Positions 1 through 38,137 of a stretch of 38,137 nt of DNA are shown here, piece after piece. Numbering within the stretch: the first letter of the stretch is position 1; each line of letters starts with the position of its first letter. The DNA is from Desulfoscipio geothermicus (GTDB taxonomy: Bacteria; Bacillota; Desulfotomaculia; Desulfotomaculales; Desulfallaceae), in contig JAENYF010000030.1 of the NCBI GenBank assembly GCA_016841905.1, positions 1-38,137 of the forward strand, read 5' to 3'. The notes under the pieces are model-generated. The model made no database searches. It had not been told where the DNA came from and saw only the letters and a program-made list of their open reading frames with translations. Made by a program: the position numbers and the translations under genes.

Positions 1-332
1 ATGTTGCCGGCAACGGATATTTTTAAAGCGTCATAAAGCTTATTGGTGGATTTTTGCAGGTAGTCTTTTAATGCCGGATAAAGTTCCAGGGCAAGGGTGT
101 TTGATTCCTCCTTGCTTGCTTTAAACGGGTCGTGGTTATCAATTTCCCGGTATAATTTAAATAGCATTTCAGTTGTGTTTTCCGCCGGCGTCCTGGTCCG
201 GTCCATTTTTTTAACATCATCCATAAGGTCGAAAAGAATCTGGTACTGCTTGTCCTTTTCGATACCTGCGATATCCATACAGTTGGCAATCTGTTTAAAG
301 TAACAGTAAAAACAATCTATCTGCGCTTGCAT
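1..332 (-). CDS. DUF89/ARMT1-like protein, N-terminal part (cut by window edge)
   Basis: The frame is open from an ATG at 330-332 down to base 1 with no stop, giving about 110 residues. It begins MQAQIDCFYCYFKQIANC, and this CxxC followed by an aromatic/Gln-rich helix is the usual start of the bacterial/archaeal DUF89 (AF1104-like) family of metal-dependent phosphatases. A good ribosome site (AGGAGGG) lies six bases before the ATG. The catalytic Asp/Asn residues of the family would lie beyond the window and cannot be checked. Family assignment rests only on the N-terminal cysteine motif and helical character, so it is moderate. The metabolite-repair role proposed for the family is established knowledge for relatives, not shown here. 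Confidence 0.6.
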   Translation of the reverse strand, partial: MQAQIDCFYCYFKQIANCMDIAGIEKDKQYQILFDLMDDVKKMDRTRTPAENTTEMLFKLYREIDNHDPFKASKEESNTLALELYPALKDYLQKSTNKLYDALKISVAGN

Positions 333-386
333 GGAGAACCCTCCTATCAGCATTGATTATTTTTCACACGCACCAAATTTCTTTTT

Positions 387-653
387 CTACTTAAGTTGAT
401 TTAGCTTTTCCTGGTCCTTAATAAGCTGCTCCAGTTTTTCCAGGTCGTAATCTTTGCCCAGTACCAGATCACCAATTAAAATACAGGGTGGAACAATTTG
501 TTCGCCTAATTCTTCTTTGATGCTCTCACCTTGGGTTATTTTCATCTGCAGGCCTAGTTTTTCGGCAGCTAGGCCGACATTGTAGATAAGTTTGCGGCAG
601 TTGGTGCCTAGCGGTTCAGTGACTACAACCTCAATGATGACATCTCGGTTCAT
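387..653 (-). CDS. small thioredoxin-fold protein
   Basis: This is an 88-residue protein starting MNRDVIIEVVVTEPLGTNC. The ATG at 651-653 is preceded by GAGGTG at a proper distance, so the longer upstream frame is not used. The layout (beta strand, a cysteine at about 19, a helix with KLIYNVGLAAEKLG, then a VPPCILIGDLVLGK segment) matches the small MTH895-like thioredoxin/glutaredoxin family: the second half has the cis-Pro-like 'PPCILI' and a 'GDLVLGK' turn. The usual CxxC is reduced to one Cys (TNC), with a second Cys next to the Pro region, so a normal dithiol active site is absent. It may be a structural or metal-binding relative. It is transcribed away from the two-component system at 867. 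Confidence 0.55.
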   Translation of the reverse strand: MNRDVIIEVVVTEPLGTNCRKLIYNVGLAAEKLGLQMKITQGESIKEELGEQIVPPCILIGDLVLGKDYDLEKLEQLIKDQEKLNQLK

Positions 654-746
654 GATAGCACCTCGTTTGGTGTGAAGTGGGTTATGACTAAGTATATCAC
701 ATTGCACTAACAACACCGCAATGAGTGGGACTATCCCCATGCTTCC

Positions 747-773
747 AAAATATTAAGAAATTCTTAATATTTT
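747..773. promoter_or_regulatory. perfect 13-bp palindrome in divergent promoter region
   Basis: Two perfect 13-base arms with a single central base read AAAATATTAAGAA then the exact reverse complement. It sits between the small thioredoxin-like gene (leftward) and the response regulator (rightward). The stem is all A/T except one pair, so it is a poor terminator and a better candidate operator. A second inverted repeat (ACCTGCC at 796-802 and GGCAGGT at 817-823) lies between it and the regulator start and might fold in the mRNA leader. Function is inferred from position. Confidence 0.4.
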
Positions 774-866
774 GATCAAGTGTTTTGTAAAGATAACCTG
801 CCAAAATTATTCTAAAGGCAGGTGATTTTGTGTTATAGAATAAAACAGTTAATGGGGTGATTTGAG

Positions 867-1562
867 ATGGACAAACTCAGTGTTTTAGTATGTGACGACG
901 ATACCGCCATAGTTGATGCTTTAGAAATATACCTGAAGCAGGAGGATTACGGGGTGGTAAAAGCCTATACCGGCAGGCAGGCTTTGAAGGCTTTGTCAGA
1001 ACAAAAAATTCACCTGGTTTTGCTGGATATCATGATGCCGGAATTGGACGGCCTTTTAACCACCATCAAGATTCGCGAGGAGCTTAATGTACCCATCATT
1101 ATATTATCCGCTAAATCTGAAGATACGGATAAAATTACCGGGCTTAATTTTGGCGCCGATGATTATGTGACCAAACCCTTTAACCTGCTGGAACTGATGG
1201 CCAGGGTCAAGTCACAAATGCGCCGTTATACAGCGTTGGGCAGCTTAGCCACCAGTAGCGTTATTATAAAAACCGGCGGTTTGGAACTTGACCCGGAAGC
1301 CAAAGAATTGCGGGTAGATGGAGAAGCTATCAAACTGACGGCGACTGAGTATGGTATTATGCTGTTCCTTATGAAAAATATGGGCCATGTATTTTCCACA
1401 GAGCAAATATATGAGCAGGTGTGGAATGAACCCTCCTATTCAGCGGAGAATACCGTTCCGGTACACATACGGCGTATTAGGGAAAAAATTGAAATAAATC
1501 CAAAGGAACCAAAGTATTTAAAGGTGGTATGGGGAATTGGATACAAAATTGAAAAGTATTAA
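867..1562 (+). CDS. OmpR/PhoB-family response regulator
   Basis: The 231-residue protein has an N-terminal receiver domain (about 1-120) and a C-terminal winged-helix DNA-binding domain (about 132-231). In the receiver the acidic pocket is C-D-D-D near residues 9-12, the phospho-acceptor is D54 in LLDIMMPELDG, the switch Ser is S81, and the conserved Lys is K103 in YVTKPF. The effector domain ends in the usual VWGIGYKIE. It most resembles the VanR-like subgroup found with cell-envelope sensors. The start ATG has GGGGTG upstream. The last 26 bases overlap the sensor kinase gene, indicating translational coupling. The target genes are unknown; autoregulation through the palindrome at 747-773 is possible. 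Confidence 0.9.
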   Translation: MDKLSVLVCDDDTAIVDALEIYLKQEDYGVVKAYTGRQALKALSEQKIHLVLLDIMMPELDGLLTTIKIREELNVPIIILSAKSEDTDKITGLNFGADDYVTKPFNLLELMARVKSQMRRYTALGSLATSSVIIKTGGLELDPEAKELRVDGEAIKLTATEYGIMLFLMKNMGHVFSTEQIYEQVWNEPSYSAENTVPVHIRRIREKIEINPKEPKYLKVVWGIGYKIEKY

Positions 1563-3498
1563 ATATTCAGCGGGGGCAAAAACTGCTGCTTTTATCGTTG
1601 TATGGCTTTGCGTAATGTGCGCTGTGGGCAGCGCTGTGTTTCTTTTGTATTATCATGAAACTGTAAATAGTAAAAGTTATTATGATACCCATCAGTTTAA
1701 GAACGAATTTAGTATGCTGGTTAGTAATGCCGTGGAATATAATGTTAAATTTAAAAGTGAGGCCAACATTAAATCTTCGGGCGATACAGCAGAGACTATA
1801 AATAAAAATTTGCAGCGTTATTACCTTATTAAAAAGAAGCTTTCCGAATCAGTTAATTTTGCTTACTGTTTTAAGAATACCAATACGGGAGAAACAGTTA
1901 CCAATATTAAAGTTGAGGCTGAAGACGCGCTGGCCTTAATACAAAAACAACCTTCTCTTGTATATTATAACCAGGGGACATTCGTATCTGATTTCCCGTT
2001 TAACACCGGTATAATGCAAATGTTGGAGGATGCACCGTATGAGATTTATGCCGCTGTTATTGAACCGTTAAGGCCGGGTGACGTGTTTTATGATGATAAT
2101 ATGAGTTATTCTAAAAATAAAGCACTATCCAATAATGCAACCATCATATTAGTGTTATCAACAATTTTAACAATCGTAGCCTTTATTTATCTGGTTATGG
2201 TTACCGGACGTCGTAAGCCGGAGGGAGAAATAAACCTTTCATTTATAGATAGGCTGTATACCGATGTGTACTCTATGTTGGTTTTTTTTGCTGCAATAAT
2301 CTCAATAGCCATTGCAGCGCAGATTTCCTATTCATTTCCTGAACGGGTAGAAATAATTATCATCGCCCTAGTTTTTGGAATAGACGTGTTAATCGGTTTG
2401 TCCTACTTATTATCCATGATCAGGCAGATTAAAAGCGGGCAGCTTTTAAGGAATACGTTGGTCTATAAAATTTTTGCAATATGCTTTAACGGTAAAACTT
2501 TTAAAACATGGACCTTGCTGCTGCTTTTGGGGTATGGGGCAACAAACGGTGTGTTATTTGCGATAGCTGCACATTCCGGCGGGGCGGGATTTTTTTTCTT
2601 TCTCTTTTTAATTGTCCCCTTTAATATTGCGGCGGTATATTTTGCAGCTAAAGCCCTTTTATCTTTGTCGCAGATTATGGAGGCCGCTAAAGAAATTTCG
2701 GTTGGCAACCTGGACTATGCCCTGGATAACACTAAAGTAGCTGTTGCATTTGCGTCATTTGCTAAAGATATCCAAAGCATCCAGGGAGGATTAAAAAAAG
2801 CCGTAGCTGAAGCCATAAAAGGGGAACGGATGAAAACCGAACTGATAACCAATGTGTCACATGATTTAAAAACGCCGCTGACTTCGGTGATTAATTATGT
2901 TGACTTGCTTAAGCAGGAGGATTTAAACAATGAAAAAGCCAGTCAATACCTAGATATATTGGAAGAAAAGTCTGCCAGATTAAAGCAGCTGATTGAAGAT
3001 TTAATTGAAGCCAGCAAGGCTTCCAGCGGTAATCTTGCGGTAAGTGTTGAAAAGGTTGACTTGCACGAGCTGGTTATGCAGGCGTGCGGTGAGTATGAGG
3101 AAAAATTTCAAAAGGCTGAGCTGGATGTGCATATTACTGCCGATAAAACATTTATTGCAGCTGATGGTAAACATATGTGGCGGATAGTTGAAAATCTGTT
3201 GTCCAATACAGTGAAGTATTCGCTGTCCCGTACCAGGGTATACATTAACGTGGCTAAAAGCGAGTCCTGCGGCGTATTAATAGTAAAGAACATATCCGCT
3301 AACCCCCTCGATATTTCGCCTGAGCAGCTAACCGAGCGCTTCGTCCGGGGGGATCTGGCTAGGACGACGGAGGGAGCAGGCCTGGGTCTCTCCATTGCAC
3401 AAAGCTTAACCGGTATACAGGGAGGCAGGTTTAAGATCGAAACTGATGGTGACTTATTCAAGGTTACCGTAGTAATGCCCTTATGGGAAGAGGAATAG
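1537..3498 (+). CDS. membrane sensor histidine kinase
   Basis: This 653-residue partner kinase has one N-terminal membrane segment (about 12-35), an extracytoplasmic region of roughly 160 residues, then six or so hydrophobic segments between about 205 and 390. A linker leads to the HisKA dimerisation helix with H442 in NVSHDLKTPLTSV. The catalytic domain has an N-box (ENLLSN, N553 and N557) and a glycine box (EGAGLGLSIAQ near 612). The usual DxGxG box is replaced by KNISANPLDI, as in a known subgroup of VanS-like Firmicute kinases. The start overlaps the regulator gene, and no better start is visible. The large polytopic middle suggests sensing of a membrane event. The stimulus cannot be deduced. 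Confidence 0.88.
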   Translation: MDTKLKSIKYSAGAKTAAFIVVWLCVMCAVGSAVFLLYYHETVNSKSYYDTHQFKNEFSMLVSNAVEYNVKFKSEANIKSSGDTAETINKNLQRYYLIKKKLSESVNFAYCFKNTNTGETVTNIKVEAEDALALIQKQPSLVYYNQGTFVSDFPFNTGIMQMLEDAPYEIYAAVIEPLRPGDVFYDDNMSYSKNKALSNNATIILVLSTILTIVAFIYLVMVTGRRKPEGEINLSFIDRLYTDVYSMLVFFAAIISIAIAAQISYSFPERVEIIIIALVFGIDVLIGLSYLLSMIRQIKSGQLLRNTLVYKIFAICFNGKTFKTWTLLLLLGYGATNGVLFAIAAHSGGAGFFFFLFLIVPFNIAAVYFAAKALLSLSQIMEAAKEISVGNLDYALDNTKVAVAFASFAKDIQSIQGGLKKAVAEAIKGERMKTELITNVSHDLKTPLTSVINYVDLLKQEDLNNEKASQYLDILEEKSARLKQLIEDLIEASKASSGNLAVSVEKVDLHELVMQACGEYEEKFQKAELDVHITADKTFIAADGKHMWRIVENLLSNTVKYSLSRTRVYINVAKSESCGVLIVKNISANPLDISPEQLTERFVRGDLARTTEGAGLGLSIAQSLTGIQGGRFKIETDGDLFKVTVVMPLWEEE

Positions 3499-3744
3499 GG
3501 ATGCGGTTTGGGGAAGCAAGGGTCAGAATCCACTGTTCATAAAAAGACATCCTTTCCGGCATTTTGCCCAGCTACCTGCTAATGTTTAATTAAATTGACT
3601 TAGTTAAATGAAAAAAGTTCCTCCTTTGCAGTGAGTTTATTGATCAAGCCTGCATCTGGAGCTTGCTAATTAATTATTTTTCATTTTGCTCAAAATAAAA
3701 TAGAGTTGATGCGACGCACTGTAACACATGTGCTGCATAACCTA

Positions 3745-3773
3745 TTGACATACACGTGTATAGCTGGTAGAAT
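3745..3773 (+). promoter_or_regulatory. sigma-A promoter for leuA T-box transcript
   Basis: TTGACA at 3745-3750 and TAGAAT at 3768-3773 are separated by 17 bases, close to the vegetative consensus. It lies directly before the T-box leader. The 246 bases between the kinase stop and this promoter hold no gene or clear terminator that I can see. Confidence 0.8.
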
Positions 3774-3781
3774 CAACAATA

Positions 3782-4070
3782 ATATAGCAAAATGATAATG
3801 ATAGGGAATAGTAAGCGGTTTTGCTGGTTCAGAGAGCTGCCGGTTGGTGCGAGGCAGTCGAGGCAGGCGGCTGAACTCTCCCTGGAGTAGCCGGTCGAAA
3901 TCCTTTGGTAAAGTAGGTCCGGACGGAGTCTTCCGCCGTTAAAAGGAAGGGGATATCGGATGTATGGCGTCCCGTATCCTTTGAGTGAACGGCCCAGTGC
4001 CGTTAATTTGAGTGGTACCACGGAGATTAACCCTTCGTCTCATTGTTGAGACGAAGGGTTTTTAATTTTT
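3782..4070 (+). promoter_or_regulatory. T-box leader, leucine specific, controlling leuA
   Basis: The leader has the expected parts in order: a long stem I with AGAGAG and GGTTGGTGCGA elements, the specifier loop, the stem II region with GGACGGAGTC, and the T-box motif AGTGGTACCACGG at 4011-4023. The specifier follows the GAA of the loop as CTC at 3876-3878, a leucine codon, fitting the downstream gene. The UGGU at 4013-4016 would pair with a tRNA ending ACCA. When uncharged tRNA-Leu binds, the antiterminator replaces the terminator that follows. Family behaviour is established; the codon reading comes from alignment by eye to known ilv-leu leaders. Confidence 0.9.
4029..4066 (+). terminator. 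T-box-controlled intrinsic terminator
   Basis: A perfect 14-bp stem (AACCCTTCGTCTCA with its complement at 4047-4060) around a four-base loop is followed by a T run. It begins just after the T-box sequence, as in a standard T-box decision point. Confidence 0.9.
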
Positions 4071-4089
4071 TACAAGGGGGTGGTATGCG

Positions 4090-4245
4090 ATGGAACCCGA
4101 CCTTAGTGACCTTACGGCGTTAGTCAACAAAACCAATTTAATCGAGGAGGAGATTTTAAGTGCGCAAGCTCTATATATTCGATACCACCCTCAGGGATGG
4201 AGAACAGTCACTGGGTATAACCTTAAATGTGCAGGAAAAAATTGA
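4090..4245 (+). CDS. possible short leader ORF overlapping leuA start
   Basis: An ATG with a purine-rich GGGGGTGG site 5-6 bases upstream opens a 51-codon frame, MEPDLSDLTALVNKTNLIEE and onward. It lies between the T-box terminator and leuA and runs 86 bases into leuA in another frame. The first 24 codons include five leucines. It could couple translation to leuA or be a chance frame. The overlapped part looks like shadow coding, so only the beginning could be meaningful. Confidence is low. Confidence 0.25.
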   Translation: MEPDLSDLTALVNKTNLIEEEILSAQALYIRYHPQGWRTVTGYNLKCAGKN

Positions 4246-5728
4246 GATAGCCAGGCAGCTGGTGAAATTGGGCGTGGATGTAATCGAGGCCGGTTTTCCG
4301 GCTTCTTCACCCGGGGATTTAGCTTCAGTGCGCACGCTGGCCAGAGAACTGCAGGGTGTGATTGTCTGCGGCCTGTCCCGGGCGGTGGAGGGTGATATAG
4401 ATAGTTGTGCCGAGGCACTGAGGGAGGCCGAGTACCCCAGGATTCACACCGGCATAGCGGTATCCCCTGTGCATATGGCGCAAAAGCTGAAACTATCCCC
4501 CGACCAGGTGGTGGAAACGGCGGTGGCGGCAGTAAAACATGCCAAAAAATACGTAGGTGATGTAGAGTTTTATGCCGAGGATGCCTTTCGCAGCGAGCTG
4601 CCCTTTTTAGCCCGGGTGCTGGAGCAGGTGATTGAGGCCGGGGCGACGGTGGTCAACATCCCGGATACCGTGGGCTACGCCACCCCCTGGGAATATGGTG
4701 AAATGGTGACTTATGTCCGGGAGCATGTCCCCAATATCGACCGGGCGGTGCTGAGCATCCACTGCCATAATGACCTGGGCATGGCCACCGCCAATTCCCT
4801 GGCCGGGATTATGGCCGGAGCGGGTCAGGTGGAGGGCACCATCAACGGCATTGGGGAACGGGCAGGCAACACCTCCCTGGAAGAAGTAATCATGGCGGTT
4901 TATACCCAGCGCAGCCGTTACGGGATCGAAACCGGAGTTCATACCCGCGAAATTTCCGCCACCAGCCGGCTGGTGGCCAGGATAACCGGCGTGCCGGTGC
5001 CTGCCCACAAGGCCATAGTGGGGTCCAATGCCTTTATGCATGCTTCCGGTATTCACCAGGACGGTGTATTAAAAGAAAGAACTACTTATGAAATAATCAA
5101 CCCGGAATTGGTGGGGGTGCCCAAGAACAGAATTGTGCTCAGCGCCCGTTCAGGCAGGCATGCCTTCAAGCACCGGCTGGCTGAACTGGGCTACCAGGTA
5201 GAGGCGGAACGGTTGGAAACCCTGTATCAAAGTTTTCTGCAGCTGGCCGATCAAAAAGGGGAGATTTTTGACCAGGATTTACATGCTTTGGTGGGGGGCA
5301 ACATTGTAGAAGACAACGAGATCAGTATCCGGCAGATTTCCGTAACCACTGCCGGGGCGGCCAGGGCAACGGCGACTGTGACCTTGGAGCTGGACGGTGA
5401 GATAGTGACAGATGCCGCTTGCGGCAACGGCCCGGTAGACGCTGTGTTCAGGGCGGTTGACCGCCTGGTGGGTGAGCCGGTGACTCTGGAAGATTATACT
5501 TTGCAGTCCGTCAGCCGGGATAAAAAGGCTCTGGGCGAGGCCACGGTCAAGGTGCGATCTTCAGATGGAGGCCTGATCGTGGGCAGGGGCATCAGCACCG
5601 ATATCATCGAAGCCAGTGCTAGAGCTTACGTTAATGCGCTGGTCAAGGTGAAAAAAATTGCTAACCAAAGCTATGGGCAGGTTAGCGCCGTAATTTCAGA
5701 TGATGTGCCTGTGATTAACAGGCAATAG
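4160..5728 (+). CDS. leuA: 2-isopropylmalate synthase
   Basis: The 522-residue enzyme catalyses the first committed step of leucine synthesis, condensing acetyl-CoA with 2-oxoisovalerate. The N-terminal TIM-barrel shows the metal/substrate motif FDTTLRDGEQS at about 7-17, the HxH metal ligands H201 and H203 in SIHCHNDLG, and GIGERAGNTSLEE after it. The C-terminal 120 or so residues form the LeuA regulatory domain (VTLELDGEIV, ACGNGPVDAVFRAVDRL) that binds leucine for feedback inhibition. The GTG start has AGGAGGAG at 4144-4151. Length is normal for the long bacterial form. Leucine therefore acts twice: on transcription through the T-box and presumably on the enzyme. No other leu gene follows in the window. 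Confidence 0.95.
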   Translation: MRKLYIFDTTLRDGEQSLGITLNVQEKIEIARQLVKLGVDVIEAGFPASSPGDLASVRTLARELQGVIVCGLSRAVEGDIDSCAEALREAEYPRIHTGIAVSPVHMAQKLKLSPDQVVETAVAAVKHAKKYVGDVEFYAEDAFRSELPFLARVLEQVIEAGATVVNIPDTVGYATPWEYGEMVTYVREHVPNIDRAVLSIHCHNDLGMATANSLAGIMAGAGQVEGTINGIGERAGNTSLEEVIMAVYTQRSRYGIETGVHTREISATSRLVARITGVPVPAHKAIVGSNAFMHASGIHQDGVLKERTTYEIINPELVGVPKNRIVLSARSGRHAFKHRLAELGYQVEAERLETLYQSFLQLADQKGEIFDQDLHALVGGNIVEDNEISIRQISVTTAGAARATATVTLELDGEIVTDAACGNGPVDAVFRAVDRLVGEPVTLEDYTLQSVSRDKKALGEATVKVRSSDGGLIVGRGISTDIIEASARAYVNALVKVKKIANQSYGQVSAVISDDVPVINRQ

Positions 5729-5753
5729 TTTAATTTATAAAAATATATTATGT

Positions 5754-5801
5754 AAGGGGGCGGGCTGTTGAGCATGTGCATGCCAACAAACCCGTCCCCT
5801 T
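5754..5801 (+). terminator. long imperfect hairpin after leuA
   Basis: AAGGGGGCGGGCTGTTG pairs imperfectly with CAACAAACCCGTCCCCTT, with a GCATGTGCATGC palindrome in the loop. There is no T run after it, so termination is uncertain. It could also be a transcript-end stabiliser. Confidence 0.45.
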
Positions 5802-5956
5802 GGTGTCAGCATCCAAGTCGAAACGTGGTTATAATGAGTCGGTGTATTTATTGGTAAGGCCAGGTTATGATTTATGGTAATAATGTTAAAAATAATAAAC
5901 AAATCCTTTGGTAAATACGCTACACTTATAGTAAATTGTTGAAAGCGGTGATCAGT

Positions 5957-7963
5957 ATGTCTTCCCCGGTAAGACCTCAGGTACCCTTTGCGTACCGGGG
6001 CAAAGATGATTTTCAGGCCAAGCTGGCCCAGTGGATTGGCGATGTGTTTTATGATGTGCTGCCGGCGCACGGGTATGAAATCCGTGAGGAACAAATCTTT
6101 ACTGCTTTTCAGCTGGCGGATGCCGTGTGCAAGGGAAAGGTGCATTTTGCCGAGGCGGGTCTGGGTACCGGGAAGACTTTTGCCTACCTGCTTACCGCAG
6201 TTGCTTACGCCAGGTATAAAGGAAAGCCAGCCGTGATTGCCTGTGCTTCAACGGTCCTGCAGGAACAGCTAGCTGGGCCAGGGGGCGATATCGAAAAGCT
6301 ATCGAGCTTGCTCGGCCTGGATATCGACGCCCGGATGGCCAAAGATCCACGGCAGTATATTTGCGATGCCAAGGTTGACCAGCTTAATGACCCGCTTTGG
6401 GAACAGCCGGGTAAAACGTTGGATAATGTGCTTAGCTGGGCCGGGGAGACCGGCCGGGGGGAGCGCTCCGAGCTGCCCCAGGTACCGGACCGTATCTGGG
6501 CGCAGGTGGCCTGGGATGAGGATATGTCCTGTGAGACATGTCCTACCCGGGGGTACTGTAAGCCCGTCAAGGCCAGGGAGCATTACCGGGCTGCCAAGGA
6601 TTTGATCGTCTGTGACCACGGGATTTTTTTTGATGACCTGTGGACGAGGGAAGAAAGAATTGCCGATGGCAAGCTGCCCCTGCTGCCTGATTATGCAGCA
6701 GTGATCTTTGATGAGGGCCACAAGGTGATGCTCCCCGCCGCCATGCGGGCAGGCCGGCAGGTTGTCGAGGAGGATATTAACAGTATGCTCTTAGCCCTAG
6801 AAAAGATCCAGGGGGCCAGGACATCCTTGCTGGCGGCTGTTGTGGCCACTGATGCGGCCACTGTTCGTTTCTTTAACATTTTACATAACTCTACCATTGA
6901 GGATGAGAGAGCCGACCGGTTTATCGTCCGGATAAGTGAGTTGCTGCTGAAGGCAGCTCATACCATGCGGCGTGCCCTGGAGGCCTTGTATTTTGAGCTG
7001 CAAAACGAGCAAGAGCTGCACCTGCAATCCCTTTCTGAAACCAGGCTGCAGTCCTATGAGGCCCGGGTGGATCGGTCAATTGCGGCTTTGCGCCGGTTTG
7101 GCCGGCAAGGGGGCAAAGATGTCATTGTTTGGGTTGAGCGGGGCGATGGAAGCTTTTGGGTGGTACCTAGGGACCTCGGCGAACTACTGACCAAACACCT
7201 CTTTGCTAAGGGGCTGCCCGTAGTGTTTTCCTCCGCTACCTTGAGCACAGCAGGGGACTTTAGTTACTTTGCCCGCATGGTTGGAGTGTTAAGACCGTCC
7301 AGCTCCTCTGTGGCCACTTCCTTTAAGTATGATCAACAGGTGCAGGTGTATTTGCCCAGGCGATTTCCGGAGCAGCAGCAAAAATCCCGGTTTCCTTTAG
7401 CCCTGGGGCGTTTGGTGGCGTTGCTGCGCCTTTGGTCAGGCCGGGCCCTAGTGCTGACCAACGCTCCATCCGAGGTGCGCAGAATTAGAAAGGCTTTGCA
7501 AGAGTACCGGCTGCCCTTTGCATTTCTTTGGGAGGATAGCGGGGAGCGTGGCTACCTAATCCGAAAATTCCGGGAAGAAACATCATCTGTACTAGTTGGG
7601 TCGGGATTTTGGGAGGGAATTGACGTGCCTGGTGAAGCGCTGTCACTGCTGGTGATTTGGCAGCTGCCATTCCCGCCACGGGAGCCCCTGATCGAGGCCC
7701 GCAGGCGTCAGGTGTTGGAACAAGAACTTGATCCAGTTTCGATGGTGGATTATCCGGAAATGGGCTTAAAATTAAAACAGGGCTGTGGCAGGCTAATCCG
7801 CACTAGTGATGACCGGGGTGCGATAGCGGTATTGGAGCCGGTGCTGGGTATGCCCTGGGAGCGGGTTGCGCTAGGTGCTCTACCGGACGGAGCCCGGGTG
7901 GTGCACAGGATAGCGGATCTTAAGCCGGACAAGAGCGTAGCTGTGGAGATGCTGTTTTCATAA
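5957..7963 (+). CDS. DinG/XPD-like superfamily 2 FeS DNA helicase
   Basis: This 668-residue ATP-dependent helicase starts at the ATG at 5957 (GGTGATC upstream) rather than at the in-frame TTG codons before it. Walker A is GLGTGKT (K73), and Walker B is the DEGH variant at D252. Between them are four cysteines, C136, C192, C195 and C201 (the last three in CETCPTRGYC), spaced like the 4Fe-4S cluster of the XPD/DinG family. The C-terminal motor shows GSGFWEGIDVPG and the motif VI sequence QGCGRLIRT. There is no N-terminal exonuclease domain, unlike Bacillus DinG, so it is closer to YoaA/DinG helicases. It probably acts in repair or resolution of R-loops and forked DNA. It appears monocistronic. 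Confidence 0.88.
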   Translation: MSSPVRPQVPFAYRGKDDFQAKLAQWIGDVFYDVLPAHGYEIREEQIFTAFQLADAVCKGKVHFAEAGLGTGKTFAYLLTAVAYARYKGKPAVIACASTVLQEQLAGPGGDIEKLSSLLGLDIDARMAKDPRQYICDAKVDQLNDPLWEQPGKTLDNVLSWAGETGRGERSELPQVPDRIWAQVAWDEDMSCETCPTRGYCKPVKAREHYRAAKDLIVCDHGIFFDDLWTREERIADGKLPLLPDYAAVIFDEGHKVMLPAAMRAGRQVVEEDINSMLLALEKIQGARTSLLAAVVATDAATVRFFNILHNSTIEDERADRFIVRISELLLKAAHTMRRALEALYFELQNEQELHLQSLSETRLQSYEARVDRSIAALRRFGRQGGKDVIVWVERGDGSFWVVPRDLGELLTKHLFAKGLPVVFSSATLSTAGDFSYFARMVGVLRPSSSSVATSFKYDQQVQVYLPRRFPEQQQKSRFPLALGRLVALLRLWSGRALVLTNAPSEVRRIRKALQEYRLPFAFLWEDSGERGYLIRKFREETSSVLVGSGFWEGIDVPGEALSLLVIWQLPFPPREPLIEARRRQVLEQELDPVSMVDYPEMGLKLKQGCGRLIRTSDDRGAIAVLEPVLGMPWERVALGALPDGARVVHRIADLKPDKSVAVEMLFS

Positions 7964-8027
7964 TCATATTTAAGACCGGCCCTACCCTTTACTCCCATCA
8001 ATTGCGTGCTGGGCGCGAAAAAATATG

Positions 8028-8055
8028 TTGACCTGTGCCAAGAATATGATACAAT
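8028..8055 (+). promoter_or_regulatory. promoter for paaK T-box transcript
   Basis: TTGACC at 8028-8033 and TACAAT at 8050-8055 with 16 bases between, placed just before the T-box leader. Confidence 0.65.
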
Positions 8056-8059
8056 ATTT

Positions 8060-8352
8060 GCAAAGTGTTGCTGATAAAAGTAATGAAGGGGCAAAGTAAG
8101 CGTAACACAGCTTTTCAGGGAGGAAGCGTCATGGACTGCGAACGCTTCTACAGTATGCTGCGCTGAAGTTCTCCCCTGAACTGCCGGGTTGAAACTTAGT
8201 GGCAAGTAGGCTCGGACGGAACTTTCACCGTTAAAAGGAAGGGAGTACGACTAATATTGCCTGTACTCTGCTGATAAGTGGGCCTTTTGGGCCAACAAGG
8301 GTGGTACCGCGAACTACTTTTCGTCCCTTATTGAGGATGAAAAGTTTTTTTA
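8060..8352 (+). promoter_or_regulatory. T-box leader, probably phenylalanine specific, for paaK
   Basis: Stem I (AGGGAGGAAGCG onward), stem II with GGACGGAACTTTCACCG, stem III (GTGGGCC...GGGCCAAC) and the T-box AGGGTGGTACCGCG at 8298-8311 are all visible. The specifier region reads GAAGTTCTCC at 8165-8174. Aligned from its 3' side with the leucine leader at 3782, the codon is TTC (Phe, 8169-8171), with the GAA complement six bases later in both. If the codon follows GAA directly it would be GTT (Val, 8168-8170). Phe fits the aromatic enzyme downstream. UGGU in the T-box matches an A discriminator, which suits both tRNAs. Confidence 0.85.
8317..8350 (+). terminator. first T-box terminator before paaK
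   Basis: CTTTTCGTCC (8317-8326) pairs with GGATGAAAAG (8335-8344), and a run of seven T follows. This is the standard position after the T-box motif. Confidence 0.85.
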
Positions 8353-8399
8353 TTTGGTATACCTGTTAGCAGGGGGTTATATATCCGTACTCTTAGAGT

Positions 8400-8480
8400 G
8401 GGTTATTTTGTATAACCAATAGGGGTGGTACCGCGGAAGGCCACAGCTTTCGTCCCTAACGGAAGCTGTGGCCTTTTTAT
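8400..8480 (+). promoter_or_regulatory. second T-box antiterminator/terminator module without its own stem I
   Basis: A short stem-III-like hairpin (GGTTAT at 8401-8406 with ATAACC at 8412-8417) is followed by a second complete T-box motif, AGGGGTGGTACCGCGG at 8421-8436, and then a terminator. Only about 50 bases separate it from the first terminator, too few for another stem I with a specifier. It therefore either relies on the upstream stem I or is the relic of a duplicated leader. Sequence identity of the T-box core is plain; the working model is inference. Confidence 0.8.
8437..8478 (+). terminator. second T-box terminator before paaK
   Basis: AAGGCCACAGCTT (8437-8449) pairs perfectly with AAGCTGTGGCCTT (8463-8475), followed by T-rich sequence. 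Confidence 0.88.
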
Positions 8481-8540
8481 TAGATAAATTAATGTAATGA
8501 TGACCGGTTGGCTAAAATAGTCTAAAGGAGAATGATAAGC

Positions 8541-9842
8541 ATGTTGTACTGGAATTCTGAATGTGAAACTATGTCTCGCGATCAATTGGCGGATCTGCAG
8601 TTAACCAGATTAAAGGCCACCGTGGCCAGAACGTATGAAAATGTACCTTTTTATCAACAGGCATTTAAGGAAAAGAGCATTACCCCAGAAGATATACATT
8701 CACTGGATGATTTGCGCAAACTGCCTTTTACTAAAAAGACTGATCTGCGGGATAATTACCCTTACGGGCTTTTTGCCGTACCCAGAGAACAAGTAGTGCG
8801 GCTGCACGCTTCCTCCGGTACCACCGGTAAACCAATCGTTGTGGGTTACACCAAAAGCGATATCGATACCTGGGCAAACCTGATAGCCAGGGCGCTGGTT
8901 ATGGCCGGGGGATCGGATAAGGATATCGTGCAGGTGGGTTACGGCTATGGCCTGTTTACCGGCGGTCTGGGCGCTCACTACGGTGTCGAGTGCCTCGGAG
9001 CTACGGCTGTGCCTGCTTCAGGCGGTAACACCAGCAGGCAGCTCATGCTCATGCAGGATTTCGGTTCAACTATGCTGGCCTGCACGCCTTCTTATGCCTT
9101 ATACCTGGCTGAAGAAGGCATTAACCGGGGGATCGACTTCACCAAGCTGCCTTTAAGAGCGGGAATCTTCGGGGCTGAACCCTGGTCGGAACGCATGCGG
9201 GAACAGTTGGAACAAAAGCTTGATATTACCGCGTTGGATATTTATGGGCTCAGTGAAGTGATGGGGCCAGGGGTGGCTATGGAATGCCAGGACAAACATG
9301 GCATGCACATTCATGAAGATCATTTCATTGCTGAAATTATCGATCCTGAAACGGAAGAACCAGTCCCACACGGTACACCGGGTGAACTGGTGCTCACATC
9401 ATTGACCAAAGAAGCATTCCCGGTGATACGCTACAGAACCAGGGATATAACCGTCCTAAATCCGGAACCCTGCCCGTGTGGGCGCACCCACGTGCGTATG
9501 CAGCGAATAACCGGACGCAGTGATGACATGCTCATTATCCGGGGAGTCAATGTATTTCCAACGCAAATTGAAAGCGTGCTGCTGGAGTTCGGGGAAACCG
9601 AGCCCCATTACCAGCTGGTGGTGGACCGGAAGGGTACTCTGGACGACATGGAAATATGGGTTGAGTTGTCTGCGGAAATGTTTAACGATGAGGTGCGCAA
9701 ACTGGAGAATTTGGAGCGGCGGTTGTATTCACGCATCAACAGTGTGCTGGGTATTTCAGCTCGCATTAAGCTGGTGGAGCCGCGGACCATTCCGCGCAGT
9801 GAAGGCAAAGCCAAGCGCATTGTGGATCGGCGGGAGATCTAA
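8541..9842 (+). CDS. paaK: phenylacetate-CoA ligase
   Basis: The 433-residue AMP-forming ligase activates phenylacetate (or a related aryl acid) to its CoA thioester. The start at 8541 gives the family's usual opening [16 protein letters not shown], and the AGGAG at 8526-8530 is ten bases before it; the nearby ATG at 8532 is too close. The AMP-binding loop is SSGTTGKP (S91 onward), followed by [22 protein letters not shown], and the C-terminal [17 protein letters not shown] with the PaaK-type C-terminal domain. Control by a T-box means the gene is switched on when an aminoacyl-tRNA is short, which suggests an anabolic use of arylacetates in this organism rather than degradation. No other paa gene is nearby. 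Confidence 0.93.
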
Positions 9843-9884
9843 GATAGCCGGGGAAGTGGTTAAGAGAATTTAAGCTCGTTAAAA

Positions 9885-9909
9885 GGGAACCTTTTGGATA
9901 AAGGTTCCC
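9885..9909. terminator. bidirectional terminator between convergent paaK and ABC-F genes
   Basis: GGGAACCTTT and AAAGGTTCCC form a perfect 10-bp stem with a five-base loop. It has pyrimidine-rich sequence on the right and TTTTAA after the stem when read leftward, so it can serve both genes. Confidence 0.85.
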
Positions 9910-9916
9910 TCTCTCC

Positions 9917-11503
9917 TTAACCCATCTTCTCCAGATACTCATCGTAGGTGAGCCGCTGGTCGATTAACCCGTGGGGAGTGATTTCGATGATGCGGTTGGC
10001 AATGGTTTGCACGAACTGGTGGTCGCGGGAGGCGAATAGCACGGTGCCGGGATAGGCGGTAAGTCCATTATTCACCGCGGTGATCGACTCCAGGTCCAGG
10101 TGGTTGGTGGGCTCGTCCAGGATGAGAACGTTGGCCTGGCTTAACATCATCCTGGTGAACATTAAGCGCACCTTTTCTCCGCCCGATAGCACGCGCACCT
10201 CTTTAAGCGCTTCCTCCCCGGAAAACAGCATTCTGCCCAGCATGCCCCGGATAAAGGTTTCAGTTAAATCTGTAGAGTACTGGCGCAGCCAGTCGATTAA
10301 GTTTAATTGAACCTCATTAAAGTATTGGGAGTTATCCTTGGGGAAATAGGCCTGGGTAGTGGTTACACCCCATTTGTATGTCCCGCTGTCCGGTTCCAGC
10401 TCACCCATTAAAATCTTAAACAGCGTGGTTTTGGCCGCTTCATTCTGGCCCACAAAGGCTATTTTATCTCCCTTGTCGACGATAAAACTAATCTTGTCTA
10501 ATACCGGCTGGCCGTTGATGGTTTTGCACAAGCTATCCACCGCTAACAGATCATTGCCTGCCTCCCGTTCCGGTTTAAAGGCCACAAAGGGATATTTTCT
10601 GGAAGAGGGCTGGATATCCTCCAGGGTTAGTTTTTCCAGCTGCTTTTTCCGGGAAGTGGCTTGTTTGGATTTAGAAGCATTGGCGCTGAAGCGCCTGATA
10701 AATTCCTTTAACTCATTGGCCTTCTCTTCCAGGCGCTTATTCTTATCCCTGGCCAGTTGGAGGATTAACTGGCTGGATTCGTACCAGAAATCGTAGTTGC
10801 CTACAAATATTTTAATTTTGCCATAGTCGATATCGGCAATATGGGTACATACCTGATTGAGAAAATGCCTATCATGGGAGACCACAATGACTGTGCCTTC
10901 GAAGCCCTTTAAAAAATTTTCCAGCCAGGTAATGGATTTAACATCCAGATTGTTGGTGGGCTCGTCCAGCAGCAATATGTGAGGGTGTCCGAACAAGGCC
11001 TGGGCTAGTAGCACCTTCACCTTTTCGGTGCCCTTTAATTCCCGCATTAATTTATGATGCAGATCTTCGCTGATGCCTAAGCCCGAAAGCAGAGCTGCCG
11101 CCTCGTATTCGGCATCCCAGCCGTTTAGTTCGCCAAATTCGCCCTCTAATTCTGAAGCTTTCATACCATCGGCATCTGAAAAATCTTCTTTGGCATATAA
11201 CGCTTCCTTTTCTAACATAATTTCGTAAAGCCTGGCGTGCCCCATGATCACCGTGTTGAGCACCTCGTACTGGTCATAGGCAAACTGGTCTTGTTTTAAT
11301 ACGGCCAGCCGTTCACCGGGCGTAATGCTGATATACCCCGTGCTGGATTCTAAATCCCCTGACAGTATCCGTAAAAATGTAGATTTGCCTGCACCATTTG
11401 CACCGATTAATCCATAACAGTTGCCGGGAGAAAAGGTTATTTCCACATTGTCAAAAAGCTTTCTACCACCATATCTCAAACTTACATTGTGTGTGCTTAT
11501 CAA
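9917..11503 (-). CDS. ABC-F family ATPase, YkpA/YbiT type
   Basis: A soluble 528-residue protein with two ABC ATPase domains and no membrane segments, the hallmark of ABC-F translation factors that act at the ribosome E site. The first ABC domain has GANGAGKS near 34-41, a degenerate signature (LKGTEK) and Walker B ILLLDEPTNNLD. A charged linker (about 240-300, rich in Lys/Glu/Arg) resembles the P-site tRNA interaction motif. The second ABC domain has a Walker A written GQNEAAKTT, where the Gly before Lys is Ala, an intact LSGGEK signature and VLILDEPTNHLD. The overall order resembles B. subtilis YkpA and E. coli YbiT. Whether it gives antibiotic tolerance cannot be told. Confidence 0.88.
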   Translation of the reverse strand: MISTHNVSLRYGGRKLFDNVEITFSPGNCYGLIGANGAGKSTFLRILSGDLESSTGYISITPGERLAVLKQDQFAYDQYEVLNTVIMGHARLYEIMLEKEALYAKEDFSDADGMKASELEGEFGELNGWDAEYEAAALLSGLGISEDLHHKLMRELKGTEKVKVLLAQALFGHPHILLLDEPTNNLDVKSITWLENFLKGFEGTVIVVSHDRHFLNQVCTHIADIDYGKIKIFVGNYDFWYESSQLILQLARDKNKRLEEKANELKEFIRRFSANASKSKQATSRKKQLEKLTLEDIQPSSRKYPFVAFKPEREAGNDLLAVDSLCKTINGQPVLDKISFIVDKGDKIAFVGQNEAAKTTLFKILMGELEPDSGTYKWGVTTTQAYFPKDNSQYFNEVQLNLIDWLRQYSTDLTETFIRGMLGRMLFSGEEALKEVRVLSGGEKVRLMFTRMMLSQANVLILDEPTNHLDLESITAVNNGLTAYPGTVLFASRDHQFVQTIANRIIEITPHGLIDQRLTYDEYLEKMG

Positions 11504-11656
11504 TTCTTATACCGCCCTGATCATATTTTTAACGCAAATCACCTTGCATTATATCACATCAGAGCCTAGCTAGAGTAATTCCTGTCCAAATGTTTGAATA
11601 TAACCAAAGGTGCCCATGATATTCTGTGTTAAAATATGTTAGGGAGGCGGGTTAAG

Positions 11657-13321
11657 ATGACTAAGGGGTCAGGTTTTTTTACAGGCAAAAGGAACTTTAT
11701 CTTAATTATCGGGATGCTGTGTATATTGATACTGGGCGGTATTTTATTAACTAACGTAATCAGTTACGGTAATGGCCGCCATGATATAGAGGCCAATACG
11801 TATTCAGAATATCACCCGGGTGATTTATTTGCCCATAGATCTCAGTATATCGGGGATGCCGGTAATATTGGTAACCTTTTAAGTAAACTGCCCCTGGGTG
11901 AGTATAAAAAAGGGATATCACTGGCCACGGAACATAAACCCTATGGTTTAACGGTTAATTATGTTATTAGCAACGCTGATATATACACAGATCTAATAGA
12001 TGTATCCCTACGCGATAATGCGGTGATAATTTTTGCGCTGATTAAAAATGTGGAGCAAATTTCCTTTAATATAGCCAGTGACACCGCCGGAGCAAACAAT
12101 CAGTTGCAATACCAATATACGAGAACCGGGGTTCAACAAAGCTACCAGCAAGACCCATGGGAATACTCCAGGGATATCAAGGTGTTCAGTGATTTTTTAA
12201 ACCGGCTTGCCTTTAAGCTGTTGGTTTTCCCGGAGCAATATACACCGGCCATGTCCAGTACCCCGGGCATACGTATTGCGGCGGAATACCGGAATCCTGT
12301 GGGGAAGGTTCGTTATGCAGCGGATAATGGGGTGCTGCTTAAATGGGACTCATCCACCGGTAAAATGTCCAGTGGTGCTAAAACAGTTGAGCTTTCTTAT
12401 GGCAATTCAGTCTACTGGTCACCAGTTAGTAAGGACGGGCAAATTAATGGCGCTAAGAACACTAAGGTAACTGTAACAATATTTGATCCCCAGGGGAACA
12501 ATGCGGGTGAAAAGCTCGTCACCATCAGGTGCGCCGATTCGATATATCAAGTTCAGCCTGCGCCCGGTATTGTAATCGGCGTACAAAGACAAGCTGCGGA
12601 GCCCGGGAATCTTGAGCAGGCGGTCAGTGCTGCCATCAAGGACCAGGGTAAAGGCTACCTTGAAGGGGAGTGTATCACTGAGGGCCATGTCATTTTAGAC
12701 ACAGAAGAGCGGGATGGAACGGTTAAGGCATATACCGTTGCCAGTATGGGGTGGTTCGGCTTTGAAAACGGGGTTTTTACCAAAATAAGCGGCAGCGGGG
12801 CAATCCCAACCGTGATGACCTTTTCTAGAAATGAACAGGGAATCTACTCCATACGTGAATATAAAGAGCCGGTGGACGGGGCCGGTTATACCGATTCCGT
12901 TAAGAAGATGTTTCCCGCCAAACTGCACGCACAAGTGCTGGCTAACGGAAAGTACTATCCCGACTTAATCAGGCAGCAGGAAGAGCAGGCGACGAAATAT
13001 TTAACCGGTATTGGCCGGTCTGCGAAGGTTAACGCAGGTCATGTGGCCAAGCAACTAGTTGACATTAACGTGGAGGCTTCGAATAAGCTATTCTCAGAGT
13101 TAACTAAGTATGATTCGTTTCTAAATAGCTGCCCATACTGGATTGGTAGTAGAGAACAAATTGAAGATGGCGTGAGATATATTTACGAAACCTCTCAAAG
13201 TAAAACAAGTGATGGCCACGACCTGGTTGTTTTTAAGAAAACCAGGGCAGACGGAACTGTCGTCCAGGAAGCTAAATATAAAATTATGGGCAGTGAGCCA
13301 CGGCTCATCTTAAACCTTTAA
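11657..13321 (+). CDS. membrane-anchored DUF4825-containing protein
   Basis: The 554-residue protein starts at ATG 11657, with GGGAGGCGGG before it, rather than at 11636. Residues about 13-33 form a single hydrophobic segment (FILIIGMLCILILGG), so the rest is probably outside the cell. Residues about 48-160 (SQYIGDAGNIGNLLSKLP, KPYGLTVNYVI, DNAVIIFALIKNVEQISF) look like the DUF4825 domain of Firmicute envelope proteins, which is sometimes attached to BlaR1-type sensors. The remaining 390 residues are mixed alpha/beta and unrecognised. The C-terminal 50 residues (YIYETSQSKTSDG..VQEAKYKIMGSE) might be a separate small domain. A weak promoter (TTGAAT 11594, GATATT 11618) precedes it. No function is known to me. 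Confidence 0.65.
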   Translation: MTKGSGFFTGKRNFILIIGMLCILILGGILLTNVISYGNGRHDIEANTYSEYHPGDLFAHRSQYIGDAGNIGNLLSKLPLGEYKKGISLATEHKPYGLTVNYVISNADIYTDLIDVSLRDNAVIIFALIKNVEQISFNIASDTAGANNQLQYQYTRTGVQQSYQQDPWEYSRDIKVFSDFLNRLAFKLLVFPEQYTPAMSSTPGIRIAAEYRNPVGKVRYAADNGVLLKWDSSTGKMSSGAKTVELSYGNSVYWSPVSKDGQINGAKNTKVTVTIFDPQGNNAGEKLVTIRCADSIYQVQPAPGIVIGVQRQAAEPGNLEQAVSAAIKDQGKGYLEGECITEGHVILDTEERDGTVKAYTVASMGWFGFENGVFTKISGSGAIPTVMTFSRNEQGIYSIREYKEPVDGAGYTDSVKKMFPAKLHAQVLANGKYYPDLIRQQEEQATKYLTGIGRSAKVNAGHVAKQLVDINVEASNKLFSELTKYDSFLNSCPYWIGSREQIEDGVRYIYETSQSKTSDGHDLVVFKKTRADGTVVQEAKYKIMGSEPRLILNL

Positions 13322-13340
13322 AAAATATAATTTCCCGGAT

Positions 13341-13398
13341 TTTCAGACCCATAAGCCAACGAATTACCAAAGTGAGGAAATTACCACCATCAATTATT
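13341..13398. repeat. 58-bp direct repeat, left copy
   Basis: This segment matches 20183-20240 at 55 of 58 positions in the same orientation; the match stops abruptly on both sides. It begins 20 bases after the DUF4825 gene stop. Read in one frame it could be the relic of a protein segment (FQTHKPTNYQSEEITTINYS). It may mark one edge of the accessory island. Confidence 0.85.
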
Positions 13399-13529
13399 CG
13401 CTTAAAGTTCTATCTGCGTTTACCGAAAATTGCCATGACCAAACCGACGACTTATAAAACAGCTCCTGCATACACATTCATGTTATCAAAAAAGCATTCA
13501 TTTATATTAGAATATTTTCGACATGTCTT

Positions 13530-13700
13530 AACGAAGTTGACCAAATTGAATCATTGCTTATTGGCATGTTAGCCTTGAAATTTGGTGCTGCCCCAATTTG
13601 TAATAGCAATGTCTCAAGAGAAAAATTTAAAAGAAATTATGAGCTAGCATCTAGGTCAATTAAACAACTAGTTGGTAATATCTTAGATCTAATAAGTTAA
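13530..13700 (+). pseudogene. coding-like remnant of unknown gene
   Basis: One frame reads NEVDQIESLLIGMLALKFG, then APICNSNVSREKFKRNYELA, and ends at a TAA at 13698-13700. It has good amphipathic helix character but no start of its own: the same frame upstream has a stop at 13455 and the sequence between looks frameshifted. The same frame further up contains the repeat at 13341. I take it as the tail of a decayed gene of unknown family that the island edge has cut. Confidence 0.4.
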
Positions 13701-13851
13701 TTTTAATTTAACAGTGTCCGGCAATTCTATATTACATCTAACATCACATCTTGTACTGGCAGATTAACGTTTTTTTAAACGGTACGCATGCGCATTTTAA
13801 GCCGTATAGAGCCGGAAAGGATTAAGAGTTGAACCTGCGCTTTTGGGAGGG

Positions 13852-13900
13852 CTGGAGGATGATTATCAGCGCAAAATGCATTAACCGTTCGTGATCGGCA
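13852..13900 (+). pseudogene. IS66 transposase remnant, left part
   Basis: The last 49 bases before the RIT element read LEDDYQRKMH-stop-PFVIG. The PFVIG piece is the stretch that in IS66 TnpC proteins directly precedes R-K-N-W-L-F, which is found at 17299 on the other side of the RIT. The part before PFVIG is decayed, with a stop codon. Upstream bases to about 13780 may belong to the same gene but are too degraded to align by eye. Confidence 0.65.
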
Positions 13901-13902
13901 GC

Positions 13903-13927
13903 AATTATGTGCTGACTTTGTTTATGT
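13903..13927 (+). repeat. RIT terminal inverted repeat, left
   Basis: These 25 bases are the exact reverse complement of 17249-17273. They include TTATGTGCT, a motif that recurs inside both ends and is a likely recombinase binding unit. Confidence 0.88.
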
Positions 13928-13979
13928 TCATACCCATTTCCACTGTGGGTAAAACCGCTTAGAATACTCATTTCAGAGC

Positions 13980-14009
13980 AATTATGTGCTTCTTTATAAG
14001 CACATAATT
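13980..14009. terminator. hairpin at the end of the recombinase operon
   Basis: AATTATGTGCTT (13980-13991) and AAGCACATAATT (13998-14009) are perfect 12-bp arms around six bases, overlapping the stop of the last recombinase. The arms repeat the sequence of the RIT ends, so the site may bind recombinase as well as, or instead of, ending transcription. GC content is low for a terminator and there is no strong T run. Confidence 0.5.
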
Positions 14010-15009
14010 ACAAAGATGCTAGGAATGACAGAATATCCTTAGATGGTTTATAACGGTATCTACTTACTGAGGGTTCAGCTATTTTCTCCAGTATTCTCTG
14101 CTTCATCTCAATGTCTGCTTCCATATATTTATGTGTTGTATTTATGCTCTCATGTCCAAGCCAAATAGCAATTGTTGAGATGTCGACTCCTGACTGCAGC
14201 AAATGAAGCGCGGTTGAATGTCGAAAAGTATGCGGGCTAATTTTTTTGCTTTCTAATCTTGGGATAATTTTCTGTGCTTTTTTCTTTAAACAATCAATAC
14301 GGTAACGGACACCTGATCGGGTGAGTTCATCGCCTGTATGATTTATAAACAATTTTTCATCTGGCTTTAGGCCATGCTCTTCAATATACTTTTTAATATA
14401 GGTTGCTGTTGTCTTCCAAAGAGGAATATTTCTTTCTTTTCGTCCTTTACCCATTACATTGATATAACCAGCCGTTCCCGAACCGTCAAATATAACATCT
14501 TTACATCTTAGGGAAATAAGCTCGGATACCCTTATACCTGTATTATAAAGAATCAATATCATCATCCTGTCGCGGCGGCCAAGAGCTTCTTTCATAGAAC
14601 AGGCACCCAGAAAAGCATCTATTTCTTCTTTTGTCAAGAAACCCAGTTGCCGTTTTTCTGCCTTCTGGAAGGGAATCATGAGGCTTCTTTGAATAGTAGC
14701 GCTGTATTCCGGTTTTTCAAAAGACATGAAATGAAGAAAGGCATGGATTGCGGCCAGGCGATTATTGATGGTTTTCGCTTGATTCCCTCTTTTTTGATTA
14801 AGATACTCTAGAAAACCAAGTATCCATTCTGCTTCCATGTGTTCCAAACCTATTTTGTGCGGTGGACATTTATGAACTGTATCTAAATACTCAATATAAA
14901 TTCGGAAAGTGTCCCGGTAGGATTTAATGGTTTCCGGGGAGGCCTGTTTTTGATTGAGCATCCTCTTAAGAAAGAACTTCTGGAGCAAATCTTGGAAAAG
15001 GTTATTCAT
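14008..15009 (-). CDS. tyrosine recombinase, third gene of RIT
   Basis: The 333-residue protein starts at ATG 15007-15009, preceded by AAGGAG, and overlaps the stop of the second recombinase by eight bases. The N-terminal half (about 1-105) is a SAM-like core-binding domain; the C-terminal half is catalytic. The residues are R in NTGIRVSELISL, K in GKGRKERNIPL, HxxR in SPHTFRHSTALHLL, then H in LGHESINTTHKY with the nucleophilic Tyr just after at HKYMEAD. It is therefore complete and probably active. In RIT elements the three recombinases are thought to act together, since they are always kept as a set; their individual roles are not established. Confidence 0.9.
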   Translation of the reverse strand: MNNLFQDLLQKFFLKRMLNQKQASPETIKSYRDTFRIYIEYLDTVHKCPPHKIGLEHMEAEWILGFLEYLNQKRGNQAKTINNRLAAIHAFLHFMSFEKPEYSATIQRSLMIPFQKAEKRQLGFLTKEEIDAFLGACSMKEALGRRDRMMILILYNTGIRVSELISLRCKDVIFDGSGTAGYINVMGKGRKERNIPLWKTTATYIKKYIEEHGLKPDEKLFINHTGDELTRSGVRYRIDCLKKKAQKIIPRLESKKISPHTFRHSTALHLLQSGVDISTIAIWLGHESINTTHKYMEADIEMKQRILEKIAEPSVSRYRYKPSKDILSFLASL

Positions 15010-15967
15010 CTGGTTGCAACTCCTTTCCGTAACGGATCTCAAACTTTCCGCTAGCGAGGGAAAGAAGTTCTGGAGTGGATGTTAGATACCAATAGGTATC
15101 AGCTGGTTTCACGTGCCCCATATAAACCGAAAGCAAATAAATCTTTTGGTTGACATCTTCTCCGCTTTCTAGCCATTTAAGAATAGTACGGCAGGCAAAA
15201 CTGTGCCGAACATCATATAAACGTGGTGGTCTCCTATACCAATTGCTTTCACCAACCGGCATCAAACAGGGGCGCAGTTGCTGGAATGCATATTCAAAAG
15301 CTCTCAAATTAAATTGCCTTCCGTATGACGTTACAAAGAAGAAATGATCTTCTGATCGACCGGGAAGTTTATCTTTTAGTTTCAGGTTATAGTTTTTAAG
15401 CTGTTCCAAGACGGTTTGATGCATAGGGACCAGCCTGTCCTTATGAAATTTTGTATTTTTGATATAAAGATGTCTTTCCCTAAAATTGACATCTTTAACT
15501 TTAAGATTTACCAGCTCGGAAACACGAATCCCTGTTGACCACAACAAACCTAGCGCAATAGACACTGTCAGGCACCTGATGCCATCCGGGGAAAATAAAT
15601 TAGCGGATTCTTTCATCAGCCTAAGGATTTCTTCTTCTGTGTAAATATAAGGTGTCACACGTCCATGACATTTCCCAAAGACTCCTGTTTGGGGAACTTG
15701 GGCCTGAGGATCGATAGAGGCGGCATATTTTGCAAATGTATGTAATGTTTCCAGCCTTCTAGCCATATACCACCTGCTGAGGCTGCCATCGAGAGAAGCC
15801 CATTGCATGGCCAGATCAACAGTGATGGAGCCGCTATGTTCAATTTCGCGTGTATATTTGGTAAAACGTCGTAATTCCTGTGACTCAATTTTTAATTTAT
15901 AGCCCAGGCTTTGCTTGTATTCAATATATGCTTCTATTTGTTTGGTTATTTTATTATCTGCTAACAT
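15002..15967 (-). CDS. tyrosine recombinase, second gene of RIT
   Basis: The 321-residue protein is taken from ATG 15965-15967, with GGAGGTG seven bases upstream, inside the end of the preceding gene (a longer frame begins at 15988). The catalytic Arg is in WSTGIRVSELVNL, Lys in NTKFHKDRLVPM, the second Arg in LYDVRHSFACRT, followed by MGHVKPADTYWYL with His and the Tyr nucleophile. The first His of the HxxR box is replaced by Tyr (YDVR), a substitution that is tolerated in this superfamily. It is the shortest of the three, as usual for the middle RIT protein. It overlaps both neighbours, indicating one transcript with coupled translation. Confidence 0.9.
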   Translation of the reverse strand: MLADNKITKQIEAYIEYKQSLGYKLKIESQELRRFTKYTREIEHSGSITVDLAMQWASLDGSLSRWYMARRLETLHTFAKYAASIDPQAQVPQTGVFGKCHGRVTPYIYTEEEILRLMKESANLFSPDGIRCLTVSIALGLLWSTGIRVSELVNLKVKDVNFRERHLYIKNTKFHKDRLVPMHQTVLEQLKNYNLKLKDKLPGRSEDHFFFVTSYGRQFNLRAFEYAFQQLRPCLMPVGESNWYRRPPRLYDVRHSFACRTILKWLESGEDVNQKIYLLSVYMGHVKPADTYWYLTSTPELLSLASGKFEIRYGKELQPDE

Positions 15968-17181
15968 AAGCTGCCACCTCCGGGCCATATACCGGCAGCT
16001 TGTTGCAACAGCGTTTCAGTATCTATTTTTGTATAAATTGCAGTGCTATCCAGAGATTCATGGCCAAGGATATCTGCCACCATTTTAAGTGTGCAGCCTT
16101 TTTTATATATTTTACTGGCTACTGTCCTACGTAATATATGAGTACCGGTAATGGATTCACTAATACCAGATCTTTTGTATGCACGGCGCATAACACCCCT
16201 TATCTGTTCTCTACCCATAGGTTCACCCTGAGTATGGGAAAAACGGATAAAAAGGACCCGGCTTTTCGATGCAGGCCGAGAATTTTTAAGATAATCAACA
16301 ATGGCTTTTCCAAACGTGGAGGATATAGGTAGGGACCTATCAGCATGGGTTTTGGTGTTTTTAATGTTAATAATGCTATTTTTCCAGTCAAAATCATCCA
16401 AAGTTAGGCTGGCAACTTCTGTGCATCTAAGGCCCAGTTCTATGAAAGATAAGGTAATTGCATAATCCCGTATTCCTACAGGTCTGCTTTTATCAAAACA
16501 ATTCGGCAATGATTCGAATTCTTCGTCGGTTAGCACAGTCGGAATAGAATTTAATTTCCATACCGCCGGTGAAAGTGGGATCTTAAAGATAGACTCATCA
16601 ACATTTACACAGGAAAATTTGAGGTAAAGGAAAAAGTTACGTATTGCTGTTGCTATCCTTCCTTTTGTACTTGGTTTTAAATGGGCCACTTCATCGGTAA
16701 AATAATTCCGGATGTCCAGAGCGTAAATTTTAGACACATTAAAATTTACGGGTGACTGTTGATAGATAAAATTAAGGAACTTCTTTACCCAGCTAACTTC
16801 AGAAATGACACTTGTTTCCGTTAGATGTTTAACGTTTTCTTGGTATTGTTGGAAACCATCCAATAGTTCTTTGATTGTATTAATACTATTTTCTTTTTCT
16901 TTCTTAGAATAGGGTGAACCTATTAAAGATTTAAAATAAGCGTATAATGCGGCCCGGCAATCTTTAAATGTTTGTGGAGCTTTTAAGGCTTCATTTTGAA
17001 GAAATATATTTATTTGGTCTCTTAAGTCGAAATTCTCATCATAGTAATTTGATCGCAAAAATCTAGAAACATAGGTGTGATATCCAATAATTGTACTCTC
17101 GCGATATTCATGTTCAGCTAAAAATATCCTAAACTGATTCAATTTCTGTCTGATTGGTGATGTTAAAAAAACGTACGGCAA
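15961..17181 (-). CDS. tyrosine recombinase, first gene of RIT
   Basis: The 406-residue protein starts with TTG at 17179-17181 (GAGGTG eight bases before); no in-frame ATG lies near a ribosome site. The extended N-terminal part (about 1-215) holds core-binding helices, and the C-terminal catalytic domain has R in GLRCTEVASLTL, K in NTKTHADRSLPI, THILRR for the HxxR box, and LGHESLDSTAIYTKID with His and Tyr. All five catalytic positions are present. The promoter should lie between the right inverted repeat (17249) and the start, within 70 bases, so recombinase binding to its own end could control expression. Confidence 0.9.
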   Translation of the reverse strand: MPYVFLTSPIRQKLNQFRIFLAEHEYRESTIIGYHTYVSRFLRSNYYDENFDLRDQINIFLQNEALKAPQTFKDCRAALYAYFKSLIGSPYSKKEKENSINTIKELLDGFQQYQENVKHLTETSVISEVSWVKKFLNFIYQQSPVNFNVSKIYALDIRNYFTDEVAHLKPSTKGRIATAIRNFFLYLKFSCVNVDESIFKIPLSPAVWKLNSIPTVLTDEEFESLPNCFDKSRPVGIRDYAITLSFIELGLRCTEVASLTLDDFDWKNSIINIKNTKTHADRSLPISSTFGKAIVDYLKNSRPASKSRVLFIRFSHTQGEPMGREQIRGVMRRAYKRSGISESITGTHILRRTVASKIYKKGCTLKMVADILGHESLDSTAIYTKIDTETLLQQAAGIWPGGGSLC

Positions 17182-17248
17182 AGTAGCAACACCTCTTTAT
17201 TTGAAGTATAAATTGCTGCTACTTATCCTTACAATTAGTTTAATGAGC

Positions 17249-17273
17249 ACATAAACAAAGTCAGCACATAATT
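17249..17273 (-). repeat. RIT terminal inverted repeat, right
   Basis: Exact reverse complement of the left repeat over 25 bases. Read inward, TTATGTGCT occurs twice here, the second time just past the repeat, and a third degenerate copy (ATTATGTTCT) is found outside at 17289-17298. Confidence 0.88.
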
Positions 17274-17298
17274 TCTTTTATGTGCGCAAGAACATAAT

Positions 17299-17523
17299 CG
17301 CAAGAATTGGTTATTTGCCAATACCCCGCGTGGCGCCAATGCCAGTGCAACGATTTACAGCATTGTTGAAACAGCTAAGGAAAATGGCCTAAATCCATTT
17401 AGCTACCTTCAGTATCTTTTTGAAAGGCTTCCCAACCTAGATATCCAAGACCAAAACGCATTAGATGAGCTACTTCCCTGGTCGGATTCTTTGCCTCTGA
17501 CTTGTCGGGTGAATAAAAAGTAG
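17299..17523 (+). pseudogene. IS66 transposase remnant, right part (C-terminus)
   Basis: Seventy-four codons run without interruption from RKNWLFANTPRGANASATIY through SIVETAKENGLNPFSYLQYL to a TAG stop. This is the conserved C-terminal end of IS66-family TnpC DDE transposases. It continues the PFVIG at 13886-13900 exactly where the family sequence predicts, showing that the RIT element split the gene. There is no start or DDE triad here, so it is inactive. No IS66 helper genes (tnpA/tnpB) or terminal repeats were recognised. Confidence 0.82.
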
Positions 17524-17533
17524 TTTATATCCT

Positions 17534-17559
17534 GCCCCACCATGTTTGCAAGGTGGGGC
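17534..17559 (+). terminator. intrinsic terminator after IS66 remnant
   Basis: GCCCCACC (17534-17541) pairs with GGTGGGGC (17552-17559), followed by TTATTTTA. It abuts the end of the leftward gene at 17560 and may end transcription from that side too. Confidence 0.75.
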
Positions 17560-18051
17560 TTATTTTACGCTTACATTGTCTGACAGAACAACTGCCCCCT
17601 CTGGCAGAGCATTAGCAAGATCTATTACCCATTCGTTGTTAACCAATATCACGGGGTAGATCATTATGCGCTCTTCACCATCCAAAACATAACTAACTTT
17701 AACGATAACCATGTCTTCGCCACGCTTCTCACTAGATAGTATAGTTGGTGGTTTTTCTGGAAGCAATCCATCTTCATGTTGCATCTTGAGAGTATTTCTT
17801 CGTATATCTTCGCTCATCCTTTTGTCTGTGGAAACTTTCTTCAAAGTATCATAATCATTTTTTTGGACTGCTTCAAAAAAATCATACACGCATTGTTCAG
17901 CAGACTTTATTGCGCTGGAAGAAGACGATGAAGATATCTGTTCGTCAGAATTTACTTCGTTGAAAAAAACCAATGAGGGTATCCCGAAAAAAAATGTAAA
18001 CGCAAATAAAGGTGCGATTATGCAGACTAAATAGTTTTTGAATTTCTTCAC
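17560..18051 (-). CDS. small exported protein of unknown function
   Basis: The 163-residue protein starts at GTG 18049-18051, with GGGAGG ten bases before. A hydrophobic stretch at about 8-30 (LVCIIAPLFAFTFFFG) is a signal anchor, followed by a seven-serine linker near 42-48. After that comes a domain of about 110 residues beginning AEQCVYDFFEAVQKNDYDTL and ending NNEWVIDLANA. The helix-then-sheet pattern with 'FFEAVQKNDYDTLKK' resembles NTF2/DUF4878-like extracellular domains, but I cannot assign it firmly. It lies alone in the island between the IS66 and IS3 remnants, so it may be cargo. Low GC relative to the housekeeping genes fits a recent arrival. Confidence 0.6.
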   Translation of the reverse strand: MKKFKNYLVCIIAPLFAFTFFFGIPSLVFFNEVNSDEQISSSSSSSAIKSAEQCVYDFFEAVQKNDYDTLKKVSTDKRMSEDIRRNTLKMQHEDGLLPEKPPTILSSEKRGEDMVIVKVSYVLDGEERIMIYPVILVNNEWVIDLANALPEGAVVLSDNVSVK

Positions 18052-18384
18052 TGCAACGATGCCTCCCTAATAATGTTCTTCGTTATAGAATTGTTTTTTA
18101 AATATGAATCTGAATTACTAGCTAGCTCTTTGTAGGTTATGTCAATGTTTTTGAGGCTATTGCTGTCTTGTCGCTCACTGCCCTGTTCTTAAGCACTGCC
18201 TTAAGCTAGCCATGCCGTTTCATTACTCTGTAGATCTGAAAATGGTCTTTGTCTGGTGTCCGTATTTCTTAGGGCCAGCCCAGGGCCCGCTGTAGCTAAT
18301 GCTTTTGCGGCCCTTTGCCAAAAGACAGGCTAACACGGACACCTCCCCCATGTAAAGGGCCTTCGATGAATGGCCGCTGGGCAA
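18052..18384. other. intergenic region with possible IS3 right end
   Basis: No gene is seen. GGTGTCCGT at 18255-18263 is repeated in inverted orientation at 18335-18343 (ACGGACACC). Such TG...CA ends with GTCCG are common in IS3-family terminal repeats, and the site lies just downstream of the IS3 transposase remnant, so 18255 may be the right end of that IS. The rest has no visible signal. Confidence 0.3.
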
Positions 18385-18546
18385 CTATCTTCTTCCTGAT
18401 ATCTGGCTGTTCATGATAGCTTTATAATATTTAGCAGGTGCCATGTACCCAATGCTGCCATGCCTACGACGATTATTGTAATAATCCATGTATTCGGCTG
18501 ATGACCCTGTAGGCATCTGTAAAGCTAATAAATTCATTTCTGCTAT
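18385..18546 (-). pseudogene. IS3-family transposase OrfB C-terminal remnant
   Basis: Read leftward, the frame gives AEYMDYYNNRRRHGSIGYMA, then PAKYYKAIMNSQISGRR and a stop at 18385. The pattern Y-x-x-Y-Y-N-x-x-R-x-H-x-S-x-G-Y-x-x-P is the conserved end of IS3 OrfB transposases. Only about 50 residues remain, with no start and no DDE core, and the upstream end merges with the toxin gene end. It is a dead fragment. Confidence 0.8.
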
Positions 18547-18555
18547 ACATCGTAA

Positions 18556-19452
18556 TTAAACATATCTTCTTTCCCCATGGTTCCAATTTTTAAATAGTTC
18601 ATCCTCCTGAATCAGTGCTTCATATGGTGGCTTAAGAAAATCAATTATTACTTTGACAACGTTGTTAAAGTCAAGTTTGTATTGCAATATTTTTTTACAA
18701 AAATTATCCCATCGCTCTAAGATATTAGAGTCATTCGCCAACCTTGAAATTATGATAACAGAGTCCTTTTCATAGGGTGTGCCCCGATTAGTAAGGGTTT
18801 CAAAAATTGCTTCCTGTAGCTTCCTTCCATCAAAATCAAATGTTGTTGCCAAATAATATATATCAAAAAAATCCTTCATCCTACTTGTAGCTTCCATTAG
18901 CGATATGATAGCATCTAGTTTTTCTGCCACAGTAGACTCTAAAGAATAAGTTAATATTTTAGGTTCTTCAAATCCTGGAAGTAATACCGGCAAAGTTCTT
19001 TCAACTGGTGAAGGTATTATAACATCACCAACTCCAAAATCTATACTAAAAGGGGTCTTTGTCTTTCCAATAAACCCAATAAGATTAACTCTAATACCAT
19101 GATACTCCTTATTCTCACTGATAGTTTCTAACCTTCTAACCTCAAATTGTATAAAATCGTTTTTGCTAGGCGAGGAAATAACTTCCTTAACAAGTTTTCC
19201 CACTGCATTCAAGTTGCTAGGATAATTTTTTAATAGGTAATCTGCATCGACTGTTGGTCTTGCGGTAAATCCACTAATTGAATATAATAAAAGACCGCCT
19301 TTAAGAATGAGTTTTTCTTTGTAGTTACTTATGGAAAGCCTTCGTATAAATTCCTCTTGGCAAAATAAATTTAAGAGTTGCTGTAATGGGATACCTTGTT
19401 CTTTTGATTTGTTTTTTAGTCTCGCTAAGACTGAAGCTTCAATATTTTCCAT
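18556..19452 (-). CDS. AbiEii-type nucleotidyltransferase toxin
   Basis: The 298-residue protein belongs to the AbiEii/AbiGii nucleotidyltransferase group. The core signature is seen as LKGGLLLYSISGFTARPTVD followed by ADYL, with the acidic pair of the nucleotidyltransferase fold, then SIDFGVGD, and the late motif AEKLDAIISL with RMKDFFDIYYLA. Relatives act as type IV or MenT-like toxins that modify tRNA ends or otherwise block growth. The start is ATG 19450-19452, overlapping the antitoxin stop as TAATG, with AGGAGTG eight bases upstream; an in-frame GTG at 19461 lacks such a site. It sits at the edge of the mobile island, the usual place for abortive-infection cargo. Confidence 0.85.
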   Translation of the reverse strand: MENIEASVLARLKNKSKEQGIPLQQLLNLFCQEEFIRRLSISNYKEKLILKGGLLLYSISGFTARPTVDADYLLKNYPSNLNAVGKLVKEVISSPSKNDFIQFEVRRLETISENKEYHGIRVNLIGFIGKTKTPFSIDFGVGDVIIPSPVERTLPVLLPGFEEPKILTYSLESTVAEKLDAIISLMEATSRMKDFFDIYYLATTFDFDGRKLQEAIFETLTNRGTPYEKDSVIIISRLANDSNILERWDNFCKKILQYKLDFNNVVKVIIDFLKPPYEALIQEDELFKNWNHGERRYV

Positions 19453-20048
19453 TACAACCACACTCCTACATATGTCTGCACCTTATTCTTTATATTAAAT
19501 ATTTCTGCATACTCAAACAGCTTTCTTATATTTTTTTTTGGGTCCTTTACATAACGCCCAATTGCATTATTAAATACTTCTTTCTCTAGCTTTTTCTCAT
19601 AACGAAGGACATCACAAATTGTGCGGTCTCTGTCATATATTCTAATTTTTACACCATCTACCTGTATTATATCTACACCAATATCTATAAACTTTGGTTC
19701 AAGATAGTAAGGTTCTATTAAAGGATAATCTATATTATATTGGGTTGTTTTACTATATCTGTCCACAGCTATTTGCCATGCTAACGGTATGCGATCTGTA
19801 TAACTATAGTGCAACAGAGCACTTTCAAGAAATATAACCGCTTGTGGGAATAGTCGTGCTATAATCACCTCTTCCCGACTAACATAATCCGTCAGCTCGT
19901 AAAAACCACGTTTAATCCTTGTAATAACTCCATCATCCAAAAGCCTTTTTATCTGGCGGCTTGAAAGCCCTAGTTCATTAAGCTCCGTAGTTTTTAGGAT
20001 TCCTCCTCGTCTTTGAAACTCCTTTCTCAATATGTGAATTGCTACCAT
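19452..20048 (-). CDS. AbiEi-type antitoxin and transcriptional regulator
   Basis: The 198-residue protein has an N-terminal winged helix (GGILKTTELNELGLSSRQIK, then RLLDDGVITRIKRGFYEL, about 14-55) and a C-terminal AbiEi domain with CDVLRYEKKLEKEVFNNAIG. Such proteins neutralise AbiEii toxins and repress their own promoter through the winged helix. The start is ATG 20046-20048, with GGGAGGTG six bases before; the longer frame to 20099 has no ribosome site. The gene is translationally coupled to the toxin gene by a TAATG junction. A sigma-A promoter is found at 20098-20126. Confidence 0.85.
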   Translation of the reverse strand: MVAIHILRKEFQRRGGILKTTELNELGLSSRQIKRLLDDGVITRIKRGFYELTDYVSREEVIIARLFPQAVIFLESALLHYSYTDRIPLAWQIAVDRYSKTTQYNIDYPLIEPYYLEPKFIDIGVDIIQVDGVKIRIYDRDRTICDVLRYEKKLEKEVFNNAIGRYVKDPKKNIRKLFEYAEIFNIKNKVQTYVGVWL

Positions 20049-20097
20049 TCTGCACCTCCCGGCCTGCATTCGTTTTGCAGCGCAGTCTTTTAAGTGC

Positions 20098-20126
20098 ATT
20101 TAACCATATTTTTACTTATTGTTCAA
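20098..20126 (-). promoter_or_regulatory. promoter of abiE operon
   Basis: On the minus strand TTGAAC (20121-20126) and TTAAAT (20098-20103) are 17 bases apart, about 50 bases before the antitoxin start. AT-rich surroundings fit an autoregulated toxin-antitoxin promoter. Confidence 0.55.
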
Positions 20127-20182
20127 ACAATTTTATCGGTAAATCAAAGTATTATGTTTGTTTTTCAAAGCTGCATAGGGTA

Positions 20183-20240
20183 TTTCAGACCCATAAGCCA
20201 ATGAATTACCAAAGTGAGGAAATTCCCACTATCAATTATT
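20183..20240. repeat. 58-bp direct repeat, right copy
   Basis: Three mismatches to 13341-13398 in the same orientation; flanks on both sides differ. It lies between the toxin-antitoxin promoter and the multicopper oxidase gene. See the left copy. Confidence 0.85.
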
Positions 20241-20418
20241 AGTACTAATCTGGGTTTTATAGATCATTCCACCCCGGTGCTAAACGGAAACTAAAGCAGT
20301 TCAAAGTCATGCACATACTTACCAATTGCCTGCCTAATGAATAATATAAAAAATATGATTTTGGATGTAAAAGTGTGGAAAATTGCTGCATAAATAATAA
20401 TTTATGAGGAGGATAAAA

Positions 20419-23400
20419 ATGCAGAAGAAAAAATCCGCGGTTCGGGCAAATCTCGTGATCGACCCGGACACTGGATACCCGGTACCGGACTATTTCGGTG
20501 CCGCCAACTGGGCCTATAGCCCGCCGCTGAGAAAATTCGTCGATGCCGTGCCGGGGCTGGGACCTGAGGGCGCCAACGCTTTGGGTCAGTACATCCCGGT
20601 TGCTGTGCCCGATAAGACGACCTATCCCGGCTCCGATTACTACGAAATCGCCGTGGTTGAGTTTACTGAGCAGATGCACTCGGACCTGCCGCCCACCACG
20701 CTTCGGGGTTACGTGCAATTATCTACTTTAGTTGTTCCCGGTGAGCAAATTGCTCTGACCCATAATGGTACGCCCATTCTAAAAGGTGACGGTACACAGG
20801 CTTACGGTGTGGATGCGCCCCACTACATGGGGCCTGCTATTATTGCCTCCCGCGATGTGCCGGTGCGGATCAAGTTCTACAATTTACTGCCTACCGGTGC
20901 CGGCGGTGACCTTTTCATACCGGTGGATACAACAGTCATGGGGGCGGGGCATGGGCCGCTAGGACATCATGCCATGCCGATGAATTATACGCAAAACCGC
21001 GCAAACGTACATCTGCATGGAAATAACACCGTCTGGATAAGTGATGGGACGCCGCATCAGTGGATTACCCCGGCGGGAGAAGACACCCCTTATCCTGAAG
21101 GCGTGAGTGTCGTGAACGTCCCTGATATGGATGATGTAGACGACCCCCGGGATGGGATGCAGACCTTGTACTATACCAACGCACAAAGTGCCAGGCTGAT
21201 GTTCTATCATGATCACTCATATGGTATCACTCGTCTTAATGTCTATGTCGGAGAAGCCGCCGCTTATTTATTAACAGACCAGGTCGAACAGGATTTGATC
21301 AACGGCACAAACGTTTCCGGCATCAATCCGGGCCTGGAAAAATTTTTACCCGAACTCGGCATTCCCCTGGTCATCCAGGATAAGACTTTTGTTGATGCCA
21401 ATACCATTCTCAATACGGACCCCACCTGGGTCTGGGGGACAACACCGGGCATACCCAATACCGGCGATCTTTGGTATCCCCACGTCTATAGCCCCGCCCA
21501 GAATCCCTGGGATCCCACCGGAGTCAACCCGTATGGCCGCTGGATGTATGGCCCGTGGTTCTGGCCGCCAACGAATATAGATCATCCGCCGATTCCGAAC
21601 CCGTATTATGATCCCGAAAATGCACCCGAGCAACCGCTAATGATCCCGGCAATGCCTTTTCCTTCCATGCCTGGTGAGGCCTTTATGGACACACCTATTG
21701 TTAACGGTACGGCCTACCCTTACCTGGAAGTGGAACCCAAGGCTTACCGCTTCCGTATCTTAAATGCTGCCGATGATCGCTTCTTTAACCTGCAGCTATA
21801 TGTAGCGGATCCCGATGGCCACATTTCACCGGATACAGGCTTACCAACAGAAGTTAAGATGGTGTCAGCTGCCGGGACACCGGGCCTTCCTGCCGACTGG
21901 CCAAGTGGTGTGCCCGATGCGTCCTTAAAAGGACCGGACTGGATTCAGATCGGCACCGAAGGCGGTTTCCTACCGGCACCTGTAGTGATCCCCAGCCAGC
22001 CGATTACCTGGAACTTGAATGCGACAACCTTTAACGCCGGGAATGTCGATCAGCACTCGCTCTTACTGGGAACCGCGGAACGGGTAGATGTTATTGTTGA
22101 CTTCTCCCAGTTTGCAGGGAAGACCCTCATACTCTACAACGATGCCCCGGCAGCTTTCCCAGCGTCTGACCCGCGCTACGATTATTACACGGGTAATCCG
22201 GACCTGACTGATGAGGGTGGTGCCCCGTCTACGCAGCCGGGTTACGGCCCCAACATTCGCACAGTTATGCAGATCAGGGTAGCGGATTCTGCTCCCGCTC
22301 CCGCGTACGACATAACCGCTTTAGAAGCAGTGTTTGCTAAAACAGACACCAAAAGAGGTGTCTTTGAAGCGTCCCATGAGCGGATTATTATACCACAGGC
22401 CGCTTACAACTCCGCCTACAATGTAACGAATTTACCTGCCGATGCCGCCGGAGCCTATGTACAACTTCATGAGTTTTCCAAGACCTTTCGGCCGATTGAC
22501 GCGAATGGAACTCTGCTGCCGCCCGTTACCCTGCAGATCGAACCGAAGGCTTTGCAGGACGAAATGGGTGAAGTCTATGACACCGGGTATGGACGGATGA
22601 GCGGCATGCTGGGACTTGAATTCCCGATCTCCAGTTCCAACTTCAGTCAATTTATAGTCTACGGCTATGCCAGCCCGCCTGTTGAGATTGTAAAAGGCAC
22701 AGCAAATCTTACTGCGACACCCATTGGTTCTCTTGATGATGGGACGCAAATCTGGAAGATCACTCATAACGGTGTGGATACACATACCATTCACACCCAC
22801 CTGTTTTCCGCACAGCTTATCAACCGGGTTGCCTGGGACGGAGCTATGCTACCACCTGAGCCTAATGAATTGGGCTGGAAAGAGACCTTCAGGGTGAACC
22901 CACTTGAGCATACAGTTATTGCACTAAGACCGAGTGTCCCTACCCCTGCACAGGTACCTTTCGAGGTGCCCAACAGCGTTCGCCTGATTGACCCGACAAT
23001 GCCCGAGGGTGTTGCTCTAACTCCACCACCACCCGCGGGGTGGTTCGATCCGCTGGGAAATCCAATTAGTCAAGTTACCAACCACTACGTGAACTTTGGC
23101 TGGGAATACGTGTATCACTGTCATATTCTCGCCCACGAAGAGATGGATATGATGCACGCGATGGTATTTGCCGTTTCAGCGAAAGCGCCTTCTAATCTAG
23201 TGGCCAATGTTTTTGGTTTTGGTCTTAACAGGCGTGTAGTTTTAACCTGGATGAACAGTTCCATGAACGAGACTAGCTTCACTGTTCAAAGAGCGGCCAG
23301 TAGTGCCGGTCCGTGGACTACTCTGGCCACGCTGCCGGCCGGTTCAAATTCATACACTGATCCCATCGGCAGAACCGGCAGCACTTACTACTACCGGGTA

Positions 23401-24084
23401 TTTGCTTCCAACACCGTAGGTGATACCGAAACACCGGGCTTCCCAACAATGACAGTGGACTCTGGTTTTTCTAACGTGGTGCAGGTTGGCCAAAATCAGG
23501 ATCAGCCGCCGGCGGCTCCAACCAATTTGAATGCAACACTTATAACCGGACCCGCCGTTCGTCTAACCTGGTGGGACAATTCAAGCACTGAAACCGGTTT
23601 TGTGGTCGAACGCTCCGATAACGGGGAAGCTTTCTTCGTGCTCGTCACACTACCAACAAATTTCACAGGCAGAGTCAACTACACCGATACAACTGTTGTG
23701 CCCGGCAATCAGTATACTTACAGGGTCGGGGCAATGAATGCCGCGGGATTTTCAGCTTACTCGAACACGGCAAACATAAATCTGTTCGCTGCACCCGCAG
23801 CACCATCCAATGTGGTAGCTGAACGGCTGGCAGTTGGCCTCTACGACATGGTCACGTTGACCTGGAACGATAATTCCAACAATGAGAGCGGCTACAGAAT
23901 TCAGGGAGCTACCAACGCAACCTTTACAAACAACCTGGTGACCAGTATGGTTGATATCAACACCACCATCTTCCGAACCATCATACCGCGCTTCACCCCA
24001 TATTACTTCAGAATCCAGGCGTTTAGCAGCGCTGGCCAGTCGGCTTGGGTTAATGCTCAACCATTCCCCATCGTTACGCAATAG
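20419..24084 (+). CDS. multicopper oxidase with three C-terminal fibronectin type III domains
   Basis: The 1221-residue protein starts at ATG 20419, with AGGAGG at 20407. All four copper motifs are present: VHLHGN (H198, H200), FYHDHS (H264, H266), HTIHTH (from 789) and HCHILAHEEMDMMH (900-913). The last carries the Cys and Met type-1 ligands, so both the type-1 site and the trinuclear cluster should form. This arrangement is that of large laccase/bilirubin-oxidase-like enzymes that oxidise metals or phenols with O2. Residues about 920-1221 hold three FN3 modules (each with LTW..NS..ESG and YYF/YRV strands). No Sec or Tat signal peptide is seen; the N-terminus is MQKKKSAVRANLVIDPD. Oxygen-dependent enzymes are unexpected in an obligate anaerobe. 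The gene has higher GC than the island to its left. Confidence 0.93.
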   Translation: MQKKKSAVRANLVIDPDTGYPVPDYFGAANWAYSPPLRKFVDAVPGLGPEGANALGQYIPVAVPDKTTYPGSDYYEIAVVEFTEQMHSDLPPTTLRGYVQLSTLVVPGEQIALTHNGTPILKGDGTQAYGVDAPHYMGPAIIASRDVPVRIKFYNLLPTGAGGDLFIPVDTTVMGAGHGPLGHHAMPMNYTQNRANVHLHGNNTVWISDGTPHQWITPAGEDTPYPEGVSVVNVPDMDDVDDPRDGMQTLYYTNAQSARLMFYHDHSYGITRLNVYVGEAAAYLLTDQVEQDLINGTNVSGINPGLEKFLPELGIPLVIQDKTFVDANTILNTDPTWVWGTTPGIPNTGDLWYPHVYSPAQNPWDPTGVNPYGRWMYGPWFWPPTNIDHPPIPNPYYDPENAPEQPLMIPAMPFPSMPGEAFMDTPIVNGTAYPYLEVEPKAYRFRILNAADDRFFNLQLYVADPDGHISPDTGLPTEVKMVSAAGTPGLPADWPSGVPDASLKGPDWIQIGTEGGFLPAPVVIPSQPITWNLNATTFNAGNVDQHSLLLGTAERVDVIVDFSQFAGKTLILYNDAPAAFPASDPRYDYYTGNPDLTDEGGAPSTQPGYGPNIRTVMQIRVADSAPAPAYDITALEAVFAKTDTKRGVFEASHERIIIPQAAYNSAYNVTNLPADAAGAYVQLHEFSKTFRPIDANGTLLPPVTLQIEPKALQDEMGEVYDTGYGRMSGMLGLEFPISSSNFSQFIVYGYASPPVEIVKGTANLTATPIGSLDDGTQIWKITHNGVDTHTIHTHLFSAQLINRVAWDGAMLPPEPNELGWKETFRVNPLEHTVIALRPSVPTPAQVPFEVPNSVRLIDPTMPEGVALTPPPPAGWFDPLGNPISQVTNHYVNFGWEYVYHCHILAHEEMDMMHAMVFAVSAKAPSNLVANVFGFGLNRRVVLTWMNSSMNETSFTVQRAASSAGPWTTLATLPAGSNSYTDPIGRTGSTYYYRVFASNTVGDTETPGFPTMTVDSGFSNVVQVGQNQDQPPAAPTNLNATLITGPAVRLTWWDNSSTETGFVVERSDNGEAFFVLVTLPTNFTGRVNYTDTTVVPGNQYTYRVGAMNAAGFSAYSNTANINLFAAPAAPSNVVAERLAVGLYDMVTLTWNDNSNNESGYRIQGATNATFTNNLVTSMVDINTTIFRTIIPRFTPYYFRIQAFSSAGQSAWVNAQPFPIVTQ

Positions 24085-24194
24085 TTAACTTCTTCGTTTT
24101 GCTTCGTTGTATACTGGTACCGTTTATTAATTGTTAAGTTTAAGTAGAATAAATGAAACAAAGAATTGCCCGCTATCTGAACTTTTATAATTAA

Positions 24195-24221
24195 AAGGGT
24201 TTGCCTTTATGGCAGGCCCTT
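24195..24221 (+). terminator. terminator after multicopper oxidase
   Basis: AAGGGTTTGCC and GGCAGGCCCTT pair with a five-base loop (one wobble and one mismatch region), followed by ATTTATATT. Confidence 0.65.
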
Positions 24222-24339
24222 ATTTATATTCAAAAAAAACAGCAGACGAGCAACCAAGCTAAGCCTTAAGTTGATGTATCCCATAACCTACGGTAACATG
24301 GTATATCACATGCTCGCCTGTTAGAAAGGGTACACGGGC

Positions 24340-24531
24340 ATGACACATATTCAAGTAAGGCTGACAGCTGGCAGACAAGGTTTAAAATCAGCGTACAAGT
24401 TAAACACAACAGTCACCTTTACAACTCATAACACCGATCAGACTTGTGAAATACCGGCAGATGATGTCATGCTCGGCATTTTGCACCGTCTGATACAAAG
24501 AAAGAAGGGAACATCAGATAGCAGTGGTTGA
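24340..24531 (+). CDS. small protein preceding serine recombinase remnant
   Basis: This 63-residue frame (MTHIQVRLTAGRQGLKSAYK and onward, ending QRKKGTSDSSG) overlaps the GTG start of the recombinase remnant by eight bases. Small frames just ahead of, and overlapping, large serine recombinase genes are common in Firmicute elements, so it is probably a leftover accessory gene of that element. There is no recognisable domain and no strong ribosome site (AGAAAGGG lies a little far, about 10-12 bases upstream). Confidence 0.45.
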   Translation: MTHIQVRLTAGRQGLKSAYKLNTTVTFTTHNTDQTCEIPADDVMLGILHRLIQRKKGTSDSSG

Positions 24532-24889
24532 GAAAATGAAGATGCGTGGACAGTTGCCCGGAGCGGTAGTCTACGCACGTTTTAGTTCTGACAACCAAAG
24601 AGAAGAAAGTATCGATGCACAGCTACATGCCATATAAAAGGCATACAAACAGTCCAGGGAGCTTTACCTAAGTGGAAATCTGGATGAAATGAGGCAGCTC
24701 ATCAACCTATATTTGAATAAGGTCCTAATACACAAAGAGCACGTTGAAGTTTTCTTCAACGTGCTTCCTGTTTATTTGCTGGGTAATTTAGTCAAGCCCC
24801 CATCAAAGGATGAAAACGTGGCTAAAATTGGTGGAGGCGGGCCGCTTGTCGAGTATACACAGTCCAAAGTTTCCCTATCTTATCTTTGA
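24524..24889 (+). pseudogene. large serine recombinase, internally deleted
   Basis: The frame opens with VVYARFSSDNQREESIDAQL, the N-terminal catalytic segment of large serine recombinases (the nucleophile Ser is in RFSSDNQ). It then meets a TAA at 24635 and continues in the same frame as LDEMRQLINLYLNKVLIHKE followed by HVEVFFNVLP, the conserved coiled-coil/zinc-end C-terminal part. About 350-400 middle residues expected for the family are missing. The gene is thus a deletion relic with one nonsense codon. It shows that an integrative element once sat here. Confidence 0.8.
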
Positions 24890-25038
24890 ATTACAGCGCT
24901 CCACGGCCTTAATCAGTTCATATAGCAGTTCTTCCTTCAAATTCAAAGCCGTTAAGTATGACGAGGCTTAAGCATTATTATTAAGGTGCGAAAGCTGGGT
25001 TATACTATAAACCAACAATTGTTTGGAGGGGGTTATTT
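24890..25038. other. intergenic with leftward coding-like fragment
   Basis: Read leftward, about 24887-24955 gives LNLKEELLYELIKAVERCNS KIR then stop, helical and coding-like but without a start. It may be the end of another lost gene; otherwise nothing is recognised. Confidence 0.25.
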
Positions 25039-25213
25039 TAACTAAGGCTAAATTACAAGAAAACAGCAGGGAATCTGCACTGGAAAAGGCACTGGGGAAA
25101 TTGAAAAGAAATACGGAAAAGGCGCTATCATGAAACTGGGGGAAAAGGGAGCAAAGGATTCTCTTTATATACTAAAAGCGAGTAAAGAATTGTACTGGGG
25201 GAATAGTTTATGA
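25039..25213 (+). pseudogene. recA N-terminal fragment, frameshifted
   Basis: After a good ribosome site (GGAGGGGGT at 25025-25033) the sequence reads ENSRESALEKALG. Then, after a one-base frame change, it reads EIEKKYGKGAIMKLGEKGA up to a stop at 25211. The pattern AL-x-x-AL-x-x-IEK-x-x-GKG-x-IM-x-LG is the start of RecA. There is nothing of the ATPase core. It is a decayed second recA or one carried by a lost element; an intact recA is not in this window. Confidence 0.65.
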
Positions 25214-25263
25214 GAAAAATTCGACAGCTTCATTTATGGATTGGTTTATTGACCTCTTTTTTG

Positions 25264-26904
25264 ATACTCAACTTTCACAGAACAAAAAACCCCTTTAAGC
25301 TAGGCACAGCCTGAAACCATCAAGTCTTAATTACTTATGTTGACAATTTAGGATGCAATAGCAACAGCAGGTAACATCTTATTCCTTATATATGTTGGCA
25401 ATTGTTGTAACCATATATTAACTTTTTCGGCAACAGATATTGCTTGGGATTCTACCACATTACCAATCACGATAGAGTTCATTATCATCAGCAATTGGGT
25501 AAGGGCTGCTTGATAGTCAAGTTCCTTTACCTCATCACACATTATAAAGAACAATTCCCCTAATGACTTAGGGTCAGTATTTAATCGTGACTCCCAAGAT
25601 AATACGATATATCGAGTAAAAATAATGCTAGTATGGGCCACCATCATATCATAGGAACGTCCTTGAAATTCTTTAGCCAACCGCAAGTAGGACTTAGCGA
25701 CCTTAAAAAAGGTCTCGATATACCAACGTATTCCGTAACAGCGAACAATTTCTTCATTAGATAAAGTACAATCAGTACTGAGTAAAGCTAACCACTGACG
25801 CTTTTGGTGTATATTTTTTACAAATACAATTTTAGCTCTGATGCCGGATTCGATTTCAACGATAACCGAAGATAATATACGTTTATCGGAAGAATTAGCG
25901 TCAGGATTTGATTTTTTATAGAGGTCTTTTAAAGTCACTAAAGTTAGCCATTTACCGCCATAAATATACCTTTGCTTGAGATCCTTTACCATCCCAATGA
26001 CAGTAAGACCTTCGTTATGCAGGGATTTAATCAAAGGGGCAAACATAAACCAACTATCCATCAAAATGGTATCCGCTTGAACGCCGGCTTTTAATGCACG
26101 GCTAACAAGGGACAATACAACCTCCGGAGTACTTTGAATCGCTTCTTGGCGGCGTTTGTAACCATGTGTACGTTTGTCTATAGATGAAGATATTTCGCAG
26201 TAGCGATTTTTGGGTTTACTCGAACTGAACAAGGAAAAATCAATTGGTACAAAAGAGTGCCCGTCCGACCAACCTAATGTTAACATCCGAAAGCCTTTAA
26301 CAAATTTACTACTGGTGTGATCAAAAACATTGGCAAGTAATTCTACTTTATTGCTTCTTCCACGGCTATAAAGAGAATCGTCAATGATTAGTACACGTTT
26401 TCTTTTCGAAGATGTAAGCTGAGCCATTTTGGATATTACATCCTGGCTAATATCCAATAAAAAGTTCCTCCAGCCAAAACGTGGATTATTCAAAAACCGA
26501 TAAACCACATTTTTACCGGGCAGATCCTCTTTTTTAGAACTTTGAAGCAATCTAAACCAATTTTTATTTTCAAAAACCATCGAGAATATCAAACAAAAGA
26601 CTGTTAGACAAGAGAATCCCAATCCTTTAACGATGCCAGCTTTGCGTAGATAACTTGCTATATTTAACTCTGAAAACGTATATTGAAGTCTTTTTGGCAG
26701 TTGCTTAACCCCTGAGTTTTTGATTATCATGATCACGGACACCTTCCTTGGTCTGGTAATTTTGGTTTTTGGCAATTCCATTTTACCAAAAAGGATTGGT
26801 GTCTTTTCTGTTTTTCGCAAAGATTTCAAGGGTTATTTTATTTACTAGCAAGGCCGCTTAATTGTTGAAATAATGGCTGTTTTGCAAGTGGGAAAGTTGA
26901 GTAT
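25264..26904. mobile_element. IS4-family insertion sequence, about 1.64 kb
   Basis: The outermost 13 bases are perfect inverted repeats: ATACTCAACTTTC at 25264-25276 and its complement at 26892-26904, with weaker matching continuing inward. They enclose one full-length transposase gene. No target duplication is obvious, since flanking bases differ (TTTTTTG against ATAAACA), so one side may have changed after insertion. The element appears intact. Confidence 0.82.
25348..26730 (-). CDS. IS4-family DDE transposase
   Basis: The transposase core shows the first Asp in LIIDDSLYSRGRS, the second Asp in TILMDSWFMF, and the Glu in the YREK signature YGIRWYIETFFKVAK (Y, two residues, R, three, E, six, K), which is exact for IS4 elements. 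The start is placed at ATG 26728-26730, after GGAAGGTG, giving about 460 residues. The open frame extends 33 codons further to a TTG at 26829, without a convincing ribosome site. No frameshift or stop is present, so it may be active. It sits between decayed recombinase and recA fragments on one side and a stray oxidase fragment on the other. Confidence 0.9.
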   Translation of the reverse strand: MIIKNSGVKQLPKRLQYTFSELNIASYLRKAGIVKGLGFSCLTVFCLIFSMVFENKNWFRLLQSSKKEDLPGKNVVYRFLNNPRFGWRNFLLDISQDVISKMAQLTSSKRKRVLIIDDSLYSRGRSNKVELLANVFDHTSSKFVKGFRMLTLGWSDGHSFVPIDFSLFSSSKPKNRYCEISSSIDKRTHGYKRRQEAIQSTPEVVLSLVSRALKAGVQADTILMDSWFMFAPLIKSLHNEGLTVIGMVKDLKQRYIYGGKWLTLVTLKDLYKKSNPDANSSDKRILSSVIVEIESGIRAKIVFVKNIHQKRQWLALLSTDCTLSNEEIVRCYGIRWYIETFFKVAKSYLRLAKEFQGRSYDMMVAHTSIIFTRYIVLSWESRLNTDPKSLGELFFIMCDEVKELDYQAALTQLLMIMNSIVIGNVVESQAISVAEKVNIWLQQLPTYIRNKMLPAVAIAS

Positions 26905-27282
26905 ATAAACAAAATATAATACATAGTTGATAATGTCAACATATACCATCTAATAAAATCCAATTTGTTAATATCAAAAGATAGTAGACTGATACGAAAA
27001 ATAATTTCGTGATGTGTTTGAACTAAGCCTCCGGCCTGGACGGGGTTGACCTGAATATAAAATTAGTTTTCCCTCCCTGGCTTTAACACAATTACAATTA
27101 CGATTTCAACCTTAAATCCAAAATATACAAAAGAGGTGGCTACCACCAAGGATATAGTGACAGATATGGTAACAGTTATGTTTTAATAATCCCAACAACT
27201 TGACTGTTAACAAGCTAACCTAATATATGTTGGGCTCTTAAATTTATAAAAAAACTGTCTTGACAATGGGGTCCACCTTGGT
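26905..27282. other. intergenic relic region
   Basis: No full gene is seen. A rightward open stretch near 27092-27186 reads TITISTLNPKYTKEVATTKD then IVTDMVTVMF and a stop; it looks coding but has no start and no known family. The rest is AT-rich without clear signals. Confidence 0.3.
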
Positions 27283-27350
27283 TTGGCCTCTACGACATGG
27301 TCACGTTGACTTGGAACGATAATTCCAACAATGAGAGCGGCTACAGAATT
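27283..27350 (+). repeat. 68-bp copy of the oxidase FN3-coding sequence
   Basis: These bases match 23834-23901, inside the third FN3 domain of the multicopper oxidase, with one mismatch (C to T), in the same orientation. The identity ends sharply on both sides. It is a relic of a larger duplication or a recombination footprint; see findings. Confidence 0.9.
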
Positions 27351-27363
27351 GTCTGCTAACCTT

Positions 27364-27387
27364 GCCTTCGGTTTCCCGAGGGCTTTT
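27364..27387 (+). terminator. short terminator-like hairpin
   Basis: GCCTTCGG and CCGAGGGC pair with one wobble, followed by TTTT. It follows the oxidase fragment and precedes the E1 operon. Confidence 0.5.
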
Positions 27388-27581
27388 CCTATTGAAATGA
27401 CAGGGTTACGAATAAAAATAAGTGGAATCGCTGTCCAATTAAAAATAGGATAGATTCCCTGACTGATTATTATCTGAAAGCTTTATTCCCGAAAATAGAT
27501 AAATGGTATACAATTAGGACAATACAGCTAAGCGATTAGCTGTGCGTGGGTAATGGTATTAAAAGATAGGGAGGGTTTGCC

Positions 27582-28538
27582 ATGGATAACCAGGAAAAGA
27601 AGAAACTCCTGCGGATGATGCTGTTAATCAGGCGGTTTGAAGAAAAACTGGTTGCTTTAAGCAAAGATCCCCAAAAAATTGGCGGTATGATGATTGTTTG
27701 CACCGGGCAGGAGGCGGCGGCTGCAGGGTCCGGGGCTGCTCTGTTGCCGGAGGATGTAATCATTACCAACCACCGCAGCCACGGCCATTTGCTGGCCAAA
27801 GGCGCGGAGCCGGATTTAATCATGGCTGAAATCTTTGGGCGGCGCACCGGCTACAACAAGGGCAAAAGCGGCACCCTGCACATTGCTGCGCCGGAAGTGA
27901 ACGCCTTGTGTACCACTACGGTGGTGGGTGGGGGCATACCTATTGCGATGGGGACAGCCTTTGCCGCACAATATCAACAGAAGGACTATGTCACGGTTTG
28001 CTATTTCGGCAATGGTTCCTCAGACGAAGGCAGTTTTCATGAAGCGTTAAATATGGCGGCGTTATGGAATCTACCGGTTATTTTTCTTTGTGAGAATAAT
28101 GTTTATGCCGGTGCTCAGCGTATGGAGGAGCACACCAAAGTTCAAAATATCGCGGACAGGGCCATTGCCTATGGTATGCGTGGGGAGATAGTGGACGGCA
28201 ACGATGCCCTGGCGGTTTACGAGGCTGTGCAAAGGGCCCGTGAGGAGTGCCTGTCCGGGGCCGGGCCGGTTTTAATTGAGTGCAAGACTTATCGCTGGGG
28301 CGGCCACGGCACTGCCGATGAGCAGCTTTACCAGCCCCAGGATGAAATTGCTAGCTGGAAAGAAAAGTGCCCGATTAATAAATTAAAGGCTGACTTGCTG
28401 CAGACCGGGGCGCTTACTGAACTGGATTACCAACAGATGGAAACTGAAATCGAGCAGATCGTGGACCAGGCCGTGCAGTTTGCCGAGACCAGCCCGTGGC
28501 CTGATCCGGCGGAAGCTCTAGAAGATGTTTATGTCTAA
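27582..28538 (+). CDS. acoA: 2-oxoacid/acetoin dehydrogenase E1 component, alpha subunit
   Basis: The 318-residue thiamine-diphosphate enzyme subunit has the E1-alpha layout: MMIVCTGQEAAAAG, NHRSHGHLLAKG, and the cofactor motif GNGSSDEGSFHEALNMAA (from 143) ending LPVIFLCENN. The usual motif begins G-D-G; here the Asp that helps bind Mg is Asn. The next gene encodes the beta subunit, 22 bases on. Sequence character (short, 'GGMMIVCTGQEA', 'KSGTLHIA') is closest to the acetoin dehydrogenase type, but pyruvate or branched-chain substrates cannot be excluded, so the symbol is tentative. The start has GGGAGGG eight to nine bases upstream. Confidence 0.85.
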   Translation: MDNQEKKKLLRMMLLIRRFEEKLVALSKDPQKIGGMMIVCTGQEAAAAGSGAALLPEDVIITNHRSHGHLLAKGAEPDLIMAEIFGRRTGYNKGKSGTLHIAAPEVNALCTTTVVGGGIPIAMGTAFAAQYQQKDYVTVCYFGNGSSDEGSFHEALNMAALWNLPVIFLCENNVYAGAQRMEEHTKVQNIADRAIAYGMRGEIVDGNDALAVYEAVQRAREECLSGAGPVLIECKTYRWGGHGTADEQLYQPQDEIASWKEKCPINKLKADLLQTGALTELDYQQMETEIEQIVDQAVQFAETSPWPDPAEALEDVYV

Positions 28539-28560
28539 TACTTGGGGGGAGGTAGGGAAA

Positions 28561-29535
28561 ATGCAGCAAATCACCCTGGGAGAGGCCGTTAATCAGGCCT
28601 TGCGCGAGGAAATGCGCCGCGATGAGCGGGTTTTTATCGCCGGCGAAGGTGTTGGAGTAAGTATCCATAGCGGTCCCGGTGCCACCAGTGGGCTGCTGGA
28701 GGAATTCGGCCCCCGCCGGGTCAAGGACACCCCGGTTTCCGAAGCGGGTATTGCCGGTCTGGCGGTGGGCGCGTCGGTAATGGGGCTGTTGCCCGTGGTG
28801 GAAGTTATGTTTAATCCTTTCTTTACCATCGCTGCGGATCAAATTGTCAACCACGCGGCCAAACTGCGCTACTTATCCGGCGGCAAAAGCAAGTTTCCCC
28901 TGGTGGTGCGTATTAAGACCGGAGCTGGCATTGGAGCCGGCTGCCAGCACTCGCATAATTTAGAAGCCTGGTTAGCCCATTCGCCCGGCCTTAAGGTAGT
29001 CATGCCCGCTACACCGGCTGATGCCAAAGGTTTGTTGAAATCGGCTATTCGTGACGAAAACCCGGTTATTTTTATCGAAGATATAATTTTACATTGGGTC
29101 CCCGGTCCCGTGCCCGAGGAAGACTATACAATTCCTATCGGGGTGGCGGATATTAAAAAACCAGGCACGGATGTGACGGTGGTTACCTGGTCCAAAGCGC
29201 TCGGTACAGCTTTTAAAGCGGCGGGTCAGCTGGAGCAGGAGGGGATCAGTGTGGAGATAGTGGATTTGAGGAGCCTGGTGCCCCTGGACGAGGCTACTAT
29301 CTTAGAGTCGGTTCGGAAAACCGGCCGGTTGGTGATACTGCATGAGGCTACCCGCACCGGTGGCTTTGGCGGTGAAATTGCAGCCCTGGCAGCGGAAAAA
29401 GCCTTTGACGCGCTAAAGGCGCCGGTGATCCGGGTAACTGCCCCGGATATACCCGTACCTTGTAGCAAGCCGTTGGAAGATTTCTATATGCCCAATGAAG
29501 CCGATTTAATTGAGGCCATTAAGAGACTCTTTTAA
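28561..29535 (+). CDS. acoB: 2-oxoacid/acetoin dehydrogenase E1 component, beta subunit
   Basis: The 324-residue partner of the alpha subunit starts at ATG 28561 (GGGGGGAGG upstream), not at 28525 inside the alpha gene. It carries the transketolase-like pyrimidine-binding domain (ITLGEAVNQALREEMRRDER, VFIAGEGVGV, TPVSEAGIAGLAVGASVMG) and the C-terminal transketolase domain (GTDVTVVTWSKAL, VEIVDLRSLVPLD, HEATRTGGFGGEIAAL). In E1 heterotetramers it supplies the catalytic Glu of the thiamine cycle, plausibly the E in GEGVG. No E2 lipoyl acyltransferase or E3 gene follows: the next gene is cinA after a terminator. The complex must therefore borrow these subunits or work differently. Confidence 0.88.
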   Translation: MQQITLGEAVNQALREEMRRDERVFIAGEGVGVSIHSGPGATSGLLEEFGPRRVKDTPVSEAGIAGLAVGASVMGLLPVVEVMFNPFFTIAADQIVNHAAKLRYLSGGKSKFPLVVRIKTGAGIGAGCQHSHNLEAWLAHSPGLKVVMPATPADAKGLLKSAIRDENPVIFIEDIILHWVPGPVPEEDYTIPIGVADIKKPGTDVTVVTWSKALGTAFKAAGQLEQEGISVEIVDLRSLVPLDEATILESVRKTGRLVILHEATRTGGFGGEIAALAAEKAFDALKAPVIRVTAPDIPVPCSKPLEDFYMPNEADLIEAIKRLF

Positions 29536-29613
29536 ATGATGGGCCTTTAATGTATATGCATTAGTGCCTTTCAGAGATATGACCGGAGTAAGGATGCTAG
29601 TCATATTTATAAT

Positions 29614-29655
29614 AAGTAACAAACGCAGGGTAACTAAACCCCGCGTTTGTTACTT
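29614..29655 (+). terminator. strong hairpin after E1 operon
   Basis: AAGTAACAAACGC (29614-29626) pairs perfectly with GCGTTTGTTACTT (29643-29655), extended inward by CCC/GGG pairs. No T run follows, so it may also work leftward or as an mRNA end. Confidence 0.65.
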
Positions 29656-29695
29656 GAAGCTATCTTAATAACACCGTAGCACAGGGGGCAGGTAA

Positions 29696-30943
29696 ATGAT
29701 CTGTGAACTTATTTTTACCGGCACAGAATTGCTGCTGGGTCAGATATTAAACACCAACGCGCAGGTGATCGAGCAGGAATTGTCTGCGCTGGGCATCGAC
29801 GTGTATCACCAGATTACGGTGGGGGATAACCTGCAGCGCTGTGCGGCGGCTATTCAGCAAGCGGCCGGGCGGGCTGATTTAATTATCGTCGGCGGCGGGC
29901 TGGGTCCAACAGAAGACGATATCAGCCGTGAAGCACTGGCCAAGGCATGCCGGCTGGACCTAGTGCAGGATGAAAAGGCCTTGACAGTGGTCAGGCGTTT
30001 CTTTGACCGGCTGGACATACCCTATACACCGAACAATCTTAAGCAGGCACTGGTGCCCGCAGGAGGCAAAGCGATTGACAACCCCATTGGTACCGCCCCG
30101 GGCATTATACTGGAGCAGGCCGGTAAGACCTACCTGTTGCTGCCGGGGCCGCCTATGGAATTTAATAAGATGGTCAAGGAGCAGATTATCCCCTTATTGC
30201 GCGGCAAACTGGCAGACCAGGTGGGGGTGATTAAATCCAAGGTGCTGAAATGCTGTGGCATTGGCGAGTCGCTTCTCGACGAAAAATTAAGGGATTTATT
30301 AAAGAGCACCAATCCCACGTTAGCCCCCACCGCCAAGTTTGCAGAAATACACCTGCGCATCACCGCTAAGACGCGGGAAGCGAGCCTGGCCGGGGAAATG
30401 ATTGCGGCCATGGAAAGTAGGGTTCATGAACGCATAGGTGCGCATATCTTTGGCGCCGACGAGGATACTCTGCCCGGGGCGGTTACCCGGTTATTGCGGG
30501 AGCAGGGCCAAACCATTGCCGTGGCGGAGAACTTTACCGGCGGGTATTTGTCCTATGATTTATCTTCGGCCGTTGGCGGGGAAGATACCTTTGTCGCCGG
30601 GCTGATTTGCAAAGACTACCGGCGGCTGCAGGGAAAAGCCGGCCTGGTGTTGGGCGAAGTACCGCTGAGTGCCGAGGCAAGGGCCGGGCATATGGCCGCC
30701 ATGGTCAGAGAACAATTCGGCTCCGATATCGGTTTGGCCGTTGCTGTGGAGTCCGGCGAGGCTGCCCGGTTTAAGGTTGCGGAATACAATTTTTACCTGG
30801 CCGGGGATTTTAATGGACAGCTAATGTTAAGCAAGGTAACCTGGAACGGCGAGAGGGAGGCCATGACCAGGTTTGCCGCAACCATGGCCATGGTTCGGCT
30901 TTGGCGTTTTCTCAAGCATGGCCTGCCTTTTGATGCGCCATAG
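29696..30943 (+). CDS. cinA: CinA-family protein with degenerate amidase domain
   Basis: A 415-residue protein of the CinA type: an N-terminal MoaB/MogA-like domain (about 1-170; ELIFTGTELLLGQILNTNAQ, IVGGGLGPTEDD, LPGPPMEF) and a C-terminal PncC-like domain (about 260-410). The N-terminal motifs are intact and imply ADP-ribose pyrophosphatase-type or nucleotide activity. In the C-terminal domain the nicotinamide-nucleotide amidase motif ESCTGG is ENFTGG, removing the catalytic Ser. The usual ATGIAGP stretch is AVAVESGEA, so deamidase activity is probably lost. The ATG at 29696 follows GGGGCAGG. Confidence 0.88.
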   Translation: MICELIFTGTELLLGQILNTNAQVIEQELSALGIDVYHQITVGDNLQRCAAAIQQAAGRADLIIVGGGLGPTEDDISREALAKACRLDLVQDEKALTVVRRFFDRLDIPYTPNNLKQALVPAGGKAIDNPIGTAPGIILEQAGKTYLLLPGPPMEFNKMVKEQIIPLLRGKLADQVGVIKSKVLKCCGIGESLLDEKLRDLLKSTNPTLAPTAKFAEIHLRITAKTREASLAGEMIAAMESRVHERIGAHIFGADEDTLPGAVTRLLREQGQTIAVAENFTGGYLSYDLSSAVGGEDTFVAGLICKDYRRLQGKAGLVLGEVPLSAEARAGHMAAMVREQFGSDIGLAVAVESGEAARFKVAEYNFYLAGDFNGQLMLSKVTWNGEREAMTRFAATMAMVRLWRFLKHGLPFDAP

Positions 30944-30962
30944 CTCAATGAAACTGAAAGTA

Positions 30963-31262
30963 TTATTTTTGGGGTGAGCGGGTTTCATCTTTGACCGGGT
31001 CGGGCAGGTCGGCCGCTTGGGCTTTTTTGAACCACAGCCAGGGGCTCAAATACCGCCTGTATTTTGCGAGCAATTCTTTGCCCATGATAAAACCGCCAAT
31101 CCAAAAAGAAGCTTCGCCGAGCACGACCAGGCCTGTGGTGATGGCCACCTTGCTGCTGGTGGGATAGGGCAAAAAAGGCACCAGCAGTATGGCGCCATAT
31201 AAAACGAAGGACAATACTACACAGATAACGCCAACTTTTCGCAATTTGTTTGGTTGCGCCAT
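30963..31262 (-). CDS. small two-helix membrane protein, transporter-suffix type
   Basis: The 99-residue protein starts at ATG 31260-31262 (GAGAGGTG before it) and has two membrane segments (about 9-30 VGVICVVLSFVLYGAILLVP and 42-62 ITTGLVVLGEASFWIGGFIM). They are followed by GKELLAKYRRYLSPWLWFKK, a basic cytoplasmic tail. This organisation, ending KYRRYLxPxxWF, is that of the small 'transporter suffix domain' proteins found in many bacteria, with no known role. It converges with cinA, with no clear terminator in the 19 bases between. Confidence 0.7.
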   Translation of the reverse strand: MAQPNKLRKVGVICVVLSFVLYGAILLVPFLPYPTSSKVAITTGLVVLGEASFWIGGFIMGKELLAKYRRYLSPWLWFKKAQAADLPDPVKDETRSPQK

Positions 31263-31615
31263 GCGCTTCACCTCTCCGCTACAGAAATTCGCCGGTTTGC
31301 AGTTTCATGAGGAAGTGCTTGATTGCATTATAGCAAATAAAAAGTTAAAAAAATTTATTTTTTTTCGTGAATTTTGACTGGACCGGCAGCACTGCTCCCA
31401 CCGGTGAATTAATAATTATTATAACTTAAAAATTTTACCAAGTGCCAATATCCGATCAATCTGATAAAATTAGATGGTCCTGCTGTAATCGATTGTCTCA
31501 TCTGTTAAGTTTAGCTGGAAATTTAAAAAATATTTAATATTTCCTTAAAGTATATTTAATATACAAAGGTTACAATAAGCAGGATGATAAATTTATCAGG
31601 ATTGGCAGGTGTCTC
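31263..31615. other. AT-rich intergenic region
   Basis: About 350 bases with long A/T runs (for example 31341-31370). No gene, RNA family or clear promoter is recognised. Part of it must carry the promoter of the leftward small membrane protein and of the rightward peptide at 31616. Confidence 0.5.
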
Positions 31616-31696
31616 ATGAAAGGATTTTATATATTGGTGCTCATCTTAGCAATTATTACGGTATTTTTGCCCACCGTGCATCGTGGTCTGGTTTAG
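31616..31696 (+). CDS. putative 26-residue membrane peptide
   Basis: ATG at 31616 with GGCAGGTG five to six bases before encodes MKGFYILVLILAIITVFLPT VHRGLV then TAG. It is a single hydrophobic helix with a basic N-terminus, typical of small regulatory or stress membrane peptides. A terminator-like hairpin follows at 31740. There is no homology knowledge; the evidence is start site, composition and its own terminator. Confidence 0.4.
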   Translation: MKGFYILVLILAIITVFLPTVHRGLV

Positions 31697-31739
31697 TATA
31701 TTTTTACCTAAAAAGGTTGCGGTTCCTGCCGCACCAAAG

Positions 31740-31775
31740 AGCCCGTTCTCCTGACCCGGGGAGCCGGGCTTTGTT
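31740..31775 (+). terminator. terminator-like hairpin before NCS2 permease
   Basis: AGCCCG (31740-31745) and CGGGCT (31765-31770) with inner TCTCC/GGAG pairing, followed by TTGTTTAT. Confidence 0.65.
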
Positions 31776-31855
31776 TATGGCTGCACTTTTCATATCCGGC
31801 TAAAAACGGTAATATAAACTTAATGGTTATTTTTTTGAGGAGAGAGGGTGATGTA

Positions 31856-33142
31856 TTGAACAAGCTAGGTTTAAAATACGAATTAGATGAGGCCCCTCCC
31901 TTGCCGGAATTGCTGCTTTTCGGCCTGCAGTGGCTGGCGCTGACTATTCCCACGATTATTATTATCGGCCAGGTGGTAGCGGTGCTGCACTTTGATAACC
32001 CCGGGCAGCAAGTAATATATGTGCAGAAACTGTTTTTCATAACGGGACTGGTCATGCTGGCCCAGGTGCTGTGGGGACACCGCCTGCCGCTTATTTCCGG
32101 CCCGGCCGCGGTACTGCTGATTGGAATATTAGCCGGCCAGGCCAGTGGAATAACCACCATATACACCTCTATTTTCATCGGGGGGCTGGTCCTTACTTTT
32201 CTAAGTATAACCGGTCTTTTTGCCCAGCTAAAAAAGTTTTTCACCAGCCGGGTGGTGGCAACTATTCTTTTGTTAATTGCCTTTACTTTGACGCCTACGA
32301 TTATGAATATGATTCTGCCTTCATCTGGCAGTCAAGTATCTGCTTTATTTAATATAATCTTTGCCATTAGCCTGGTTTTTTTAATGTTTGTATCCAACAA
32401 GTTTTTAACCGGCATATGGAAATCAACCTTAATAATTTGGGCTATGCTTATTGGTTCGCTGGCGTACTCAGTTATGACACCGGCATCTGTGGCCGTGGAT
32501 GCGGGTAATTATAAAGTATTGGCATCTTTCTTTACAGACATGACTTTTGAACTGTCACTGGAATTCGGTGTATTGATCTCCTTCCTGATTTGTTTTTTAG
32601 CTTTGTCCATTAATGATCTGGGTTCAATCCAATCCGTGGGTGAATTGTTAAAATTAGAGGATATGCCCAAACGTATCACCAGAGGGGTATCTTTTACCGG
32701 CTTGGCCAATGTGCTATCGGGTTTTCTTGGGGTTATCGGCCCGGTTAATTTTTCTCTAAGTCCGGGCATAATAGTATCCACAAGTTGTGCTTCCCGGTTA
32801 ACTTTAATACCCACTGCCTTGTGTTTATTATTGCTATCTTTTTTACCCGTGGCCATTGCATTTATGGATAGTATACCCCCTGTGATCATTGGTGCAACGC
32901 TAGTTTATGTGATGTGCTCCCAGGTGTCGGCCGGCTTGCTCATGGCTTTTTCCAATAAATTTAATTTTGATGGCGGGCTGGTTATAGGTTTGCCTGTCAT
33001 GCTGGGGATTATTATAGCTTTTATACCGGCGGAGGTGCTCAATACAATGCCGGTATCGCTCAGGCCAATTATCGGCAACGGTTTTGTGGTGGGGGTTGTC
33101 GCAGTGATGTTTTTAGAGCATATAGTCTACCGGGGCAAATAA
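31856..33142 (+). CDS. NCS2-family xanthine/uracil permease
   Basis: The 428-residue polytopic membrane protein has some 12-14 hydrophobic helices. The NCS2 landmarks are an opening ELLLFGLQWLALTIP, a central GHRLPLISGPAAVLL, and the conserved loop GPVNFSLSPGIIVSTSCASR, which equals the substrate-binding 'NxG..xxTxxxSR' of nucleobase transporters. The start is TTG 31856 with GAGGGTG seven bases before; the upstream ATG at 31823 has no ribosome site. Which base is moved (uracil, xanthine, urate) cannot be read with confidence. It imports nucleobases by proton symport in known relatives. It is monocistronic, apart from the small gene at 33171. Confidence 0.88.
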   Translation: MNKLGLKYELDEAPPLPELLLFGLQWLALTIPTIIIIGQVVAVLHFDNPGQQVIYVQKLFFITGLVMLAQVLWGHRLPLISGPAAVLLIGILAGQASGITTIYTSIFIGGLVLTFLSITGLFAQLKKFFTSRVVATILLLIAFTLTPTIMNMILPSSGSQVSALFNIIFAISLVFLMFVSNKFLTGIWKSTLIIWAMLIGSLAYSVMTPASVAVDAGNYKVLASFFTDMTFELSLEFGVLISFLICFLALSINDLGSIQSVGELLKLEDMPKRITRGVSFTGLANVLSGFLGVIGPVNFSLSPGIIVSTSCASRLTLIPTALCLLLLSFLPVAIAFMDSIPPVIIGATLVYVMCSQVSAGLLMAFSNKFNFDGGLVIGLPVMLGIIIAFIPAEVLNTMPVSLRPIIGNGFVVGVVAVMFLEHIVYRGK

Positions 33143-33170
33143 GTATTTCATCAGAAAGGTAGTGCTTCCC

Positions 33171-33332
33171 TTGAAAAAAATTAAAAATAAGGATAAAAGC
33201 TTAAACAATATGACCGTACCAATACACACGGACAAAGCAGAGCCGGGTTTTGTCCCTTTCTATGAGTTTGCGGAAGGACTGGACGAAATGAGTAATCAAC
33301 CAAAAGCGGATAAGCGTGATGAAGCGCGCTAG
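33171..33332 (+). CDS. 53-residue protein, paralogue of the one at 34156
   Basis: TTG at 33171, with AAAGGT about ten bases before, opens a 53-codon frame beginning MKKIKNKDKSLNNMTVP. The centre reads AEPGFVPFYEFAEGLDEM, which closely matches AEPGFMHLYEFGELNEM in the protein at 34156. Both have a basic Asn/Lys-rich N-terminus and a charged tail. The pair flanks the zinc-ribbon gene. I know no family; conservation of the central motif across two neighbouring genes is good evidence that both are translated. Confidence 0.65.
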   Translation: MKKIKNKDKSLNNMTVPIHTDKAEPGFVPFYEFAEGLDEMSNQPKADKRDEAR

Positions 33333-33384
33333 AGTATTGGCTTACCTAAATGCCGCAATATTTCTAGTTATTAGCAAAGGATCG

Positions 33385-33432
33385 GCCCTTCTTATGTCGA
33401 ATAAATAAACAAAATGAAATAAGGAGAAGGGC
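33385..33432 (+). promoter_or_regulatory. inverted repeat masking the ribosome site of the zinc-ribbon gene
   Basis: GCCCTTCT (33385-33392) is complementary to AGAAGGGC (33425-33432), which overlaps the AAGGAG ribosome site at 33421-33426 before the ATG at 33437. In RNA it could hide the site. The loop of 32 bases is AT-rich. Inferred only. Confidence 0.35.
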
Positions 33433-33436
33433 TCTA

Positions 33437-34111
33437 ATGGGAACTAAAATTGAATTTACAAGAAATTATAATGACTTGAGTACTGATCAGGGGTTCCAAT
33501 TTGAGTTTATTTGTGACAGGTGCGGGACCGGCTATCGTACGCGGTTTAAATCGTCAATAACAGGCAAAGCCACCAGCTTGCTGGATACAGCCGGCAGTAT
33601 CTTTGGCGGTTTTTTGGGAAGAGCATCGGATATCGGTGAAAGAGTTCGTTCGGCTACTTGGGAAAAAGCTCATGATGAAGCTTTTAGTGAGGCCATGCAG
33701 GAATTAAAGCCGGATTTTGTGCAATGTCCGCGTTGTTCTTCCTGGGTTTGTCGAAAGCATTGTTGGAATACAAAAAAAGGTTTATGTAAAGAATGTGCTC
33801 CTGATCTTGGTGTAGAAATGTCTGCAGCTCAGGCCAGCCGCTCAGTTGAGGAAGTTTGGGCCCATGCTCGGATGGCAGATGAAGACAGGAAACTGGGTGA
33901 AAAAAATTGGGGCGAGACTATTCGGGCCACTTGTCCTGAATGTGAAGCTCCATTAGCCTCAAACGCGAAATTTTGTCCGGAATGCGGCGCGAAGTTGAAC
34001 AAATCAAGCAATTGTCAAAACTGTGGGGCTAAATTAGAACCCGGTGCCAAATTCTGCGCGGAATGTGGAACGAAAGCATTGCCCATACCAACCAACACTT
34101 ACCGGGATTAG
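33437..34111 (+). CDS. multi-zinc-ribbon protein of unknown function
   Basis: The 224-residue protein has a first Cys set FICDRCGTGYRT near 26-33 joined to VQCPRCSSWVCRKHCW and GLCKECAP (about 95-123), likely one treble-clef or double ribbon. A glycine/alanine-rich middle (TAGSIFGGFLGRASDIGERV) could contact membrane or partner. Two C-terminal zinc ribbons follow: CPECEAPLASNAKFCPEC (about 172-189) and CQNCGAKLEPGAKFCAEC (about 197-214). All are CxxC pairs. The gene is bracketed by two tiny paralogous genes (33171 and 34156), the second of them 44 bases behind its stop and probably co-transcribed. Function is unknown; a protein-quality or RNA/protein-binding scaffold is possible. Confidence 0.75.
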   Translation: MGTKIEFTRNYNDLSTDQGFQFEFICDRCGTGYRTRFKSSITGKATSLLDTAGSIFGGFLGRASDIGERVRSATWEKAHDEAFSEAMQELKPDFVQCPRCSSWVCRKHCWNTKKGLCKECAPDLGVEMSAAQASRSVEEVWAHARMADEDRKLGEKNWGETIRATCPECEAPLASNAKFCPECGAKLNKSSNCQNCGAKLEPGAKFCAECGTKALPIPTNTYRD

Positions 34112-34155
34112 ATAAGCTGAAATATTGGCATATTTAATACCAGGAGGTGAGCCAA

Positions 34156-34302
34156 TTGAAAAACAATAAAAACAACAACGTAAACAGGCAAGCGAATGTT
34201 CCAACACAAAAAGGACAAAGTGCGGAGCCCGGTTTTATGCACCTTTATGAGTTTGGCGAACTGAACGAAATGAGGAAAAAAGTTAAAAAGCCGGAAAAAT
34301 AG
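34156..34302 (+). CDS. 48-residue protein, paralogue of the one at 33171
   Basis: TTG at 34156 follows an excellent AGGAGGTGA (34142-34150) by about six bases. The protein begins MKNNKNNNVNRQANVPTQKG and has the shared core AEPGFMHLYEFGELNEM, then a Lys-rich end. An intrinsic terminator follows at 34330, so it closes the small operon of the zinc-ribbon gene. It is too short for automatic gene calling but the ribosome site and paralogy support it. No family is known to me. Confidence 0.75.
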   Translation: MKNNKNNNVNRQANVPTQKGQSAEPGFMHLYEFGELNEMRKKVKKPEK

Positions 34303-34329
34303 TAATAGCAGCATTTTGAGTCTCTTTAA

Positions 34330-34363
34330 AAACCGTTAATGTTCTATTTTACATTAACGGTTT
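34330..34363 (+). terminator. terminator of the zinc-ribbon operon
   Basis: AAACCGTTAATGT pairs perfectly with ACATTAACGGTTT around eight bases; a T run follows. Confidence 0.85.
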
Positions 34364-34492
34364 TTATTTTACATAGCTTTTTGATTTAAATTATTCCAAG
34401 CATGAAAGATTGTAGTAATATGGTAACGGGGGAAGACTAAAATTATAGTATCCATTAGCATACAGAATAACCATGCCGGGGGGGTAATTAAG

Positions 34493-35884
34493 ATGCAAAC
34501 AGCAGTGATAAGAGAGCTTTTCAAACAGTCCGATAAGCACCTGGGCAAGAGCATAAGAGTTCACGGCTGGGTTAGAACGGTGCGGGTGTCCAAAAGCTTC
34601 GGCTTTATTGAGCTTAATGACGGCACTTTTTTTACCAATTTGCAGGTTGTGTTTGAGGAAAGCCTGGACAATTTTGCCGAAATAGCCAGGCTGGTCACCG
34701 GTTCAGCCTTAACCGTGACCGGGACACTGGTGGAATCCCCCGGGGCCAAGCAGCCCTTTGAGCTAAAGGCGGAAGACATCGTTATCGTAGGTAGCTGCGC
34801 GCCGGATTACCCGCTGCAGAAGAAACGGCACACCTTTGAGTTTTTGCGCACCATCGCACACCTTCGGCCCCGGACCAATACCTTCGCCGCTGTTTTCCGG
34901 GTCAGATCGCTGGCTGCTTACGCAATCCATAAGTTTTTCCAGGAGCGAAATTTTGTTTATGTACATACCCCGGTGATTACGGGCAGTGATGCCGAGGGGG
35001 CCGGGGAAATGTTCCGAGTGACCACCCTGGGCTTTGACCGGACTCCCCGCAACGAGGCCGGCCAGGTGGATTTCACCAGGGACTTTTTTGGCCGGGAGAC
35101 CGGCTTAACGGTGAGCGGGCAGCTGGAGGCGGAGACCTATTGCCAGGCCTTTGGCCGGGTATACACCTTTGGACCCACTTTTCGGGCGGAAAACTCTCAT
35201 ACCCCCAGACATGCCGCGGAATTTTGGATGATCGAGCCGGAGATCGCCTTTGCGGATTTACAGGATGACATGCACCTGGCCGAGGATATGATGAAGTATG
35301 TGATCGGCTACGTGCTGGACAACGCTCCGGAGGAAATGGACTTCTTTAATAAATTCGTGGATAAGTCGCTGCTGGCCCGCCTGGCCAACGTACTCCAGTC
35401 TGATTTCGGTCACGTTACCTACACCGAAGCCATTGATATCCTAAAAAACGCTTCGGAAAAGTTTGAATATCCGGTGGAGTGGGGGGCCGACCTGCAAACC
35501 GAGCATGAGCGCTACCTGGCCGAAAAGCATATGCAAAAGCCGGTTTTCGTCACCGATTACCCCAAACAAATCAAGGCCTTTTATATGCGTCTGAATGACG
35601 ACCAAAAGACGGTGGCCGCCATGGACCTGCTGGTCCCCGGAGTGGGGGAAATCATCGGGGGCAGCCAGCGTGAGGAAAGGCCGGCTTACCTGGAGCAGCG
35701 GATGGCGGAGCTGGGGCTAAGCCATGAGGATTACTGGTGGTATCTGGATTTAAGAAAATACGGCGGCACCAAGCATGCCGGCTATGGGCTGGGCTTTGAA
35801 CGGCTGATTATGTATTTAACCGGCATGGGTAATATCCGGGACGTGATATCTTTCCCCAGAACACCCAAGAACGCGGAGTTTTGA
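34493..35884 (+). CDS. asnS: asparaginyl-tRNA synthetase
   Basis: The 463-residue class IIb synthetase charges tRNA-Asn. It has an N-terminal OB-fold anticodon-binding domain (about 18-110; [19 protein letters not shown]) and a class II catalytic core. Motif 2 lies in [20 protein letters not shown] and motif 3 in [18 protein letters not shown]. The AENSHTPRH stretch after motif 2 and the ending [12 protein letters not shown] identify AsnRS rather than AspRS. Start ATG 34493 follows a G-rich site. No T-box leader is seen in the 129 bases upstream, in contrast to leuA and paaK. Confidence 0.95.
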
Positions 35885-36065
35885 AAAACCTGTTTGCAAA
35901 TTAAATATTTTTCGCCATTTTTTCTAGTCTGGGCAACTCCGGCAACCAGACAATCCGTATCGGTCAACCTGTGAGCATAATGGTGTCCCGGCGGGGGCGA
36001 TGGGGCAGGCATGTAAATTTTCATCATATAATTGTTCTGGCAATAAAACGATTTGGTGATAAGAG
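35885..36065. other. possibly structured region after asnS
   Basis: A hairpin GTCTGG/CCAGAC spans 35926-35950, followed by a GC-rich stretch (CCCGGCGGGGGCGATGGGG near 35986-36005) out of keeping with the AT-rich flanks. It lies just before a MarR-like fragment. It could be an old riboswitch or leader; I could match it to no known class. Confidence 0.3.
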
Positions 36066-36155
36066 ATGAAAAAAGTTAATCTGGATAATAGCCTTGGTTT
36101 CATACTTAACCGGACAAATATAAGAATGAAGAATGCAAACAAAAAGCAGCGTTAA
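36066..36155 (+). pseudogene. N-terminal fragment of a MarR-family regulator
   Basis: ATG 36066 (GGTGATAAGAG before it) encodes 29 residues containing SLGFILNRTNIRMKNANKKQ. The LGFxLNRTxxxxxNAxxK pattern is the usual first helix of MarR proteins. It ends at a TAA inside the terminator stem at 36142, so the DNA-binding part is gone. It could be translated as a short peptide but is most simply a truncated gene. Confidence 0.5.
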
Positions 36156-36169
36156 TAAACGCTGCTTTT
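36142..36169. terminator. bidirectional terminator before the DUF169 gene end
   Basis: AAAAGCAGCGTT and AACGCTGCTTTT form a perfect 12-bp stem with a four-base loop and T/A runs on both sides. It ends the leftward DUF169 gene and any rightward transcript. Confidence 0.88.
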
Positions 36170-36173
36170 AACA

Positions 36174-36932
36174 TCACAGGCGCTCCTGTATTTTTTGCCA
36201 TGCATGCGTCTCTAAGAAACTTCCCGGCACACTTGCTTCCATCTCCTGGAACATCTTATAGGGTACGGTAAAAGATAAGGTTTCCCTGTCCACGGCCATA
36301 CGCTGGGAAATATCAAAAAAGCCGATTACACCCCTGGGCTGATCTTTATCGGCTTCTGCATAGCCAAATAAGATGGACTGGCAGGCGGCCCCAAAGGGAG
36401 CAGTGATGCTTTGATTGGTGCCCCGGTTGTAGTCGGACAGCACGATTAATGCTGATAACTGATCTCCATTGGCAAAAAATATAATTAACGTGGGCTCATC
36501 TTGTTCTGTTAGCAGTGCCCAGGGTTTGAACACCACATATTCAGTGGGCACGTCGGTAAAGGGCAGTGTATTCACCCATTTTCTAGCCAGCTCAGGACTC
36601 TTATAGAACCTTTCCCCCTCAGCCATTTCAGCACTTGCGGCGCCCATCATAGCGGCCATTTCTTTGTTGCCTGTGGAAAGCAGGCAATCAATGGGAAATT
36701 GTCCGTACCGGTCCCCAAACCCCAGACCTGTGCCACCGCCCGGGCAACCAAAAGAATTACGGTCGAAATAACCCAGGCGGTTTTTTCTGCTCACGGCCGT
36801 CAACATGGCCGCTACACAACCGCGCATACTGCCCTCTTTAAAATGCAGTCCTTCAGCCGGTTTGTTGTTGGTTAGAATTACCGCTACCGGCTGCATTTTA
36901 AATTTTAAAGCCTTTACCAGTTGACTATCCAT
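36174..36932 (-). CDS. DUF169 family protein
   Basis: The 252-residue soluble protein begins MDSQLVKALKFKMQPVAVIL, with a strong GGAGGTG site. The features of DUF169 are visible: an N-terminal KMQPVAV strand, a Cys in SMRGCVAAMLTAV, the NSFGCPGGGTGLGFG loop, a mid-protein YVVFKPWALL, the SITAPFGAACQSI motif and a C-terminal VPYKMFQEMEASVPGSFLET. Proteins of this family are common in anaerobes and archaea. The conserved Cys and Gly-rich loop suggest metal, FeS or cofactor binding; the activity is unknown. It stands alone, with its own terminator. Confidence 0.8.
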   Translation of the reverse strand: MDSQLVKALKFKMQPVAVILTNNKPAEGLHFKEGSMRGCVAAMLTAVSRKNRLGYFDRNSFGCPGGGTGLGFGDRYGQFPIDCLLSTGNKEMAAMMGAASAEMAEGERFYKSPELARKWVNTLPFTDVPTEYVVFKPWALLTEQDEPTLIIFFANGDQLSALIVLSDYNRGTNQSITAPFGAACQSILFGYAEADKDQPRGVIGFFDISQRMAVDRETLSFTVPYKMFQEMEASVPGSFLETHAWQKIQERL

Positions 36933-37298
36933 ATAAAAAGCACCTCCGTTTTCTTATCGCCTTTGGGCGGCTAACTAAAGCCTGTCACTAAAGCGTGGTT
37001 ATTTTTTCACCCCCCCCAGGATTTAAATAAAAATGGTCACGATAAGCAGCAAAGTCTGAAAACAGTGCCTCCCGGAAGAGAAAAGATGATTGAATGTTTG
37101 GACATTTGGGGCTAAGATAATAAACCTTAATTTATTATAAAGCTTCATATATATTGTTGTCAAAACAATTATATGTCGAAGGCAAATAGATTCACCCTGC
37201 GAACATAAAGAATTTTCAATTTTGTAGCCATTTTATCCCAACTGCATAATATGTTTTAAGACCAGAGAGGTCAGGGGTCTAACATTGGGAGGGCTAAC
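36933..37298. other. intergenic region upstream of duplicated-motif protein
   Basis: No gene or RNA family is recognised in these 366 bases. A C-run (37010-37018) marks the DUF169 promoter side. The right part must contain the promoter of the gene at 37299, but no convincing -35/-10 pair was found. Confidence 0.5.
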
Positions 37299-37625
37299 AT
37301 GGCACCGGTAAAAAACGAATGTGAAAGGGAATGCAATTGCTCCATAGAAATTGAAGAGAGTGTTGTTTTGATATTCTGCGGTGAAATCGATGCGGCTGCT
37401 AACAATTCCAAAAAGAATTTTATTGGCTGGGAACAAAAAGACGGTGAGCTTGCAGGAGAAAATTACATTAGATTTGGAAATGAGGAAAATGAAGCATGTG
37501 GTTGCGACATAGAAATTGAGGAAAGTCTGGTTGTGATAGTTTGCGGTGAAGTCGATGTCAATAGGGTTAAAAGTTGTCTTCAAGCATACGAAGAAGTAAA
37601 AGGTAATAAAAAACCTGCCAAATAG
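37299..37625 (+). CDS. small Cys-rich protein with an internal duplication
   Basis: The 108-residue protein (GGGAGGG ribosome site) contains two copies of one motif: CNCSIEIEESVVLIFCGEID (residues about 12-31) and CGCDIEIEESLVVIVCGEVD (about 67-86). Each copy has CxC, an acidic IEIEES strand, a hydrophobic strand and CGE-D. The two are 55 residues apart, joined by a charged linker (NFIGWEQKDGELAGENYIRF). The DNA copies have diverged at third positions while the protein is kept, a sign of selection. Three Cys per copy suggest metal binding, disulfides or FeS. There is no signal peptide. I know no family. A terminator follows. Confidence 0.75.
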   Translation: MAPVKNECERECNCSIEIEESVVLIFCGEIDAAANNSKKNFIGWEQKDGELAGENYIRFGNEENEACGCDIEIEESLVVIVCGEVDVNRVKSCLQAYEEVKGNKKPAK

Positions 37626-37656
37626 GAATAAAAAACAGATGTAAAACGAATTTAAG

Positions 37657-37681
37657 CGTCGTCTATAGTCGACGTTTTTTT
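37657..37681 (+). terminator. terminator after the Cys-rich protein
   Basis: AGCGTCG and CGACGTT pair (one wobble) around eight bases, followed by a run of seven T. Confidence 0.8.
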
Positions 37682-37749
37682 GTTTATCACACCTTTCAAA
37701 TCCCCTCGTAAAATTCGGTTATATTTTTTCAAGAAGCTTGGTGGTTGAT

Positions 37750-38137
37750 GTGGTACACTTTACGTTTAACCTGCCGGAATGGGGTGTTTATCTGGAAACT
37801 CCGGGTTTACGTAGCAATGGTCAGACCCTGGCCGGCTTTTTTGCCTGCCTGGCCTACGACGCCGTCGCGGGCCGAAGCGAATTATGGCTAATGCTGGATT
37901 ATGACATACCGCTTCCTTCTCTGTATACCGTGTCCATTTCTTTAGAGCACCGGTCGCTGGCTGAGGCCCTGGCTAAAGCAGCGGGTGCAGCAGCCTGGCA
38001 GGCGGATTTGTTGAATTTAGCAGATCCAGCCCCGGCAGTTGGCTCAAGGCCGGAGGGTTTTATCCCGCTAGTGGCGCTACTCCTGTATCTTTGTGCTGTT
38101 AATGCAGAAATCCGGTTGCAGGTGGGTCCGCCCGGGC
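37750..38137 (+). CDS. unidentified protein, N-terminal part (cut by window edge)
   Basis: The frame is open to the last base with no stop, about 129 residues. It begins MVHFTFNLPEWGVYLETPGL if GTG 37750 is the start (GGTGG five bases before); GTG 37741 is an alternative. Codon use is GC-rich and like the housekeeping genes. Residues about 45-75 (SELWLMLDYDIPLPSLYTVS) and an Ala-rich helix (EALAKAAGAAAWQADLL) are visible, then a hydrophobic LVALLLYLCAV. I recognise no family. Confidence 0.6.
   Translation, partial: MVHFTFNLPEWGVYLETPGLRSNGQTLAGFFACLAYDAVAGRSELWLMLDYDIPLPSLYTVSISLEHRSLAEALAKAAGAAAWQADLLNLADPAPAVGSRPEGFIPLVALLLYLCAVNAEIRLQVGPPG

Follow-up and report, generated by a model that had tools for sequence, protein, structure and literature searches.

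A RIT element between conserved codons of an IS66 transposase gene and its probable site-specific integration through a palindromic two-site circle junction

RIT elements are described as units of three overlapping tyrosine recombinase genes that span about 3.5 kb and end in a 28–29 bp inverted repeat with an overlapping palindrome (PMC3414803). RitA has two core-binding domains, while RitC carries an extra C-terminal helix (PMC8138268). The target specificity of RITs is listed as not tested in Table 1 of PMC10214605, and one of them, ritA1B1C1 of Cupriavidus metallidurans CH34, inactivates an IS66 tnpA (PMC2864759). Going by its published description, the CH34 element resembles the one studied here in its gene trio, its size, its inverted repeat with palindrome and its IS66 host; the passages on CH34 and RITs in PMC3414803 and PMC2864759 give no codon, empty site, target rule or role of the palindrome. 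Similarities to other systems are more partial. SEs also have a 6-bp spacer between terminal motifs and leave a footprint in that the old site's spacer is transferred to the new site (PMC10214605), but they encode IntA, Tfp, IntB and Srap, whereas our element has three recombinases only and, at one end, a palindromic stem together with a second full site. GInts are comparable in their several integrases, 6-nt staggered cuts and heteroduplex repair that changes the att sequence, but differ in having ginABCD plus cargo and direct repeats of 10–17 nt (PMC5385486); the string "palindrom" is absent from the text of that paper on GInts. Tn554 likewise combines tyrosine recombinases with target specificity and a 6-bp footprint (cited in PMC10214605), but its TnpA, TnpB and TnpC are not a trio of the RitA-RitB-RitC type.

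The element described here lies in a window of 38,137 nucleotides, i.e., the whole stretch of Desulfoscipio geothermicus DNA that was analysed (contig JAENYF010000030.1, positions 1 to 38,137). It is an intact RIT of 3.4 kb with three tyrosine recombinase genes, located between the IS66 codons G and RKN, and has the following parts:

13880..13899, plus strand: 5' remnant of IS66 tnpC with the codons ...PFVIG, from alignment to the uninterrupted IS66 of L034
13899..13904, plus strand: left junction spacer So, CAGCAA, the 6 bp between IS66 half and arm, from comparison with relatives
13905..13927, plus strand: arm at the ritC end (inverted repeat), within repeat I1
13980..14009, no strand given: hairpin 3' of ritC, from repeat analysis (I22, D1)
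14008..15042, minus strand: ritC, tyrosine recombinase, 344 aa
15002..15988, minus strand: ritB, tyrosine recombinase, 328 aa
15961..17181, minus strand: ritA, tyrosine recombinase, 406 aa
17249..17271, plus strand: arm at the ritA end (inverted repeat), within repeat I1
17272..17277, plus strand: internal spacer S', TTTCTT, from comparison with relatives
17278..17297, plus strand: 20-bp palindromic stem TTATGTGCGCAAGAACATAA, 7/10 pairs
17298..17303, plus strand: right junction spacer S, TCGCAA
17304..17523, plus strand: 3' part of IS66 tnpC, which begins with base 3 of the RKNW Lys codon and runs up to the stop

In order along the window, the left end consists of IS66, So and arm and the right end of arm, S', stem, S and IS66, with base 13899 serving both as the last base of the IS66 5' remnant and as the first base of the left spacer. 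Thus delimited (13899–17303, with a repeat I1 of 28 nt and the stem at 17278–17297), the element has the size and ends of a RIT. Its three overlapping, open minus-strand genes all match Phage_integrase, lie next to each other in the order ritA-ritB-ritC, can be aligned with annotated trios and match those of the RIT relatives L013 and L014 at 74–88%. By gene content it is an ordinary RIT: its ends enclose three ORFs of at least 80 aa, all tyrosine recombinases and not the gene set of SEs, and these three genes come without the cargo of GInts.

A sequence-only reading had proposed that a complete RIT sits inside an IS66 gene with both junctions readable, which alignment to an uninterrupted IS66 gene bears out. 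RKNWLFAN, from 17299, belongs to the IS66 C-terminus (PF13817, E 1.4e-17; NF033517 positions 344–387), and PFVIG is indeed encoded on the left flank, at 13885–13899 and so one base off the 13886–13900 given before. L034, an uninterrupted IS66 from the same genus with three places of equal score in its genome, displays the empty site, ...ATTAAACCGTTTGTGATCGG-ACGCAA-AAATTGG..., and the joined flanks of the window align to it across the junction. The left remnant is only ~20 bp long and differs from L034 by one mismatch and a gap of 1 base, and no IS66 similarity was found farther to its left. A comparison with other copies of the same RIT had also been proposed; because the genome itself holds a single copy, we made it with relatives, and these occupy the same codon. 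A search of this genome for an intact IS66 gave no other IS66_C match.

The limits of the element are legible as predicted, but the right one lies at 17297 plus the 6-bp spacer and not at the end of the inverted repeat, because the element runs on through the 20-bp palindrome at 17278–17297. The extra copy of CGCAAGAA noticed on this side is real (17285–17292 and 17299–17306), its first copy being the middle of the element's own stem. Its interpretation as a target-site duplication was rejected: L064 has the identical stem TTATGTGCGCAAGAACATAA beside a junction, GAGAAAAAATTGG, without CGCAAGAA, and the stem of L013, TTATGTGCTTAAGAACATAA, adjoins CCGCAAAAACTGG. The idea of a crossover came nearer the mark, with the 6 bp outside the stem, TCGCAA (17298–17303), as the likely crossover spacer.

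The RIT was not merely caught in its IS66 gene, since relatives share its codon. At G|RK, positions 464–466 of the IS66 HMM, we found the elements of Desulforamulus putei (L003/L013; Bacillota) and Ca. Syntrophopropionicum (L004/L014), a 39% relative (L011), the fragment L064, and plasmid elements of Thiodictyon (L015), Marinobacter (L016), Skermanella (L082), Croceicoccus (L086), Sphingobium (L087), Rhodovastum (L088) and Roseibium (L090). These insertions come from Bacillota and Proteobacteria, lie in different IS66 genes and are found in both orientations; of L014, L016, L064 and L090, just the junction on the RKNW side can be read. Among 24 plasmid loci chosen from the match lists for diversity, seven are at G|RK and four at other places in IS66 (L030, L031, L085, L089). 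In a midpoint-rooted tree of 83 RitB+RitC sequences, displayed without support values, all site-I elements fall into one clade, which also holds elements with other targets (L020, L085, L089) and unresolved ones. A set of 20 regions was picked by eye because IS66 pieces broke there and hence gives no rate. IS66 tails without a stem start at positions 460–469 in L063, L065, L066 and L075 and at 454 in L073. From the relatives we infer that the window's RIT entered IS66 by site-specific integration at the codons G|RK and that insertion there has happened repeatedly.

RIT ends come in two types, one composed of arm, 6-bp S', stem, 6-bp S and target, the other of arm, spacer and target. A search that did not require a stem gave 40 elements flanked by arm repeats on both sides, and 31 of these have a palindrome of at least 7/10 pairs at an arm end, compared to 38 of 240 control windows farther out; no such stem was found at the arm ends of the remaining nine (L017, L018, L027, L062, L082, L085, L102, L138, L140). 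Our two end scripts are unable to measure stem frequency because both demand a stem: the strict one matched 44 of 94 RitB rows, some of which were implausible and removed by eye, and the looser one gave 72 rows, 46 of them with a score of at least 28 and at least 7 stem pairs, though a few of its rows, such as L024, L025, L089 and L094, are not trusted.

Where both ends of a G|RK copy are legible, the RKNW side carries the stem in 5/5 cases, a count that omits L082 (stem illegible), L011 and L088 (stems at both ends) and L062 (other IS66 codon). The stem belongs to the ritA end in the window's element, L013 and L086 and to the ritC end in L015 and L087. Four more copies with only the RKNW end legible have a stem there, again at either the ritA end (L016) or the ritC end (L014, L090, L064). 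The stem is also confined to one side at the LRH box of tyrosine recombinases (ritA end in L023 and L026, ritC end in L127) and at the group II reverse transcriptase motif (ritA end in L022 and L110, ritC end in L115, for which the stem end alone is legible and target and side were read by eye from script output). Near IS66 site II, L030 and L085 have the stem opposite to L069, L070 and L105, with the spacers at other codons.

Judging from these comparisons, we consider it probable that the element integrates site-specifically at G|RK via a circle with a palindromic two-site junction and that S' keeps an earlier spacer. The three recombinases would generate a circular form of the element, by excision or by copying, and the junction of this circle would be a palindrome of arm, S', stem, S and arm with two equivalent, oppositely oriented crossover sites. 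Recombination with attB could take place at either of them, the 6-bp spacers being matched to each other, so that the stem half would join the RKNW half and an arm half the PFVIG half. Insertion in either orientation with the stem always on the RKNW side would follow from this, and two equivalent sites in a palindromic junction would thus explain both features at once. The unused site would stay inside the element as S', keeping the spacer of the earlier target. Several unusual forms could be products of two active sites, namely a tail-stem-tail arrangement that lacks an element (L067), stemless forms whose two ends are both heads (L089) or both tails (L062), and stems plus tails on both ends (L088, L011); L135 and the right end of L011 are located at contig ends and may have arisen in assembly. 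Contigs of 3.2–3.7 kb were tried as assembled circles and rejected, as 11/11 tested were without direct terminal overlap.

The internal spacer S' is now non-coding, but in the frame of the target it often keeps the target's residues. In the window, the reverse complement of S', AAGAAA, would encode G-R-K with Arg as AGA, where the present IS66 has CGC, and on the proposed mechanism AAGAAA would be the kept spacer. Arg codons of S' and junction are also CGG and AGG in L088 and AGA and AGG in L090. Similarly, S' of L104 has GACGAG beside junctions with GATGAG and GACGAA, all Asp-Glu, and L105 has CTTGCG beside TTGGCC, both Leu-Ala. Where S' differs from both junctions, it is synonymous in 8/14 trios with 1.70 expected (P ~2e-6), the expectation being for random changes of the same size with related elements treated as independent trials; for differences of at least 2 bases it is synonymous in 3/8 with 0.20 expected (P 1e-4). 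The flanking bases of part of the site-I rows in this test were typed from the site consensus. The 14 trios omit the left end of L011 (the second end of one element) and the fragment L068; adding L068 gives 9/15, as does a version with both of these and without L090. Among the six non-synonymous cases, RS in L070, TA in L031 and HTD in L131- match residues of other IS66 genes at that place, while L028, L129 and L030 are without explanation. Because differing S' are synonymous above expectation, S' looks like a copy from an earlier homologous target and thus a record of it, which is the simplest reading of these spacers. The three spacers of the window all differ (CAGCAA, AAGAAA, TCGCAA), and translation of the left one would give Ser instead of Arg, so that one has to assume mutation or repair. 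The rows did not support a strict SE-like rule on where the new spacer is placed, at one junction or the other, with L087 and L092 disagreeing with L013 and L026.

The best-surviving alternative is a single-strand route. One strand could fold at the palindromic junction into a hairpin, arm pairing with arm and S with S', and be exchanged into one strand of the target. In integron cassettes, a folded single-strand site is exchanged into its target in this way. Such a route predicts the same stem side and would favour what is seen in 18/33 spacer rows, in which S' is an exact inverted copy of one junction spacer. However, S' differs from the legible junction spacers in the other 15/33 (the 33 rows count L011 twice and include the fragments L064, L068 and L072), so that pairing of S with S' is not required. 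A single-stranded circle was also one early hypothesis for SEs, but later SE data favour double-stranded, mostly nicked circles (PMC10214605). We therefore regard the single-strand route as unlikely, if well worth keeping in mind.

Descent of RIT and host gene as one composite, in which RIT-carrying IS66 copies moved as units and the common codon goes back to one old insertion, would fit with closely related RITs having their site in common but is very improbable. The window's element is 83% identical to L013 and 81% to L014, whereas the host IS66 tails reach only 71% and 63%; since the elements are closer than their hosts, the three RITs look like separate insertions. Moreover, the window's IS66 tail resembles the uninterrupted L034 (88%) more closely than it does the tails of L013 and L014, which bear a RIT, the elements of the window and L013 are oriented opposite to L014 although they are near relatives, and the Arg codons differ between junctions.

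Beyond G|RK, 36 empty sites were rebuilt by joining flanks, and 23 of them give an open frame across the junction at conserved motifs of transposases, recombinases, group II reverse transcriptases and ATPases. Within IS66, the interrupted motifs are HA[DE]T, GYL[QT]DGY, GC[WA]H, NN[LA]ER, IE[TC]K, PIDN[NW] and G[RK]; outside of it, they are PQ[GG]PLSPLL of group II reverse transcriptases, the LRH box, IS21 transposase near QVD and PKDK, the Walker A motif of IstB, an AAA ATPase, and rve transposases at Y.DNG and close to the catalytic E. Several of the interrupted motifs are catalytic. All 18 target peptides of the 23 that were run against Pfam gave matches (18/18), while the targets of L013, L015, L086 and L087 rest on the IS66 model and that of L110 on its motif. 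L120, which is not among the 23, matched a helix-turn-helix only, and 1/20 target peptides (L023a) had no Pfam match. The target of L021 belongs to AAA_22, a family without specificity for transposons, and L127 interrupts a tyrosine recombinase that is not necessarily mobile. Among 113 genomes of the window's class, 32 had RitB-like matches at 57 places. The analysed regions cover 50 of these, of which 11 are in IS66 (window, L011, L013, L014, L062, L069, L070, L104, L105 and two in L131) and eight in other identified genes (L110, L112, L115, L123, L124, L127, L129, L130); the remainder have short flanks, ends that were not found or unclear targets. Viral contigs searched with the window's RitA alone gave no relative, and a search with alignment A1 gave nine loci, of which 0/9 had an IS66 match in the DNA examined. 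Chance insertion anywhere, with IS66 merely being common, might account for the 10/36 rebuilt sites without a recognisable gene, the three more without a script call (window, L023a, L120) and the 13/24 plasmid loci that do not interrupt IS66 as far as the IS66 model shows, but it is scarcely credible because the common codons already contradict it, with RIT breaks in IS66 at few codons, above all 464–466 and 452–456, and several clades each having one target (group II reverse transcriptase, IS66 site II, rve DNG).

A broader reading, to which we give an even chance, is that RITs in general parasitise other mobile elements, with each subfamily homing by means of a two-key circle to one conserved motif, often a catalytic one in a transposase, recombinase or group II reverse transcriptase. 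Such a motif would be a target that can hardly mutate away. If this is true, the circle would have two crossover sites, each with a 6-bp key copied from a past target, and the integrated element would be a readable record of an earlier host gene as well as a spare key for another allele. The three recombinases would then serve different half-sites, i.e., arm, stem and the two target halves.

RITs are widespread, and the end anatomy described here defines their att sites and empty sites exactly, predicts the circle junction and offers a reason for copies in both orientations, so that the RIT mechanism becomes testable. If the codon memory is real, genomes would hold a short record of past jumps, and if the target rule is real, RITs would disable other mobile elements at conserved codons, comparable to the preference of homing elements for conserved sites elsewhere. 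Neither a codon-level target rule for RITs nor a two-site junction was found in the literature as judged by titles and the starts of abstracts, and what is new, as far as we have checked, is the common codon, a stem that stays on one side in either orientation, and the codon memory. As a separate observation on the window, AGCAATTATGTGCT of the left junction recurs at 13977–13990, by the hairpin after ritC.

The sequence at the left junction of the RIT element in the window, AGCAATTATGTGCT, recurs 77 bp further inward, where this second copy forms part of a perfect 12-bp hairpin located 3' of ritC (window 13977-14009). L096 and L097, a pair of related RIT elements found on viral contigs, have similar flanking sequences (CAGC.TCCG.GGCTTCAT); despite this similarity, the three 6-bp spacers of L097 all differ from each other.

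Two elements inserted at site II, another RIT target in IS66, carry unusually long ritA frames:

L069, 3336-5261: ritA frame of an IS66 site-II element, 641 aa
L070, 3485-5503: ritA frame of an IS66 site-II element, 672 aa

Both greatly exceed the usual length of ca. 400 aa, and the integrase domain is confined to the end of these long frames. In two further regions, L138 and L140, the ritB match adjoining the RIT trio breaks off near position 258 of the RitB model, as if these trios were nested in the ritB of another trio.

In another fetched region, L062, an IS66 gene is broken at the same G|RK codon that is targeted by the RIT elements, here by a 2.7-kb insert (5574-8294) that is flanked on each side by ATTGGAAGG. 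This insert has no RIT match over its 2.7 kb, and a Pfam search of both its long frames gave no match.

Around 1 kb past the end of the IS66 tail in the window, Pfam matches on the minus strand (18556-20099) identify a type IV toxin-antitoxin / abortive infection pair, in which the nucleotidyl transferase is AbiEii and the regulator is of AbiEi type.
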